Assembly (NCBI RefSeq): GCF_014197435.1
Contig: NZ_JACIFP010000001.1
Span: forward strand, 2,480,001-2,544,000
Length of the DNA stretch: 64,000 bases
Direction: 5' to 3'
Source of the DNA: Gordonia humi
GTDB lineage: Bacteria; Actinomycetota; Actinomycetes; Mycobacteriales; Mycobacteriaceae
The translations under genes were made by a program, and so were the position numbers. This document shows positions 1 to 64,000 of this stretch, piece by piece. Position 1 is the first letter of the stretch. Every line of letters begins with the position of its first letter. The notes under the pieces were generated by a model. It worked only from the letters and a program-made list of their open reading frames with translations, did no database searches and was not told the origin of the DNA.

Positions 1-736
1 CCTCGATGACCTTCTGGTTGCGGCGCTGCACCGAGCAGTCGCGGACGCCGAGCGCCCACGCGGTGCCCTGCCCGTCGGCGATCACCTGGACCTCGACGTG
101 GCGGGCGCCGGTCACCAGGCGCTCCAGGAAGACGACACCGCTGCCGAAGGCGCGCTCGGCCTCCTCGCGGGTCCGCTGGTAGGCCTCTTCGAGTTCGCTG
201 TCGTCGGTGACCTTGCGGATGCCGCGGCCGCCGCCGCCCGCGGTGGCCTTGAGCATGAGCGGGTAGCCGATGTGCGCCGCGGCGGCCTTCGCGTCGTCGA
301 GATTGTCGACGGGGCCGTTGCTCCACGGTGCGACGGGGACCCCAACCTCCTCGGCGATCACCTTGGCGCCGATCTTGTCGCCGAGCTTGCGCATCGCCTC
401 GGCCGACGGGCCGATGAACGTGACGCCGATCTTGTCGCACAGCTCGGCGAACGCCGGATCCTCGGCGACGAAGCCCCAGCCGACCCACGCCGCATCGGCG
501 CCGGACTCGACCAGCGCGCGCTCGAGGACCTCCATGTCGATGTACGGGCGTGCCGACGCCGGACCGAGGTCGTACGCGATATCGGATTCGCGAACGTAGG
601 TGGAGGTGCGGTCCACATCGGTGTGCAGGGCGACGACCTCGATCGACTCACCGGTCTCGGCGGCCAGGTCTCGAACGGCGTTGACCAGGCGCATGCCGGC
701 CTCGCCTCGGTTCACGATCGCGATGCGCTTGAACAC
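1..736 (-). CDS. Biotin-carboxylase-domain acyl-CoA carboxylase subunit (5' part only)
   Basis: This gene runs off the left edge, so only the first 245 codons are seen. The start is a GTG (MFKRIAIVNRGEAGMRL) with a GGAGCT ribosome site just upstream. It opens with the biotin-carboxylase N-terminal fold, followed by the ATP-grasp glycine loop (TAGGGGRGIRKV, about residues 165-176) and the RDCSVQRRNQK segment near the edge. The family carboxylates enzyme-bound biotin with ATP and bicarbonate. The sequence is clearly different from AccA3 encoded 0.6 kb away. From memory it resembles the long fused acetyl/propionyl-CoA carboxylases of Rhodococcus and relatives, where biotin carboxylase, carrier and carboxyltransferase are one chain. 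That fusion cannot be confirmed here because the rest is missing. Confidence 0.8.
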   Translation of the reverse strand, partial: MFKRIAIVNRGEAGMRLVNAVRDLAAETGESIEVVALHTDVDRTSTYVRESDIAYDLGPASARPYIDMEVLERALVESGADAAWVGWGFVAEDPAFAELCDKIGVTFIGPSAEAMRKLGDKIGAKVIAEEVGVPVAPWSNGPVDNLDDAKAAAAHIGYPLMLKATAGGGGRGIRKVTDDSELEEAYQRTREEAERAFGSGVVFLERLVTGARHVEVQVIADGQGTAWALGVRDCSVQRRNQKVIE

Positions 737-884
737 GCAGAGCTCCTTGCTGTGGGGATCAGTCGGGGTTTGTAACGTGCAAGTCGTCGAGGGCACACGC
801 GAGACACGCAACACGCAACGTTGTCGATTGTCGCAAGTCCGATGTGCGATCGGCCACCCTTTCGGGTGTGACAAGAAACCCTTA

Positions 885-899
885 CCCGCTGGTAGCGGG
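885..899 (-). terminator. Hairpin terminator after the GNAT-like gene
   Basis: A perfect 6-bp stem with a 3-base loop (CCCGCT-ACC-AGCGGG read on the minus strand) is followed by a T-containing run (TAAGGGTTTCTT). It lies 45 bases past the stop of the minus-strand GNAT-like gene and upstream of the next minus-strand gene. This suggests the biotin carboxylase at the left edge is transcribed separately. Confidence 0.5.
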
Positions 900-944
900 C
901 GGTATTCGGGTCGAAATAGGGGTTACGCGCGAGTAGCGGAGAAG

Positions 945-1307
945 CTACGGACGAGTAGGGTCCAGCGGGCCGGTGGTCAACCCGAGCGCTCCTCGTGCGA
1001 AACGGGCGACCGGTCCGACGGCGTCGTCGAGTGCGGCGGGGTGATCGGCGCGGGCCAGTCCGCACAGTCGCGCGGTGCCGTCGCCGGTCGGGCGGACACC
1101 GATGAGGGCGACGGTCTCGCCGGTCGTCGGGACGCATACCGCCCACACGAACCGGGACTCGTCGGCCCACCCGGCATCGGCCGCGCGGATGTACTCCGCG
1201 GCATCGGGGACCTCGAGCAGTTCCAGGGCCGGAACGTCGGAGAGCCGGTCGTCGTCTCGCAGCGCGCGGAGATACCACGCGCCCGCGAAGACTTCGACCG
1301 GCTCCAT
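945..1307 (-). CDS. Small GNAT-like hypothetical protein
   Basis: This 120-residue protein starts at an ATG 26 bases past the accA3 stop, so it may be the last gene of that transcript. Its N-terminal half (GAWYLRALRDDDR..., then FVWAVCVPTTGETVALIGV) looks like the first strands of a GNAT acetyltransferase, including the strand that describes the substrate context. The C-terminal part ends soon after an ARFARGALGL helix. It is much shorter than the usual 170-190 residues, and the canonical acetyl-CoA loop (Q/RxxGxG/A) is not seen. It may be a reduced or non-catalytic GNAT. The family assignment is tentative. Confidence 0.55.
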   Translation of the reverse strand: MEPVEVFAGAWYLRALRDDDRLSDVPALELLEVPDAAEYIRAADAGWADESRFVWAVCVPTTGETVALIGVRPTGDGTARLCGLARADHPAALDDAVGPVARFARGALGLTTGPLDPTRP

Positions 1308-1333
1308 GACTGGTGCGCTCGCCAGGGAAGCGG

Positions 1334-3124
<1,791 letters not shown>

Positions 3125-3264
3125 TGGCTCTCCTGTGGCGGGCCCGCACTTGCGGACCATCGGACGTCGGGGGCTTGCGCGTCGCTCGCGGGGCTGCCCG
3201 CGTGTGGCGCTCACCGTGGGCGCCCGAGTAGCGGGCACCACGATTTCCGGGATTCAGAGTAACG

Positions 3265-3284
3265 CACCGAGCGATTGCTCGGTG
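3265..3284 (-). terminator. Hairpin between the PapA-like gene and accA3
   Basis: A perfect 8-bp stem with a 4-base loop (CACCGAGC-AATC-GCTCGGTG on the minus strand) lies 31 bases past the stop of the PapA-like gene and 140 bases before the accA3 start. It suggests that accA3 has its own promoter in the remaining part of the 191-base gap. No clear T-run follows, as is common in high-GC actinobacteria. Confidence 0.5.
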
Positions 3285-3315
3285 GAGGCCGTCGGTGTGA
3301 ATCTGTAGACAGGTT

Positions 3316-4704
3316 CTACCGGGCGTCCGCTGTACCCGCCAGTAGGCTCGCGAAGTCGTCGAGGAAGGGCAGCACGGCGTCCGGCTGCTCGGCCGGGAAT
3401 CGCGAATGCATCCGCAGGCCAGAGGTGGTGCGGTTGAGCCAGATGTACACCTCGCGCCCCGAGTACGAATGGCTGCGCAGTACGCGCGCCCAGCCGGCGT
3501 CCGCCTCGGCCGCCGTCGGCGTGCCGCGGGCGTCCATGAACGAGACGACCAGACCGGGCGCTCGCGACGGGCCGAGCAACTCGGCCACTCGGAGGAACGG
3601 AAGCGATGCCCCGTGACGTCCCGCACGGAGCGACGCGGAGGCCCGTGCGATCGCGGTGGCGACGGTCGTGTCGTCGTCGACGGGCACGGCGACCGGCGAC
3701 AGTCCGACGAACCACCCGAGCGCGTGCAGCCAGGTCGGATCGGTGCGCGTGTGCCGCGGCATGACGCAGGCGAACTCGGCGTCGGGCACCGCCCGGTGAT
3801 ACGCCAGCGCCATCACGGCGATCAGTCCGGCCACCAGGTTCCCACCGGCCTGCGCGCACACCGCCTCGAAACGACGTGTCTGGCCCTCGTCGAGGACCTT
3901 GACGGTGCGCGAGGACTGCGCCGGATGTTCGATGTCGAACGGGTCGTCGGACTCGTCGACCGGATTCAGCGGCGCGAACTGCGGAACGCCGCCGTGCGAG
4001 GACAGGAAGTCCCGCCACGTCGCCACCGCCGGGTGCGCGGCGTCCGCGGCGTCGGCCCGGCCCCGCTCGGCGTCGCTGAACTCGATGTAACTGCCGGTCG
4101 GCTCCAAGGTGTGCGGACGCTGTTCGCGCGCCGCCCGATACAGTTCGGTCAACTCGTACTGGGCCGTCACCAGTGAATAGCCGTCGACCAGAGAATGGTC
4201 GGCGGCGAACAGGATCGTGAACGAGTCCGACCGCGCGACGGTCGCGAACCGGTAGGCGGGCCAGTGCAGGGGAGCGGTGGCTCGGTCGAAGGAACCGGCG
4301 ACCTGCTCCAACAGCAGCGGGGTCTCGGTGTACCAGCCGATCCGCGTCATCTTCAGGTGCACCGTGTGCGGTGCGGTGCTGTACCGCTCCGTCCGGTCCC
4401 GTTTGAGTACGACGTGGGTGCGCAGCACCTCGTGTCGATCGATCCACGTCAGCATCGCCGCCCGGACCGCGGGCACCGACATCGGCTCGTCGAAGTCGAT
4501 CGCCAGGCCGAGCCACGACTCGCGACCGCCCTCGCGCTGGGTGCGCGCCCGGTACTCGAACGCCGATCGCAGGTGCTGTTCGTGATTGTGCGACGTCAGA
4601 CGATCATCGCGTCGCCAGCTCCCGAGGCCGCCCTCGACCGCCGGAATCCACTCGACGAGTCCGCCCGGTGCGACGGGGGCGTCGAGGATCTGCAGAAAAT
4701 CCAT
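3316..4704 (-). CDS. PapA-like condensation-domain acyltransferase
   Basis: The protein has 462 residues. It opens like mycobacterial PapA enzymes and has the condensation-domain motif HxxxDG (DHSLVDG, catalytic His at residue 170). Further PapA-like segments include an EGQTRRFEAVCAQAGG helix and a MPRHTRTDPTWLHALGWFVGLSPV stretch. Known PapA enzymes move acyl chains from carrier proteins or acyl-CoA onto trehalose or diol acceptors of surface lipids. The substrate here is unknown. It starts 7 bases past the sufE stop, so it shares a transcript with sseA-sufE. M. tuberculosis has no gene at this position between its sufE homologue and accA3. No polyketide synthase or MmpL gene lies next to it. 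Confidence 0.8.
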   Translation of the reverse strand: MDFLQILDAPVAPGGLVEWIPAVEGGLGSWRRDDRLTSHNHEQHLRSAFEYRARTQREGGRESWLGLAIDFDEPMSVPAVRAAMLTWIDRHEVLRTHVVLKRDRTERYSTAPHTVHLKMTRIGWYTETPLLLEQVAGSFDRATAPLHWPAYRFATVARSDSFTILFAADHSLVDGYSLVTAQYELTELYRAAREQRPHTLEPTGSYIEFSDAERGRADAADAAHPAVATWRDFLSSHGGVPQFAPLNPVDESDDPFDIEHPAQSSRTVKVLDEGQTRRFEAVCAQAGGNLVAGLIAVMALAYHRAVPDAEFACVMPRHTRTDPTWLHALGWFVGLSPVAVPVDDDTTVATAIARASASLRAGRHGASLPFLRVAELLGPSRAPGLVVSFMDARGTPTAAEADAGWARVLRSHSYSGREVYIWLNRTTSGLRMHSRFPAEQPDAVLPFLDDFASLLAGTADAR

Positions 4705-4711
4705 ACCGGTG

Positions 4712-5149
4712 CTACGTACTCGCCCCGTCTGCCTGCTGTTCGGCGACCTGCCGCTTGATCCGCGCCAGCATGCCCGCCATCCCGCGCAGACGCAGCGGGC
4801 TGATCACCGATGCCAACCCCAGATCGTGCATGAAGTCGGCGGGCACCTCGGCGATCTCCCGCGCGCTGGCGCCGTCGAGCCCCTGGTGCAGGATCGACGC
4901 GAACCCACGCGTCGTCGGGGCCTCCGGCGGTGCACTGAAGAACAGGGCGACCGACGACGGATCCGATGCGTCCACGGACAGGAAGATCGGCGACTGGCAC
5001 TCGGGGACGGGTTCCATCGCCTCGGCGTGCATCGACTCCGGAAGCTCCGGCAACTCGCCGGCGAACTCCAGGAGCAACGTCACCTTGTCCGAGTCGGCCA
5101 GCGCCGAGAAGTCGTCGACGATTTCGGCGAGCGCAGCGGGCAGTGTCAA
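4712..5149 (-). CDS. sufE: SufE-like cysteine desulfuration protein
   Basis: This 145-residue protein has the SufE fold signature and the reactive cysteine in EPVPECQSP (Cys51), followed by the [16 protein letters not shown] and [15 protein letters not shown] segments. SufE proteins take persulfide sulfur from a cysteine desulfurase. Its position 13 bases after the rhodanese gene sseA matches Rv3283-Rv3284 and points to shared sulfur-transfer work. The start is a TTG with GAGG close upstream and a stronger G-run about 12 bases away. No better in-frame start is visible. Confidence 0.9.
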
Positions 5150-5162
5150 GACCTCGGACCCC

Positions 5163-6059
5163 CTAGCGAGCGGCGGGAGCCGTGCCCGGCTCCTCGCCCT
5201 TCGTGATCGGGACGCGGACGCGGTTGCCCCACTCGGTCCAGGAGCCGTCGTAGTTGCGGACGTTCTCGAAGCCCAGCAGGTACGTCAGCACGAACCACGT
5301 GTGGCTCGAGCGCTCACCGATCCGGCAGTACGCGATGGTCGGCGTCTTCGGGTCGAACGCGCCGTAGATCTCCTCCAGCTCCGGACGTGTCCGGAACCGG
5401 CTGTCGGGGGCGGCCGCCTTTGCCCACGGAATCGACACCGCCGTCGGGATGTGACCGCCGCGCAGGGCGCCCTCCTCCGGGTAGTCGGGCATGTGCGTGC
5501 GCTCGCCGGTGTACTCCTGCGGCGACCGCACGTCGATCAGCGGCGTGGTACCCAGCGACGCCAGGACGTCGTCGGCGAAAGCGCGGATCGCGGCGTCGTT
5601 CCGCTCCACCACGGGGTAGTCGGTCGCCGGGTACGACGGCACGTCGAACGAGGTGTCGCGCTGCTCGTCCATCCAGGCGTCTCGACCGCCGTCGAGCAGG
5701 CGCACGTCCTCATGACCGAACAGGGTGAAGACCCAGAGCGCGTATGCGGCCCACCAGTTGTTCTTGTCCCCGTAGATGACGACCGTGTCGTCCCGCGAGA
5801 TGCCCTTCTCGCTCATCAACGTCGCGAACTGCTCGCCGTCGATGTAGTCGCGGGTCACCGGATCGTTGAGGTGCAGGTGCCAGTCGATCTTCTGAGCAGT
5901 GGGAATGTGGCCGATGTCGTACAGCAGCACGTCCTCGTCGGACTCCACGATCTTGAGGCCCGGAGCCCCCAGATGCGCCGACAGCCACTCGGTGCTGACG
6001 AGGCGCTCCGGATGCGCGAACGAAGCGAAGGCCGGATTCGAATCCAATTCCACTGGCAT
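5163..6059 (-). CDS. sseA: Two-domain rhodanese, thiosulfate/3-mercaptopyruvate sulfurtransferase SseA
   Basis: The 298-residue protein has an inactive N-terminal rhodanese domain and a catalytic C-terminal one. The active-site loop CRIGERS has Cys245 as the persulfide-carrying residue, and the family hallmark [10 protein letters not shown] lies near the C-terminus. The ATG at 6059 ([11 protein letters not shown]) has a GGGGAG site about 9 bases upstream. The open frame continues a further 0.9 kb without a start signal and is not coding there. The sequence is very close to the remembered M. tuberculosis SseA (Rv3283). The gene heads the sseA-sufE-PapA transcript. Confidence 0.94.
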
Positions 6060-6182
6060 GAGCGTGCTCTCCCCAAATTCCTGATGCGCGGGCAGCCGGA
6101 ACCGACTGTCTTTTCCAGCATACGGTCGGACGAATGACGTTCGCGCGACGGACCGCCGTTGTGTCGGTGTTAGCGTCGCTTC

Positions 6183-7091
6183 ATGCAGTTGCACCGTTCG
6201 TCCGGAATCCGCATCAGACGCGCCGCCGCCGCGGTCGCGGGCGTCGTCGTCGGAGTCCTCGTCGCGACCGCGTGCGGCGGTCAGGACGGCGTCGCGGTCC
6301 GCACCCCGCCCCGGCCGCCGGTGCACTGCACCGTCGACGAATGCCCGGACCTCCCCGTCTATCAGGCCAAGCGGCTCGCCGACAGCGGAGTGACTCCGGC
6401 GAACGCCGCTGAGACGGTCCCGGCCTATATGACCGAGGTCCTCGACGACCTCGACCGGACCTGGTCGGAATGGTTCGCCGAACTCGACATCGAGGGAGTC
6501 ACTCCCGGCCGAGTCCTCATCGAACCCGGGAAGGCCTTCGCGTCGGACTGCCTCGAAGCCGGATCGGCGCCGTTGTCGAGCGATTTCGCCAACGCACTCT
6601 ACTGCGCCCGCGACACCCAGCCCGACGGCCAGGGCGTCGAACGCGAGGGGTCGATCGTCCTGCCCGTCCAGACCTTCGCCGACATCTGGGACGGACGGCT
6701 GTTCGGCTCCGACGGCATCGTCCTCGGCGACTTCACCGCGGCTACGATCATCGCCCACGAATACGGACACAACGTCATGTACCGGCTCGCCGACGCCTAC
6801 GGTATGAGCGAGTCGCAACTGCCCGTCGGCAACGATCCCGAACTCCTCGCCGACTGTTTCGCGGGCAACTGGGCCGCCACCGTCTTCGCGCGTGACGACC
6901 TGTCCCTCAGAGAGATCGCGCAGGCCGCCGTCCTCATCTTCAGCATCGGCGATCCGCTCCCGAATCAGGGTCATGGAACCTCCGTCGAACGGATCCAGGC
7001 GCTGACCCGCGGGTTCACGGACAAGTTGCAGAGCGGAGGGGAGCCCGTCACGTGTCTGAAGAACTACTGGCCGCAGGCGTTGTCGTCGTAG
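6183..7091 (+). CDS. Secreted zinc metallopeptidase lipoprotein
   Basis: The 302-residue protein starts with a signal peptide ending in a lipobox (LVATAC, lipidated Cys31). It has a zinc site HEYGH (residues 192-196), and the downstream [13 protein letters not shown] segment supplies the likely third ligand. This matches the neutral zinc metallopeptidase family related to YpfJ. It is expected to be anchored on the outer face of the membrane; substrates are unknown. A TAGCGT hexamer sits 6 bases before the ATG with no ribosome site, so the transcript may be leaderless. It is divergent from sseA and converges on maf. Confidence 0.88.
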
Positions 7092-7103
7092 CGGTCGGTC
7101 GTC

Positions 7104-7748
7104 CTACGTCCAGAGGTCGGTGACGTCGACGCCGACGCGGGCGAGCAACTGCCGGGTGAGGGGCAGGCTGATCCCGATGACGCTGCCCGGGTCGCCGGTG
7201 ATGCCGTCGAGGAGCCAGCCGCCGAGACCGTCGAGGGTGAATGCGCCCGCGACCTTCAAGGGTTCACCGGTCGCGACGTAGCGGTCGATCGTGGCGTCGT
7301 CGACGTCCGAGAAGTGGACCTGCGTGGACTTGTGATCGGCGACCGACGCCACTGCCGCGCCGTCGCGCAGGCGCGTCACGCAGTGCCCGGTCAGCAGATG
7401 CCCCGTTCTGCCGCGCATCCGCCGCCAGCGTGCGACGGCGACGTCGGGGGAGTGCGGCTTGCCCGACAACTCGCCGTCGAGCAGCAGCATCGAATCGCAG
7501 GTGAGGACCACGCCGTCGGCGCGGGCGTCGGCGAATCCCGGATCGCCGTCGGACAGGATCGACGAGACGATCGCCTCGCCCTTGGCTCGTGCCAGACGCG
7601 TGACGACCTCGGCGGGTGCGATGCCGCCCATCTCGTCGATCAACGCGTCTTCGTCCAGATCGGCGATGAGGACCTGCGGAGACAGGCCGGCGTCGCGCAG
7701 CACGCGTCGGCGTGCCGGCGACGCCGACCCCAGAACTACTGTCGTCAC
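7104..7748 (-). CDS. maf: Maf-family nucleotide pyrophosphatase
   Basis: The 214-residue protein begins VLGSASPARRRVL, the SxSPxR nucleotide-binding motif of the Maf/YhdE family, followed by the CDSM and GKPHSP segments. Members hydrolyse non-canonical or ordinary nucleoside triphosphates to monophosphates. The GTG start overlaps the accE stop by four bases (GTGA), so it is translationally coupled to accD5-accE. The same order occurs in M. tuberculosis (Rv3280-Rv3282). Confidence 0.93.
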   Translation of the reverse strand: MTTVVLGSASPARRRVLRDAGLSPQVLIADLDEDALIDEMGGIAPAEVVTRLARAKGEAIVSSILSDGDPGFADARADGVVLTCDSMLLLDGELSGKPHSPDVAVARWRRMRGRTGHLLTGHCVTRLRDGAAVASVADHKSTQVHFSDVDDATIDRYVATGEPLKVAGAFTLDGLGGWLLDGITGDPGSVIGISLPLTRQLLARVGVDVTDLWT

Positions 7749-7945
7749 CCGCGGTTCGGGAACGACGACGGCATGCCCCACGTGCTGCGGTGCATGTCCG
7801 TCGGCAGACCCCACTCGTTTCGCGTGCCCGGACCGGTGTCGTCGGTGCCGCCGCCCGCCGTCGCGAGGACACTCACCAGCACGGCGACGTCCTCGTCCGA
7901 CGGATTGCCCGACACGACGGTGAGGAACGGCTTCTCGGCGCTCAC
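7745..7945 (-). CDS. accE: Acyl-CoA carboxylase epsilon subunit
   Basis: This 66-residue protein has the two family parts: an N-terminal strand region ([21 protein letters not shown]) and the C-terminal W-rich tail ([15 protein letters not shown]). AccE subunits stabilise the AccA3-AccD5 holoenzyme. M. tuberculosis AccE5 has a long N-terminal extension that is absent here; short forms are common in other actinobacteria. It overlaps accD5 upstream and maf downstream by four bases each (GTGA at both junctions). Confidence 0.9.
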
Positions 7946-9567
7946 AGCGGAATGTTCCCGTGCTTGCGCGGCGGCAGCTGAACCAGCTTGCGTTCCAGCA
8001 GCTTCAGCGCGTTCGAGATCTGGCCGCGCGTGTGGCTGGGCGGAATCACGGCGTCGACGTAACCGCGCTCGGCGGCGACGTACGGGTTCACCAGGGTGTC
8101 CTCGTACTCCTGCTGGAGTTCCAGGCGCAGGGCGTCGACGTCGTCGCCGTTGGCCTCGGCCTCCTTGAGCTTGCCGCGGTAGACGAATCCGACGGCGCCC
8201 GAAGCGCCCATGACGGCGATCTGCGCGGTCGGCCACGCCAGGTTGACGTCGGCGCCCATGTGCTTGGAGCCCATGACGTCGTACGCGCCCCCGTACGCCT
8301 TACGCGTGATGACGGTGATCTTGCCGACCGTCGCCTCGCCGTACGCGTACAGCAGCTTGGCGCCGCGACGGATGATGCCGTTGTACTCCTGGTCGGTGCC
8401 CGGCAGGAAGCCCGGAACGTCCACCAGGGTGATGATCGGGACGTTGAACGCATCGCAGGTGCGGACGAAGCGTGCCGCCTTCTCCGAGGCGTCGATGTCC
8501 AGGCAGCCCGCGAACTGGGTCGGCTGGTTGGCGACGATGCCGACGCTGCGGCCGTCGACGCGACCGAAGCCGACCACGATGTTCATCGCCCGTTCGGCCT
8601 GGACCTCGAGGAACTCGCCGTCGTCGACGATCCGGCGGATCACCTCGTGCATGTCGTACGGCTGGTTCGGGGAGTCCGGGATCAGCGTGTCGAGTTCGAG
8701 GTCGTCCTCGGTGAGGTTCTCCTCGATGCTGCCCGCCGGAACCGCCGCAGGCAGACGCGGAGCGTCGGCGCGGTTGTTGCTCGGCAGGTAGCTCAGCAGC
8801 TCCTTGACGTACTCGAGTGCGTCCTCTTCGTCCTCGGCGACGTAGTGCGCCACCCCGGACTTGGTCATATGCGTGTGCGCGCCGCCCAGGTCCTCCATGG
8901 TGACGTCCTCGCCGGTGACCGTCTTGATCACGTCGGGGCCGGTCACGAACATCTGGCTGGTCTGGTCGACCATCACCGTGAAGTCGGTCAGTGCGGGGGA
9001 GTACACGTGACCGCCCGCGGCCGGGCCCATGATCAGCGAGATCTGCGGGATCACGCCGGAGGCCCGCACATTGCGGTGGAAGATCTCGCCGTACAGGCCG
9101 AGGGAGACCACGCCCTCCTGGATGCGAGCGCCCGCGCCCTCGTTGATGCCGACCAGCGGGCGGCCGGTCTTGAGCGCGAGGTCCATGACCTTCACGATCT
9201 TCTCGCCGTAGACCTCGCCGAGGCTGCCGCCGAACACGGTGACGTCCTGGCTGAACACGCAGATCTCACGGCCGTCGACGGTGCCGTAGCCGACGACGAC
9301 GCCGTCACCGACCGGGCGCTTGTCGGCCAGGCCGAAGTTGGTGCTCCGGTGACGGGCCAATGCGTCGAGTTCGACGAACGATCCCTCGTCGAGCAGATGG
9401 GTGATGCGCTCGCGGGCGGTCAGCTTGCCCTTGGCGTGGATCTTCTCGGCGGCGGCCTCGCCGACCGGGTGTTCGGCGTCTGCCAGCCGGTTCCGCAGGT
9501 CGGCGAGCTTGCCGGCCGTGGTGTGGATATCGGGTGCAGCGCCGTCGTCGCGCGAAGCAGTGGTCAT
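7942..9567 (-). CDS. accD5: Acyl-CoA carboxylase beta subunit AccD5 (carboxyltransferase)
   Basis: This 541-residue carboxyltransferase accepts the carboxyl group from biotinylated AccA3 and transfers it to propionyl-CoA or acetyl-CoA. It has the crotonase-type halves with oxyanion segments GAGARIQEG and [11 protein letters not shown], the [14 protein letters not shown] loop and the C-terminus [11 protein letters not shown]. It is very close to the remembered Rv3280. Two ATGs lie six bases apart. The one at 9567 (MTTASRDD) is chosen because a TAGAGT hexamer ends 8 bases before it, which fits a leaderless transcript. Confidence 0.95.
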
Positions 9568-9575
9568 AGACATCG

Positions 9576-9606
9576 ACTCTAACGAGCGATGTGTGACCCG
9601 CGTCAA
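9576..9606 (-). promoter_or_regulatory. Promoter of the accD5-accE-maf operon
   Basis: On the minus strand a TTGACG hexamer (9601-9606) is followed after 19 bases by TAGAGT (9576-9581). The accD5 ATG follows 8 bases later with no Shine-Dalgarno sequence. The layout is a sigma-70-type promoter feeding a leaderless or near-leaderless mRNA. It lies in the 135-base divergent region shared with birA. Confidence 0.55.
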
Positions 9607-9702
9607 CCGGATCTAATGTGAGAATTTCCTCATGTTCGGCCGTCGCGAGGGCGACTCGTCTGAACGTTCGGCGCGCGGACGCCGCGACTACAGTGTCTGG
9701 AC

Positions 9703-10509
9703 ATGACCGAATCCGCGTTGCCCGATGCCGCACGTCTTCGTCAGCTCGTCTCCGGAACCCGCTGGCACACCGTCGAAGTGGTCGCGGAGACCGGCTCGAC
9801 CAATGCCGACCTCATCGCCCGCGCGGACGATCCGGAGATCGCCGGAACGGTCCGCATCGCGGGCTTCCAGTCGTCCGGGCGGGGGCGTCACGCACGCGTG
9901 TGGAAGACGCCGCACGGCCAACTCGCCATGTCGGCCGCCGTCGCGGTGCGTCCGGGCGACGCCGAACGCGTCGGCTGGCTGTCGTTGCTGACCGGGCTCG
10001 CCGTGCACGAGGCGCTGTCGTCGGTCGCCGGAGTGCGCGCCGAGTTGAAGTGGCCGAACGACGTCCTCGCTCCCTCCGCCGACGGACCCGGCGGCAAGCT
10101 CTCGGGCATCCTCTCGGAGTTCCGGCCGCTGCCCGACGGTGGTGGGGTCGCGGTGATCGGCACGGGCGTCAACGTGGATCTCGATCCGGCCGCCGTCGAG
10201 ACCGCCCGCGCCGAGTCCGTCCGCGCCCTCGCCGGGCGCGCCGTCGATCCGACCGATGTGGCCGCGGCGTACCTGCGGGCGCTGTCGGATCGGCTGGCGC
10301 ATTGGCCCGACGACGTCGCCGCCCTCGTCGCCGACTACCGGGCCGCGAGCACCACTCTCGGCAGACGGGTGCGGCTGATCCTGCCGGGTGATCGCGAGGT
10401 GATCGGCGACGCCGTCGACATCGACGATCAGGGGCGGATCATCGTCGACGGTCCGGACGGACGAGTCGTCGCATCGGCGGGCGATGTGACCCACCTGCGT
10501 CCGGCGTAG
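9703..10509 (+). CDS. birA: Biotin-[acetyl-CoA-carboxylase] ligase BirA
   Basis: The 268-residue enzyme makes biotinyl-AMP and attaches biotin to carrier lysines such as that of AccA3. Motifs seen are GRGRHARVWKTP (adenylate loop), KWPNDVL and GGKLSGILSEF, with a small C-terminal SH3-like domain. The N-terminal DNA-binding domain of E. coli BirA is absent, so it should be a ligase only, not a repressor. It is divergent from accD5 and supports that enzyme. A TACAGT hexamer lies 8 bases before the ATG, suggesting a leaderless message. Confidence 0.95.
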   Translation: MTESALPDAARLRQLVSGTRWHTVEVVAETGSTNADLIARADDPEIAGTVRIAGFQSSGRGRHARVWKTPHGQLAMSAAVAVRPGDAERVGWLSLLTGLAVHEALSSVAGVRAELKWPNDVLAPSADGPGGKLSGILSEFRPLPDGGGVAVIGTGVNVDLDPAAVETARAESVRALAGRAVDPTDVAAAYLRALSDRLAHWPDDVAALVADYRAASTTLGRRVRLILPGDREVIGDAVDIDDQGRIIVDGPDGRVVASAGDVTHLRPA

Positions 10510-10520
10510 CCGCCGGGGCG

Positions 10521-11132
10521 CTATCGCTGTTGCTTGCGGCGGCTCGCGGTGCCCATCGTCGGGATGAGGGTGAGGACGGGAATGCCGATGATCAGGTGCA
10601 TGACGGCCGTGCCGATGCCGGTGGAGATCTCGTTCGACAACGCCAGCGGGATGACGACGCTCGCCGCGATCAGCAGGACCACCACCCAGCGGTAGAACTG
10701 GTCCGGAGCGGGAGTCCCGATCTGCAGCAGGTACCAGAGCGCGCCCGCGACGATCGCGACGATGAAACCGGCGACGGCGAACCACAGTTCATCCGAGGCC
10801 AACGGATTCCAGATGCCGAGCTTGCCCGAGTCGTTGACCTTCTGGGTGATGGTTCGGATGATCCAGGCGACGAGCCAGGCCGCGAGTCCGGTGACGATGC
10901 CGGTCATCAGCACGCCGCCGCAGAACATCAGCGGGTCGATGTCGGGTCCGCGGCGTGCGGGCCGCTTGGGTGCGGCGGGCGCCTGATCGTAGTGCGCCTG
11001 CTCGTACTGGGGCTGCTGGTACTGCTGTTCGGTGTATCCGTACGAATAGTCGTTGGCCTGGCTGTAGGCCTGGGTCGGCGGATTCTGTTTCGGCGCGCCG
11101 TAGCGCGGATCACGGGGATCGTAGTTCGTCAT
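10521..11132 (-). CDS. Four-helix membrane protein, DUF6069-like
   Basis: The protein has 203 residues. The first 70 or so are hydrophilic and rich in Tyr, Gln and Pro (QAYSQANDYSYGYTEQQYQQ), and four predicted membrane helices follow, with a short basic tail (SRRKQQR). The layout resembles DUF6069-type actinobacterial membrane proteins; no function is known. The ATG at 11132 has GGAGGG 9 bases upstream. It converges on birA and is divergent from the PH-domain gene. A low-complexity Tyr/Gln tail is a typical place for phosphorylation or protein contacts, but this is speculation. Confidence 0.75.
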   Translation of the reverse strand: MTNYDPRDPRYGAPKQNPPTQAYSQANDYSYGYTEQQYQQPQYEQAHYDQAPAAPKRPARRGPDIDPLMFCGGVLMTGIVTGLAAWLVAWIIRTITQKVNDSGKLGIWNPLASDELWFAVAGFIVAIVAGALWYLLQIGTPAPDQFYRWVVVLLIAASVVIPLALSNEISTGIGTAVMHLIIGIPVLTLIPTMGTASRRKQQR

Positions 11133-11240
11133 CGTCGGCAAGCCCTCCACCGTTGCGTCGTCGTCGGCCCTCCAGTGTACTGAGTGTGCGGGAGGCGACA
11201 TCCGAACCTCGTCGACATTCACGCATTAAGCTCGGACGGC

Positions 11241-11771
11241 ATGGGATACCCGCGCGACAACCTGGCACCCGGCGAACAGGTGGTCATTCATCGACATCCC
11301 CATTGGAAGAGCCTGGTGGTGCCGGTGTTGATCTTCTGGGTCGTGACCGCCGTGTGCGGTGTCGCGATCGGTTACACGCAGACCGGTGACTCCCTCTCGA
11401 GCGACGCGGCCCTCTGGCTGACGGTCGTCGTGGTGATCGTGTGGGCGGCGGCCGCCGTCTACTGGCTGGGTCGACCGGTCCTCTCGTGGCGTACGACGCA
11501 CTTCGTGGTCACCGACCGGCGGGTGATGTACCGCAACGGCATCATCACCCGGTCGGGCATCGACATCCCGATGCGCCGCATCACCTCCGTCGAGTTCAAT
11601 CACGGGCTGATCGACCGGATGCTGCGCACCGGCACACTGATCATCGAGTCGGCGTCCGACGAGCCGCTGGAGTTCGCGGACATACCGGACGTCGAAGCGG
11701 TGCACGCCCGGCTCTACCAGGAACTGCTCGACGACGAGGACGACGTCGACTACGGACGGAGACGTCGATGA
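11241..11771 (+). CDS. PH-domain (bPH2) membrane protein
   Basis: This 176-residue protein has two membrane helices near the N-terminus, after the conserved LAPGEQVVIHRHPHWK opening. A bacterial PH domain follows (THFVVTDRRVMYRNGIITRSGIDIPMRRI). It matches Rv3278c, which also lies beside birA. Its function is unknown. The stop overlaps the start of the response regulator by four bases (ATGA), so it is translationally coupled to the two-component system. A TAAGCT hexamer lies 8 bases before the ATG. Confidence 0.88.
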   Translation: MGYPRDNLAPGEQVVIHRHPHWKSLVVPVLIFWVVTAVCGVAIGYTQTGDSLSSDAALWLTVVVVIVWAAAAVYWLGRPVLSWRTTHFVVTDRRVMYRNGIITRSGIDIPMRRITSVEFNHGLIDRMLRTGTLIIESASDEPLEFADIPDVEAVHARLYQELLDDEDDVDYGRRRR

Positions 11772-12463
11772 CCGCCGCCCGCCCGATCCTGCTCGCCGAG
11801 GACGACGCCGCGATCGCCGAACCGTTGGCGCGCGCACTGATCAGGGAGGGACACGACTGCGTGATCGCCGCGAGCGGTCCGGAAGCCCTCGATCAGGCGT
11901 TGACCTCCGAGTTCGGTCTGCTCATCCTGGACCTCGGACTGCCCGGAATGGACGGCCTCGAAGTGTGCCGCCGGGTCCGCGCCCAGTTGCCCGAGGTCGC
12001 GGTGCTCATGCTGACCGCGCGCACCGACGAGGTCGACTTCGTCGTCGGCCTCGACGCGGGCGCCGACGACTACGTGGGCAAACCGTTCCGGCTCGCCGAA
12101 CTCCTGGCCCGGGTGCGCGCCTTGATGCGCCGCAGCAGCGTCGGTGAGGACGCCGACGAGGTGGTCCTCGACTTCGGCGACATCATGCTCGACGCGCGTG
12201 CGCGGCGCGTGGTGGTCGACGGCGACGACCTGACTCTGGCCAACCGCGAGTTCGACCTCCTGCAGTTCCTGATGGAGCGACCGGGGGAGGCGCTCTCGCG
12301 TGACGAGATCATGACGCAGGTGTGGGGGTCGGTGGATCTGCGTTCGTCGAAGACCCTCGACATGCACGTGTCCTGGATCCGCCGCAAGATCGGCGACGAC
12401 CAGCCGAACCGGCCCAAGCACATCGTGACGGTGCGCGGCGTCGGTTTCCGATTCGACCCGTGA
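11768..12463 (+). CDS. OmpR-family response regulator
   Basis: The 231-residue protein has a receiver domain with acidic pocket EDD (residues 11-13), phospho-acceptor Asp55 (LILDLGLPG) and Lys in YVGKPF. A C-terminal winged-helix DNA-binding domain follows (LANREFDLLQFLMERPGEALSRDEIM ... TVRGVGFRF). The ATG overlaps the stop of the PH-domain gene and the partner kinase follows 10 bases later. Targets are unknown. M. tuberculosis has no two-component genes at this position. Confidence 0.93.
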   Translation: MTAARPILLAEDDAAIAEPLARALIREGHDCVIAASGPEALDQALTSEFGLLILDLGLPGMDGLEVCRRVRAQLPEVAVLMLTARTDEVDFVVGLDAGADDYVGKPFRLAELLARVRALMRRSSVGEDADEVVLDFGDIMLDARARRVVVDGDDLTLANREFDLLQFLMERPGEALSRDEIMTQVWGSVDLRSSKTLDMHVSWIRRKIGDDQPNRPKHIVTVRGVGFRFDP

Positions 12464-12473
12464 GGGGCGCCGC

Positions 12474-13799
12474 GTGCGTCGTCGAATACTGAAGATGATG
12501 ATCGTCACGGTGGCCCTGATGGGACTTCTCCTCGGGGTGCCGCTGACGATCCTCACCGTGCGCGGCATGTCGGCCGAGGCCCGGCAGAACCTCTCGGAGA
12601 GCCTGAAACGGATCTCCGAATACGTACTCGCCGAGGAGACGGTCGGCCACGACCTGGAGGTGGCCGACCTCGATCTGAAGCAGTTCCGGCTGCTGGTGCC
12701 CGCGGGTGGGCGTCTCACCTTGAACGCGACGGTCACCGGGGCGAACGGCGTCGAGATCCCGATCCGTCGGGCCGTCGGCGACGACCAGGCCGAGTCGACG
12801 ATCTCCGAATCGGTGACGCTCGGGCCGCACGCGACGCTCACCCTGGAGATCCCTCAGGAGAACGTGCGACCACAGCAACTGGTGGCGGTCGGCGTCCTGC
12901 TGGTGGTGCTGACCGGGTCGGTGGCCGGCGGCGCCCTCGTCGCGGTCGTCACCGCACGTCGCCTCGCCGAGCCGCTGACGGCGCTGGCCGCACGCGCCGG
13001 GGCGATGGCGCGGGGTGACCTCTCGTCCGGCTGGCCGTCGTACGGCATCGACGAACTCGATCGGGTGGCCGAAGCACTCGCCGATGCGAATCAGGAGATC
13101 GCGACCCGTCTCGAGCGGGAGGGCGAGATCGTCGGCGACGTGTCGCATCAGCTGCGCAGCAGACTGACCGCCGTCCATCTGCGCCTGGACGAACTGACCC
13201 TGCACGAGGACCCGGCCGTCGTCGCCGAGGCGGAGGCGGGGCTCGAGCAGGTCGAGCGGCTCTCGCGCGAACTCGACGAACTGGTGGCGGCGTCGCGGGA
13301 GGACTCGGCCGGGCGCGGAGCGATCGACGCGCGGGACGTCGTCGACACCTTGATCGGCGACTTCGAGCCGGCGTTCCGGGCCAAGGGGCGGCGGCTGCGG
13401 GCCGAGACCCTCGGCCGAGTGCCGACGATCTCGGGCAAGCCGGGGCGTCTACGCGAAGCGTTGAGCGTACTCATCGACAACTCGTTGCAGCACGGCGCGG
13501 GCACGACGACGGTGCGCCTCGCCGACCTGCCCGCCGTCGGCATGGTGCGTCTGACCGTCGCCGACAGCGGTCCGGGCATCGCGGACGAGATCGCCGTGGA
13601 CGTGTTCCGTCGCGGATTCTCCGGTGGGAGCCGCAGCGGTATGGGGCTGTCGTTGTCGCGGGCGCTCATAGAGGCCGAGGGCGGACGGCTGGATCTGATC
13701 TCGCGGCGGCCCGCGGTGTTCGCGATCGTGCTGCCCGCTCAGGGGCGTCGACCGTCAGGCGCCGACCACATCACGCGTGTCCGAGTTCCTCATCGGTGA
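12474..13799 (+). CDS. Sensor histidine kinase
   Basis: The 441-residue kinase has a membrane helix at about residues 9-30, a roughly 105-residue extracytoplasmic sensor region and a second helix at about 137-160. A HAMP linker, an H-box with His225 (GDVSHQLRSRLTAV) and an ATPase domain (N-box IDNSLQHG, G1 DSGPGI, G2 GMGLSLS) follow. The H-box departs from the common SHELRTPL: Gln follows the His and Arg replaces the Pro. Similar variants occur in actinobacterial kinases. The GTG start is 10 bases after the regulator stop. Its last 29 bases overlap the end of the opposing GtrA gene. Confidence 0.9.
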   Translation: MRRRILKMMIVTVALMGLLLGVPLTILTVRGMSAEARQNLSESLKRISEYVLAEETVGHDLEVADLDLKQFRLLVPAGGRLTLNATVTGANGVEIPIRRAVGDDQAESTISESVTLGPHATLTLEIPQENVRPQQLVAVGVLLVVLTGSVAGGALVAVVTARRLAEPLTALAARAGAMARGDLSSGWPSYGIDELDRVAEALADANQEIATRLEREGEIVGDVSHQLRSRLTAVHLRLDELTLHEDPAVVAEAEAGLEQVERLSRELDELVAASREDSAGRGAIDARDVVDTLIGDFEPAFRAKGRRLRAETLGRVPTISGKPGRLREALSVLIDNSLQHGAGTTTVRLADLPAVGMVRLTVADSGPGIADEIAVDVFRRGFSGGSRSGMGLSLSRALIEAEGGRLDLISRRPAVFAIVLPAQGRRPSGADHITRVRVPHR

Positions 13800-14331
13800 G
13801 ATCGTCCGAGGCCGGATCCGGTTCGGTGGATCCGCCGGGTCCGCCGCGCGGCTCCTCCTCCGGGAAGGCGAACTTGCGCAGCGACCAGAATCGGAACGCC
13901 ATGCCGAGGATGTTGCCGATGATGAAGGCGAGGAAGAAGTCGAGGACGGCGAGTTCGAGGCCCGCGAGGTTCTCGCGCATGTGGAAGACGTTGTTCGCGA
14001 GCCACAGCGGTGCCGCGGTCAGGAGCACTGCGATGCCGCTGATCAGGAAGAACAACATGGCTTCGTGATGCCGCTCGCGTCCACCACGGTTCTTGAACGC
14101 CCATTCCCGGTTCAGGATGTAGCTGACGATGGTCGCCACGACACCGGAGATGATCCTCGCGGCGACCGGCTTGGGTTCCAACACGGTGAAGACGAGCAGG
14201 TAGTAGATCGCGGTGTCGATGACGAAGGTCGTACCGCCGACGATGGCGAACTTGATGAGCTCGCTGTGCTTCATGACGAGGCGATGGAGGGGCCCGGGCA
14301 GCATGGACACTGCCTTGTCGATTGTCAGCAC
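13771..14331 (-). CDS. GtrA-family membrane protein
   Basis: This 186-residue protein has four membrane helices and the GtrA signature (LIKFAIVGGTTFVIDTAIYYLL, NREWAFKNRGG, FRFWSLRKFAFP). GtrA proteins are thought to flip or present polyprenyl-linked sugars for cell-envelope glycan synthesis. It corresponds to Rv3277 and is divergent from purK. The tail is acidic and low in complexity. Its 3' end overlaps the histidine kinase gene on the other strand by 29 bases. Confidence 0.9.
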   Translation of the reverse strand: MLTIDKAVSMLPGPLHRLVMKHSELIKFAIVGGTTFVIDTAIYYLLVFTVLEPKPVAARIISGVVATIVSYILNREWAFKNRGGRERHHEAMLFFLISGIAVLLTAAPLWLANNVFHMRENLAGLELAVLDFFLAFIIGNILGMAFRFWSLRKFAFPEEEPRGGPGGSTEPDPASDDLTDEELGHA

Positions 14332-14421
14332 AACGGTCGAGTGTACGTAATCGAGTAGTCACAGACACATCGGTTGACGCCGGATGCGGAGATTCGTGGT
14401 GAACGTGACACCATTGACGCC

Positions 14422-15672
14422 GTGAGTTCGCAACCGCGCCGAGCAGAGTCAGGCATGCCGACGGTCACCATGATCGGCGGCGGACAGCTGGCCCGAATGA
14501 CCCATCAGTCCGCGATCGCGCTCGGCCAGTGCCTGCGTGTTCTCGCCGCGGGCGACGCCGAACCGGCCGCTCAGGTGAGCGGCGACGTGGTCCTCGGTTC
14601 GCACGAGAGCCTCGAGGATCTGCGGACCGCCGCCGAAGGCGCCGTCGCCCTGACCTTCGACCACGAAGGCGTCCCCCTTCATCTGCTGGAGGCCCTCGAG
14701 GCCGACGGCGTGGCGGTGCGACCGCCGTCGGCGGCCCTGCGATTCGCGCAGGACAAGCTCGACATGCGCAATCGACTGTCCGAACTCGGGCTCCCGGTAC
14801 CCGACTTCGCGGACCTGTCCGGCGACGTCGCCGCCGCACGCGACGAACTGATCGCCTTCGGCGAACGCAACGGCTGGCAGATCGTCCTCAAGGCCGTCCG
14901 GGGCGGCTACGACGGTCGCGGCGTGTGGCTGGTCGACGGGCGCGATGAGGCGCTCGCGGTGTTCGATGCGCACGCCGGGGGCGACACCGTGCTGATGGCG
15001 GAGCAGAAGGTGTCGATGCGTCGTGAGCTGTCGGCGATGATCGCGCGGTCACCGTACGGCCAGGGCGCGGCGTGGCCGGTCGTGGAGACCGTGCAGCGCA
15101 AGGGACAATGCGCCGTCGTGCTGGCGCCCGCACCCGGACTCGACGAGACCGTCGCCGAGCAGGCGCAGCGGATGGCACTGCGACTGGCCGACGAACTGGG
15201 CGTCGTCGGAGCCATGGCCATGGAGCTGTTCGAGACCGTCGACGGCGAACTCGTCGTCAACGAACTCGCGATGCGTCCGCACAACAGCGGCCACTGGACG
15301 ATGGACGGCGCGGTCACCTCGCAGTTCGAGCAGCATCTGCGAGCGGTCCTGGACTATCCGCTCGGCGACACGTCGGCGCGGGCCGAGACCGTCGTGATGG
15401 CCAACGTCCTCGGCGCCGACGAGACCCCGGAGATGTCGGTCGACGAACGAATGCACCACCTGTTCGCGCGGATGCCCGATGCCAAGATCCACATGTACGG
15501 CAAATCCGAGCGACCCGACCGCAAGGTGGGGCACGTCAACATCGTCGGACGTCCCGGCGAACCCGTCGAGGCGGTTCGCGAGCGGGCCGAGCGTGCCGCC
15601 ACCTGGATGTCGACCGCCGTCTGGACCGACGGCTGGAACCCGCACACCGATTCGATCGGAGACCTCACATGA
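14422..15672 (+). CDS. purK: N5-carboxyaminoimidazole ribonucleotide synthase PurK
   Basis: This ATP-grasp enzyme (416 residues from the chosen GTG) converts AIR, bicarbonate and ATP into N5-CAIR in purine synthesis. Motifs are [10 protein letters not shown] near the N-terminus, the ATP-grasp [13 protein letters not shown] loop and the metal-binding [13 protein letters not shown] segment. The GTG at 14422 gives an N-terminus similar in length to the M. tuberculosis protein. An ATG at 14455 ([10 protein letters not shown]) is an alternative, and neither has a strong ribosome site. It overlaps purE by four bases (ATGA). Confidence 0.93.
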
Positions 15673-16181
15673 CCGCACCCGTCGGACCTCGCGTCGGCCT
15701 CATCATGGGCAGCGATTCGGACTGGCCGACGATGGAGGCCGCCGCCGAGGCGCTCGCCGAGTTCGGTGTCGCCTTCGAGGTCGGCGTCGTATCGGCGCAC
15801 CGCACCCCGCAGCGCATGCTCGACTACGCGAAGGGAGCGGCCGCCCGCGGCGTCTCGGTGATCATCGCCGGTGCGGGCGGTGCCGCGCACCTGCCCGGCA
15901 TGGTCGCGTCGGCGACGCCGCTGCCGGTGATCGGCGTTCCGGTCCCGCTCAAGTATCTCGACGGCATGGACTCGTTGCTCTCGATCGTCCAGATGCCCGC
16001 GGGCGTCCCGGTCGCGACGGTCTCGATCGGCGGGGCCCGCAACGCGGGCCTGCTGGCCGTCCGGATACTCGCCGCGAGCGATCCCGCGCTGCAGTCGGCG
16101 ATGGAGACCTTCCAAGCCGGTCTGGAGGAGATGGTCCTGGCCAAGGACGAGAAGCTCCGGAGATCGCTGTTGGAGGACTGA
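15669..16181 (+). CDS. purE: N5-CAIR mutase PurE
   Basis: The 170-residue enzyme isomerises N5-CAIR to CAIR, the step after PurK. It has the class I motifs [19 protein letters not shown] (catalytic His) and [13 protein letters not shown]. Its start overlaps the purK stop, so the two are made together. A DinB-type gene starts one base after its stop. Confidence 0.96.
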
Positions 16182-16182
16182 C

Positions 16183-16656
16183 GTGTCGATTCCGGACCGG
16201 GCCCGACTCGAAGCCGCCTGCACCGTCGTCGTCGAGGAGACCCTCGCGGCGATCGCACAGGTCCTCGACGACTGCGACGACGAGTCGGTGAACGCCACGC
16301 CGGTTCCGGGGACGGTGAACTCGGTGTTCGCGCTCGTGACTCACCTGGACGGCGTGATCGCGGACTGGGGTGGCAACCTCGTCGCCGGGGAGGGCATCCC
16401 GCGTGACCGGCCGACGGAGTTCACGGCGCAGGGGACACTCGCGCAGGCGCGGTCGATCCTGGACCGGATGAGCGAACGGCTGCCGCGATACATCCGTCTC
16501 GCGCTGACCGCCGGGATCGAAGCCCCCGGCGCGATCAGCAGCACCCGGGTCGACGCCGCGAGCGCGACCCCCGAATTCGTCGTCGCGCACCTTCTCCGCG
16601 AACTCACCCAACACACCGGACACATGCAGATCTGCCGGGACGTCGTCGGACGTTAG
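16183..16656 (+). CDS. DinB-superfamily protein (DUF664/mycothiol-transferase-like)
   Basis: The 157-residue four-helix-bundle protein has the family's metal-site pattern: an early His (THLDGVIADWG) and a late HLLRELTQHTGHMQICRD segment. In actinobacteria such proteins are often thiol-dependent transferases that use mycothiol. The substrate is unknown. It starts with a GTG just after the purE stop, so it is cotranscribed. Its TAG stop shares bases with the TAA stop of the opposing TetR gene. Confidence 0.82.
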   Translation: MSIPDRARLEAACTVVVEETLAAIAQVLDDCDDESVNATPVPGTVNSVFALVTHLDGVIADWGGNLVAGEGIPRDRPTEFTAQGTLAQARSILDRMSERLPRYIRLALTAGIEAPGAISSTRVDAASATPEFVVAHLLRELTQHTGHMQICRDVVGR

Positions 16657-17303
16657 GGCGCGACGACCGCGGTCGGGAACTGGTCGGGGTGGGTGACCGG
16701 CGCACTGAGCATTCCGGTGGCCGCGTCGATGATGAAGTAGCCGACGGCCGTCCAACTCCCTGACGCGGTACCGGCTTCGACGTCGGTCTCGTAGCTCGCG
16801 CACAGGCGCAGCGTGAGACTCGCGATGAGGCGCATTCGCGCCGTCAACACCGGTTCGGGGACATGAGCCAGCTCGGGGATCGCGCCCATCTGTCCGTCGA
16901 ACTGGACGCTCCGTTCGATGCCGACTCGCAGCGGTTCCTCCACCGACGGCAGGAACATCGCCTGATAGGTGAATCGCGCCCGGTGACCGGGCACCGGCAG
17001 CGAGTCCAGGTATTCGATCCACGGGCGGACGCCCGCGCCGACGAGATCGTGCAGACTCGGCTGATCGGGCAGTTCGCCGAGTATCTGCTCGCGGCGCGCG
17101 GTGATCTGCTCGCGACCGCGGGCGAGCAGTGCCTGAATCATCTCGTCGCGCCCGCCGAAGTGGTATTTGATCGCCGAGTGGTTCGCGGTGCCCGCATGCT
17201 CGGTGATCCGCCTGTTGGAGACGGCGTCGATGCCGTGCTCGGCGAAGAGCTCCTCCGCCGCGTCCAACAGTGTCTCGCGCGCACGGTCGCCGTGCTGTGC
17301 CAT
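16653..17303 (-). CDS. TetR-family regulator, divergent from the duplicated membrane protein
   Basis: The 216-residue protein has an N-terminal TetR helix-turn-helix (ETLLDAAEELFAEHGIDAVSNRRI ... NHSAIKYHFGGRDEMI) and a helical ligand domain. The ATG at 17303 follows GAGGAG. It faces away from the membrane protein gene across a 160-base gap, the usual layout for a TetR repressor controlling a transporter. The inducer is unknown. Confidence 0.88.
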   Translation of the reverse strand: MAQHGDRARETLLDAAEELFAEHGIDAVSNRRITEHAGTANHSAIKYHFGGRDEMIQALLARGREQITARREQILGELPDQPSLHDLVGAGVRPWIEYLDSLPVPGHRARFTYQAMFLPSVEEPLRVGIERSVQFDGQMGAIPELAHVPEPVLTARMRLIASLTLRLCASYETDVEAGTASGSWTAVGYFIIDAATGMLSAPVTHPDQFPTAVVAP

Positions 17304-17396
17304 CTCGGCTCCTCGGAAGTCTCGAATGTGTCTCTCGTTATACCCCCTTCCCAAAATTACGCCATCTGTCTTAAAGTTGATCGGGTAACCGAGGTC

Positions 17397-17415
17397 GACG
17401 CTCGGGCGAAGCGTC
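17397..17415. promoter_or_regulatory. Inverted repeat in the TetR/membrane-protein divergent region
   Basis: GACGCT and AGCGTC are separated by 7 bases (17397-17402 and 17410-17415). The repeat lies in the gap between the TetR gene and the membrane protein, about 50 bases before the latter's start. It could be the TetR operator. The half-sites are short, so the call is weak. Confidence 0.3.
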
Positions 17416-17463
17416 ACGGCTCAACGCCCGCCGACCATCAGAACTATTTGTTTGGGAGTGCAC

Positions 17464-19641
17464 ATGAGCGCATCGATCGACGAGGACGCCGAGGTGACGA
17501 CCGAGGTCGACGCCGAAGCGGCCGAGGCCGCGAAACGAGCGAGGATAGAAGGCGTCGCACGGGTGGTCATCATGTTCCTCATGCCGCTGGTCATGGTCGG
17601 CATGATGATCTGGGGCTACATGGGCGCCATGCATTCGCCGACGCCCCGGGACCTGCCGATCACCGTGTCCGGCCAGGATGCGGGGACGTTCGCCCAGGCA
17701 CTGCGGCAGGCCGACGGGGATGCGGTCGAGGTCCGCGTCGTCGACGATCCGGGTGCCGCCCGTCAGCAGGTGATCGAGCGGGACACGGCGGGCGCCGTGG
17801 TGCTCGACGGGGACACCGCGACGCTGTTCACCGCGGGCGGCGCGGGGGCCTCGCAGGCGGGTGTCACGACCGGTCTGGTGACGCCGGTCGCCGTCGCACA
17901 GGGAATGACCGTCCAGTCCGAGGATCTGGCGCCGCTGCCCGCCGACGACCCGGCCGGACTGGGCGCGATGTTCATGACCACGGCGATCGTGATGGCGGGT
18001 TACCTTCCGCTGTCGATCATGCTGTCGAACTCACCGCATCTGCTCCGACTTCGGCGGTTCCTGCCGCTGCTGGTCGGCTGGGCGGCGCTGATCGCGGGCG
18101 TCATCGCGATCGTCACCTGCCCGATCCTGCACGTCGTCCCGGCCGGTCATCTGCCCGCCGTGATGGGCATCGCGATGCTGGGAGTGGTCTCGATCGGACT
18201 GGTCCAGCTGTTCCTCACGCGAGTGTTCGGTGCGATGGCGACCATTCTGGCCATGTTGCTGCTGATGGTCCTCGGCATGCCGAGCTCCAACCTCAGCATC
18301 TCGATCTACACCGCGCCGCCGTTCTACGACGTCTTCCACTCGTTCCTGCCGCTGCCCGCCATCGGCGAGGCGATGCGGTCGGTGCTGTACTTCGGCGGCG
18401 ACGGTGTCGGCAGGCACCTGATGGTGCTCGGCATCGGCGGTGCGGCCGGGCTCCTCCTGACGATTCTGGTGGACTGGCGCAAGCGTCGGACGTCGCGGTC
18501 GGCGACCGTGCGGTTGAGCATGCCGTCGTTGCGTGGGGCGTCCCAGCCGGACACGCCGTTCTGGCGGTACGCGGCGCTGCTCTTCTTCCCGCTGGCCATG
18601 GTCTCGATGATGATCACGGCGATGCTCGGAGCGATGGGGTCGCCGACCCCGAAGGACATGCCGGTCGCGGTCGTCGCCTCGTCGCAGCAGCAGGCGCAGG
18701 CCGTCGCCGACGGCATGGATGCGCAGATGCCCGGCATGTTCGACGTGAGGGTCGTCGACTCCGCGCAGGACGCCCGCACTCAAGTCGCGGATCGGGACGT
18801 CGTCGGGGCGTTCGTCCTGCCCGGCCCGCCGGATCCACAGGCCACGGTGATCACCAACCAGGCCGCGTCGACGAGTGCCGCACAGGTCGTGAACCAGATC
18901 TTCACACAGGTCGCGCAGGCCCAGCACATGCCGGTGGTCACCGACGACGTCGCGCCGCTGCCCGCGAAGGACAGTATGGGCACGGTCACGATGTACATCG
19001 CGATGGGCTGGCTGATGGCCGGGTTCATGGTGATCATCGTCGGGGCGAACGCCGCGCCGGGCAGTCGGCCGCTGCCCAGGCTGTTGCCGATCGTCGGCGT
19101 GTACTCGGCGTTCATGTCGGGAGTCGTGTTCATCATCGCCCGCTTCATCACCGGCAGCATCGGGGACGGACACGCCTGGCAGCTCTGGGCAGCGGGAACG
19201 GTCGCGATCTTCTGCGTGGCGATGTTCGCGACGGTGTTCGAGAGACTCGTCGGCATGCTCGCGATCGTCCCGGTGATCGGCATTCTGATGTTCCTCGGCG
19301 TACCCGCGTCCAGCGGTGCGATGTCGGTGTACATGGAGGCGCCGTTCTTCCGGGACGTCCACGACATCATCCCGATGGGCGCGGCGGTCGACGCCGCACG
19401 GTCGATCCTCTACTTCGGGAGCGACACGCTCGGCGGCAGCCTGCTGACGCTCGGAGCATGGGGAGTCGTCTCGCTGATCGTCGTCGCGATCATCGACCGG
19501 ATCAAGCCCCTGCGGACCACGTCGGAGATGCTCGAGGTGCCTCATCCCGCCCTCGGCAGCGCGTACGTGCCGAAGGAGGAGTCGGTGGACGCCGATGCGG
19601 ACGACACCGATGAGAAGGTGCTCGTCTCGTCGCACGCATGA
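17464..19641 (+). CDS. Internally duplicated multi-helix membrane protein (ABC-2/YhgE-like halves)
   Basis: The 725-residue protein has two homologous halves offset by about 335-340 residues. Each has one membrane helix, then M[HG]SPTP[RK]D[LM]P (about residues 56 and 390), an extracytoplasmic domain ending in APLPA[DK]D (about 156 and 496), and a bundle of hydrophobic helices with a late APPFYDVFHSFLP / APFFRDVHDIIP loop and S[VI]LYFG. The plan resembles the membrane part of YhgE/Pip and ABC-2-type exporter permeases, written twice in one chain like a fused dimer. No ATP-binding motif is present. The ATG at 17464 has GGGAG upstream. Export is inferred only from topology and TetR control. Confidence 0.75.
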   Translation: MSASIDEDAEVTTEVDAEAAEAAKRARIEGVARVVIMFLMPLVMVGMMIWGYMGAMHSPTPRDLPITVSGQDAGTFAQALRQADGDAVEVRVVDDPGAARQQVIERDTAGAVVLDGDTATLFTAGGAGASQAGVTTGLVTPVAVAQGMTVQSEDLAPLPADDPAGLGAMFMTTAIVMAGYLPLSIMLSNSPHLLRLRRFLPLLVGWAALIAGVIAIVTCPILHVVPAGHLPAVMGIAMLGVVSIGLVQLFLTRVFGAMATILAMLLLMVLGMPSSNLSISIYTAPPFYDVFHSFLPLPAIGEAMRSVLYFGGDGVGRHLMVLGIGGAAGLLLTILVDWRKRRTSRSATVRLSMPSLRGASQPDTPFWRYAALLFFPLAMVSMMITAMLGAMGSPTPKDMPVAVVASSQQQAQAVADGMDAQMPGMFDVRVVDSAQDARTQVADRDVVGAFVLPGPPDPQATVITNQAASTSAAQVVNQIFTQVAQAQHMPVVTDDVAPLPAKDSMGTVTMYIAMGWLMAGFMVIIVGANAAPGSRPLPRLLPIVGVYSAFMSGVVFIIARFITGSIGDGHAWQLWAAGTVAIFCVAMFATVFERLVGMLAIVPVIGILMFLGVPASSGAMSVYMEAPFFRDVHDIIPMGAAVDAARSILYFGSDTLGGSLLTLGAWGVVSLIVVAIIDRIKPLRTTSEMLEVPHPALGSAYVPKEESVDADADDTDEKVLVSSHA

Positions 19642-19660
19642 CCGGAATCGGTGCCCCGAC

Positions 19661-20692
19661 TCAGTTCTGAGTCGAGGCGCCGGTCTGCGTGCGTCGACGG
19701 TGGACGACGAGGACCAGGGCGATGCCGACGACGAGCAGACCGACAGCGGTCACGGCGCCTGCCGCGATCCCGCGTCCGATGCGATTCGCGTGGTCGTACA
19801 CATATGCGGGCGCGGCGTCATCGGAGGTCAGCGACTCGTCGGCCGACGAGAGGTTGTTCGACACCGTGGCCAGCGCCGTCTTGAGCTTGCCGAGCCCGCC
19901 GGACATGTCGTCGGCGGCCTGCTGAGTGTCGGCCTTCGCCGACGCGAGTCGGTCGAGTCCCTCCTTGAGCTGGGACGCGGCCGTGCGCGCCCGGTCGATC
20001 GCGCCGTCGACCTGCCGCGCGGCCGGTCCGGTGGCCGCGGTCGCCTTGTCGAGTTCGCTCCGGAGTGCTCCGAGGTCGCCGACGCCGCCGACGATCTCGC
20101 GCGACGCCGACTGCAGGGACTTGAGCTGCTCGATCGTCTTGTCCGCGCCCGGTACCGTGCTGTGCTCGAGGCCGGAGACGATCGGTGTGACGAGGTCGTC
20201 GACGTCCTCGGCCGACGACGCCAACGACTGGGCCTGTGTCAGGCTCTTCGACACCGTGCCGCCGAGTTCTTCGATCGTAGAGGCGGCGGCGCTCAGACTC
20301 GGCGCGGCGGCGAGGCCGGCGACCATCTGGTCGGCGGCCTTCGACGCGGTGTCGACGGATGCGAATGTGGGTTCGACGGCGGCGGTCACCTTCTCGATGC
20401 CCGCGGTGCCACTGTTCACGGTCGCGGACATCATGTCGATCAGCATCTTGGCCGACGACACCGAGTCCTGCGCCGATGCGACGTCATCGGGACTCAGGTC
20501 GACGGCCGGCGGCCGGAGAGCGGGTTCGGTGTCGAGGAAGACGAATCCGCCGACGGCGACGCCGGTGAGCAGGACGCCGAGTGCCGCGATCGCCGCAGCC
20601 GCGGTCCGACCGGCTCGGCGGGGCGTCTGTGGCGGCGGGGAGGCGTCGACATCGGAGACCGGCTCGTGGCGGGATGGGGAGTCGATCGTCAC
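19661..20692 (-). CDS. Two-helix membrane protein with a long extracytoplasmic coiled coil
   Basis: The 343-residue protein has a helix at about residues 30-55 and a second at about 312-333. Between them lie roughly 250 residues rich in Ala, Ser, Asp, Leu and Lys with heptad character (ATGPAARQVDGAIDRARTAA, LKEGLDRLASAKADTQQAADD). A short basic tail ends the protein. No enzyme motif is seen. It converges on the duplicated membrane protein. YhgE-type proteins carry such a coiled-coil domain in the same chain as the permease-like helices, so these neighbours could be split parts of one system; this is inference. The start is a GTG at 20692 without a clear ribosome site. Confidence 0.65.
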   Translation of the reverse strand: MTIDSPSRHEPVSDVDASPPPQTPRRAGRTAAAAIAALGVLLTGVAVGGFVFLDTEPALRPPAVDLSPDDVASAQDSVSSAKMLIDMMSATVNSGTAGIEKVTAAVEPTFASVDTASKAADQMVAGLAAAPSLSAAASTIEELGGTVSKSLTQAQSLASSAEDVDDLVTPIVSGLEHSTVPGADKTIEQLKSLQSASREIVGGVGDLGALRSELDKATAATGPAARQVDGAIDRARTAASQLKEGLDRLASAKADTQQAADDMSGGLGKLKTALATVSNNLSSADESLTSDDAAPAYVYDHANRIGRGIAAGAVTAVGLLVVGIALVLVVHRRRTQTGASTQN

Positions 20693-20713
20693 GCATGGTC
20701 CATTCGTCGTCGG

Positions 20714-20751
20714 GCAGAGACTCCGCCCGACGCTACGGGCGGAGTCTGTGC
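20714..20751 (-). terminator. Strong hairpin after the nitronate monooxygenase-like gene
   Basis: AGACTCCGCCCG and CGGGCGGAGTCT form a perfect 12-bp stem with a 6-base loop, extended by three more pairs after one mismatch. It lies 160 bases beyond the stop of the minus-strand monooxygenase gene and just before the coiled-coil gene. It is a likely terminator for the upstream operon, or less likely a leader structure of the coiled-coil gene. Confidence 0.5.
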
Positions 20752-20774
20752 GGGCGGTGTGGAGAGCATGAGGG

Positions 20775-20795
20775 ATCGATGATCAGATCGTCGAT
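20775..20795. promoter_or_regulatory. 21-base near-palindrome upstream of the coiled-coil gene
   Basis: ATCGA-T-GATC-A-GATC-G-TCGAT is symmetrical apart from one base pair and the centre. It sits 83 bases upstream of the coiled-coil gene start in a 219-base gene-free stretch. It could be an operator; no binding protein can be named. The rest of this gap shows nothing further. Confidence 0.3.
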
Positions 20796-20911
20796 GCCAC
20801 CGGCACTGTCTGGTCGGAGGTGACGACGCCGGCGGGGCACACGGTGCGGTCGCGGGCCCGGAACACGTGGTCGCCGCCGCTGCCGGTATCGGTGTCGTTC
20901 CACCCGAGTCG

Positions 20912-21925
20912 TCAGAAGCCGGCGAGGTCGCGCACCACGTCTCCGGCCGGGACCGCCCGCGCCGCGCGGAAACCGGCGCCGGCCCACAGATTGATCACCT
21001 GCGGATCGTCGGACGCCGCCTTGCGGATCCCGCCGGTGAGCGTGTTCACCTGCGGGTAGTACGACGGTGCGTGGTCGGAGTTGGCGCGGATGAAGTCGTT
21101 GACCAGTCCGCGGGCGAGGCGTCCGGAGTAGGCGCGGGTGGTGACCGTCGTCGTGAACTGCGGGTCGGCCAGCGCGCCGCGATGGGCCGTCCGGGTGCCT
21201 GCCTCCGGCGTGCGGAGGAGCAGCGTCCCGACCTGCGCTGCGACGGCGCCCGTGTCGAGGATCGCTCGGACGTCGTCGGGACCGGCGACACCGCCGGCAC
21301 CGACCGTCGGCAGCCCGGATGCGGCGATCACCGAGCGCACCAGGTCGAGTGTGTCGATCTCGGGGTCGGAGTCGGCGATCGCGAACATCGCGCGGTGGCC
21401 GCCCGCCGAGACTCCTTGGGCGCACAGCGAATCCACGCCCAGATCGGCGGCCGCGCGTGCCTCGTCGACGCTCGTCACCGTGGCCGACACGGCGATGTCG
21501 GCAGCACGGAGACGGTCGATCACCGCGCCCGACGGCAGTCCGAACGTGAAGGAGGCGACGGCGGGACGCTCGTCGACCAGCACGTCGACTTTCGCGTCGA
21601 ACGCGTCGTCGGTGAACGGCACCGTCGCGGGGAGTTCGACGCCGAGCCGCGCGGCGAGTGGTGCGAGGCGGTCGCGGTATGCCGCGAACTCGTCGGCGTC
21701 GACGTCGACGCGTTCGGGGACGAACAGGTTGACACCGAACGGTGCATCGGTGAGTCCGGCGATCTCGCGTACGGCCGAGCGCAGAGCGTCGGGTGCCAGG
21801 TACGCGCCGCCGTAGAACCCGAATCCGCCCGCGTTCGACACGGCCGCGGTCAACGAGGGTGTCGACACGCCGCCGGCCATCGGGGCGCCGACGATCGGCA
21901 GGGACAGGTCGTCGAAACGGTGCAT
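20912..21925 (-). CDS. Nitronate monooxygenase-like FMN enzyme
   Basis: The 337-residue TIM-barrel protein opens LPIVGAPMAGGVSTPSLTAAVSNAGGFGFYGG, the FMN-barrel start of 2-nitropropane dioxygenase-like enzymes. Later segments are GVDSLCAQGVSAGGHR, VGAGGVAGPDDVRAILDTGAVAAQVGTLLL and TRAYSGRLARGLVNDF. The family oxidises alkyl nitronates, and some members act on other substrates. The ATG has TGAGGAC upstream. It follows the GNAT gene by 8 bases and ends a four-gene operon. Confidence 0.87.
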   Translation of the reverse strand: MHRFDDLSLPIVGAPMAGGVSTPSLTAAVSNAGGFGFYGGAYLAPDALRSAVREIAGLTDAPFGVNLFVPERVDVDADEFAAYRDRLAPLAARLGVELPATVPFTDDAFDAKVDVLVDERPAVASFTFGLPSGAVIDRLRAADIAVSATVTSVDEARAAADLGVDSLCAQGVSAGGHRAMFAIADSDPEIDTLDLVRSVIAASGLPTVGAGGVAGPDDVRAILDTGAVAAQVGTLLLRTPEAGTRTAHRGALADPQFTTTVTTRAYSGRLARGLVNDFIRANSDHAPSYYPQVNTLTGGIRKAASDDPQVINLWAGAGFRAARAVPAGDVVRDLAGF

Positions 21926-21933
21926 GTGCGTCC

Positions 21934-22632
21934 TCACTCGACTCGTAGTATCTCCAGGCTCACCTCGGAGGTGAGGGTGAAGCCCATCTTCTCGTACAGG
22001 CCACGCGCGGGATTGTCGGCCGTCGTGTGCAGGAACGGAGCGTCCCCGGCATCGACGGTCGCCTGCGCGACGGCCGCCACCAGCCGGCGCGCGAGACCGC
22101 GGCCGCGGGCGTCGGGATGCGTGCAGACGGCGCTGATCTCGCGCCACCCGGGCAGGTGAAGTCGCTGTCCGGCCATCGCGAGCAGTCGGCCCGTGCTCGG
22201 TTCGCGATAGCCGAGGTACGTGCCCATCTCGATGGTGCGCGGCAGGAAGGGGCCCGGTTCGGTCAGTTCGACCAGAGAGGTCATCTCGGGGACGTCGTCG
22301 ACGGTCAGTTCGACCAGCTCGGGGTCGGCGGCCGGTGTCACGGCATCGCCCCGGTACTGCACGAGGTCGAAGGTCGCGACGGATGTGAAACCGCTCTCGG
22401 GCAGCGGCGTCCGACGGTCCCGTAGCGAGACGGTGTTGCCGGGTCCGCCGAGTTCGGCCAGATCGGTGTAATCCTGAGCGGTCGTCTCGCGGGGATGGCC
22501 GTAGAACACCGAGACGTCCGAGAGGAACGTCGAGATGCGACCGACCGTGCGCGCGAGGCCGGCTTGCGGACCGCGGAGTGCGACGGTGAACGGGTCGTCG
22601 AGGACGCGGGCGTCGAGCTCCACCGCACTCAT
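21934..22632 (-). CDS. GNAT-family acetyltransferase
   Basis: The 232-residue protein has a C-terminal GNAT domain with the acetyl-CoA loop HPDARGRGLARRLVAAV and a late YEKMGFTLTSEV strand, as in FR47-like members. The N-terminal half is divergent. The substrate is unknown. Its ATG overlaps the stop of the hydrolase gene upstream by four bases. Confidence 0.87.
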   Translation of the reverse strand: MSAVELDARVLDDPFTVALRGPQAGLARTVGRISTFLSDVSVFYGHPRETTAQDYTDLAELGGPGNTVSLRDRRTPLPESGFTSVATFDLVQYRGDAVTPAADPELVELTVDDVPEMTSLVELTEPGPFLPRTIEMGTYLGYREPSTGRLLAMAGQRLHLPGWREISAVCTHPDARGRGLARRLVAAVAQATVDAGDAPFLHTTADNPARGLYEKMGFTLTSEVSLEILRVE

Positions 22633-23462
22633 GCGACGGCGAGCTTCCGGCGGAAGAAGTCGATGATCTGATCCAACGCGTCGCGGGTCGGTTCGCCCGG
22701 CTCGTCGATCAGATGCTCGGTCACCACCGAATGCGGCGGGAGCGCGGCATCGGGGTCGGCCGCCTCGTCGGGCAGTTCCACGCCGATGAACTCGTCGCCG
22801 AGTTCGCGGCGCAAGAACTCGAAGCGACCGCCGGGGGACAGCAGATCGCCGTCGAACCTCGCACCGAGCACCTCCAGCCCCTCGTTCTCACAGCGTGCGC
22901 GCACGCAGGCGAGGTCGGCCGGGGATATGTCGATGGTCCGACGCCGACTCGGCGTGATGCCGAACGGCAACGACGGTTGCGACAGCACCGGCGCGAGCAT
23001 GGTGTCGTCGACCGACATGGCCAGGGCGAAGCCGCCCGTCACGCACATGCCGATCGCGCCCGCGCCGGGTCCGCCGCACTCGGCGTGCGCGGAGCGGGCC
23101 AGGGCGCGCAGCCAGTCGACGACCCGTGAGGTCTGCCCGGTGGCGAAGATGGTGAACTCGCGGCTCACGCAGACGCGTCCGAGGGAGCGGATCATCCCGA
23201 CCCCGGCTCGCGGCGCATCGGCGAGACCCGCGGGATTGGGTTCGGCACCGTCGACGCCGAACAACGACGGTACGAAGACGGTGAAGCCCGCCGCCGTGAC
23301 GCGGCGTGCGAAATCGGCGACCTTCGGTGTGATCCCGGGGATCTCCGGGATCACGATCACCGCGGGACCGTCGCCGCGGCGATAGTAGTGGTGGTCGATC
23401 CCCTCATGAGCGAACTCGCGTCGTTCGAATCCGTCGAGCGCGGGCGGCAGGGGTGCACTCAT
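22629..23462 (-). CDS. Dienelactone hydrolase-family protein
   Basis: This 277-residue alpha/beta-hydrolase has its nucleophile in GMCVTGG (Cys140) rather than the Gly-x-Ser-x-Gly of most hydrolases, as in dienelactone hydrolase. The early segment AVIVIPEIPGITPKVADFARR fits the same family. Typical members open lactone rings in aromatic degradation; the real substrate here is unknown. It overlaps the flanking genes by four bases on both sides (ATGA), which shows tight coupling. Confidence 0.87.
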   Translation of the reverse strand: MSAPLPPALDGFERREFAHEGIDHHYYRRGDGPAVIVIPEIPGITPKVADFARRVTAAGFTVFVPSLFGVDGAEPNPAGLADAPRAGVGMIRSLGRVCVSREFTIFATGQTSRVVDWLRALARSAHAECGGPGAGAIGMCVTGGFALAMSVDDTMLAPVLSQPSLPFGITPSRRRTIDISPADLACVRARCENEGLEVLGARFDGDLLSPGGRFEFLRRELGDEFIGVELPDEAADPDAALPPHSVVTEHLIDEPGEPTRDALDQIIDFFRRKLAVA

Positions 23463-23854
23463 GCGGCCGACACCACCCGGCCGTACAGCACCTGATCGGC
23501 GACCTTGGCCGAGAACCGTGCCGACCGCACCACGTCGGGTGAATCGGACGGAATCACGCGGAGCCCGGCGACGTCGAGGCGCCGACCCCGGCGGACCAGC
23601 GTGAACCGGCCCGCGGCGAGCACGTTGCGGACCCAGTCGGCGTCGGCGCCGTAGTTCAGTGCGATCGACAGGCGCCCGTCGTCCACGTACGCCAGGACGG
23701 GCGTCTCGTATCGGTTGTCCGACACTCGGCCGATGTGTTCGACGACCGCCCACGGCGCGATCCGTCCCGCCCACAGGCCCTGGATCGGATTCGTCACGAA
23801 CTTGTTTGCGCGGGCTACGAAACGGGGGACTCTCACCCTTTCAGCTTGCCTCAT
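23459..23854 (-). CDS. Deazaflavin (F420)-dependent nitroreductase-like protein
   Basis: The 131-residue split beta-barrel protein of the Ddn/DUF385 type has segments TPVLAYVDDGRLSIALNYGADADWVRNVLAAG and FTLVRRGRRLDVAGLRVI. Relatives bind coenzyme F420 or lipophilic quinones. It is the first gene of the four-gene minus-strand operon. Its start lies only 26 bases from the divergent TetR start, so the promoters overlap the coding ends. A GTG 18 bases further in is an alternative start. Confidence 0.83.
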   Translation of the reverse strand: MRQAERVRVPRFVARANKFVTNPIQGLWAGRIAPWAVVEHIGRVSDNRYETPVLAYVDDGRLSIALNYGADADWVRNVLAAGRFTLVRRGRRLDVAGLRVIPSDSPDVVRSARFSAKVADQVLYGRVVSAA

Positions 23855-23880
23855 CGCCGTTGCGTTGGATACTGGGTGCC

Positions 23881-24591
23881 ATGAACACGGGTGCGATCGC
23901 GGGAGAGCAGGACGCGGCGCGATTCCGGATGCAGGTGGTGGCCGAGTCGATCCGGTTGTTCGCCGAGCAGGGATACGAGGCGACGACCGTCGACGCGGTC
24001 GCCGCAGCGGCGGGTGTGTCCCGCCGAACGCTGTTCCGGCAGTTCCGCTCCAAAGAGGACTTCATCTTCGCCGACCACGAGCAGCTTCTGGTGCGTGTCG
24101 CGGCGCGCCTGGAGGAGTCCGAGTCGGCCGGTGAGGATCCGTGGTGGTCGGTGTGTCTGGCCGCCGAGGAGGTCTTCGCACACTTCGCCGCCCACCGGGA
24201 TCTCGCATCGCGCCGGTACCGGGTGGTGTCACAGGTGCCCGCCCTGCGCGATCGGGAGCTCGTCACCACGTACCGCTACCAGCGACTGTTCGAAGAATTT
24301 CTGCGGCACCGAGTGCCAGACACGCCCCGAGTCAGGCAGGTCGCCTACGCCGCGGCCGTCACCGGCGCCCACAACCACCTGCTCCGGCAGATGGTCCGTG
24401 GCGACGAGTCGGCCACGATCGACGTGCTGCGCGTCGAACTGCGGAGAATCCATGCGACGACGTCGCCGTCCCGTGCACGGCAGGTCCCGTCCGCCACAGC
24501 GGTCACGGTCGTCGCGCACGATGTGTCGCTCACCGCGGATCAGATCGCCGACGTCGTCCGCGAGAGATTGACTTGGCACCCAGTGCCATGA
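23881..24591 (+). CDS. TetR-family regulator next to fadE25
   Basis: The 236-residue regulator has a canonical helix-turn-helix (GYEATTVDAVAAAAGVSRRTLFRQFRSKEDFI). It lies between the oxidoreductase/hydrolase operon (26 bases to one side) and fadE25 (72 bases downstream), so it could control either or both. A GATACT hexamer lies 7 bases before the ATG, suggesting a leaderless message. Its last codons overlap a palindrome in the fadE25 promoter. Confidence 0.88.
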   Translation: MNTGAIAGEQDAARFRMQVVAESIRLFAEQGYEATTVDAVAAAAGVSRRTLFRQFRSKEDFIFADHEQLLVRVAARLEESESAGEDPWWSVCLAAEEVFAHFAAHRDLASRRYRVVSQVPALRDRELVTTYRYQRLFEEFLRHRVPDTPRVRQVAYAAAVTGAHNHLLRQMVRGDESATIDVLRVELRRIHATTSPSRARQVPSATAVTVVAHDVSLTADQIADVVRERLTWHPVP

Positions 24592-24637
24592 TGAACTGCA
24601 AGTCTAATTCCCGTTCACGGCACTGAGTGACAGTGCT
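24568..24637 (+). promoter_or_regulatory. fadE25 promoter with two operator-like palindromes
   Basis: TTGACT (24568-24573) and TGAACT (24592-24597) are 18 bases apart. Between them lies the perfect palindrome TGGCAC-CCA-GTGCCA (24574-24588). A second inverted repeat with related half-sites, GCACTG-AGTGA-CAGTGC, lies at 24620-24636, before the fadE25 ribosome site (AAGGAG). The layout is typical of repressor binding, most likely by the adjacent TetR. Confidence 0.55.
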
Positions 24638-24662
24638 CGGTGTCAGGTCTAAGGAGCCACGC

Positions 24663-25832
24663 ATGAGCAAGTTCGGAAACCCCGATTTCGACCTCTTCCA
24701 GCTGCCGGAAGAGCATGAGGCACTCCGCGACGCGATCCGCGCGCTGAGCGAGAAGGAGATCGCACCGTACGCCAAGGAGGTCGACGAGAAGGCTCGCTTC
24801 CCGGAGGAGGCGCGCGCGGCACTCGTGGCCAACGGCTTCAGCGCCGTGCACGTCCCGGAGGACTTCGGCGGTCAGGGCGCCGACTCGCTCGCCGCCTGCA
24901 TCGTCATCGAAGAGGTCGCCCGCGTCGATGTCTCGGCCTCGCTCATCCCGGCCGTCAACAAGCTCGGCACCATGGGCCTGATCCTGTCGGGATCGGATGA
25001 GCTCAAGTCGAAGGTGCTGCCGTCGATCGGGTCGGGCGAGGCGATGGCCTCGTACGCCCTCTCCGAACGCGAGGCGGGCAGTGACGCCGCATCGATGAAG
25101 ACCCGTGCCCGTCGCGACGGCGACACCTGGGTCCTCAACGGCTCCAAGTGCTGGATCACCAACGGCGGCAAGTCCACCTGGTACACCGTCATGGCCGTCA
25201 CCGACCCGGAGAAGGGCCCCAACGGGATCTCGGCGTTCATGGTTCACAAGGACGATCCGGGCTTCACCGTCGGACCGCTCGAGCACAAGCTCGGCATCAA
25301 GGGCAGCCCGACCGCGGAGCTGTACTTCGAGGACTGCACGATCCCGTCCGACCGGATCATCGGCGACGAGGGCACCGGTTTCAAGACCGCGCTGGCCACT
25401 CTCGACCACACCCGCCCGACGATCGGTGCGCAGGCCGTCGGCGTCGCGCAGGGCGCCCTCGACGCGGCCATCGCCTACGTCAAGGATCGCAAGCAGTTCG
25501 GCAAGTCCATCAGCACGTTCCAGGGCGTCGAGTTCATGATCGCCGACATGGCGATGAAGGTCGAGGCCGCTCGCCTCATGGTGTACGCGGCCGCCTCGCG
25601 CGCCGAGCGCGGCGCCGGTCCGCTGGGCTTCATCTCGTCGGCGTCCAAGTGCATGGCCTCCGACGTCGCGATGGAGGTCACCACCGACGCCGTCCAGCTC
25701 TTCGGCGGCGCGGGCTACACCACGGACTTCCCGGTGGAGCGCATGATGCGCGACGCCAAGATCACCCAGATCTACGAGGGCACCAACCAGGTCCAGCGAA
25801 TGGTGATGGCGCGCGCGCTGTTGCGCGGCTGA
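24663..25832 (+). CDS. fadE25: Acyl-CoA dehydrogenase FadE25
   Basis: The 389-residue FAD enzyme catalyses the first step of fatty-acid beta-oxidation. It has the signatures YALSEREAGSDAASMKTRA, CWITNGG, RKQFGKSISTFQGVEF and the C-terminal QIYEGTNQVQRMVMAR, whose Glu is the expected catalytic base. Length and sequence match the remembered FadE25 (Rv3274c), which also lies near purE. AAGGAGCC precedes the ATG. Two operator-like palindromes lie upstream. Confidence 0.94.
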   Translation: MSKFGNPDFDLFQLPEEHEALRDAIRALSEKEIAPYAKEVDEKARFPEEARAALVANGFSAVHVPEDFGGQGADSLAACIVIEEVARVDVSASLIPAVNKLGTMGLILSGSDELKSKVLPSIGSGEAMASYALSEREAGSDAASMKTRARRDGDTWVLNGSKCWITNGGKSTWYTVMAVTDPEKGPNGISAFMVHKDDPGFTVGPLEHKLGIKGSPTAELYFEDCTIPSDRIIGDEGTGFKTALATLDHTRPTIGAQAVGVAQGALDAAIAYVKDRKQFGKSISTFQGVEFMIADMAMKVEAARLMVYAAASRAERGAGPLGFISSASKCMASDVAMEVTTDAVQLFGGAGYTTDFPVERMMRDAKITQIYEGTNQVQRMVMARALLRG

Positions 25833-25862
25833 CGGCGGTCCACCGACCCGAATGCGTCGAGG

Positions 25863-25917
25863 TGCGCCGCCCGGATGCGCCGCCCGGATGTGGAGCGTCG
25901 TGAACGGTCGGGCGGCG
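25863..25917 (+). terminator. Hairpin and 13-bp tandem repeat after fadE25
   Basis: TGCGCCGCCCGGA occurs twice in direct tandem (25863-25875 and 25876-25888). The second copy pairs with CGGGCGGCG (25909-25917) to form a 9-bp stem with a 22-base loop. It separates fadE25 from the convergent oxidoreductase gene and probably terminates transcription. Confidence 0.4.
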
Positions 25918-25948
25918 TCGAGCGCGGGCACGGCGTCCCGGGGGCGGT

Positions 25949-26899
25949 CTACCCGACCAACGGAGCCAAGGTCTCGCCGAGCAGGCGGACGCGACCCGGT
26001 ATGTGGCCGTTCGCCATCAGGTTGACGCTGAAACCGTCGACACCCGTCTCGAGCAGGGCCTCGAACCGCGCCCTGACCTCGTCGGGCCCGCCCAGGATGA
26101 ATCCGTCGCGGCGTCCGGCGGCCTGGGGCGCCCGCTCGATGTAGGCGTCGAGTTCGGCGACGGCCTCGTCGTGCGTCGGGGCGATACAGGCGTACGTCTG
26201 CAGGCTGACCGTGATCTCGGAACGGTCCCGCCCGAGCCGTTCGCAGTGCTCGTCGAGGGCGGCGAGCTTGCGTCCGATCTGGTCGGGCGCGCAGATGATG
26301 TTCGACTCGTCGGCGTATTGGGCGACCATGCGCAGGGTCTTGCGCTCGCCGCCGCCGCCGATCAGCACCGGGATGCGCGAGAGCGGTGCAGGGCAGTTCA
26401 CCGCGTCGCGCACCGTGTACCGTCGCCCGTCGAGACTCGGGCGCTCGCCGCGCAGCATGCCGAGGATGATCTGCAGCGACTCCTCCAACCGTTCGAAGCG
26501 GTCGGTGAACGTGCCGAACTCGAAGCCCAGACTGTCGTGCTCGAGTTCGAACCAGCCCGCGCCGATGCCGAGCTGGGCGCGTCCACCGGAGACGACGTCG
26601 AGTGCGGTGACCGTCTTCGCGAGAAGCGCGGGTTCCCGATAGGTGTTTCCGGTGACCAGTGCCGACAGCCGGACTCGTGACGTGTGCTGGGCGAGCGCCG
26701 ACAGGAGCGTGTAGCACTCGATCATCTCCTGATCGTGACTGCCGATCATCGGAAGCTGATAGAAGTGATCCATTACGAACACGGTGTCGAAGCCGGACTC
26801 GTCGGCTTCGACGGCCTGCGCGCGGATGCGATCGAACAGATCCTCCGGTGCGACGTCGGGATAGGTGAAATTGGGGATCTGATAGCCGAGGCGCGTCAT
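25949..26899 (-). CDS. F420-dependent LLM-class oxidoreductase
   Basis: This 316-residue luciferase-like TIM-barrel protein has FDTVFVMDHFYQLPMIG, ALAQHTSRVRLSALVTGNTYREPALLAKTVTALDVVSGGRAQLGIGAGWFELEH and PVLIGGGGERKTLRMVAQYAD. These are typical of F420-dependent enzymes (family TIGR03560-like). The substrate is unknown. The ATG at 26899 is chosen over one 6 bases upstream because a GTGGGA site is better placed. An IS110-family element is inserted just upstream of the gene and may have separated it from its promoter. Confidence 0.87.
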   Translation of the reverse strand: MTRLGYQIPNFTYPDVAPEDLFDRIRAQAVEADESGFDTVFVMDHFYQLPMIGSHDQEMIECYTLLSALAQHTSRVRLSALVTGNTYREPALLAKTVTALDVVSGGRAQLGIGAGWFELEHDSLGFEFGTFTDRFERLEESLQIILGMLRGERPSLDGRRYTVRDAVNCPAPLSRIPVLIGGGGERKTLRMVAQYADESNIICAPDQIGRKLAALDEHCERLGRDRSEITVSLQTYACIAPTHDEAVAELDAYIERAPQAAGRRDGFILGGPDEVRARFEALLETGVDGFSVNLMANGHIPGRVRLLGETLAPLVG

Positions 26900-26917
26900 A
26901 GACATCCCACGCCAGTC

Positions 26918-28355
26918 AGATGTCAAGTAGGCAGTGGTGGTGGTTGGTGTTCGGGGTTACGCGGCGGCGGGTGTGGCAGCTCGCGGCCACGCGGCAGTGT
27001 CGTCCCAGGATTGATCGTGCTGCAGGCACCACCACAGGCGCCCGAGGAGCTTGTTGGCCAAGGCTCGCAGTGCGGCGTTGTGGTGGTCTCCGACAGCACG
27101 GCGATGGTCGTAGTACTCGCGGGCCGGCGCTGACCATGTCAGCGCTGCGAACGCCCACCAGTGGCAGGCATCGGCCAGACGCCTGTTGCGGACTTTGCGG
27201 GCCTTGACGTAGTGCGAGCGGCCTGACGCGATCGTCACCGGCGCTGTTCCTGCGAAAGATCGCAGTCCCGTTGGTGAGCTGAAGCGCTTTGGGTCATCGC
27301 CGATTTCGGCGAGAATACGCGCACCGAGAACACCTCCGAGGCCGGGGACCGAGTCGATGATGTCCGCTTGAGGATGCTCGGCGAATGCGGTGACGAGTTC
27401 ACGCTCGAGCACTGCGACGGCATCGAGCATCGCCACGATGATCGCGACCAGACTGGCTACGGTATGACCTAAGGCCACCTCCACAGCATCCGGCTGCCGC
27501 AGCCCGGGGGCGTGCAGATCGCTATGGATCTGGGTTACCAGGGCGGGGTCGTTGCGTCGGCCAACCCTTTTGAGCGCGTTGCTGATCCGCGGGCGAGTCA
27601 GCTTCGCCGCATCCGTGGGGGTGGGCGCTATTGAAAGAACCTCCATCGCCGCTCGGTGCTTGAGCTTCGGAAATGCTTGCAACGCTTGAGGATAGAACTC
27701 CAGTAGCACCGAACGCAGCCGACTGATCGTCTGATTCTGCGCCCAGATCGCTTCCTGATGCTGACGCGCCAGCGCCTTGATCGCCTGCTGCTGCTCGCTG
27801 TTGGCTGGCAGCCGACGATGCTGGTGACGGTCAGTGCGCACGATGTCGGCGAGCACCGCGGCATCACGCGAATCGGACTTGTTGCCCGCCTGTCCGTGGC
27901 GTTCGCGGTACCGCGCGACGGCCCGCGGATTGATCGGATACACGGTGAAACCCGCGCCAGCCAACGCCACAACCAGAAGATTCTTATCGGTCTCGATCGC
28001 GATCGGCACGTCGTCCGCAGTGCCGCCATGGTCAGCGACCATCGCCAGGAGTTCGGCAAAACCGTTGGGGTCATGAGTGATTCGCCGACGTTCAATGATG
28101 AAGCCGGAGTCGTCCATCAACGCTATGTCGTGATGGTCCTCGGCCCAGTCGATACCGCACGTGATCATCGAGCACATCCTTTCCGATGCCATCCGCCAGT
28201 AGGTCCGGCGAATCGATGAGCTCGGAGAGCGGGCGGCGACCTAATGGCGGCACTCTCGGTGCGGCATCTCACAAGCCGAACACGCACCTCCGCGGCGGAC
28301 TGATGGGGTCACCGTCTACGTTCAGACCTCGGCACGCATCCGTGAACTCAACTGT
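26918..28355 (-). mobile_element. IS110-family insertion sequence (approximate ends)
   Basis: The element carries one intact DEDD transposase gene and has no obvious terminal inverted repeats, as is usual for IS110. Base composition is visibly lower in G+C than in the flanks. The left end lies between the oxidoreductase start (26899) and the transposase stop (26957). The right end lies somewhere between the transposase start (28168) and about 28,440. Exact ends cannot be fixed without an empty-site comparison. It sits between genes and does not break a visible coding sequence. Confidence 0.6.
26957..28168 (-). CDS. IS110-family DEDD transposase
   Basis: The 403-residue recombinase has an N-terminal RuvC-like DEDD domain: CGIDWAEDHHDIAL (first Asp), AIETDKN and NKSDSRDAAVLADIVRTD. 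A coiled middle follows, then the C-terminal transposase domain with its conserved Ser region (DSVPGLGGVLGARILAEIGDDPKRFSSPTGLRSFAGTAP). Relatives such as IS621 work with a bridge RNA transcribed from the element's non-coding end. The ATG at 28168 has AAGGA 9 bases upstream; an ATG 24 bases earlier is possible. The gene appears intact. Confidence 0.93.
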   Translation of the reverse strand: MITCGIDWAEDHHDIALMDDSGFIIERRRITHDPNGFAELLAMVADHGGTADDVPIAIETDKNLLVVALAGAGFTVYPINPRAVARYRERHGQAGNKSDSRDAAVLADIVRTDRHQHRRLPANSEQQQAIKALARQHQEAIWAQNQTISRLRSVLLEFYPQALQAFPKLKHRAAMEVLSIAPTPTDAAKLTRPRISNALKRVGRRNDPALVTQIHSDLHAPGLRQPDAVEVALGHTVASLVAIIVAMLDAVAVLERELVTAFAEHPQADIIDSVPGLGGVLGARILAEIGDDPKRFSSPTGLRSFAGTAPVTIASGRSHYVKARKVRNRRLADACHWWAFAALTWSAPAREYYDHRRAVGDHHNAALRALANKLLGRLWWCLQHDQSWDDTAAWPRAATPAAA

Positions 28356-28509
28356 CAGTAATCACCCACCAGCAGCTCGGTTCAACCATGCACCGGAATC
28401 GGTAAAATCTCAGTGACCACCCACCAGCCGCCATGTCGTCCCGCCCAGATGTGCGGACCCGACACTCCCATTAGGTGAAATCTACTGCCGCCCGGCGCCG
28501 TGCGCATGT
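28169..28509. other. 341-base gene-free flank of the IS110 element
   Basis: This stretch between the transposase start and the TIGR03089 gene has no credible coding region. The first 180 or so bases are upstream of the transposase, where the bridge RNA of IS110-group elements is encoded. A pair of 21-base direct repeats follows (28356-28376 and 28411-28431). The rest leads to the stop of the next gene without further structure that I can see. Confidence 0.6.
28356..28431. repeat. Pair of imperfect 21-base direct repeats
   Basis: CAGTAATCACCCACCAGCAGC (28356-28376) and CAGTGACCACCCACCAGCCGC (28411-28431) match at 18 of 21 positions and are 55 bases apart, start to start. They lie at or beyond the IS110 right end. 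Repeated 20-base blocks of this kind are seen at the ends of IS21-type elements, so they may be a remnant of another transposon. That is a guess from pattern only. Confidence 0.5.
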
Positions 28510-29196
28510 TCATCGGAGAACGGCGTCGGCCTTCTCCATCGCGGCGATCGCGGCGACGCGGTCGTCGTCGGCGCCGCGCACCCACACCAGGGCCGCGCCG
28601 TGCAGGAGCGGAGCCAGCAGATTCGCCGCGATCCCGTCGGCGTCGCGCCAGGGACGTGTCGACACGATCCGCGCGCCCGGCGTGACCGTCGACTCGGTCG
28701 AGGCGAGGGCGGCCGTCGTGACACCGTTCAACGCGAACTCGCCCGCACCCGACGGTCGGTACTGGTCGCCGTGGGTGCGGACCGACTCGCCGAAGTCGCT
28801 GACTCCGAGCGGCAGATCCCGCGCGCCCATCGCGAACGGATCGAGGGGGACCACGACGACCTCGTCCTCGTCGTGACCGTCGAGCCGGTCCCGACTCGTG
28901 AACGCGATACGAGGGTCGCCGTCGCCGTCGTCGATCAGCACGCGCGCGCCCGCCCACCAGACGCCGAGCAGTACCGCGGCGGTCTGCCAGTGCTCGGGCA
29001 GATCGACGCGGACGTCGTCGCCGGGCAGCACGCCGATCTCGTCGCGGAGGTAGTTCGCGATCTTGGCCGCCCAGTTGCCGAGGGTGGCCGCCGACAGTTC
29101 GGTGCGTTCGCCGGTTCCCTCGTCGTAGAAGGTGAGTAGCGGCCTCGCGTGGTCCGCGACGCGCCGCAGGACGATTCCGGTGAGAGTCTCGGTCAT
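28510..29196 (-). CDS. TIGR03089-family protein
   Basis: The 228-residue protein resembles the N-terminal part of an AMP-forming ligase (LTFYDEGTGERTELSAATLGNWAAKIANYLRDEIGVLPGDDVRVDLP) but stops without the catalytic and adenylation motifs of full ligases. It matches Rv3268, which also lies beside the Lcp1 gene. Its function is unknown. It starts 23 bases past the lcp1 stop, so it is probably cotranscribed with it. Confidence 0.85.
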   Translation of the reverse strand: MTETLTGIVLRRVADHARPLLTFYDEGTGERTELSAATLGNWAAKIANYLRDEIGVLPGDDVRVDLPEHWQTAAVLLGVWWAGARVLIDDGDGDPRIAFTSRDRLDGHDEDEVVVVPLDPFAMGARDLPLGVSDFGESVRTHGDQYRPSGAGEFALNGVTTAALASTESTVTPGARIVSTRPWRDADGIAANLLAPLLHGAALVWVRGADDDRVAAIAAMEKADAVLR

Positions 29197-29219
29197 GACT
29201 CCATCGTCGCCGATGCCGG

Positions 29220-30962
29220 TCAGTTGACGCAGACCGGCCCGTTCCCGTCTGCCTTGATGACCGGTTGCTTGGGCGCGGACGAGGTGGTCGACGGCGACTC
29301 CTGCGTGCTGTCGCCGCCCTGATCGCCGGTGTTCACGACGGATCCGACGCCGGTGTACGTGTTGGTGAGCGCCAGCTTCAGCTTGTCGTCCGGCAGCGAC
29401 GGGTCCTCGCGGATCTCGACGGCCCCGCCGAGGTCCTTGACCAACTGCTTGGCGCCGTCGCTGTCCTTCGACTTCGCATAGACGATCGAGTCGAACTCGT
29501 TCATCGGCTTGGTCGAGGTCTCGCCGCGCTGGTATCCGCGATCGGTGAGAAGCCGCGACACATTGCCGGCCAGACCTTCGACGGTGCCCGCGTTCACCAC
29601 GTCGACGGTGTACCCGGCGCGCGGGTTCTCCGAGTCGGTGGTCGGCTTGTTCCCGAGCAGCCGGTCGACGTACGAGTGGACCTGCGCGGTGTCGATGCCC
29701 AGGACGCTCTGCGTACCGTCGTCGCTCCACGCCTGGTCGTCGGCGATCGGGATGGTCGTGAACTTCACATTTCCGCCGGACAGGTCCTTGAGCTGTTCGG
29801 CGAATCCGATGACGTCCCAGCCGTCGTCGAGCATCACCGAGCGGGAGACGGCGTTCTGCAGTTCGCTGAGCTTGCCCGCGTCGGTGAGGGTCTGCGACGA
29901 CAGGATCTTCTGCGCCAGTGAGGCCATGTACACCTGTTGCCGGGTGATGCGGTCGAGGTCGCCGCGGGGCAGCCCGTGTCGCTGTCGGACGAAGCTCAAC
30001 GCCTGCGGACCGTCCAGAGTCTGGCGACCCTTGCGGAACCGGGCACCCGAGAGAGGCTCGCTCACCGCGTGTTTGAGACACACGTCGACTCCGCCGACCG
30101 CGTCGGTGAGCAGCGCGAAGCCGAGGAGGCCGACCTCGGCGTAGTGGTCGACGCTGACGCCGGTCAGGTTCGCCACGGTCTCGATGAGCGCTCGACGACC
30201 CGCCTTGGTTCCGGCTTCTTCGGCGTCGGCCTCGCTCTCACCGGCCTCGACCTCCTTGATCCGGACCTCCTCGCGCGTCGCACCGTAGGCGGCGTTGATC
30301 TTGCTCTTGCCCAGCCCCGGCACGTCGACGTAGGAGTCGCGCGGGATCGAGATCGCGGTGGCCGCCGACCCGTCGTTCGGGATGCGGATCAACAGGATGG
30401 TGTCGGTGCTGGTGGACACCTCGCCACTGACCCGGAGTCGGTGGAGTTCCTCCTCGGACAGGGGATTGCCCTTCGCGTCGTTGCGGGAGTCGGTGCCGAC
30501 CAGCAGGATGTCGACCGCGCCGTCGTCGTTGCCGCCGAGTTCGAGACCGCCGAGTTTGGTGACGGCGGCGTTGAGCGAGTTGACCCGACTCCACCCGAAA
30601 CCGGTGATCAACAGGACGACGACGGTCAGGATCGCGACCGCCGCCCGGCCGACGTGCTTGGCCGGGATCCCGACGATGGGACGCGCGGCCCACACGGCGA
30701 CGGCGTCGCGCAGCGTTCCGACTTCCGGACGCGGCTTCGCGGACTCGGTCGGTCTGCGTTTGCGCGGCGCGGTGTGGATCTCCTCGGACACACGACGGCG
30801 TCGCCCGTCGGTGTCGACCGGTGCGGGTCGACGCTTCTGCGGGCGCGACGGGTCGTGATCGGGTCGTCGCCGGGCCCGACCGTCGCGGGAGTCGTCGTCC
30901 CGTCCGCTCTCGCGTCGCTGATCCACGTGCTGGTCGATCCCTTCGTGTCGCTGCAGCCGCAT
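29220..30962 (-). CDS. lcp1: LytR-CpsA-Psr protein, Lcp1-type arabinogalactan ligase
   Basis: The 580-residue protein joins arabinogalactan to peptidoglycan at the outer face of the membrane. It has an Arg-rich cytoplasmic N-terminus of about 100 residues, a membrane helix at about 107-122 and the LCP catalytic domain (DILLVGTDSRNDAKG, STDTILLIRIPNDGSAATAISIPRDSYVDVPG, QALSFVRQRHGLPRGDLDRITRQQ). A LytR_C domain (YTVDVVNAGTVEGLAGNVSRLLTDRGY) and a Ser/Thr-rich tail end it. It corresponds to Rv3267. The ATG at 30962 is chosen because the open frame further up runs into the divergent rmlD gene. Confidence 0.9.
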   Translation of the reverse strand: MRLQRHEGIDQHVDQRRESGRDDDSRDGRARRRPDHDPSRPQKRRPAPVDTDGRRRRVSEEIHTAPRKRRPTESAKPRPEVGTLRDAVAVWAARPIVGIPAKHVGRAAVAILTVVVLLITGFGWSRVNSLNAAVTKLGGLELGGNDDGAVDILLVGTDSRNDAKGNPLSEEELHRLRVSGEVSTSTDTILLIRIPNDGSAATAISIPRDSYVDVPGLGKSKINAAYGATREEVRIKEVEAGESEADAEEAGTKAGRRALIETVANLTGVSVDHYAEVGLLGFALLTDAVGGVDVCLKHAVSEPLSGARFRKGRQTLDGPQALSFVRQRHGLPRGDLDRITRQQVYMASLAQKILSSQTLTDAGKLSELQNAVSRSVMLDDGWDVIGFAEQLKDLSGGNVKFTTIPIADDQAWSDDGTQSVLGIDTAQVHSYVDRLLGNKPTTDSENPRAGYTVDVVNAGTVEGLAGNVSRLLTDRGYQRGETSTKPMNEFDSIVYAKSKDSDGAKQLVKDLGGAVEIREDPSLPDDKLKLALTNTYTGVGSVVNTGDQGGDSTQESPSTTSSAPKQPVIKADGNGPVCVN

Positions 30963-31038
30963 CTGGAGAGGAGGCTCCCGGACGAGGATACTGGCGTGGC
31001 GCGGGTCGATCCGGGAAGCGCGCCCGGCGTGGGGCACC

Positions 31039-31953
31039 ATGGTCGCTGTGAGTTCCCTGACGACGGTGTACGTGATCGGCGCGGCGGGCCAGCTGGGCAC
31101 CGCCCTACTGCGCTCGCCCGCCGTACCCGGTGGAGCGACGGTCCGCGGTCTCGGGTCGACGGACGTCGACATCACATCGGCGGCGAGTGTCGACCGGGCG
31201 CTCGCCGATCTGCGCGCGGGCGACGTGGTGATCAATGCCGCGGCGTTCACCGACGTCGACCGAGCCGAGACCGCGCCCGAGGACGCCTACGCGGTGAACG
31301 CCGACGGCGCGGGGAATCTCGCGCGGGCGGCCGCGCGCGCGGCCGCGGAACTGATCCACGTCTCCACCGACTACGTGTTCGCGTCGGCCGCACCGCATCG
31401 GCCGCTCGAACCCGACGACCTCGCCGACGACGCGCGGGCTGCCACGGTCTACGGGTCGAGTAAGCGAGCGGGGGAGCGCGCGGTGCTGGCGGCGCATCCC
31501 GCGGCGCTGATCGTGCGGACCGCGTGGGTGTTCACCGGTGTCCCTCCGGTCCGTGACTTCGTCACCACCATGACCCGGCTCGCCGCCGACGGCGCCTCCC
31601 CGAACGTCGTCGACGATCAGCGGGGCTCGCCGACGTACGCGCCCGACCTCGCGGCGGGTCTGTGGGAGTTGACGGGTCATCTGATCGGCGGTCGATCGGT
31701 CGAGCGGCGCGTTCTACATGGGACGAACGCCGGAGAGGCGACGTGGTGTGACCTCGCTCGCGCCGTCTTCGCCGCTGTCGGAGCCGATCCAGATCGCGTG
31801 AATCCTTGCACCACAGCGGAATTCCCGCGTCCTGCGGCACGTCCGGCGTATTCGGTGCTGTCGAACGAGAGTTGGCTCGCCGCCGGTCTCACCCCGCTGC
31901 GCGACTGGCGCGCGGCGCTGTCGGACGCGCTCGGCGCCGCGCGTTCGGGTTAG
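31039..31953 (+). CDS. rmlD: dTDP-4-dehydrorhamnose reductase RmlD
   Basis: The 304-residue NADPH enzyme makes dTDP-L-rhamnose, the donor for the rhamnose of the arabinogalactan linker. Motifs are VIGAAGQLGTALL (nucleotide binding), NAAAFTDVDRAE, STDYVF and the catalytic YGSSKRAGE. It matches Rv3266c. A GTG 9 bases inside the ATG is a possible alternative start. The stop TAG is followed 9 bases later by wbbL. Confidence 0.93.
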   Translation: MVAVSSLTTVYVIGAAGQLGTALLRSPAVPGGATVRGLGSTDVDITSAASVDRALADLRAGDVVINAAAFTDVDRAETAPEDAYAVNADGAGNLARAAARAAAELIHVSTDYVFASAAPHRPLEPDDLADDARAATVYGSSKRAGERAVLAAHPAALIVRTAWVFTGVPPVRDFVTTMTRLAADGASPNVVDDQRGSPTYAPDLAAGLWELTGHLIGGRSVERRVLHGTNAGEATWCDLARAVFAAVGADPDRVNPCTTAEFPRPAARPAYSVLSNESWLAAGLTPLRDWRAALSDALGAARSG

Positions 31954-31962
31954 TCTGTCGCG

Positions 31963-32835
31963 GTGACTGCTCCTTTCGGGGTGGTCACCGTGACGTACTC
32001 GTCCGGTGACTACCTGCACAACTTCCTCCGCACGCTCGGCGACGCGTCGGTCCACACGCCGCCGGTCGTCATCGCCGACAACGGCTCGGACGACGGCGCA
32101 CCGGAGAAGGCCGCGGCCGAGTACGACAACGTGACGCTGGTGCACACCGGCGGAAACATCGGATACGGCGCCGCCATGAACCGCGGCGTCGCCGAACTCG
32201 ATCCGGACATCGAGTTCGTGGTGATCGCCAATCCGGACGTCGAGTGGTCGCCGGGCTCCCTGGACGAGCTCCTCGCCGCAGCGCAGCGGTGGCCGCGCGC
32301 GGCCAGCCTCGGTCCGCTCGTCACCGAACTCGACGGCTCGGTGTATCCCTCCGCCCGCGCCGTGCCGAACCTGATCTCGGGGACCGGGCACGCGGTGCTC
32401 GGCGCGGTCTGGCCGAACAACCCGTGGACACAGGCGTATCGCGACGACGATCCGGCGGGGGTCGAACGCCCCGTCGGATGGCTGTCGGGATCGTGTCTGC
32501 TGGTACGCCGCAGCGCATTCGACAGCGTCGACGGCTTCGACTCGCGCTACTTCATGTTCATGGAGGACGTCGACCTCGGCGATCGCTTCGGTCGTGCGGG
32601 GTGGCTCAACGTCTACGTGCCGGGTGCGCGGGTGCTGCACGCCAAGAGCCACTCGGTCAGCAGGCATCCGGAGAAGATGATCCCAGCGCACCACGCGAGC
32701 GCCTACCGGTTCAACGCCGATCGGAACCCGGGGCCGCTGCGTGCTCCGCTGCGGCTGGCCCTGCGTGCCGGTCTGGCCGTCCGCTCGAAGATCGCCGTCG
32801 CCGCGGCCCTGCGCGAACAGCGTCGCGCGGGCTGA
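31963..32835 (+). CDS. wbbL: Rhamnosyltransferase WbbL
   Basis: The 290-residue GT2-family enzyme transfers rhamnose from dTDP-rhamnose to decaprenyl-diphospho-GlcNAc, forming the linker between peptidoglycan and arabinogalactan. It begins GVVTVTYSSGDYLHNFL and has the donor-binding VVIANPDVEWSPGSL and the FMFMEDVDLGDRFGRAGW acceptor-side motif. The GTG start is 9 bases after the rmlD stop. The sequence TAGTCT, which includes the rmlD stop, lies 6 bases before it and could drive an internal leaderless transcript. It matches Rv3265c. Confidence 0.93.
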   Translation: MTAPFGVVTVTYSSGDYLHNFLRTLGDASVHTPPVVIADNGSDDGAPEKAAAEYDNVTLVHTGGNIGYGAAMNRGVAELDPDIEFVVIANPDVEWSPGSLDELLAAAQRWPRAASLGPLVTELDGSVYPSARAVPNLISGTGHAVLGAVWPNNPWTQAYRDDDPAGVERPVGWLSGSCLLVRRSAFDSVDGFDSRYFMFMEDVDLGDRFGRAGWLNVYVPGARVLHAKSHSVSRHPEKMIPAHHASAYRFNADRNPGPLRAPLRLALRAGLAVRSKIAVAAALREQRRAG

Positions 32836-32874
32836 CGGCCACGCATTCGAACGTCCATGTCGAAAGGAAAATCT

Positions 32875-33948
32875 GTGGCACCGTCTGTTCAGGCACTGGT
32901 CCTCGTCGGTGGCAAGGGCACCCGGTTGCGTCCGCTGACGCTGTCCGCGCCCAAGCCGATGCTCCCCACCGCGGGGCAGCCGTTCCTCACGCATCTGCTC
33001 GCGCGGATCCGGGAGGCGGGGATCACCGACGTGGTGCTCGGCACGTCGTTCAAGGCCGAGGTCTTCGAGGAGTACTACGGCGACGGGTCGTCGCTCGGGC
33101 TGAACCTGACCTATGTGACCGAGGACCAGCCGCTGGGCACCGGCGGCGGCATCCGGAACGTGTACGACTCGCTGACCGCGGACACGATTCTGGTGTTCAA
33201 CGGCGATGTACTGGGCGGCACCGACATCCGCGACGTGGTCACCACACACTCCGAGTCGGGTGCCGAAGTGACCCTGCACCTGGTGAAGGTCAGCGATCCG
33301 CGGGCGTTCGGCTGCGTGCCGACCGACGCCTCGGGTCGGGTCACCGCGTTCCTGGAGAAGACCCAGGATCCGCCGACCAATCAGATCAACGCCGGAACGT
33401 ACGTGTTCGATCGCCGCGTGATCGGGGAGATCCCGGTCGGTCGACCGGTGTCGGTGGAGCGCGAGGTGTTCCCGTCGCTCCTGGCACAGGGACGTCACAT
33501 CCACGCGCACGTCGACAACGCCTATTGGCGGGACATGGGCACGCCCGAGGACTTCGTGCGAGGCAGCGCCGATCTGGTCCGCGGAATCGCGCCGTCGCCG
33601 ATCATCGCGCAGCGGTGCGGCGAGGCACTCGTGCTCGACGACGCCGACGTCGCCGCGAACGCGGTCCTGATCGGCGGCACCGTCGTAGGGCGGGGCGCGA
33701 CAGTCGGCAGCGGCGCCCGGCTCGACGGCGCCGTCGTCTTCGACGGGGCGATGGTCGAGGCCGGTGCCGTGGTGGAGCGCAGCATCGTCGGCTTCGGCGC
33801 CCGGGTCGGTGCGGGTGCGCTGGTACGCGACACCGTGATCGGCGACCGCGCGTCCATCGGCGCCCGTTGCGAGCTGCTGCGCGGCGCACGCGTGTGGCCG
33901 GAGATCCAGATCCCCGACGGCGGCGTCCGGTTCTCCACGGATGTGTGA
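32875..33948 (+). CDS. manB: Mannose-1-phosphate guanylyltransferase-type nucleotidyltransferase ManB
   Basis: The 357-residue protein has a nucleotidyltransferase domain (LVLVGGKGTRLRPLTLSAPKPMLP, FNGDVLGGTD, GTPEDFVRGSADLV) and a C-terminal left-handed beta-helix of hexapeptide repeats (VLIGGTVVGRGATVGSGARLDGAVV). It matches Rv3264c, annotated as GDP-mannose pyrophosphorylase; the sugar-nucleotide specificity is not proved by sequence. The GTG at 32875 (MAPSVQALVLVGG) is chosen because AAAGGA lies 8 bases upstream. An ATG 18 bases earlier lacks a site. Confidence 0.92.
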   Translation: MAPSVQALVLVGGKGTRLRPLTLSAPKPMLPTAGQPFLTHLLARIREAGITDVVLGTSFKAEVFEEYYGDGSSLGLNLTYVTEDQPLGTGGGIRNVYDSLTADTILVFNGDVLGGTDIRDVVTTHSESGAEVTLHLVKVSDPRAFGCVPTDASGRVTAFLEKTQDPPTNQINAGTYVFDRRVIGEIPVGRPVSVEREVFPSLLAQGRHIHAHVDNAYWRDMGTPEDFVRGSADLVRGIAPSPIIAQRCGEALVLDDADVAANAVLIGGTVVGRGATVGSGARLDGAVVFDGAMVEAGAVVERSIVGFGARVGAGALVRDTVIGDRASIGARCELLRGARVWPEIQIPDGGVRFSTDV

Positions 33949-33960
33949 ACGGGCCGACCG

Positions 33961-34608
33961 TCAGCGCGACGGGGTGCCCTGGACGTCCTCTCCCCACGCC
34001 TGGGCGGGGACGTCACGATCGGCGACGACCTCGTCGCCGGCCAGCCGGTAGTTCACCACGACGGGCCCGCCGGTCGGATTCGCCGTCGCGTCGCCGGGGC
34101 CGAGCCACCGGTAGGTGACCGACACCGACGAGTTCGACCAGGCTGTGACCTGGGAGAACGCCGTCTCATGCTCGGTGTCGTAGCGGACGAATCCGTTCGC
34201 GTCGAAGAAGAGGACGCGCGTCGGTGAGCTTCCGGTGCCCTGGTCGAGGACGGCGTCGACCCACATCAGGTCCGGGCACGAGCCGACGGGCGCGTCGGTG
34301 TGCTTGTCGGCGACGATGCCGCGTCCGTAGAACGTGCCGATGCCGGCGAGGGCCTCGGTGACGACGGGGGAGTTCGGATCGAGGCACCGGCCGTCGCCCG
34401 CGGTGGCCGGAGTGACCGGGTCCGCCGCGGGGCTGGTCGTATCCGGCGCGTCGGATACGACCGTCGATGTCTGGGTCTGCGTCTGGGTCAGGGTCTGCGT
34501 CGTGGTGGCGGGCGTGGTCTGTGCCGAGGCGTCATCGGCGGTGTGACATCCGGCGACGCCCACGACGACGGCGGCCGCCGACACGGCGGCTGCGATGGAC
34601 TTGTTCAT
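33961..34608 (-). CDS. LppP/LprE-like lipoprotein
   Basis: The 215-residue protein has a signal peptide with a lipobox (GVAGC, Cys21) and then a Thr/Gln-rich spacer with repeated TQT units (TLTQTQTQTSTVV). A C-terminal domain follows with CLDPNSPVVTEALAGI and RVLFFDANGFVRYDTEHETAFSQVTAWSNSSVSVTYRWL. This resembles the LppP/LprE lipoprotein family of mycobacteria. Its function is unknown. It has AGGGAGG upstream, preceded directly by a 12-base tandem repeat. It converges on manB. Confidence 0.75.
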   Translation of the reverse strand: MNKSIAAAVSAAAVVVGVAGCHTADDASAQTTPATTTQTLTQTQTQTSTVVSDAPDTTSPAADPVTPATAGDGRCLDPNSPVVTEALAGIGTFYGRGIVADKHTDAPVGSCPDLMWVDAVLDQGTGSSPTRVLFFDANGFVRYDTEHETAFSQVTAWSNSSVSVTYRWLGPGDATANPTGGPVVVNYRLAGDEVVADRDVPAQAWGEDVQGTPSR

Positions 34609-34619
34609 GGTGCCTCCCT

Positions 34620-34643
34620 TGATCGTTCGTCTGATCGTTCGTC
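34620..34643 (-). repeat. 12-base tandem repeat upstream of the lipoprotein gene
   Basis: TGATCGTTCGTC occurs twice back to back, exactly, 11 bases upstream of the LppP/LprE-like start. It is in the 5' leader position, where it could bind a regulator or simply be slippage. Confidence 0.6.
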
Positions 34644-34713
34644 ACCGGGTCCGTCGGTTGCGACGAGAGAGGCGTTAAGCGCGTGTCGGTCGAACGACTG
34701 ACGCGACCGGCTG

Positions 34714-35364
34714 TCAGCGGGCCTTCGCGGCGGCGAGGAGGCCGGTGCCGACCGGAACGATGGCGGGTAGGAAACGGTCGTCCTCGGCGACGATGGTCGC
34801 CGCCTCGCGTGCGGCGAGAGTGCGCGGATCGGCGGCGTCGCGGTCGTCGATGGTGCCGTCGGCCGATGCGTTGTTGACCACGAGCAGCCCGCCGGGCCGC
34901 AGGATTCGGACCGACTCGGCGACGAACGTCGGATACGACAGCGGGGGACCGTCCACGAAGACCAGATCGTACGATTCGTCGGCGAGACGAGTCAGCACGT
35001 CGGTGGGGGCGCCGTTGATGAGTCGGGTGCGGCCGGGCGCTATCTCGGCGTCGGCGAAGGTCTCGCGTGCGGCGCGGTGGTGCTCGGCCTCCGGATCGAT
35101 GGTGGTCAGAATGCCGGTGGACGGCATACCGGCCAACAGCCACAGACTGCTGACACCGACCCCGGTCCCGATCTCCACGACGTGTTCGGCGTTCGCGGTG
35201 CGCGCCAGCAGTGACAGGAGCGCTCCGGTGGCGGGGCTGACGGCGCGAGCACCCAACTCCTCGCCGCGCAGACGGGCCCCGGTCATCGCGTCGTCCTCGA
35301 TGATCGCGGCCTCGGCGTACGCGTTGAGCCGGTCGGTGGTCTGCGCGGGCGTCTCGTCAGTCAT
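34714..35364 (-). CDS. SAM-dependent O-methyltransferase (Rv1220c-like)
   Basis: The 216-residue protein has a class I methyltransferase fold: [19 protein letters not shown] (SAM loop), [33 protein letters not shown] and a C-terminal LLAAAKAR. Relatives methylate catechol-like oxygens with a metal ion; the substrate is unknown. It is divergent from sigE, the same arrangement as Rv1220c-Rv1221. The ATG at 35364 ([10 protein letters not shown]) is where family similarity starts. Confidence 0.9.
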
Positions 35365-35490
35365 GTGAACGAGGGTGCCACAACGGTGCTGACCAGGTAT
35401 CAACCAGTGGCGATTCGCATCCTCAGGAAACACACAGGGCGCTCTGGGGTGTGCCACATTCGGATGAGGAATGGTTCAAGTCGATGGCTT

Positions 35491-35516
35491 GGAATTTCGA
35501 TCGCACCGCAGACGTT
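35491..35516 (+). promoter_or_regulatory. ECF-type promoter upstream of sigE
   Basis: GGAAT (35491-35495) and CGTT (35513-35516) are 17 bases apart, matching the GGAAc-N16-18-CGTT pattern recognised by mycobacterial SigE and SigH. Transcription would start near 35,523, upstream of the chosen sigE ATG at 35580. This would give SigE autoregulation or SigH input, as known for M. tuberculosis sigE. Confidence 0.5.
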
Positions 35517-35579
35517 GCACATGCACAGACGATTCGTTCTGTCGGCGATTCTGCGAAGGAAGGAACTGGCGCGCTACCG

Positions 35580-36206
35580 ATGAGTCTGCACACCACGACC
35601 GATGTCGAACCGACCGCCCGTGATTCGTTCCGCGGGACGGCGGGTTTCGATGCCACCGGCGACAAGAACCTGATGCCGTCATGGGACGAACTCGTCGCCG
35701 AGCACGCGGACCGCGTGTACCGTCTCGCATTCCGCCTCGCCGGAAACCAGCACGACGCCGAGGACCTCACCCAGGAGACCTTCATTCGGGTGTTCCGGTC
35801 GCTGACCAACTACAAGCCCGGCACGTTCGAGGGCTGGCTGCACCGCATCACCACCAACCTGTTCCTGGACATGGTTCGTCGTCGCGCCAAGATCCGCATG
35901 GAGGCGTTGGAGCCGACGTACGAGAAGATCCCGACCGACACGCCCGACCCGCAGCAGGCGTACGCCGATGCGAACCTGGGCAAGGACCTGCAGGACGCTC
36001 TCGACTCGCTCGCTCCCGAGTTCCGCGCCGCGATCGTCCTGTGCGACATCGAGGGACTCTCGTACGAGGAGGTCGGCGCGACGCTCGGCGTCAAGATGGG
36101 CACCGTTCGCAGCCGCATTCACCGCGGCCGACAGGGCATCCGCGAGTTCCTCGCCGCACGGGGGCACACCGACAGTCGTTCGGTCGCCGTCGCCAGTGAG
36201 GTCTGA
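35580..36206 (+). CDS. sigE: ECF sigma factor SigE
   Basis: The 208-residue (from the chosen start) extracytoplasmic-function sigma factor directs transcription of envelope-stress genes. Region 2 is [41 protein letters not shown] with the [17 protein letters not shown] part. Region 4 is [40 protein letters not shown]. The frame is open upstream to a GTG at 35451 and an ATG at 35484. M. tuberculosis SigE also has several starts, so longer forms are possible. The ATG at 35580 matches the shortest M. tuberculosis form and lies downstream of the ECF promoter. Confidence 0.94.
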
Positions 36207-36276
36207 TCGCGTAAGCTGGGCCCGACGAGATCACGGTGGGCCGCGCAGCGGCCGTCGAGTGGAAGGGGCGCCGCCT

Positions 36277-36645
36277 GTGGGTCTGGGGCACGTACGTCGT
36301 TCGTCCGGTCGCCTGTGGGCGCCCGCATCCGGCTCTATCGTCCCGAACCCGGAGCACCGGCCCCGCCAGGAGTTCGCCGCCACCGAACACTTGTCGATCG
36401 AGGCCGTCGTCGCCTATGTCGACAGCGAACTGTCGCCGACCGCGGCGCACCGCGCCGACGCGCATCTGGCCGCATGCCCACACTGCGTGGACGAGGTCGC
36501 CAGCCAGGCGCGTGCGCGATCGCTGCTGCGTGCGGGCGACGACATGAGCGCACCGCCGTCGCTGCTCGGGCAGCTCAGCCAGATACCCACGCGGGAGATC
36601 GACATGCGTCGTGCCGCCGGCCGGTCGAATCGCCGGGGCCGCTGA
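36277..36645 (+). CDS. rseA: Anti-sigma factor RseA
   Basis: The 122-residue protein is expected to hold SigE inactive. It has the zinc-binding anti-sigma pattern HLAACPHC (HxxxCxxC) after the conserved EHLSIEAVVAYVDSELS helix. A short tail (LLGQLSQIPTREIDM) follows. It is about 30 residues shorter than the M. tuberculosis protein, which has a Gly/Ser-rich tail. In that species RseA is redox-sensitive and degraded after phosphorylation by PknB. The GTG start at 36277 has a GGAAGGGG site. No membrane helix is present. Confidence 0.87.
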   Translation: MGLGHVRRSSGRLWAPASGSIVPNPEHRPRQEFAATEHLSIEAVVAYVDSELSPTAAHRADAHLAACPHCVDEVASQARARSLLRAGDDMSAPPSLLGQLSQIPTREIDMRRAAGRSNRRGR

Positions 36646-36648
36646 CTC

Positions 36649-38058
36649 GTGACTGACCCGACCCCCGACTCGCAGGACGAGGCCGTCTTCGGCCGCCCCG
36701 ACGGCGTCACCGGCTCCTTCGCGGGCGCCCCGTCGCCGGGCCGACCCGCGCCCACTGTCGCCGCTCCCGATCCGGTGCTGGCCGAGGCGTTCGGCAAGCC
36801 CGAGGGAGTGTCCGAGACCCTGCAGCGCGATCCGCTGGCACAGAAACCGGACGAGACCGTCGTCGAACCCGCCGATCCGTGGCGCGACCCGGAGTCCGGT
36901 GTGGCCCTGGCCGGTCCCGCGCTGACCGAGCAGTCGGCGCCGACGCCGGTGGATCCGGGGCCCAAACTCGGTGTCCGCGATCTGTTGACGGGACGTCGCG
37001 TGCACTGGTGGGCGCTGATGTCGCTGGCGATCGTCGCGATCCTCGTCGGGGTGGCGGGCGGGCTGATCGGCCGGTGGACGGCCGAGGTCGCCACGCCGCT
37101 GAACTCGAACTCGGTGAAGTTGAACGTCGACGACTCCGGTGACGACGGTGACGGGACCCGGGTCACGAAGGTCGCGGACGCGATGGAGCAGGCCGTCGTC
37201 ACGATCGAGGTCCGCACGGCGGGCGGCGGCGAGACCGGTTCGGGGTTCGTGATCGACAAGTCGGGCTATATCGCGACGAACAATCACGTCGTGTCGATGG
37301 CCGCGAATGATCGGTCCGCGAAGACGGAGGTCGTGTTCGCCGACCGCACCCGGGTTCCTGCCCGCCTCGTGGGACGCGACCCGAAGACCGACCTCGCGGT
37401 GATCAAGGTCGACGACGTGCAGAACCTGACGGTCTCCAAGCTCGGCGACTCGTCGAAGGTCGAGATCGGCGAGGACGTGGTGGCGTTCGGTGCCCCGCTG
37501 GGACTGTCGAAGACGGTGACGACGGGCATCGTGAGCGCCGTGGACCGTCCGGTCCCGCTCCGGCCGGACGCGACGTCGGACACCGACGCGGTGATCAACG
37601 CCATTCAGACGGACGCCGCGATCAACCCCGGCAACTCGGGCGGCCCGCTCGTCGATTCGCAGGCCCGCGTCATCGGCGTCAACACGGCGATCCAGTCGGC
37701 GACCGGCGGTTCGGTCGGACTCGGTTTCGCGATTCCGATCAACGAGGCCCGACCGGTTTTCGAGCGCTTGATCTCCGGCGGGAAGATGACTCATCCCACG
37801 ATCGGTCTCACGACGGCCACGGTGCGCAACGACAGGGTGTTCGGCGCCCAGGTCCGCGATGTGGCCGACGGCAGTGCCGCCGCGCGTGCCGGGCTGCGTG
37901 AAGGCGATGTGATCACGAAGTTCAACGGTCGCGACATTGAGGGCGCGGACGAGTTGACGGTTGCCGTTCGGACGTCGAAGATCGATGAGGCAGTGAAGTT
38001 CACCTACTGGCGTGAGGGCCGGACCTTCGACGGTTCGATCACTCCGGTCAGCGATTAG
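36649..38058 (+). CDS. htrA: HtrA/DegP-family membrane serine protease
   Basis: The 469-residue protein has a cytoplasmic N-terminus of about 120 residues, one membrane helix at about 121-140, and an external trypsin-like domain with His213 (NNHVV), Asp248 (KTDLAV) and Ser330 (GNSGGP). A PDZ domain starts near residue 370. It degrades or refolds damaged envelope proteins and matches Rv1223. The GTG start is 3 bases past the rseA stop. The N-terminus holds a repeated short motif, FGRPDGV (14-20) and FGKPEGV (48-54). Confidence 0.93.
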   Translation: MTDPTPDSQDEAVFGRPDGVTGSFAGAPSPGRPAPTVAAPDPVLAEAFGKPEGVSETLQRDPLAQKPDETVVEPADPWRDPESGVALAGPALTEQSAPTPVDPGPKLGVRDLLTGRRVHWWALMSLAIVAILVGVAGGLIGRWTAEVATPLNSNSVKLNVDDSGDDGDGTRVTKVADAMEQAVVTIEVRTAGGGETGSGFVIDKSGYIATNNHVVSMAANDRSAKTEVVFADRTRVPARLVGRDPKTDLAVIKVDDVQNLTVSKLGDSSKVEIGEDVVAFGAPLGLSKTVTTGIVSAVDRPVPLRPDATSDTDAVINAIQTDAAINPGNSGGPLVDSQARVIGVNTAIQSATGGSVGLGFAIPINEARPVFERLISGGKMTHPTIGLTTATVRNDRVFGAQVRDVADGSAAARAGLREGDVITKFNGRDIEGADELTVAVRTSKIDEAVKFTYWREGRTFDGSITPVSD

Positions 38059-38081
38059 ACACGGATCGAGCGGGTACGACG

Positions 38082-38537
38082 ATGTTCAGCAGTATCGGTT
38101 GGGGCGAGATCGTGGTGCTGCTCGCCGCGGGCCTCATCATTCTGGGGCCGGAACGTCTGCCCGGCGCCGTCACCTGGACGATGCAGTCGATCCGCAAGGT
38201 CCGCGACTACGCGACCGGCGCGTCCGGTCAGCTGCGCGATGAGATGGGCGTCGACTTCGAGCAGTTCCGCGAGCCTATTCAGCAGATCAACGAACTGCGC
38301 CAGATGAATCCGCGGAGCGCCGTCACCAAGCACCTTTTCGGCGGCGACTCGTCGTCGCTGGACTCGGTGGAGGAACTGGGCCGCTCCTTCCGCGACTCCT
38401 TCGACATCGACGGCACCGCTACGCCGTCGAAGCCTGCCCGGCCGGAGCCGAAAGCCCCCGAACTCCCCGCTCCCGAGCCCGCCAAGCCGAACCTCTCCAA
38501 ACGCTCCCACGACTTCACCGACTGGGACGCCACCTAA
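38082..38537 (+). CDS. tatB: Twin-arginine translocase subunit TatB
   Basis: The 151-residue protein has the N-terminal TatB membrane helix (SSIGWGEIVVLLAAGLIILGPERLPGAV), with the conserved Glu and LGPERLP. An amphipathic helix and a Pro-rich tail follow. TatB and TatC recognise folded Tat substrates. It is the last gene of the sigE-rseA-htrA-tatB run, as in M. tuberculosis (Rv1224), and is followed by a strong hairpin. Confidence 0.93.
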   Translation: MFSSIGWGEIVVLLAAGLIILGPERLPGAVTWTMQSIRKVRDYATGASGQLRDEMGVDFEQFREPIQQINELRQMNPRSAVTKHLFGGDSSSLDSVEELGRSFRDSFDIDGTATPSKPARPEPKAPELPAPEPAKPNLSKRSHDFTDWDAT

Positions 38538-38559
38538 ACCGTATCCGCGGCATCTGGCC

Positions 38560-38591
38560 ACATTCGCGGCATTCCCGACTGCCGCGAATGT
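38560..38591. terminator. Bidirectional hairpin between tatB and the DUF3558 gene
   Basis: ACATTCGCGGCA and TGCCGCGAATGT form a perfect 12-bp stem with an 8-base loop. The hairpin lies 22 bases past the tatB stop and 34 bases past the stop of the opposing lipoprotein gene. No T-run follows on either side. Confidence 0.65.
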
Positions 38592-38625
38592 CTCCGAGCG
38601 AAGCGAATGCGGTGGTTAGGGGTTT

Positions 38626-39246
38626 CTACGGCGGCATCTTGTCGATCGTCGCTCGCGTAAACGCCAGAGCGCGGTCACACACCTGGGCGATCGGTGGAGT
38701 CGCGGTGCCGGTGTAGGTGACGGACGTCCGCACCCCGGCCTGTCGAGATTGGACGTAGGTTTCGCATCGGGTGCCGTCGCGATACACCAGCACGCCGACG
38801 GATCGCGCGCGAAGTCGTTGGTCCTCAAGCCATTCAGTGAATCCGTCGTTCGGTAACCGCTTCTTCGCGGCATCCAGACTTGGAGAGTTCCCGACGACCT
38901 GGTCGACGACCCAGGAACCCACGTCCGACGAGGTCCAGACACATCCTCGGAGCGTCTGTCCGTTCGTGCCGGCCGCGTCGTGAACGGACTCTGGTGCCCA
39001 GCCGAGAACACCTAGTCTCTCTGAGTGCATCGCCGTGCAGGGTTCGTAAGAAGTACCTGCATTTGCGGGATTCCACCTGCGGTCGTGAGTTGTTGTAAAC
39101 GGAAGTTGGACGCCGCTGCTATCGGTTTGGCGAACTGTGTCGGAGGACGTCTCAGATGTCCTTGGCAAGGCTTCACTTGAGCATCCGACCGCGAGTACGG
39201 AGATCGCCAATACAGACATACGGCTGAGTCTGATCATTGGGATCAC
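38626..39246 (-). CDS. DUF3558-type lipoprotein
   Basis: The 206-residue protein has a signal peptide with a lipobox (LAVGC, Cys22) and a domain with paired cysteines: EPCTAMHSERLGVLGW, LRGCVWTS, RCETYV and AQVCDRALAF. This is the pattern of DUF3558 lipoproteins common in mycolata. Its function is unknown. Its GTG overlaps the stop of the small helical gene upstream by four bases (GTGA). The stretch is visibly richer in A/T than its neighbours, and the pair has no counterpart between tatB and mrp that I know of in M. tuberculosis. Confidence 0.75.
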   Translation of the reverse strand: MIPMIRLSRMSVLAISVLAVGCSSEALPRTSETSSDTVRQTDSSGVQLPFTTTHDRRWNPANAGTSYEPCTAMHSERLGVLGWAPESVHDAAGTNGQTLRGCVWTSSDVGSWVVDQVVGNSPSLDAAKKRLPNDGFTEWLEDQRLRARSVGVLVYRDGTRCETYVQSRQAGVRTSVTYTGTATPPIAQVCDRALAFTRATIDKMPP

Positions 39247-39545
39247 TCAAGGACCGCCGCTGCGGCGGTATCGGTTGAGGTTATCGATTGCCCGGTGTTG
39301 ATAGCTGACACCGCGACGACATGCGCGGCGCTCGATAGGTTCTTGAGATCTGCGGAACCCGTTCGGAGCAGTGAGGTGAGCTTTGCGAAGATGTCCTCAC
39401 CTTCCTCGCAACCCACACCGAAATAGTTCGTGCCTACGACTGTATTCAGCGACCGTGCCAACTCTCCCAACTCCACTCCGACTTCCCGCGCCACTCTCGC
39501 TCGCTCCAGCCACAGCTCTTCGGTGGAGATGACGTCGTCGGACAT
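39243..39545 (-). CDS. Small helical protein, possibly WXG100/EspC-like
   Basis: This 100-residue protein is predicted to be two long helices with a turn: an N-terminal helix (LWLERARVAREVGVELGELARSL), then NYFGVGCEEGEDIF, then a helix to an Ala/Thr-rich end. The YFG turn between two helices recalls the WxG turn of type VII secretion substrates. Length and coupling to a lipoprotein also fit, but no certain motif is present. Homology is not established. It is translationally coupled to the DUF3558 lipoprotein. Confidence 0.55.
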   Translation of the reverse strand: MSDDVISTEELWLERARVAREVGVELGELARSLNTVVGTNYFGVGCEEGEDIFAKLTSLLRTGSADLKNLSSAAHVVAVSAINTGQSITSTDTAAAAVLE

Positions 39546-39657
39546 GGCGGGCTCCCGGGTAGGCGGTTGTGGCTCCTATGGGGTTAGACGCACGGTAGCG
39601 CTGTTCGGTTCCATGACACGCCGAATCGGTCCAATTCGCTCGTAGTTCGTGAAAGCA

Positions 39658-39697
39658 GTCTGCTCCCGACCTCCGAGAGGGGAGGGCGGGAGCAGAC
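39658..39697 (-). terminator. Hairpin terminator after mrp
   Basis: GTCTGCTCCCG and CGGGAGCAGAC pair perfectly (11 bp). After one mismatch, CCTCC pairs with GGAGG, leaving a 6-base loop. It starts 21 bases past the mrp stop on the minus strand. Confidence 0.65.
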
Positions 39698-39717
39698 AGG
39701 GGTCGGAGAGTCGCCGG

Positions 39718-40863
39718 TCAGTCGTGGCGGGTGGTGTCGATGCCGAGGTTCATGCCGGCGAGGCCGCGGCGTCGGACGGCGAGCTTCTCGGCGACGGCGC
39801 GCAAGGCCGATCCGGAGGCGGAGTCCGGCTGGGACAGGACCACCGGGGTCCCGACGTCACCGCCTTCGCGGAGCTGTTGTTCGAGCGGGATCTGGCCGAG
39901 GAGTTCGACGGGGGCTCCCACGGCGCGGGTCAGGCGCTCGGCGACGAGCTCGCCGCCGCCGGAGCCGAACGGCTCCATGCGGGAACCGTCGGGGAGTTCC
40001 ATCCACGACATGTTCTCGACGACGCCGAGGATCTTCTGGCGGGTCTGCAAGGCGATGGCGCCCGCGCGCTCCGCGACCTCGGCGGCTGCCTGCTGCGGCG
40101 TGGTCACCACGAGGATCTCGGCACCCGGAATCAGTTGGGCGATGGAGATCGCGACATCGCCGGTGCCCGGCGGAAGATCGAGGAGGAGGACGTCCAGGTC
40201 GCCCCAGTAGACGTCGGCCAGGAACTGCTGCAGGGCGCGGTGAAGCATCGGGCCGCGCCAGGTGACCGGGGTGTTCCCGTCGGTGAACTGACCGATGGAG
40301 ATGAAGCGCACGCCGTGGCTCTGCGGCGGCATGATCATCGACTCGACCTGGGTCGGCTTGGCGTCGGAGCCGAGCATGCGGGGCACGCTGTGGCCGTAGA
40401 TGTCGGCGTCGAGGACACCGACGGACAGGCCCCGATCGGCGAGGGCCGTCGCCAGATTCACGGTGACGCTCGACTTGCCGACACCGCCCTTGCCGGACGC
40501 GATCGCGTACACGCGGGTCAGATTGCCGGGCTTGGAGAACGGGATCTCCGGTTCGGCACGATCGCCGCGCAGCTTCTTACGGAGTTCGGTGCGCTGCTCG
40601 TCGTTCATCACGTCGAGCTCGACACGCACCGCGCCGACGCCGGGGACGTCCGATACAGCGGTCGACACGCGGTCGGAGATCTCGGTGCGAAGCGGACATC
40701 CCGACGTCGTCAGATACACGCCGACGTCGACGCTGCCGTCGTCGCCGATGGCCACCGACTTCACCATGCCAAGATCGGTGATCGGTTTGCCGATCTCCGG
40801 GTCGGAGACCTTGCTGAGCGCCGAGCGGACAGCGGATTCGGTAGGGGTTCCGGCGGTAGTCAC
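39718..40863 (-). CDS. mrp: Mrp/ApbC iron-sulfur carrier ATPase
   Basis: This 381-residue P-loop ATPase has an N-terminal DUF59/MIP18-type domain (KVSDPEIGKPITDLGMVKSV, SGCPLRTEI) and a deviant Walker A (IASGKGGVGKSSVTVNLA) with DADIYGHSVPRMLG. The family carries and inserts Fe-S clusters. The usual CxxC near the C-terminal part of ApbC proteins was not seen (the region reads PDGSRMEPFGSGGG), as in other actinobacterial Mrp. It matches Rv1229c. The start is a GTG. Confidence 0.92.
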   Translation of the reverse strand: MTTAGTPTESAVRSALSKVSDPEIGKPITDLGMVKSVAIGDDGSVDVGVYLTTSGCPLRTEISDRVSTAVSDVPGVGAVRVELDVMNDEQRTELRKKLRGDRAEPEIPFSKPGNLTRVYAIASGKGGVGKSSVTVNLATALADRGLSVGVLDADIYGHSVPRMLGSDAKPTQVESMIMPPQSHGVRFISIGQFTDGNTPVTWRGPMLHRALQQFLADVYWGDLDVLLLDLPPGTGDVAISIAQLIPGAEILVVTTPQQAAAEVAERAGAIALQTRQKILGVVENMSWMELPDGSRMEPFGSGGGELVAERLTRAVGAPVELLGQIPLEQQLREGGDVGTPVVLSQPDSASGSALRAVAEKLAVRRRGLAGMNLGIDTTRHD

Positions 40864-40931
40864 GACCCCAGTCTAGGCCCTGGGGCGAATCGTCCACTGC
40901 CCGCCTCACCCGCGCCGAGACGGCGTCCGGA

Positions 40932-42041
40932 CTACTTGTTCGGTGCGGGCGCTGGAAGCACCGGAGGCGGCGGCAGGCAGATCGGTCCGAGGCACTGCGG
41001 CTTCGGGGTGGGCTTCGGCGTCGACTTCGGAGGAGTCGAGCGCGGCGTCGACGACTTCGGTGCGGTCGACTTGTCGCTGGACTTGTCGTCCTTCTTGTCG
41101 CCGGTCTTCGACGGCTTCTTCTTGTCGTCGTCCTTCTTCTTCGCGTCGTCGTCCTTCGGCGGGGTCGTCATCTCCGGGATCGGAGTGGTCGGCATGACGC
41201 CTGCCGCGTACGCTGCGGCCCAGCCGAGGACGTTGTTCGCATACGCGAGCGAATGGTTGTAACGCATTACCGCGGCGACCTTGTTCGACGCCGACATGAT
41301 GTCGGTCATGCCCGCGCACAGGTAGCGCCCTGCCGAGTAGGTGGCGTCGAAGATGTTGTCCGGATCGGCCTTGCCGTCGCCGTTCGCGTCCGATCCCCAC
41401 GCGGCCCACGTGCTCGGGATGAACTGCATCGGGCCCATGGCTCGGTCGTGGGTCTTGTCGCCGTCGAGCTTGCCGCCGTCGGTGTCGGTGATCGTCTCGT
41501 TGCCCGCGAGGGTTCCGTTGAGCACGGGGCCCCGGACCTTGGTGATCGAGTCGCCGAAGCTGTCGACGTTGCCGTTGCCCGCGTGCCCGGACTCGATGCG
41601 ACCGATTCCGGCGAGCAGATACCAGGGAAGCTTGCACTGCGGAGACTCGGCCGCGACGCGCGTGGCAGCGAGCTTGTACGCCTTCAGCACGATTCCCGGG
41701 ATGCCGAGCGGGCCGTCGGGAAGGTTCGCGGCGATGCGGAACTGGGCGGCGGCGTTCTTCGACTCGTCCTCGGGATCGGTGGGCGGTGCGAATCCGGTGA
41801 GCTGGCCCGCGGCGCCCGGAACCACCTGGGTCACATCGTCGACCGCGACCATCTCCGAATCGTCAGCGGTGAGGATCGACGGCCCGAGGTGCGCCGGGCC
41901 GTGAGCGGTGGGAATGGAACTCCCGCCGGCCGTCGCTCCACCGAGCATCACGGCACCGACGGCCACGGTGCCGACCCCCACGGCCAGGCCGCGTCGAGGC
42001 ACGTGTGCCCTGCGCGGGCTGTGCCGAAAACTCATCCCCAT
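40932..42041 (-). CDS. Lytic transglycosylase (Rv1230c-like)
   Basis: The 369-residue exported protein has an Arg-rich N-terminus and membrane anchor (RRGLAVGVGTVAVGAVMLGG). A transglycosylase domain follows with the catalytic Glu in LLAGIGRIESGHAGNG and the later AMGPMQFIPSTWAAWGSDANGDGKADP and YSAGRYLCAG segments. The C-terminal 100 residues are a Lys/Asp then Pro/Ser/Lys-rich tail likely to sit in the wall. It should cleave peptidoglycan glycan strands. The ATG at 42041 is chosen because TGGAG is well placed; an earlier GTG/ATG region is possible. Confidence 0.88.
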   Translation of the reverse strand: MGMSFRHSPRRAHVPRRGLAVGVGTVAVGAVMLGGATAGGSSIPTAHGPAHLGPSILTADDSEMVAVDDVTQVVPGAAGQLTGFAPPTDPEDESKNAAAQFRIAANLPDGPLGIPGIVLKAYKLAATRVAAESPQCKLPWYLLAGIGRIESGHAGNGNVDSFGDSITKVRGPVLNGTLAGNETITDTDGGKLDGDKTHDRAMGPMQFIPSTWAAWGSDANGDGKADPDNIFDATYSAGRYLCAGMTDIMSASNKVAAVMRYNHSLAYANNVLGWAAAYAAGVMPTTPIPEMTTPPKDDDAKKKDDDKKKPSKTGDKKDDKSSDKSTAPKSSTPRSTPPKSTPKPTPKPQCLGPICLPPPPVLPAPAPNK

Positions 42042-42110
42042 GTTCGCGAACTCCAGTCGAGAGTCATTCGCGCGGTCCCTCCCGCGACTGTGAGCAAGCA
42101 TACAGCCCGA

Positions 42111-42638
42111 TCACTTCTGTTTCATATCGGATTCGTCCGAACCATCCGAGGGCGGCGTCTCGCGGAGCTTCGCCGCCACGCGTTCCGCGATCTCTTCGAC
42201 GGCGTCCTCCAACTCGCGGCGCATGTAGTCGCGGGTCACGGTGTCGCCGACGGCGAGGCGGACCGCGGCGAGCTCCCGGGCCAGGAACTCGGTGTCGTCC
42301 TTGGTCTGCGCTGCTCGACGACGGTCCTCGTCGAGGGAGATGCGGTCTCGGTTCTCCTGCCTGTTCTGCGCGAGCAGAATCAACGGCGCGGCGTACGCGG
42401 CCTGTGTCGAGAACGCCAGATTCAACAGGATGAACGGATACGGATCCCATTCGAATGCGAAGACGCCGATGTTGAGGATGATCCAGACGACGACGATGAT
42501 CGTCTGAATCGCCAGGTAGCGGCCGGTGCCGAGGAAGCGGGCGACCCGCTCGCTGTACACACCGACCACGTCGGAGTCGAGGTTGAACTGGAATCGGCGG
42601 ACGCGGTCGGCGGGAGTGTCGAGATGGCGCGGGCTCAT
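42111..42638 (-). CDS. DUF1003 membrane protein
   Basis: The 175-residue protein has two membrane helices (ILNIGVFAFEWDPYPFILLNLAFS region) after an N-terminal domain, and a coiled C-terminal tail ending DESDMKQK. The segment SLDEDRRRAAQTKDDTEFLARE is typical of DUF1003. Its ATG overlaps the stop of the MgtE-like gene by four bases, matching Rv1231c-Rv1232c. Its function is unknown; a link to magnesium is inferred only from the neighbour. Confidence 0.88.
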   Translation of the reverse strand: MSPRHLDTPADRVRRFQFNLDSDVVGVYSERVARFLGTGRYLAIQTIIVVVWIILNIGVFAFEWDPYPFILLNLAFSTQAAYAAPLILLAQNRQENRDRISLDEDRRRAAQTKDDTEFLARELAAVRLAVGDTVTRDYMRRELEDAVEEIAERVAAKLRETPPSDGSDESDMKQK

Positions 42639-43915
42639 CGGGTCTGCCCTTCGTCGTCGTTCTCGCGCCAGTCACGGGGGAGCAGTGCATCGAGGAGGTC
42701 GTCGACGGCGACGGCGCCGAGAAGATGCGCGGCGTCGTCGACGACGGGTGCGCACACCAGGTTGTAGGTGGCGAAGAATCGCGTCATCGTCTCCAGTGAG
42801 TCCTCCGGATGCAGACGCGGCATCTCGGCGTCGAGGATGCCGCCGACCAGGTCGGCGGGCGGTTCCCGGAGCAGTCGCTGGATGTGCACGGCGCCCAGGA
42901 ACTTGCCGGTCGGAGTGTTTGTCGGCGGACGCACGACGAACACCATGCTGGCCGCCGCCGAGTTGATGTCGGGGTCACGGATGCGTGCCAGCGCCTCGGA
43001 GACCGTCGCGTTGGCGGTCAGGATGAGCGGTTCGGGCGTCATGACACCGCCGGCGGTGTCGGGCGAGTGCAGCAGCAGGCGGCGCACCGACTCCGACTCC
43101 TCGGGGTCCATGCGCGACAGCAGCGCCTCGGCCTCGGAGGCCGGCAGTTCGGCGACGAGGTCGGCCACGTCGTCCGGGTCCATCGCCTCGAGGACGTCGC
43201 CCGCGCGTTCGGGTTTCAGGCTCGCGAGCACCTCGCTCTGATCGTCGGTCGGCATCTCTTGCAGGATGTCGGCCAGACGCTCGTTGTCGAGCGCGGCGGC
43301 GATCTCGTTGCGGCGCTTGTTCGGCAGCTCGCGCAACGCGTTGGCGACGTCGGCGGGACGCATCTTCTCGAACTGCGCGAGGGCGCGTTCGACGCCCTGA
43401 CCGACGCGGGCCAGTTCGAGGCGGCTCATGCCGACCACATGCCGCCACTCGATGATCAGCGTGTCGCCGCGTCGGCGCAGCCCCTTGCGGGTCGCGCGGA
43501 CCGCGACACGGCTGACCATCCAGTCGCGATTGCGGTTGCGTTCGATCGCGATGTCGACGACGGTCAGGTCGACCTCGTGCAGCTCGGGGTAGTCGGGGTC
43601 GTCTGTGCGCACCATGCTGTCGAGGACCTGGCCGACGGCGAGGGCCTCGTTCGGGCGCACGCTGAGCTTGCGGAGATTCACATGGCCGGTGGTGAGCGTG
43701 ACCGCATCCGGCTCGATGCTCGTCACACGGAGCATCGGCACGAAGATGCGGCGGCGCGTCGTCAACTCGACGGCCAGCCCGAGCGCCCTCGGCTGCTGGC
43801 CGGGCAGATGCATCGAGATGACGACGTCGCGGACACGGCCGATCGATTCACCGTCCGGTCCGAGGACAGCGAGGCCGACTAGTCTGGCCACGTAGACCTT
43901 TTGGGCGGGCGTCAT
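42635..43915 (-). CDS. PRC-barrel/MgtE-N/CBS protein (magnesium-sensor domain without channel)
   Basis: This 426-residue protein has an N-terminal PRC-barrel-like part (YVARLVGLAVLGPDGESIGRVRDVVI) and an MgtE_N helical superhelix with repeated LADILQEMPTDDQSEVLASLKPERAGDVLEAMDPDDVADLVAELP-type units. Two CBS domains follow (MTPEPLILTANATVSEALARIR; FFATYNLVCAPVVDDAAHLLGAVAVDDLLDALLP). In MgtE these domains sense Mg2+ and gate the channel. Here the membrane channel domain is absent. It matches Rv1232c and is coupled to the DUF1003 gene. Confidence 0.9.
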   Translation of the reverse strand: MTPAQKVYVARLVGLAVLGPDGESIGRVRDVVISMHLPGQQPRALGLAVELTTRRRIFVPMLRVTSIEPDAVTLTTGHVNLRKLSVRPNEALAVGQVLDSMVRTDDPDYPELHEVDLTVVDIAIERNRNRDWMVSRVAVRATRKGLRRRGDTLIIEWRHVVGMSRLELARVGQGVERALAQFEKMRPADVANALRELPNKRRNEIAAALDNERLADILQEMPTDDQSEVLASLKPERAGDVLEAMDPDDVADLVAELPASEAEALLSRMDPEESESVRRLLLHSPDTAGGVMTPEPLILTANATVSEALARIRDPDINSAAASMVFVVRPPTNTPTGKFLGAVHIQRLLREPPADLVGGILDAEMPRLHPEDSLETMTRFFATYNLVCAPVVDDAAHLLGAVAVDDLLDALLPRDWRENDDEGQTR

Positions 43916-43978
43916 GCCTACAAGACTAGAAGTACACGGAAGCGATCGCCGGAGACGTCCGGGACAGGAGTGATACCG

Positions 43979-44458
43979 ATGACAAATCCGATGCGCCAGA
44001 CACCCGGTCTGCCGACTCCGCCGAAGGGCTGGCCGGTCGGCTCCTACGACACCTACGAGCAGGCCCAGCGAGCCGTCGACTACCTGTCCGACAACCAGTT
44101 CCACGTCGAGCACCTGACGATCGTCGGAGTCGACCTGATGCAGGTCGAGCGTGTGCTCGGTCGACTCACCTGGGGCAAGGTGATCGGCGGCGGACTCGTC
44201 TCCGGCGCCTGGCTGGGTCTGTTCCTGGGCATCCTGATCAGCTTCTTCTCCAGCGACAACATCTGGGTGCCCGTGGTGTACGGCATCGTCGCGGGCATGG
44301 TGTTCGGCCTGATCTCCGCGGCCATCCCGTACGCGGCGAGTCGCGGTCAGCGCGACTTCACCTCGTCGATGCAGCTGGTGGCCGGACGGTACGACGTCCT
44401 GTGCGATCCGAAGACGGCCGAGCAGGCCCGGGACATGCTCGCCAAGCTCGCTCTCTGA
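43979..44458 (+). CDS. General-stress-protein-17M-like membrane protein (Rv1234-like)
   Basis: The 159-residue protein has an N-terminal SYDTYEQAQRAVDYLSDNQFHVEHLTIVGVDL domain, typical of the general stress 17M family. Two glycine-rich membrane helices follow (GLVSGAWLGLFLGILISFF, VPVVYGIVAGMVFGLISAAIPY), then a domain ending RYDVLCDPKTAEQARDMLAKL. Its function is unknown. AGGAG precedes the ATG. It is divergent from the MgtE-like gene, as in M. tuberculosis. Confidence 0.85.
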   Translation: MTNPMRQTPGLPTPPKGWPVGSYDTYEQAQRAVDYLSDNQFHVEHLTIVGVDLMQVERVLGRLTWGKVIGGGLVSGAWLGLFLGILISFFSSDNIWVPVVYGIVAGMVFGLISAAIPYAASRGQRDFTSSMQLVAGRYDVLCDPKTAEQARDMLAKLAL

Positions 44459-44530
44459 TCGCCCTCGACGCGACACGTTCACACCTGTTGTGCGATGTGT
44501 CACTGCCCGGTGCGATACCCTAACTCGCAC

Positions 44531-44549
44531 ATCAGCTTTCATAGCTGAT
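44531..44549. promoter_or_regulatory. Palindromic operator candidate before lpqY
   Basis: ATCAGCT-TTCAT-AGCTGAT is a perfect 7-base inverted repeat with a 5-base centre, 26 bases upstream of the lpqY start. It follows directly after a -10-like sequence (GATACCCTAAC), so a bound protein would block or modulate transcription of the trehalose importer operon. The binding factor is unknown. Confidence 0.5.
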
Positions 44550-44574
44550 TCTCAGGGTAGGAGGGCATGGCGGA

Positions 44575-46056
44575 ATGCGACCAACACGATCCGCGGCCGA
44601 CGGGAACGGTGCATCGCCGCCGCGTCGACGTCGACTGCGAACAAGGATGTCGATCGCGTGCGTCGCGGCCGCGGCGGTCACGGCGCCGATGCTGACCGCA
44701 TGCGGGTCCGACTACGACGCGGGCGTGATCAACATGTACGCCGCGGCCGACGGTTTCGACTTCATCACCGAGGTCGCGCAGCGATGCACCACCGACTCGA
44801 ACGGTGAGTACTCCATCAAGGTCAACATGCTGCCGAAGGAAGCCGACATGCAGCGGCTCCAACTGGCGCGACGCCTGGCGGGCAACGACGCCGGACTGGA
44901 CCTGATGGCCATGGACGTCGTCTGGACCGCGGAGTTCGCCGACGCGGGCTGGGCCGTACCGGTCCCGGACGACATCGCGACCAGGACCAGGGACACCAAC
45001 CTCGCCGGACCGCTCGAGACCGTCGAGTGGAAGCGCTCCGACGACGCCGAGAAACGCCTCTACGCGATTCCGCTGTGGGCCAACACCCAGATGCTCTGGT
45101 ACCGGCCGGAGCTGATGAACGACAAGCTCGACACCACCAAGGCGCCGACCACCTGGCAGGGCATGCTCGACGACGCCGCCGCCATCAAGGACGCGGGCGG
45201 CCCGGGAGCCATCCTTCTCCAGGCCAAGCAGTACGAGGGCCTCATGGTGTGGTTCAACTCGCTGCTGCAGTCGGCCGGTGGCCAGGTCCTGGACCCGAAC
45301 GATCCGACGAAGGTCACCCTGACCGATACGCCGGAGCACCGGAAGGCCACCATCGAGGCGCTGACCGTGATGCGCCAGGTCGCGACCGCGCCCGGCGCGG
45401 ACCCGTCGATCTCCAACTCCGACGAGGGCACCGCGCGTACCGATATGGAGGCGGGCAAGGGAGCCTTCGAGATCAACTGGCCGTTCGTGTTCGCGGGCAT
45501 CAAGGAGAACGGCGCCGCGGGCGACGCCAAGATCACCGGCGACGCGCTGACCGGCTTCAAGGACGTCATCGACGCGACCGCCGACGATCCGACCGACCCG
45601 CGGGTCGCGACCGTCAACGACGCCACGCGCAAACTGTTCGACTTCGCCGCATACCCCGGCATCACCAGCGGCAAGACCGCCAAGTCGACGCCCGGCGGCT
45701 TCAACGTCGCCGTCGCCTCGACGTCGAAACAGCAGGACCTGGCGTTCAAGGCGGCGTCCTGCCTGACCGACGAGCAGGCGCAGAAGGTGTACGCGGTGCG
45801 CGGTGGAACCCCACCGACCATCGCATCGCTGTACGACGACGCCGACTTCCAGCTCGCCTACCCGATGTACAAGATCATCCGTCGCCAGCTCGACGAGGGC
45901 GCGGCACCGCGCCCGGCCACCCCGCGCTACCAGGACATGTCGACGGCGATCACCGCGACGTTGAGCCCGGTGGGCCAGTGGGATCCCGAGCGCAAGGCCG
46001 ATGAACTGCAGAAGGTCGCGCAGGGCGCCATCGACGGGGAGGGGATCGTCCCGTGA
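44575..46056 (+). CDS. lpqY: Trehalose-binding lipoprotein LpqY
   Basis: This 493-residue extracytoplasmic solute-binding protein has a lipobox (LTAC, Cys43) after an Arg-rich signal peptide. It corresponds to LpqY (Rv1235), which captures trehalose released during mycolic acid transfer and passes it to SugABC. Typical segments are NMYAAADGFDFITEVAQRC, WTAEFADAGWAVPVP, YAIPLWANTQMLWYRPELM and FEINWPFVFAG. AGGAGG lies about 10 bases upstream of the ATG. It overlaps sugA by four bases (GTGA). Confidence 0.93.
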   Translation: MRPTRSAADGNGASPPRRRRLRTRMSIACVAAAAVTAPMLTACGSDYDAGVINMYAAADGFDFITEVAQRCTTDSNGEYSIKVNMLPKEADMQRLQLARRLAGNDAGLDLMAMDVVWTAEFADAGWAVPVPDDIATRTRDTNLAGPLETVEWKRSDDAEKRLYAIPLWANTQMLWYRPELMNDKLDTTKAPTTWQGMLDDAAAIKDAGGPGAILLQAKQYEGLMVWFNSLLQSAGGQVLDPNDPTKVTLTDTPEHRKATIEALTVMRQVATAPGADPSISNSDEGTARTDMEAGKGAFEINWPFVFAGIKENGAAGDAKITGDALTGFKDVIDATADDPTDPRVATVNDATRKLFDFAAYPGITSGKTAKSTPGGFNVAVASTSKQQDLAFKAASCLTDEQAQKVYAVRGGTPPTIASLYDDADFQLAYPMYKIIRRQLDEGAAPRPATPRYQDMSTAITATLSPVGQWDPERKADELQKVAQGAIDGEGIVP

Positions 46057-47339
46057 CTGACGACGACAACGATCAGCGGACCAACGCGGGCGGACTGACT
46101 CCGCACGGCGAGGGGCCGGACACCACGCCCGGTCGGCACGCGAGACCGGAGGACCGCGGCGACGAGCGGCCGGTCGAGAAGACCGGGCCCATCCCGACCG
46201 TCCACTCGGACGTCTGGGTGCCACCGAGCACGGCCTCGACCCCGCCGAGACAGCCGGAGACGCCGAGGCAGCCGGAGACGCCGAGACCGCCCGAGACGCC
46301 GAGGCAGCCCGTCGCTCCTCGCCCGGAACCGCGGCCGGCTCCCGCTCCGGCCGGCGGGTCGATGGCGATGTCGGACATCCTCGACGACCACCAGCCGACC
46401 CCGGCCGCCGCGACGGCCACCGCTACGACCGCACCGACGAAGAAGAAGAAGACGAAGGTCACCGGGCGCAAAGCGTCCGAGCGCCGTCTGGCCCTCCTCC
46501 TGGCCGGCCCCGCGGCTCTCGTGATGCTCCTCGTGACCGGGTATCCGATCGTCTACTCGTTCTGGCTGTCGCTGACCGATCAGAACCTGCGCGAACCCGA
46601 CTCGGGCAGCTTCGTGGGATTCAGCAACTACGGCACGGTCCTCGGCAGCGGCTACTGGTGGACGGCCCTGTGGGTCACGGTCTACATCACCGTCATCTCG
46701 GTGATCATCGAGTTCATCCTCGGCATGGCCATCGCGATGGTGATGCACCGCGCACTGTTCGGCAGGGGACTGGTGCGCACCGTGGTGCTGATCCCGTACG
46801 GCATCGTCACCGTCGCCGCGGCCATCTCGTGGAAGTACGCGTGGACGCCCGGCACCGGCTACCTGGTGAACCTTCTACCGGACGGTTCCACTCCGCTGAC
46901 GAGTCAGATGTCGGCGCTGTCGGTGGTCATCCTCGCCGAGGTCTGGAAGACGACGCCGTTCATGGCACTGCTGCTCCTGGCCGGCCTCGCGCTGGTTCCC
47001 GACGACCTGCTCAAGGCCGCGCAGATGGACGGTGCGGGCGCTTGGACGAGGCTGTTCAAGGTGATCCTGCCGCTGATGAAGCCCGCGATTCTCGTCGCGC
47101 TGCTGTTCCGCACGCTCGACGCGTTCCGCGTGTTCGACAACATCTACGTGTTGACCTCGGGCAACCACGACACCGGATCACTGTCGATGCTCGGCTACAA
47201 CAACTTGTTCAAAGCGTTCAACCTCGGTGTCGGCTCGGCGATCAGCGTGCTGATCTTCTTGTGCGTCGCCGTGATCGCGGTGGTGTTCATCAAGGGATTC
47301 GGGGCCTCGGCACCCGGTTCCGACGACGAGGGGAGGTAG
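46053..47339 (+). CDS. sugA: Trehalose ABC transporter permease SugA
   Basis: The 428-residue permease has about six membrane helices and the EAA loop ([23 protein letters not shown]) that contacts SugC. The conserved core starts near residue 145 ([23 protein letters not shown]). The first 140 residues are an extra hydrophilic segment, Pro-rich and containing PRQPET repeats, with a Lys run (PTKKKKTKV) before the first helix. M. tuberculosis SugA is about 307 residues, so the extension is unusual. The GTG start overlaps the lpqY stop. Confidence 0.91.
46245..46316 (+). repeat. 18-base tandem repeat encoding PRQPET in SugA
   Basis: Four in-frame 18-base units start at 46245, 46263, 46281 and 46299, encoding [18 protein letters not shown] and PRQPVA. 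Copies 1-2 differ by one base and copies 3-4 by several. Being in frame and 18 bases long, copy changes would alter only the length of the Pro-rich N-terminus. Confidence 0.85.
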
Positions 47340-47346
47340 CGGGAGA

Positions 47347-48381
47347 ATGAATACTCTCAATCGTCGCCGCGCCGGGTGGCTGATCGTCAACGTCCTGGTG
47401 GTCCTGTACGCGATCATCCCGCTGTGGTGGATCATCAGCCTGTCGTTCAAATCGACCGGCACCGTCACCGACGGGAACTTCATTCCCAAAGCGTGGACGA
47501 TGGACAACTATCGTGCACTGTTCGCCGACGGCGTCCTGGCCACGCTCCTCTGGGTGATCCTCGGGATGATCATCGCCGCGGTCGTCCTCGCCGTGTTCAT
47601 GCGGCTGCGTCGCAGTGCGATCGAGAACCACGATCGCTCGAAGACACAGGTCGCCACCGTCGGCGTCGTCGTCCTCTCGATCGGTCTGATCATCGCCTTC
47701 GTGTGGGGCATCATCATTCCGCTCACCGACGGCGGCACATTCGGACGACCGTTGATCAACTCGATCGGCATCGGCCTCATCGCCACGGTCATCGCCGTCG
47801 TCCTGGGCACCATGGCCGCGTACGCGATCGCCCGCCTGGAGTTCCCCGGTAAGAAGGTGCTCGTCGGCGCCGCCCTGCTGATCGCGATGTTCCCGCAGAT
47901 CTCACTGGTGACGCCGCTGTTCAACATCGAGCGCAGCATCGGCCTGTTCGACACCTGGCCGGGCCTGATCCTGCCGTACGTGGCGTTCGCGCTGCCGCTG
48001 GCCATCTACACGTTGTCGGCGTTCTTCCGCGAGATCCCGTGGGAACTGGAGAAGGCGGCGCAGATGGACGGCGCCACTCCGGGGCAGGCGTTCCGACGGG
48101 TCATCGTCCCGCTGGCCGCGCCGGGCGTGGTCACCGCGTCGATCCTAGTGTTCATCTTCGCCTGGAACGACCTGCTGCTCGCGTTGTCGTTGACGTCCAC
48201 CGATCGCGCGCAGACCGCGCCGGTCGCGATCGCCAACTTCACCGGTGTCAGTCAGTTCGAGGAGCCGACCGGCGCCATCGCCGCCGCGGCCGTCGTCATC
48301 ACCATTCCGATCATCATCTTCGTGCTCTTCTTCCAACGCCGTATCGTGGCCGGTCTCACCTCCGGCGCCGTGAAGGGATAA
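47347..48381 (+). CDS. sugB: Trehalose ABC transporter permease SugB with an extra membrane insert
   Basis: This 344-residue permease is close to the remembered SugB from [32 protein letters not shown] through the EAA loop ([24 protein letters not shown]) to the end [14 protein letters not shown]. SugB of M. tuberculosis is 274 residues. The difference is an insert at about residues 62-132 holding two predicted membrane helices ([42 protein letters not shown]) joined by a charged loop. An even number of helices would keep the topology. It starts 7 bases after sugA. Confidence 0.92.
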
Positions 48382-48384
48382 CCC

Positions 48385-49554
48385 ATGGCCGACATCGTTC
48401 TGGACAAAGTCTCCAAGCAGTACCCGGACGGCTCGACGGCCGTGCACGGCATCGACCTGCAGATCGCCGACGGCGAGTTCATCATTCTGGTGGGCCCGTC
48501 CGGCTGCGGAAAGTCGACGACCCTCAACATGATCGCCGGACTCGAGGACATCACCTCGGGCGAACTGCGGATCGGCGGCGAGCGGGTCAACGAGACCGCG
48601 CCGAAAGACCGTGACATCGCGATGGTGTTCCAGAGTTATGCGCTCTACCCGCATATGAGCGTCCGCGAGAACATCGCGTTCCCGCTCAGCCTGGCCAAGG
48701 TGCCCAAGGCGGAGATCGCGCAGAAGGTCGACGAGGCCGCGCGCATCCTCGACCTGGGGGAGTACCTCGACCGCAGGCCCGCCAACCTGTCGGGCGGCCA
48801 GCGCCAGCGCGTGGCGATGGGCCGTGCGATCGTCCGCTCGCCCAAGGCCTTCCTGATGGACGAGCCGCTCAGTAACCTCGACGCCAAACTGCGCGTGCAG
48901 ATGCGCACCGAGATCGCGAGCCTGCAGGCACGGCTGGGCACCACCACCGTGTACGTCACACACGACCAGACCGAGGCCATGACGCTCGGCGACCGCGTCG
49001 TGGTGATGCGCTCGGGTCACGTGCAGCAGGTCGGCTCGCCGCAGGAGCTCTACGACCACCCGGTCAACCTGTTCGTCGCCGGGTTCATCGGGTCGCCGTC
49101 GATGAACTTCATTCCGGGACACCTCACCGGCAGCGGGATCGACACCCAGTTCGGTCACGTCGAACTGCCCGACTACGACCAGGTGACCGGCCGTGCACGG
49201 GCCGTGGGCAGCAACGGCGAGGTCCTCTTCGGTATCAGGCCCGAGCACCTCGTCGACGCGGCACTGACGCACCCGGCGGAACTGGAGCGATTCCTGACCT
49301 TCGACATCTCCGTCGATCTCGTCGAGTCGATGGGTTCGGACAAGTACGTGTACTTCAATCTGAACGGTCCGCAGTCGGCCACGCAGGTCCTCGATCAGCT
49401 CGCCGAAGACCTCGGGTCGTCGACGGCGGGCGGTCAGAAGGTGGCACGGCTGACCCCGTACTCGCAGGCTCGACGCGGAGGCGCGCTGACGCTCGCGGTG
49501 AACCCGCAGCGGCTGCACGTGTTCGACACGGCGAGCGGTGCGGCCCTGCGGTAG
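48385..49554 (+). CDS. sugC: Trehalose ABC transporter ATPase SugC
   Basis: This 389-residue MalK-type ATPase powers LpqY-SugAB. It has Walker A GPSGCGKST, Q-loop VFQSYALYPHM, signature LSGGQRQR, Walker B AFLMDEPLSNLD and switch His in YVTHDQTEAM. A C-terminal regulatory TOBE-type domain has FGIRPEHLVDA. It starts 3 bases past the sugB stop. Confidence 0.94.
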   Translation: MADIVLDKVSKQYPDGSTAVHGIDLQIADGEFIILVGPSGCGKSTTLNMIAGLEDITSGELRIGGERVNETAPKDRDIAMVFQSYALYPHMSVRENIAFPLSLAKVPKAEIAQKVDEAARILDLGEYLDRRPANLSGGQRQRVAMGRAIVRSPKAFLMDEPLSNLDAKLRVQMRTEIASLQARLGTTTVYVTHDQTEAMTLGDRVVVMRSGHVQQVGSPQELYDHPVNLFVAGFIGSPSMNFIPGHLTGSGIDTQFGHVELPDYDQVTGRARAVGSNGEVLFGIRPEHLVDAALTHPAELERFLTFDISVDLVESMGSDKYVYFNLNGPQSATQVLDQLAEDLGSSTAGGQKVARLTPYSQARRGGALTLAVNPQRLHVFDTASGAALR

Positions 49555-49601
49555 CGGCCCCGCACATCGAGCGGAGTCGAGCCCCTGTTTCACTGGAGCC
49601 C

Positions 49602-50189
49602 ATGAGTTCGTCTTCGGGATCGATCACCGATCGGGTGGTCGCGCATGTGTCCGGTGTCGTCGGATCGGAGCCTCAGCGAGCGTCGGTGACGTTCCTCGGC
49701 GTGGAGCCGATCGACGTGCTGCGGTTCGTCGACGGCGACGATCTCGTGTTCGCCACGGTCGGTTGTGCGCGTCATCCGATGCACGACCCGAACGACTTCG
49801 CTCCCGACCCGGTTCGCGGACCGCGCGCCGAGGCCGTGGTCCGGATGCGGGCGGTGTCGCCGCTGCCGGGTCTGCACAAGTCGCTGGCCATGCTGGCGGC
49901 CGCGCCCGCGGTGGAGGGGTTGATCCTCGCCGAGGACTCGCTCGTCGACCTGCAGGAACCGTTGTGGAACGGAGCGATCTGCTCGGCGTTCCTGCTGACG
50001 GCCGACACGATGCCCGACCTCGGGCTCGACGATCCCGCCGAACCGGTGCGTTTTCTGCGCGCCGTTCCGATCACGGCCAACGAGGCGGCGTGGGTGCGGT
50101 TGAAGGGCGCCGACGCGCTCCGGGAGGCATGGGCCGAAGCGGGCGTCGACGTGGCGGATCCGACGAGATCTGCGGTCACGCCCGGCTGA
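49602..50189 (+). CDS. SUFU (suppressor of fused)-domain protein
   Basis: The 195-residue cytoplasmic protein has the bacterial SUFU-like pattern: DDLVFATVGCARHPM, EAVVRMRAVSPLPGLHKSLAMLAAAPAVEGLIL and a late FLRAVPITANEAAWVRLKGADALREAWAEAGVDVADPTR. Bacterial SUFU proteins have no agreed function and are sometimes linked to toxin immunity. It begins 47 bases after sugC with a GGAG site. M. tuberculosis sugC is followed directly by corA, so this gene is an addition. No toxin gene is visible beside it. Confidence 0.78.
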   Translation: MSSSSGSITDRVVAHVSGVVGSEPQRASVTFLGVEPIDVLRFVDGDDLVFATVGCARHPMHDPNDFAPDPVRGPRAEAVVRMRAVSPLPGLHKSLAMLAAAPAVEGLILAEDSLVDLQEPLWNGAICSAFLLTADTMPDLGLDDPAEPVRFLRAVPITANEAAWVRLKGADALREAWAEAGVDVADPTRSAVTPG

Positions 50190-50205
50190 GCGACGCTGGT
50201 CGCGT

Positions 50206-51336
50206 CTACAGCCAGTGGTTGCGTCGCAGCGTGCGCCAGAGCGTGAAGCAGATGCAGACCATGATGAGCAGCAGGACCGGGTAGCTGTAGGTCCAGTGCA
50301 GTTCGGGCATGTTGTCGAAGTTCATACCGTAGATGCCCGCGATCGCGGTGGGGACGGCGGCGATCGCGGCCCACGACGAGATCTTGCGCATATCGGTGCT
50401 CTGCTGGATCGAGACCTTGGTGGCGGCGGCGTTCAGCAGGGTCGTCAGACGCTCGTCGTACTCGGCGATCAGATCGGTGGCGGTGGTCAGGTGGTCGGCG
50501 ACGTCGCGGAAGTGCCGCCGGATCTCCTTGCCGTTCGCCGACATCGTCGGACTCTCGAATCGGACCGGCGACACGTCGAGCGTGTTCTTGTTCCCGGACA
50601 GCCGCGCAAGCGGCATGCCCAGCGGGTACACGGCGCGCTGCAGCTCCAGGACCTCTCGTTTGAACAGGTACACGACGTCGATGTCCACATCGCTCGACGT
50701 CGTGGAGAACACTCGCTCCTCGATCTCGTCGACGTCGGACTCCATGTCCGAGACCACGGCGAGATAGCTGTCGACCACCCGGTCGGCGACGGCGTGCACG
50801 ACGGCCGACGGCCCGAGCTTGAGGTGGTCGGCCATGTGCTCGAGCCGCTGGCGCACACCGGTGAGGTGGGTGTGGTCGCCGTGCCGGACGGTGATCACGA
50901 AGTCGCGGCCGGCGAGCACCATGATCTCGCCGGTCTCGACGATGTCGTTGGCGACCTCCAACGAGTCGTGGTCGACGTAGCTGATCGTCCGCAGCACGAG
51001 GAACACCGTGTCGTCGTAGAGCTCGAGCTTCGGTCGCTGATGCGCGTGCACCGCGTCCTCGACCATGAGGGGATGCAGTCCGAATGCTTCGGCGACGTCG
51101 TTCATCTGGTGTTCGTCGGGGTGATGCAGGCCGAGCCAGACGAAGCCCTCGCCGGACTCGCGGACCTGCGTGAGCGCCCGCCGGAAGTCGTGCGAGCCGT
51201 GCCGCCGGACCCCGTCGACGTACACCCCGCAGTCGACGACCGCGCGCGCCGCCGGGACCGGGGGCGTCACAGTGTGACCCGTGTCGCGACCGGGTCCGCG
51301 GTTTCCCGGCTGCAGCATGCGTGGAATGGAGGGCAT
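50206..51336 (-). CDS. corA: CorA-type magnesium/cobalt channel
   Basis: The 376-residue protein has a large cytoplasmic N-terminal domain, a long stalk helix and two C-terminal membrane helices, with the selectivity motif GMN at 337-339 and the loop MPEL after it. It carries Mg2+ into the cell as a pentamer. It matches Rv1239c (VVDCGVYVDG and GEGFVWLGLHHPDEHQM are shared). The ATG at 51336 gives a length like the family. Confidence 0.93.
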   Translation of the reverse strand: MPSIPRMLQPGNRGPGRDTGHTVTPPVPAARAVVDCGVYVDGVRRHGSHDFRRALTQVRESGEGFVWLGLHHPDEHQMNDVAEAFGLHPLMVEDAVHAHQRPKLELYDDTVFLVLRTISYVDHDSLEVANDIVETGEIMVLAGRDFVITVRHGDHTHLTGVRQRLEHMADHLKLGPSAVVHAVADRVVDSYLAVVSDMESDVDEIEERVFSTTSSDVDIDVVYLFKREVLELQRAVYPLGMPLARLSGNKNTLDVSPVRFESPTMSANGKEIRRHFRDVADHLTTATDLIAEYDERLTTLLNAAATKVSIQQSTDMRKISSWAAIAAVPTAIAGIYGMNFDNMPELHWTYSYPVLLLIMVCICFTLWRTLRRNHWL

Positions 51337-51404
51337 TACCGGGAGTCTACCGGCGACGACGCCGATCGGCCCGGCAGACGAGCAGGTGCCGTTACACTCG
51401 GTCG

Positions 51405-52022
51405 GTGCCGTTCGAACTCTCCGTCTACACCGCCACGGCGATCACCCTGATCGTCATCATGGACCCGCCCGGCCAGGTCCCGGTCTTCCTGTCGCTGGTC
51501 GGTCGACGGCCGCCCGAGTTCCGGCGCAAGGCGGCCTGGCAGGCGCCGCTGGTCTCGTTGTTCGTGATCTCGCTGTTCGCGGTCGGCGGCCGGGCGATCC
51601 TCGCCTACCTGCACATCGGGATCCCGGCCCTGCAGGGTGCGGGCGGACTGCTGCTTCTCCTGGTCGCGCTGCAACTGCTGACCGGTTCGGGGGAGCCGCG
51701 GACCGCGGCGTCGTCGGACGACGTGAACGTGGCGTTGGTGCCGCTGGGAACGCCGCTGCTGGCCGGACCGGGCGCGATCGCCGCGGTGATCGTCGCGGTC
51801 AGCGAAGGACACGGGGACATCGGCGCGTACACCGCGATCGGTGCGGCGATCCTGACCGCGCACGCGGTGGTGTGCCTTGCCCTGCTCTACTCGACGACTC
51901 TGATCCGCATCCTGAAGCCGGGTGGCATCACCCTGCTCGCGAAGATCGCCGGTCTGCTCCTCGCGGCGATCGCCGTCCAGCTCGTGGCGACATCGGTCAT
52001 CGGATTCGCGGCGACGGCCTGA
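51405..52022 (+). CDS. MarC-family membrane protein
   Basis: The 205-residue protein has about six membrane helices and the MarC signatures (LIVIMDPPGQVPVFLSL; LVPLGTPLLAGPGAIAAVIV). Its function is unknown despite the old link to antibiotic resistance. The GTG start has no ribosome site, but TACACT lies exactly 6 bases upstream, so the transcript probably begins at the start codon. It is divergent from corA. Confidence 0.87.
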   Translation: MPFELSVYTATAITLIVIMDPPGQVPVFLSLVGRRPPEFRRKAAWQAPLVSLFVISLFAVGGRAILAYLHIGIPALQGAGGLLLLLVALQLLTGSGEPRTAASSDDVNVALVPLGTPLLAGPGAIAAVIVAVSEGHGDIGAYTAIGAAILTAHAVVCLALLYSTTLIRILKPGGITLLAKIAGLLLAAIAVQLVATSVIGFAATA

Positions 52023-52052
52023 CGCGGGCGGCGTCGGCTAACGTTGCATCCG

Positions 52053-52913
52053 ATGGGCATTCAACGACGAATCACGACCGCACTCGTTGCGGGGGTCCTG
52101 GCCGCCGTCTCGCTCACGGCGTGCGCCGACGACCAACGGCCGCTGACGGTTGGTCACGGCGACTCGCCGGAGATGACGACCGCCGCCGCCGTGTACGCGG
52201 GCGCGCTCGCCCGCACCGGGATGGACGTCGAGACGCTGCCGCACGCGGAATCGCAGAAGGAGTTGCTCGACGGGGTGGCCTCCGGCGGCCTCGGGCTGTT
52301 CCCGGCGTTCACCGGCGACCTCCTGGTCCAACTGACGCCGGCACCGACGGCGATCAGCGCCGAGGACGTGATCGCCGACGTCAACCGATCCCTGCCGCAG
52401 CAGGTCGCCATCGGCGATCCCGCGTCGGTCTCGGACCGCTGGCAGGTGCTCGCGGGGCAGGATCTCAAGGAGCGGTCGGGCGTGGAGACGCTCGCCGACT
52501 GCGGGAGGTTCCCCGCCGACCTGCCGATCGTGGTGGTGCAGACTCCGTCGACATCGGTGCTCGACGCGATCGCCGGATGTCACCACGGCCCGGTGCGCAG
52601 CGTGCCGACCGTCGACGAACTGGTGACCCAGGTGCGAACGGGACGTGCGCTCGGCCTGGCGACGGCACTCGACACGGCGTCGGTGACCGATCTCGCCGGG
52701 GTACAGGCGCTCAAGTCCGACGGCCCGCCGATCGCGCAGGATCTCGTCCCGGTGTTCGCGAGTGGGCGATTCGAGAAGCCGCAGCTCAAGGCGCTCAGCC
52801 GGGTGGCCGGTGAACTCACGACAGCGGACCTCGCGCAACTCGTGCGCGAGGTCCGTGACGGTGGCTCCCCGCGCGCCGTCGCCGATCAGTGGCTGGCGAC
52901 GCACGGGGTCTAG
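52053..52913 (+). CDS. Glycine betaine/choline-type substrate-binding lipoprotein (OpuAC-like)
   Basis: The 286-residue protein has a lipobox (SLTAC, Cys24) and a type II periplasmic-binding fold: LTVGHGDSPEMTTAAAVYAGALARTGMDV, GLGLFPAFTGDLLVQL and the C-terminal LTTADLAQLVREVRDGGSPRAVADQWL. These are typical of OpuAC/ProX-like proteins. No permease or ATPase gene is adjacent, so it is an orphan here. A TAACGT hexamer lies 8 bases before the ATG. Confidence 0.82.
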   Translation: MGIQRRITTALVAGVLAAVSLTACADDQRPLTVGHGDSPEMTTAAAVYAGALARTGMDVETLPHAESQKELLDGVASGGLGLFPAFTGDLLVQLTPAPTAISAEDVIADVNRSLPQQVAIGDPASVSDRWQVLAGQDLKERSGVETLADCGRFPADLPIVVVQTPSTSVLDAIAGCHHGPVRSVPTVDELVTQVRTGRALGLATALDTASVTDLAGVQALKSDGPPIAQDLVPVFASGRFEKPQLKALSRVAGELTTADLAQLVREVRDGGSPRAVADQWLATHGV

Positions 52914-52928
52914 CAGCTCAGCTCCGGA

Positions 52929-53762
52929 TCACTTGGAGAACTTCGAGAGTCCCCAACCGGTGAGCCGGGCGCCGACGGCCTGGTACTTCGATCCGACGAG
53001 CCGCACGGCCACGTCGAGCAGCTTGGCGTCGGCGCCGACGAGGACGCGAGCGTGCTCGCGTTCGACGGCTTTGATGATGATCTGCGCGGCCTTCTCCGAC
53101 GAGGTGTTCGCCAGGTACTTGTCGAACAGCTCGGCCGTCGACTTCTGATCGTGATCGCCGGAGGTCGTCGCGTTGCGGGCGATCGCGGTCTTGATGCCGC
53201 CCGGATGCACACAGGTCACCTTGACCGGATGCTTGGCGATGATCATCTCCTGGTTGAGCGCCTCGGTGAAGCCGCGGACCGCGAACTTCGCCGAGTTGTA
53301 GGCGGCCTGCCCCGGCTCGGCGAGGATGCCGAACAGCGACGACGTGTTGACGATGTGACCGTCGCCCGAGGCGATGATGTACGGCAGGAACGCTTTGGTG
53401 CCGTTGACGACGCCCCAGTAGTCGACGTCCATGACGCGTTCGATGTCCTTGAACTCGGTCACCTCCACCTCACCGTGGTGCGCGATGCCCGCATTGTTGA
53501 AGATCGCGTTCACGGTGCCGTAGTGCGCGGCGACGGTGTCCGCGTACTCCAGGAACGCCTCGCGTTCGGCGACGTTCAACAGTTGCGAGTGCACCTGCGC
53601 GCCGGTGTCTTTCACCAGACGCTCGGTCTCGGCGAGCCCGTCCGCGTTCATATCGGAGATGGCGAGCTTGGCTCCTCGCTTCGCGAGCTGCACCGCGAGA
53701 TCGCGGCCCATGCCGGACGCGGCGCCGGTGATGACGATGACCTTGTTGCGGAAGTCTTTCAC
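52929..53762 (-). CDS. Short-chain dehydrogenase/reductase
   Basis: The 277-residue SDR has the cofactor loop TGAASGMG (12-19), NNAG (89-92), a catalytic Ser near 142 and YNSAK with Tyr155 and Lys159. The Asp at the end of the second strand (AISDMNADG) favours NAD(H). It follows the Baeyer-Villiger monooxygenase by 31 bases on the same strand and probably makes or uses the ketone/alcohol partner of that enzyme. Confidence 0.9.
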   Translation of the reverse strand: MKDFRNKVIVITGAASGMGRDLAVQLAKRGAKLAISDMNADGLAETERLVKDTGAQVHSQLLNVAEREAFLEYADTVAAHYGTVNAIFNNAGIAHHGEVEVTEFKDIERVMDVDYWGVVNGTKAFLPYIIASGDGHIVNTSSLFGILAEPGQAAYNSAKFAVRGFTEALNQEMIIAKHPVKVTCVHPGGIKTAIARNATTSGDHDQKSTAELFDKYLANTSSEKAAQIIIKAVEREHARVLVGADAKLLDVAVRLVGSKYQAVGARLTGWGLSKFSK

Positions 53763-53793
53763 AGCGGATTCTCGATTCTTCAGTCGTAGTCGG

Positions 53794-55305
53794 TCAGGCG
53801 CCGGGAGTCACGGCCAGTTCGGGCGAGACGCTGGGCGCCACGTCGTAGGCGGCGATGTCGAACTCGCGAGTCCTGTTGCGGAAGGTGAAGGTGAAGCCGG
53901 GCCACAGCGAGGTGATCTTTCCGTTCACGTCCTTGTACCAGGAGGCGCAGCCGCCGGTCTCCCACACGCTGTTGCGGAGAGTGTGCTGGAGTCGGTCGTT
54001 GTAACGGTCCTGTGCCTCGAGCTTGACCTCGGTGCGGCCGATGCCCGCGGCCCGGGTCTTGCGGATGTAGTCCACGAGGTAATTGAGCTGCGACTCGATC
54101 ATGTAGACCATCGAGGTGTGGCCCAGACCCGTCGACGGTCCGACGAGCAGCATGAGATTCGGGAAGCCGTGGACGAACGAGCCCTTGTAGGCCTGCATGC
54201 CGCCGTCCTCCCAGACCTGTGCCAGGGAGCGGCCGCCGACGCCGTGGATGGTGGCGAACGCGGGGGAGTCGGTCACGTGGAATCCGGTGGCGACGACGAT
54301 CACGTCGACGTCACGGGTCGTGCCGTCGTTGGTGACGATGCCGGTCTCGGTGACCTTCGCGATGCCGTCGGTCACCAGGTCGACGTTCGGGCGGTCGAGC
54401 GTCGGGTACCAGTCGTTGGACTTCAGGATGCGCTTGCAGCCGACGGCGAACGTCGGGGTCACGGCCTCGCGCAGCTTCGGATCTCGGATGCCGCGGAAGA
54501 TATTGCCGCGGCAGATCGCCTCGACGGGCTTGAGTGCCTTGGGCGCGAAGGTCATCCCCGCGGCGACGAACTCGTTGGCGGAGTAGATGGTGCCGCGGAT
54601 CAGGCTCTGCAGACCGGGGACGTTCTTGAACGCCCAGTTCTCGACCGACAGGTACGGGCGCTCGTTGCGCGGGATGATCCACGGAGCGGTGCGCTGGTAG
54701 ACGTCCATGTGCTCGACCACCTTGCCCAGCTGCGGCACCGCCTGGATGGCGGACGCGCCGGTGCCGATGACGGCGACCCGCTTGCCCGCGAAGTCGAAGT
54801 CGGTGTCCCACCGTGCGGTGTGGACGATCTTGCCGCCGAACGCGTCGATGCCGTCGATGTCGGGGAGGTTGGGCTCGCAGAGCGGGCCGATGCCGCCGAC
54901 GACGATGTTCGCGTGGATCGTGTGCGTGACTCCGTCGCGCTCGGCGGTGATGGTCCAGCGGGTGTTGTCCTCGTCCCATTCGGCACCGATCACGTCGGTG
55001 CCGAACCAGGTGCGGTCGGCGATCGCGTGCTCGTCGGCCACCTTGTTGATGTACCGGTGGATCTCCGGCTGATGCGAGTACGAGCGGGTCCACTCCGGGT
55101 TCTGGGCGAAGGAATAGGAGTACAGATGCGACGGCACGTCGCATGCGGCGCCCGGATACACGTTGTCGCGCCATGTGCCGCCGAAGTCGGCGCCGCGGTC
55201 GAGGACGAGGTAGTCCTCGACGCCGTTCTGGGCGAGCTTGATGGCTGCGCCGAGCCCGGAGAAGCCCGCGCCGATGATGGCGATCTCTACATCCTGCGTT
55301 GTCAT
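53794..55305 (-). CDS. Baeyer-Villiger-type flavin monooxygenase
   Basis: The 503-residue enzyme has an FAD GxGxxG (GAGFSG, 12-17), the Baeyer-Villiger fingerprint FxGxxxHxxxWD exactly (Phe156 to Asp167: FGGKIVHTARWD) and a second nucleotide loop VIGTGASAIQ for NADPH. Such enzymes insert oxygen next to a ketone, giving an ester or lactone. It is related to mycobacterial EthA/MymA-type enzymes. AGGAACC precedes the ATG. It is the first gene of a two-gene operon divergent from a TetR regulator. Confidence 0.92.
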   Translation of the reverse strand: MTTQDVEIAIIGAGFSGLGAAIKLAQNGVEDYLVLDRGADFGGTWRDNVYPGAACDVPSHLYSYSFAQNPEWTRSYSHQPEIHRYINKVADEHAIADRTWFGTDVIGAEWDEDNTRWTITAERDGVTHTIHANIVVGGIGPLCEPNLPDIDGIDAFGGKIVHTARWDTDFDFAGKRVAVIGTGASAIQAVPQLGKVVEHMDVYQRTAPWIIPRNERPYLSVENWAFKNVPGLQSLIRGTIYSANEFVAAGMTFAPKALKPVEAICRGNIFRGIRDPKLREAVTPTFAVGCKRILKSNDWYPTLDRPNVDLVTDGIAKVTETGIVTNDGTTRDVDVIVVATGFHVTDSPAFATIHGVGGRSLAQVWEDGGMQAYKGSFVHGFPNLMLLVGPSTGLGHTSMVYMIESQLNYLVDYIRKTRAAGIGRTEVKLEAQDRYNDRLQHTLRNSVWETGGCASWYKDVNGKITSLWPGFTFTFRNRTREFDIAAYDVAPSVSPELAVTPGA

Positions 55306-55337
55306 GGTTCCTACGATAAGACGTTGTTGAACGTGAG

Positions 55338-55369
55338 TCAATAGCTAATTGAATAGTGGTCAATAGTGG
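55338..55369. promoter_or_regulatory. Operator candidates between the monooxygenase and its TetR
   Basis: In the 78-base divergent gap, which is visibly A/T-rich, lies the inverted repeat TCAAT-AGCTA-ATTGA (55338-55352). Directly after it is an 8-base direct repeat AATAGTGG (55352-55359 and 55362-55369). TACGGT (55372-55377), 6 bases before the TetR ATG, looks like a -10 box. TetR binding here would control both directions. Confidence 0.5.
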
Positions 55370-55383
55370 CTTACGGTAGACGT

Positions 55384-55992
55384 ATGACCTCTTCGAGAAC
55401 GCGGATGAGTCCGGAGGCCCGGCGCCGCCAGCTCATCGACCTGGGTGTCGCGATGGCAGGCGAGCAACCTCTCGAGACCGTCACGATGGACGCGGTCGCC
55501 GACGCGGCAGGGGTGTCTAAGGGCCTGATCTTCCACTATTTCGAGTCGAAGGCCGACTTTCACCTGCAGGTGATCCGGGAACAGGCGCAGGTGATGCTCG
55601 ACCGGACTGCGCCGCGTGACGACCTCGACGATGTGCTCGAGATCCTGCATTCCTCGGTGGCCGCGTACGTCGACTACGTGTCCGACAACGGTCAGGGATT
55701 CATCGGCGTGATCCGCGGTGCCGGGAGCGCGGACGCCGACATCCGCGACGTCGCCGACACCACGCGCGCGGTGATGAGCGAACGGATCCTCGAACGGGCG
55801 CCCGAACTGGGAATCGAGCGGTCGCCCGTGATCGAACTCGCGATCGCCGGGTGGATGTCGTTCGTGGAGGAGACCCTCGTCCGCTGGCTCGCCGATCCCA
55901 CGGTCCTCACTCGCGATCAGCTCATCGCGGTACTGGTCGGGGCGCTGCCCGCCGTCGCGGGACTCGCGACGACGGCCGTCGCGATGGACTGA
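55384..55992 (+). CDS. TetR-family regulator of the monooxygenase operon
   Basis: This 202-residue regulator (from ATG 55384) has helix-turn-helix MDAVADAAGVSKGLIFHYFESKADFHLQV and a ligand domain with TetR_C-type segments. It is divergent from the Baeyer-Villiger monooxygenase gene and probably represses it. A GTG 18 bases upstream is possible, but the -10-like TACGGT then lies inside the coding region, favouring a leaderless ATG. Confidence 0.88.
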   Translation: MTSSRTRMSPEARRRQLIDLGVAMAGEQPLETVTMDAVADAAGVSKGLIFHYFESKADFHLQVIREQAQVMLDRTAPRDDLDDVLEILHSSVAAYVDYVSDNGQGFIGVIRGAGSADADIRDVADTTRAVMSERILERAPELGIERSPVIELAIAGWMSFVEETLVRWLADPTVLTRDQLIAVLVGALPAVAGLATTAVAMD

Positions 55993-56030
55993 CGCCGGCC
56001 TGGGAGCAGCACGCCTCGTGCATGCACGTG

Positions 56031-56062
56031 AGCCCGGGACCTCCTCGCGGAGGTCCCGGGCT
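56031..56062. terminator. Perfect bidirectional terminator hairpin
   Basis: AGCCCGGGACCTCC and GGAGGTCCCGGGCT form a perfect 14-bp stem with loop TCGC. It lies between the convergent TetR gene (38 bases after its stop) and kgd (16 bases after its stop) and should end both transcripts. Confidence 0.8.
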
Positions 56063-56078
56063 ACATGGGTCGGTCGGG

Positions 56079-59000
56079 CTACTCGAAGGCGGCGTCGACG
56101 ATCTCGGCCTGCTCGACGGCGTGCACCTTGCTCATACCCGACGACGGCGCCGACATGGCGCGACGGGAGATGCGGCGCAGACGCCCCTGCAGTGCGGGGA
56201 TCATCTCCGGCAGCCACAGGCCCAGGTACGGCCACGGCCCCTGGTTGGCGGGCTCCTCCTGAACCCACACGAAGTCGCTCGCGTTGGGGTAGTTCTCCAG
56301 GATGCGCGCCAGGCGGTGCTCGGGCACCGGGTACAGCTGTTCCACGCGGACGATCGCGACGTCGTCGCGGCCGTCCTTCTCCTGGCGGGCGGCCAGCTCG
56401 TAGTACAGCTTGCCGCTGACCAGCTGGACACGGGTCACCTTCGACGCGTCGGCGCCGTTCTTCTCGAACCTCGGATCGTCGATGATCGACTGGAACTTGC
56501 CGTCGGTGAAGTCCTCGATCGGTGAGACGGCCGCCTTGTTGCGCAGCATCGACTTCGGCGTGAACACCACGAGCGGACGGCTGATGCCGTCGTGGACGTG
56601 GCGACGCAGCAGATGGAAGTAGCTGGCCGGCGTCGACGGCAGCGCGACGGTCATCGAACCCTCGGCGCACAGCTGCAGGAAGCGCTCGATGCGACCCGAC
56701 GTGTGGTCCGGGCCCTGGCCCTCGTGGCCGTGCGGCAGCAGCAGTACGACGTCGCTGCGCTGACCCCACTTGGCCTCACCGGAACTGATGTACTCGTCGA
56801 TGATCGACTGCGCACCGTTGACGAAGTCGCCGAACTGGGCCTCCCAGAGGACGAGAGCGTCCGGGTTCGCGACGGCGTAGCCGTACTCGAAGCCGAGGAC
56901 CGCATACTCCGACAGCGGGGAGTCGTACACCAGGAAGCGGCCGGTCGCGTCGTCGCCGAGGTGATTCAGCGGCGTGTACTCCGATCCGTTCTCCCGATCG
57001 ATGAGGACCGAGTGACGCTGGGTGAACGTGCCGCGGCGTGAGTCCTGACCGGACAGGCGGACGGTGGTGCCCTCCTGGACCAGCGAGCCGAAGGCCATCA
57101 GCTCGGCGAACGCCCAGTCGACGTCGCCGTTGACGGGCATCTCGTGACGGCGCTTGATGACCGGCTTGACGCGCGGGTGCGGGGTGAAGCCCTCCGGCAG
57201 CTCGCCGAACGCGTCGCCGATCTGCTGCAGGCGCTCCTGCGGGACGGCGGTCACGAGGTTGGTGCGCAGGGTCTGCTCGGCCTCGACCGACGGCGACGCC
57301 TCCGGCGTGTAGCGGTCGAGCTCCTTGACCTCGACGAACACTCGCTCCAACTGGCCTTGGTAGTCGCGCAGCGCGTCCTCGGCCTCCTTGGTCGAGATGT
57401 CGCCACGACCGATCAGAGCCTCGGTGTAGCTCTTGCGGACGCCGCGGATGTTGTCGATCACGTCGTACATCGCCGGCTGCGTCATCGAGGGGTCGTCGCC
57501 CTCGTTGTGGCCGCGGCGGCGGTAGCAGACGAGGTCGATGACGACGTCGCGATTGAACGCCTCGCGGTAGTCGACGGCGAGCTTGGCGGCCCAGACACAG
57601 GCCTCCGGGTCGTCGCCGTTGACGTGCAGCACCGGTGCGCCGATCGACTTGGCGATGTCGGTGCAGTACTGGGTGGATCGCGAGTACTCGGGTGCGGTGG
57701 TGAAGCCGACCTGGTTGTTGACGACGATGTGGACGGTGCCGCCGGTGCGGTAGCCGTTCAGCATCGACAGGTTCAGCGTCTCGGCCACCACGCCCTGACC
57801 GGCGAACGCGGCGTCGCCGTGCAGCATGAGCGGCACGATGTTGAACTGCTTGTCCTCCTCGAGCACGTCCTGCTTGGCGCGGACGATGCCCTCCAGGACC
57901 GGGTCGACGGCCTCGAGGTGGCTCGGGTTGGCGGTCAGCGAGACGTTGATCTCGTTGTCGCCGAACATCTGGTAGTAGGTGCCCTCGGCGCCCAGGTGGT
58001 ATTTGACGTCACCGGAGCCGTGGGTCTGCGCCTGGCCGAGGTTGCCCTCGAACTCGGTGAAGATCTTCGAGTACGGCTTGCCGACGATGTTGGCGAGCAC
58101 GTTGAGGCGCCCGCGGTGCGGCATGCCGATGACGACCTCGTCCAGACCGTGGTCGGCCGAGCGGTCGATCACCGCGTCCATCATCGGGATGACGCTCTCG
58201 GCGCCCTCGAGCGAGAAGCGCTTCTGGCCGACGTACTTGGTGGCCAGGAAGGTCTCGAAGGCCTCGGCGGCGTTCAGCTTGGACAGAATGTACTTCTGCT
58301 CGGCCACCGGCGGCTTCACGTGCTTGATCTCGACGCGCTCCTGCATCCAGCGCTGCTGCTCCGGATCGAGGATGTGCGTGTACTCGACGCCGATGTGACG
58401 GCAGTACGCGTCGCGCAGCACCGACAGCACGTCGCGCAGCTTCATGGTGCTCTGACCGTGGAACCCGCCGACGTTGAAGGTGCGGTCCAGATCCCACAGG
58501 GTCAGGTCGTAGGTCAGGACGTCCAGGTCGGGGTGCGCGGCGCGCGCGTCGCTGCTCATCGACAGCGGATCGGTGTCGGCCATCAGGTGGCCGCGGCTGC
58601 GGTAGGCGGCGATCAGCTCGAGGACGCGCGCGTTCTTGTCGACGAGTCCGGCGGGGATGTCCCGACGCCAGCGGACCGGCTCGTACGGGACGTGCATCGC
58701 GGTGAAGATCTCGTCGTAGAACGAGTCGTCGAGGAGCAAGTGGTGGATCGTGCGCAGGAAGTCGCCCGACTCGGCGCCCTGGATGATCCGATGGTCGTAG
58801 GTCGACGTGAGGGTCATCAGCTTGCCGATGCCCATCTCGGCGAGCTGCTGATCGCTCGAGCCCTGGAACTCGGCCGGGTACTCCATGGCGCCCGCGCCGA
58901 TGATCGCACCCTGGCCCGGCATCAGACGCGGCACCGAGTGAACGGTGCCGATGGTGCCCGGGTTGGTCAGCGAGATGGTGACGCCCGCGAAGTCGTCGGC

Positions 59001-59816
59001 GCCCAGCTTGCCCTCGCGGGCGCGGCGGACGATGTCCTCGTAGGCGGTGACGAACTCGCCGAAGTTCATGCTCTCGCAGCCCTTGATGGCGGCGACGACG
59101 AGCGTGCGGTCGCCGTTCTTGCCGGGCAGGTCGATAGCCAGACCGAGGTTGGTGCTCGCCGGGGTGATCACGTTCGGCTTGCCGTCGACGACGCCGAAGT
59201 GACGGTTCATGTTCGGGAACGACTTGATCGCCTGGACGATCGCGTATCCGAGGATGTGGGTGAAACTGATCTTGCCGCCGCGGGTGCGCGCGAGATGGTT
59301 GTTGACGACGATGCGGTTGTCGAACATCGCCTTGACCGGAACGGCGCGGACGCTCGTCGCGGTGGGGATCTCCAGCGACGAGGTCATGTTCCGCACGATC
59401 GCGGCCGCCGGGCCGCGCAGGATCTTCTTCTCGTCTTCGCTCGGAGCGTTCTCGGTCTTGGGCGCCGCGGCGGGGCGAGACGCTCCGCCCGCGGCCTTGG
59501 TGGCCGCGGCCTCGCGGGTCGGCGCCGGGGTGCGAGCCGGCGCGGGGGTGCGTGCGGGCTCGGCGTCGAGCGTCACGGCCTGCTTCGGCGGAACCACCGC
59601 GGCCGGCTGTGCCGGTGCGGGTCGCGCCGGTGCGGGCTGCGCAGGGGGCGCGGCCGGGGGTGAGGCGGGTGCCGTGCCGTTCGTCGGACTGTAGTTCTTC
59701 AGTACTTCATGCCAGCTCGGATCCACGGAAGAGGGATCGGTCTTGAATCGCTGGTACATTTCTTCGACCAGCCATTCGTTCTGCCCGTAATCGGACTCAG
59801 AAATCGAACTGCTCAC
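56079..59816 (-). CDS. kgd: Multifunctional alpha-ketoglutarate decarboxylase/dehydrogenase Kgd
   Basis: The 1245-residue protein combines an N-terminal flexible Ala/Pro-rich region, an E2-like succinyltransferase domain ([35 protein letters not shown]) and a thiamine-diphosphate E1 domain ([73 protein letters not shown]). It feeds the TCA cycle by decarboxylating 2-oxoglutarate. It matches Rv1248c through the end [15 protein letters not shown]. The N-terminal [11 protein letters not shown] motif is the GarA-independent conserved start. GTG 59816 is chosen; a TTG 18 bases upstream is possible. Confidence 0.96.
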
Positions 59817-59962
59817 AGCGTTGTCTCGCCTCAATTCACCCAGTGCTTTTGTCTCTGGCCGCGTCGGCGAGGTCGGTCTTATGGACGTACTCGCCAGCCA
59901 GTTCTATAGACTACGCGGCTGCGTTCATCGTCGTCGCCTTCAGGTGACGATGGAGGCCCAGG

Positions 59963-62900
59963 TCACTCTCGTGTGGCGGATATCATAGGTCCGTCGGCCT
60001 CGGAATCGGGGGAGACGCCCGCATCCCAAAGCCGACGATACGGCCCGTGCGCCTGGTAGAGGCCGTCGTGGTCGCCGTATTCGACGATGCGTCCGGCGTC
60101 CACCACGGCGATCTTGTCGGCCCGTGCGGCGGTCGCGAGGCGGTGCGCGACGATCACACTGGTTCGGCGCGCCGCCAGGGCGTCGCCCGCGGCGAGGACC
60201 TGTGCCTCGGTCGCCTGATCGAGCGTCGCGGTGGCCTCGTCGAGCAGGATGAGGTCGGGTTCGACGAGTTCGGCCCGGGCGAGCGCGATCAGCTGCCGCT
60301 GCCCCGACGAGAGACTGCGACCACGCTCGGACACGGCGTGTTCCATGCCGCCGGCGAGCCCGGCGATCATCGACGCCGCGCCGACCCGCCGCGCCGCGTC
60401 GGCGATCTGCTCGCGGGTGGCGTTCGGACGGCCGAACGCGATGTTGTCGGCGACCGTCCCCGCGAACAGGTGCGGCTCCTGCGGAACCACGCCCAGCCGG
60501 GATCGGTACGGCGCGATGCCGATGTCGCGTAGGTCGATGCCGTCCATGCGGACGTGTCCGGAGGTCGGATCGTAGAACCGGGCGAGCAGTTTGACGACGG
60601 TCGACTTGCCTGCGCCGGTGGCGCCGACGAGGGCCAGCGAGGTGCCCGGCTCCACATGCAGGTCGACGTCGGTCAACGCGTCCCGGTCGGCGCCGCGGTA
60701 GCGGAATCCGACGTGCTCGAGGCGGACGTCGCCGGTGAACGACGCCCCGTCGCCGCTCCGCGCTCGCGGATTGTCCACCAGCGTGGTCGGCGTGGTGACG
60801 AGATCGCGGATGCGCTGCAGGCCGACGGCGGCCTGCTGGTAGCCGTCGAACACCGTGGTGAGCTGTTGGACGGGGCCGAACAGCATCGCCAGATAGAGGA
60901 CGAAGGCGACTAGAGTCCCCGGCTGGAGCCCCCCGTTCGCGATCTGATGCGCACCGACGCCGACGGCCACCGCGGTGGCGAGGTCGGCGCAGAATTGGAT
61001 GAAGGGGAAGTACGTCGCGACGGCCTTCTGCGAGGTCATCCGTGCGCGGTACCAGGCCTGCGAGCGGTCGGCGAACTCGGCGACGGCCACCGGGAGGTGT
61101 CGGTAGCCGCGAGTGGTCGACAGCCCGGCGATGTTCTCCTGGAAGTCGGCGTTCACCGCCGACACCAGCTCGCGCGTCCGGGTGTACGCGCGCGAGGAGA
61201 TGCGGCGGAACACGATCGTCGCGATCAGTAGGACCGGGAAGATCGCGATCACCGCGAGAGCCACCTCCCAATCGGTGATCATCAGGGCGACGAGGACGCC
61301 GACGAGTGTCAGCAGGGAGACGACGGCCGACGACAGCCCCGTCTGCAGGAAGCCCGACAGCGCGTCGACGTCGGTGGTCATGCGGGTCATGATGCGACCG
61401 GACAGTTCGCGCTCGTAGTAGTCGAGGCCGAGCCGCTGCAGATGGGCGTAGGTGCGGATGCGCAGCGAGTACAGGACGCGTTCGCCCGCGCGGGCGGCGA
61501 CGATCGTGTTGATTCGGCCGGCGACGGCGCCGATCGCGACGAGTCCGACACCGAATCCGGCGGCGGCCAGGACCACTCCGTCGGTGTGGGCGTCGAGGAC
61601 GTGGCGCGCGATGGACGGGAAGGCGAGTCCGACGAGGGTGTCGACGGCGATCGTCGCGATCAACACGACGAGCAGCGCACGCACCGGGCGCAGGATCTGC
61701 ACGAGTCCGAACGTGGGGCGTTCGGCGCGGGCGGCGGCCTCGTCGACGTCGGGATCCTCGTCGGCGGCCGGCAGCGCGGCGACGGCCGCCTCGATCTCGG
61801 GAGTGGCGGGCATCGCGCCGAGCGCACTGGTCATCGGCCCGCCACCGGTGCGTGCGCCGGTGGCGGCCGAACTCGGCGCCTGCAGGACGTGTCGTCGATC
61901 GACGGCGTCGGCGTCGCCGGGCCACAGATCCTCGACGGTCAGTGCGGCCTGTCGGTCGAGTTCCGGGTCGGCGGCCGCCTCGGTCGGTCGGGCCGGTGCC
62001 ATCAATCGGGTGAACTCGGGGCTGCGGGCGGCCAGCTCGTCGACGGTGCCGATGTCGGTGACGCGTCCGTCGGACAGGACGGCGACGCGATCGGCGATCG
62101 TCAGGGTGGACGCCCGATGGGCCAGGACGAGCATGGTGGACCCGTCGTCACGCAGTCGCCGCAGAATGCGCGCCTCGGTGACGGCGTCGACCGCCGAGGT
62201 GGCGTCGTCGAGCACCCGGACGCGGGCGGGTGCGTACAGCGCCCGCGCCAGGGCGACGCGTTGGCGCTGCCCGCCCGAGAGGGTGAGCCCTCGTTCGCCG
62301 ACGGACGTGTCGTAGCCGTCGGCCAGCGCGGCCGCGAAGTCGGCGGCCGCGGCGTGGGCGGCGGCCTCGACGGCCGGGCGGTCGGCCGGCGACTCCGGAT
62401 ACGGACCCAGTGCGATGTTCGCGGCGATGCTGTCCGAGTAGAGGAACGGCTCGTCGTCGACGACGGCCACGACCTCGGCGAGCGTGTCCGGGTGCAGATC
62501 ACCGATGTCGACCGCGCCGTCGACGCCGGTCAGGGCGACGGACCCGGAATCGGGCCGATAGGTGCCCGCGACGAGTTCGGCGAGCGTCGACTTGCCGGAG
62601 CCGGGACCGCCGACGACCGCGACGCACTCGCCCGGGGCGATCGTCAGGTTCAGTCCGTCGAGTACGGGCGTCGTGTCGTATGCGAACCGCACGTCGGTGA
62701 AGGAGACGCCGACCGGACCGTCGGGAGCGGTGCCGTCGGCCTGGTACGCGGGGTCGCGCGGATGGTCGATCACGTCCTGGACGCGGGTCACCGAGGCCTT
62801 CGCCAGTTGGGCGTTGACGATGAGGTTGGTCAGGATCCGAGCGAGCCCGGTCATCGTCGCGAGGTAGGTGGAGAACGCCAGGAAGGTGCCCGCCGTGATC

Positions 62901-63718
62901 GAGCCGCGCAGCGTGAGCCAGCCGCCGACGCCGATCACCAGCACGGTGCCCAGCTGGGGGACGGCGGTCATCGCCGGAGTGAACAGCGCGCTGAGCCGGG
63001 CCGTGCGCAGCTTCTCCCGGAACAGTCGCGCGCTCAGGTCGGCCAGCCGGTCGGTGACCCGCGACTCCTGGCCGAAGCCCTTCACCACGCGCACGCCGGT
63101 CACGGTCTCCTCGACGTGCCCGGCGACGTCGGCCGCGGCCTGTTGCGCCGACCAGGTGGCCGCGAAGAGGCGACGTCGACTCGCGTAGACGAGCAGGGTC
63201 AGCATCGGAACGACGGCGACGGCGATCGCGGTGAGCAGCGGCGAGAGCCACGCCATGACCGCGAACGCGAGCACGGCCTGCACGGCACCGCCGAGTGCCA
63301 GCGGCGCCATGGCCAGCAGTCCCTGCACGATCTGCAGATCGGAGATCGAGCGCGAGACGATCTGGCCGGTGCGGATCTGGTCGCGGGAACGTCCGTCCAG
63401 ATGCAGGAGGGTGTCCAGGAGGGCGCGTCGCAGCCGGTCCTGGACTCCGATCGCGACGGCTCCCGCCGTCATCCGGCGGCCGAACTGACACGCGTAGCGG
63501 AGGAACGCGGCGACGACCAAGGCGATCACCAGGACACCCAGGCTCACGTCCGGTGCACTCGGCTCCCCGGTCGCGAGGTCGACGGCCGCGCGCGACACCA
63601 GCGGCACGGTGAGGTCGACGGCGACGGCGCCGAGGGTGGCGACGACGGTCGCGATCGCCAGACCGCGGCGTGCGAATGCGGCGGAGACGAGGCCCGCGAT
63701 CGCGCCCCGCCCGGTCAG
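59963..63718 (-). CDS. Fused two-half ABC exporter
   Basis: The protein has about 1251 residues in two half-transporters, each with a six-helix membrane domain and an ATPase. The first ATPase has Walker A GGPGSGKST, signature LSGGQRQR and Walker B VRVLDDATSAVD, with Asp in place of the catalytic Glu. The second has GATGAGKST, LSSGQRQL and LILLDEATATLD with the normal Glu. This is the asymmetric pattern of heterodimeric exporters, here in one chain. Substrate unknown. The only ATG/GTG/TTG near the beginning is a TTG at 63775 without a ribosome site. A CTG at 63718 overlaps the upstream stop (CTGA) and has GAGGGAG 5 bases before it, so it is preferred. Confidence 0.88.
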   Translation of the reverse strand: MTGRGAIAGLVSAAFARRGLAIATVVATLGAVAVDLTVPLVSRAAVDLATGEPSAPDVSLGVLVIALVVAAFLRYACQFGRRMTAGAVAIGVQDRLRRALLDTLLHLDGRSRDQIRTGQIVSRSISDLQIVQGLLAMAPLALGGAVQAVLAFAVMAWLSPLLTAIAVAVVPMLTLLVYASRRRLFAATWSAQQAAADVAGHVEETVTGVRVVKGFGQESRVTDRLADLSARLFREKLRTARLSALFTPAMTAVPQLGTVLVIGVGGWLTLRGSITAGTFLAFSTYLATMTGLARILTNLIVNAQLAKASVTRVQDVIDHPRDPAYQADGTAPDGPVGVSFTDVRFAYDTTPVLDGLNLTIAPGECVAVVGGPGSGKSTLAELVAGTYRPDSGSVALTGVDGAVDIGDLHPDTLAEVVAVVDDEPFLYSDSIAANIALGPYPESPADRPAVEAAAHAAAADFAAALADGYDTSVGERGLTLSGGQRQRVALARALYAPARVRVLDDATSAVDAVTEARILRRLRDDGSTMLVLAHRASTLTIADRVAVLSDGRVTDIGTVDELAARSPEFTRLMAPARPTEAAADPELDRQAALTVEDLWPGDADAVDRRHVLQAPSSAATGARTGGGPMTSALGAMPATPEIEAAVAALPAADEDPDVDEAAARAERPTFGLVQILRPVRALLVVLIATIAVDTLVGLAFPSIARHVLDAHTDGVVLAAAGFGVGLVAIGAVAGRINTIVAARAGERVLYSLRIRTYAHLQRLGLDYYERELSGRIMTRMTTDVDALSGFLQTGLSSAVVSLLTLVGVLVALMITDWEVALAVIAIFPVLLIATIVFRRISSRAYTRTRELVSAVNADFQENIAGLSTTRGYRHLPVAVAEFADRSQAWYRARMTSQKAVATYFPFIQFCADLATAVAVGVGAHQIANGGLQPGTLVAFVLYLAMLFGPVQQLTTVFDGYQQAAVGLQRIRDLVTTPTTLVDNPRARSGDGASFTGDVRLEHVGFRYRGADRDALTDVDLHVEPGTSLALVGATGAGKSTVVKLLARFYDPTSGHVRMDGIDLRDIGIAPYRSRLGVVPQEPHLFAGTVADNIAFGRPNATREQIADAARRVGAASMIAGLAGGMEHAVSERGRSLSSGQRQLIALARAELVEPDLILLDEATATLDQATEAQVLAAGDALAARRTSVIVAHRLATAARADKIAVVDAGRIVEYGDHDGLYQAHGPYRRLWDAGVSPDSEADGPMISATRE

Positions 63719-64000
63719 TTGGCTCCCTCGATCCTCGCGTTCGGTTCCACCGCGCCGTCGACGACGGTCAGCCAATGCCGGGGCGGCGCACCGAAGGCGG
63801 CTCGGGCGTTGCGGATCACCGTGGTGCCGAGCGCGCGGTTGCCGACACCGCCTATCACGGCGCCGATCCCGCCCGGCAGCACCTTGCCGAACATGACCGG
63901 TGCCTTGCCGAGAGTGAACTTCTTGACGAACCGGTTGGTCAGAGCCTTGTTGATGGTGGCGAGGTTCGCGCCGGGGATGCCGGGCAGGCCCAGCTGCGCC
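63715..64000 (-). CDS. C-terminal part of an EcsC-like protein
   Basis: Only the last 94 residues are inside the window; the gene continues off the right edge. The visible part (LGLPGIPGANLATINKAL, FTLGKAPVMFGKVLPGGIGAVIGGVGNRALGTTVIRNARAAFG) has the glycine-rich hairpin and helix of EcsC-family proteins. It ends VEPNARIEGAN with a TGA that overlaps the proposed start of the ABC exporter. The two genes are probably cotranscribed. The family assignment is from memory of the pattern. Confidence 0.6.
   Translation of the reverse strand, partial: AQLGLPGIPGANLATINKALTNRFVKKFTLGKAPVMFGKVLPGGIGAVIGGVGNRALGTTVIRNARAAFGAPPRHWLTVVDGAVEPNARIEGAN

Follow-up and report, generated by a model that had tools for sequence, protein, structure and literature searches.

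A TetR-linked fused double permease in Gordonia humi as a candidate ATPase-less exporter of the ABC-2 type

The window analysed here, a stretch of 64,000 nucleotides from Gordonia humi, encodes a 725-aa permease that is a genuine fused two-copy transporter half. Comparisons across genomes point to a conserved unit of two genes, in which a divergent TetR-family regulator and the fused permease are separated by an 18-bp palindrome. This arrangement is kept in dozens of relatives, usually without a nearby ATPase gene. We propose that the unit is a TetR-controlled stand-alone exporter, with an ABCA-like pair of membrane domains that would work without an ATPase and would probably be energised by protons, a proposal whose chances of being right we put at about even. 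The components on which it draws, namely the duplication, the family assignment, the gene pair, the conserved palindrome and the lack of a nearby ATPase, are read directly from the sequences.

Results

Two copies of one membrane module in a single chain

The fused double ABC-2-type permease (17464..19641, forward strand) contains 12 hydrophobic segments and scores 90.5 bits against PF12698 (ABC2_membrane_3), for which the Pfam cut-off is 31.6. A first-pass annotation of this DNA had described the 725-aa protein as two diverged copies of one membrane module, and comparison of the halves bears this out. The N-terminal half (residues 1-350; 17464..18513, forward strand) and the C-terminal half (residues 351-725; 18514..19638, forward strand) align in blastp over 321 aa with 34.6% identity and an E value of 5.5e-52. 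HHalign, the comparison which that annotation had named as a check, returned a probability of 100 and an E value of 7e-79 over 318 columns for the two half profiles, which were made from 31 input sequences (for the N half, the program retained 28 of them). The sequence motifs said to be shared by the halves are found in both of them where the annotation had placed them. Its repeat offset of 335-340 residues was about right, the measured offset of 339-345 residues being slightly larger, and the idea that the duplication yields a pseudo-dimer is supported as likely.

By hydropathy, the permease consists of two sets of six predicted helices, whose hydrophobic segments start at residues 35, 173, 203, 233, 258 and 322 in the N half and at 374, 512, 544, 578, 599 and 663 in the C half, counted from a start codon four codons further upstream. 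Hydropathy and the secondary structure of a low-confidence model give each module the same layout, i.e. helix 1, an extracytoplasmic domain and helices 2-6. The two ectodomains span about 110 residues each by hydropathy and are predicted to be of the alpha/beta type, the first lying between helices 1 and 2 (residues ~57-165; 17632..17958, forward strand) and the second at residues ~392-505 (18637..18978, forward strand). In the low-confidence model, the elements of the first follow the order b-a-b-a-b-b-a-b, and those of the second are ordered alike. Two acidic-x-x-R pairs are equivalently placed in the halves, at 302/305 (E302, R305) and at 643/646 (D643, R646). A Pfam search found no nucleotide-binding domain (NBD) in the 725-aa chain, and a profile search of solved structures with a five-sequence permease alignment gave a single match, to an arginyl-tRNA ligase at an E value of 1.2, which is not credible.

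A divergent TetR gene and a conserved palindrome

A divergent TetR gene adjoining the permease had been noticed at first sight and is indeed present on the reverse strand (16653..17303). It codes for a TetR-family regulator of 216 aa, a probable repressor, whose TetR_N domain (PF00440) scores 42 bits against a cut-off of 24. An adjacent and divergent TetR homologue was found in 36 of the 41 double-permease loci checked, comprising 27/27 loci from the family search, 2/4 named loci, 2/3 further loci of the same genus and 5/7 loci from another family. The five loci without such a homologue are L081, L082, L148, L160 and L161, among which L082 and L148 apparently belong to a single contig that breaks here, with the start of tetR still visible as a DNA match. 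L160 and L161 (from genomes G852 and G914) are more distant doubles, encoded by open frames 779 and 794 aa long, and their short flanks gave no TetR homologue match and no palindrome match with fewer than four mismatches.

Between the two genes lies an 18-bp imperfect palindrome, TTAMGMCA-NN-TGKCKTAA (17357..17374), a probable TetR operator that agrees with the consensus with 0 mismatches in the window. The consensus was read by eye from 31 tetR-permease regions (the window, L041-L067 and L082-L084), each of which includes up to ~100 bases of the permease frame, with L060 taken as 300 bases. Two mismatches or fewer were found in 27 of these 31 regions (three or four in the remaining four) and in 1 of 6200 mononucleotide shuffles, a comparison that is partly circular for the regions that define the consensus, so that nine other loci provided the independent test. 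In seven of these nine (L146, L147, L152 and L154-L157), the best match shows 0-3 mismatches and falls inside the tetR-permease gap, the next-best match having four or five; the remaining two of the nine are L160 and L161. The tetR-less L081 holds no match under four mismatches, and none under three was seen in ten loci carrying single permeases, tandem ones or another fusion (best, L089 with three). By eye, L047, L049, L051-L059 and L062 seem to have a second palindrome-like copy immediately next to the first in this gap.

Throughout the host genome, the palindrome occurs in exact form only once, between tetR and the permease; two more places have two mismatches, as many as with a reversed control. 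Because the exact site is unique, the regulator most likely serves only the window permease and itself.

Absence of an ATPase gene near the permease

The remark in the first-pass annotation that no ATPase is nearby agrees with a profile search of the host genome (5.09 Mb), in which the nearest PF00005 place lies about 29 kb from the window permease. An ordinary ABC exporter, in which the fused permease would rely on an ATPase from another locus, nevertheless deserves weighing, some importers being known to share ATPases, and we regard it as unlikely. Potential partners are numerous, with 125 PF00005 matches in the genome, and the loop that joins helices 2 and 3 in the N half carries a charged motif, SxxPxLLRxRR, that could serve to dock one, its R197 and R198 being present in 33/33 alignment rows. 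Moreover, 4 of 32 relatives (L060, L061, L063 and L064) have an ABC-ATPase-like gene within about 6 kb. However, the 22 PF12698 matches of the host genome merge to 19 places, 16 of which have a PF00005 match within 2 kb, the window permease being set apart from this pattern. No ABC-ATPase-like gene was called in the fetched flanks of the other 28 relatives by a scan for Walker A and signature motifs, a crude procedure with a simple gene caller that called few genes in L050 and L084 and that found the ATPases of the controls L068 and L073. Finally, given that the palindrome is single in the genome, no co-regulated ATPase is seen.

Several further observations concern the same gene families. Two other PF12698 orphans of the host genome (643105-643515 and 2632736-2633023) have no PF00005 match within 65 kb, and two host open frames, 830 and 667 aa long (150875-153438 and 4823371-4825817), carry PF12698 in two pieces, with only low-scoring PF00005 matches (33.7 and 35.1 bits) beside them. 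In L063 (11043-12125) and L064 (10961-12082), what appears by eye to be a sugar-import-type ABC ATPase gene stands directly beside tetR. Next after a distant single paralogue of 397 aa in the host genome itself (L068, 7530-10567; 2746.5-2749.6 kb) comes a 598-aa protein in which two ABC_tran stretches and an ABC_tran_Xtn domain were recognised, presumably an ABC-F-like translation factor. In view of this resemblance, L068 was set aside and is not counted as evidence for an ATPase partner.

The neighbouring coiled-coil gene and the YhgE/Pip-like alternatives

Convergent with the permease, a gene on the reverse strand (19661..20692) codes for a coiled-coil protein of 343 aa that we judge to lie outside the unit. 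Its description as a two-helix membrane protein holds, with two hydrophobic segments at 35 and 312 and an otherwise helical chain in a single-sequence model (mean pLDDT 64.1). The first-pass annotation had gone further and taken this protein for the coiled-coil part of a split YhgE/Pip-type system, whose permease part would be the duplicated one. The two genes do adjoin in the window genome and both products are predicted membrane proteins; yet their convergent orientation and their distribution leave this reading barely credible. The coiled-coil protein gave no tblastn match in any of 31 double-permease loci (27 from the family search and 4 named) with flanks of mostly ~8 kb per side, nor in 10 further loci, seven of them with a flank of only ~1.5 kb.

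Co-occurrence, which had been put forward as a check, is at chance level. Among 201 family genomes, 28 have a full double permease, 24 the coiled-coil gene and two both, against 3.3 expected (Fisher p 0.54), these two being the window's own genome and G028, in which the genes are on different contigs. Among 59 genomes of the genus, the corresponding figures are 5 (one broken, in G235), 15 and 1, the last being the window's own genome, against 1.3 expected (Fisher p 1.0). In these counts, double permeases were included only where the match spanned both halves, the broken copy of G235 being counted in the genus, while coiled-coil genes comprise all matches at an E value of 0.001, weak partial ones included. 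The family search also gave partial matches in G096 and G068.

Relatives also provide examples of each gene standing without its neighbour at this syntenic position. In three genomes of the same genus (G237, G240 and G219; L134-L136), a coiled-coil gene whose product is 66% identical to that of the window lies between NMO and purE (both assigned by Pfam) without the tetR-permease pair, and near a homologue of window gene 14374-15672, which we take to be purK. Conversely, in a Gordonia MAG (L082) the permease adjoins NMO and the window stretch bearing the coiled-coil gene is absent. This synteny explains the adjacency of the two genes in the window, and the unique exact TetR site between tetR and the permease leaves no sign of control shared with the coiled-coil gene. 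On the strength of the flanks, the chance co-occurrence, the synteny, the palindrome and the gene orientation, we rejected it as a partner of the permease, and it looks like an unrelated neighbour. The coiled-coil family (window 19661-20692, L070-L080 and L134-L144) is found in many contexts and gives weak Mce-like matches. Its neighbours include NMO, DnaB and MFS genes, a fused ABC/CbiQ protein of 937 aa and an AftA gene, and with neighbours so changeable no partner can be named.

A different possibility is that the double permease does not transport but uses its ABC-2 membrane fold as a scaffold or sensor in the envelope, in the manner of the EsaA/YueB/Pip proteins, which take part in secretion or serve as phage receptors. 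The permease does resemble the C-terminal YhgE/Pip model (TIGR03062) below its cut-off (33.9 bits against 102.2, E 2.3e-8), and both its pair of extracytoplasmic domains and the lack of a nearby ATPase would suit such a role. These ectodomains are, however, too short for a YhgE/Pip coiled coil, and no third gene recurs across the 27 family loci, save for neighbours common to close relatives. A dedicated TetR with a single palindrome would be expected of an inducible efflux system more than of a constitutive scaffold, and we consider a non-transporter role improbable.

Distribution and origin of the double permease

The closest copies of the permease were found in Nocardia vermiculata (L081), with 79% identity over the whole alignment and 82% in the best segment, and in the Gordonia MAG (L082), with 78%. 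In the latter, the surrounding gene order is that of the window, at 71-81% DNA identity, with the permease at the same locus. Other copies from the same genus (G057, G217 and G205) are only 51-55% identical to that of the window. A tree built without the MAG copy groups the window halves with those of L081 (100/100) and puts G057 one clade further out, while G217 and G205 are placed elsewhere. These patchy relationships suggest horizontal transfer of the double permease. The MAG permease (L082/L148) has an internal stop and a gap of ~61 residues in the second ectodomain, which may reflect decay or an assembly error. A search of the phylum at an E value of 1e-60 found the double permease in 2/396 genomes, a figure to be read as a lower bound, since a search of the class with a Streptomyces single permease recovered a further five complete doubles from another family.

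In a tree of 86 modules, the N halves (33/33) form one clade and the C halves (33/33) another, each with 100/99 support. A plasmid of Streptomyces sp. NBC_00564 (L085) carries two tandem single permeases behind a divergent TetR, 39-42% identical to the window halves, of which gene A groups with the N halves (94/98) and gene B with the C halves (92/72), both joins falling below the star of the tree tool. A different fused 12-TM ABC-2 double of 799 aa (L091, from G104; 5638-8037) matches both PF12698 and DUF3533. Its modules group with the A and B lineages of the tandem pairs L089 and L090 (100/100 and 98/86), joins that may be false despite their support, the tool having flagged L091 as a long branch together with L068, L069, L092 and others. 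Should these joins be real, A and B would have diverged as separate genes and been fused at least twice, which argues for an A-B heterodimer. As called, the frames of the tandem single permeases of L089 (5427-8080) and L090 (5728-8186) overlap by 4 bases, and their products are perhaps translationally coupled heterodimers.

Discussion

A proposed ATPase-independent exporter

Binding by TetR, transport, its direction, the class of substrate and the energy source are the steps that we infer for a stand-alone exporter. TetR would bind the single 18-bp palindrome between the divergent genes, a site recognised by its conservation, and hold down expression of both until its release by a hydrophobic or amphiphilic compound, as TetR biology suggests. 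In the permease, two ABC-2 membrane domains (type V, ABCG/ABCA-like) fused by a cytoplasmic linker would form a pseudo-heterodimer, which would most likely export or extract the inducing compound by alternating access, with no ATPase. Energy would probably come from the proton gradient, by analogy with SbmA as described in an excerpt of PMC13316013, and the two acidic-x-x-R pairs are candidate coupling residues.

The window unit adds to the ATPase-less proteins with an ABC-2 fold. Beyond that, we advance as a tentative possibility that it represents a proton-driven secondary exporter on the type V (ABCG/ABCA) fold, in the form of an obligate A-B heterodimer that would have been fused at least twice in actinobacteria, all without an ATPase. 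If true, this would give SbmA a counterpart with a type V fold. The natural occurrence of split and fused versions suggests that the A-B heterodimer is the working form. With its single permease gene, its dedicated repressor, one palindrome and no ATPase nearby, the unit constitutes a clean test case, in which the palindrome could be used directly to find the inducer and hence a likely substrate.

Comparison with known systems

The excerpts returned by a literature search held no description of this combination of TetR, palindrome and double permease. The Streptomyces plasmid locus L085 resembles the window unit in its two tandem modules behind a divergent TetR; it differs in that these are two separate genes, in having no palindrome match at three mismatches or fewer, and in its regulator, which gave no tblastn match to the window TetR at 1e-5.

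YhgE/Pip proteins have a long coiled-coil ectodomain between helix 1 and their permease-like helices, and the family is ATPase-less. The window permease shares the latter property and weakly matches their C-terminal model, but it is without a coiled-coil ectodomain and has two membrane modules instead of one. According to an excerpt of PMC8754111, a YhgE/Pip gene was mutated in both ginkgolic-acid-nonsensitive isolates of Enterococcus faecalis. These mutations, as far as that excerpt goes, hint that YhgE/Pip proteins matter for drug response.

ABCA transporters carry, in one chain, two copies of the arrangement helix 1, extracytoplasmic domain and helices 2-6. Like ABCA1 and ABCA4, the window permease has two membrane modules in one chain, and a tentative structural match of its predicted form to ABCA transporters spans both halves; unlike them, it lacks the NBD that follows each ABCA module, and its ectodomains are of only ~110 residues. 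An excerpt of PMC9408558 assigns the ABCA family to ABC2_membrane_3, and it also describes the DUF3533 proteins (PF12051) as members of the ABC-2 clan that may or may not act without NBDs. The fused permease L091 matches PF12051, whereas the window permease gives no match to it at E values up to 1.

SbmA, which belongs to an ABC fold type other than type V, offers an analogy for the energy source. In excerpts of the literature, SbmA-like peptide transporters are described as ABC-type membrane domains without NBDs that are proton driven (PMC13316013), and SbmA itself as an importer and a homodimer (PMC9408558). The proposed exporter would thus differ from SbmA in direction, in its heterodimeric build and in its fold type, and would resemble it in having no NBD in the chain or nearby.
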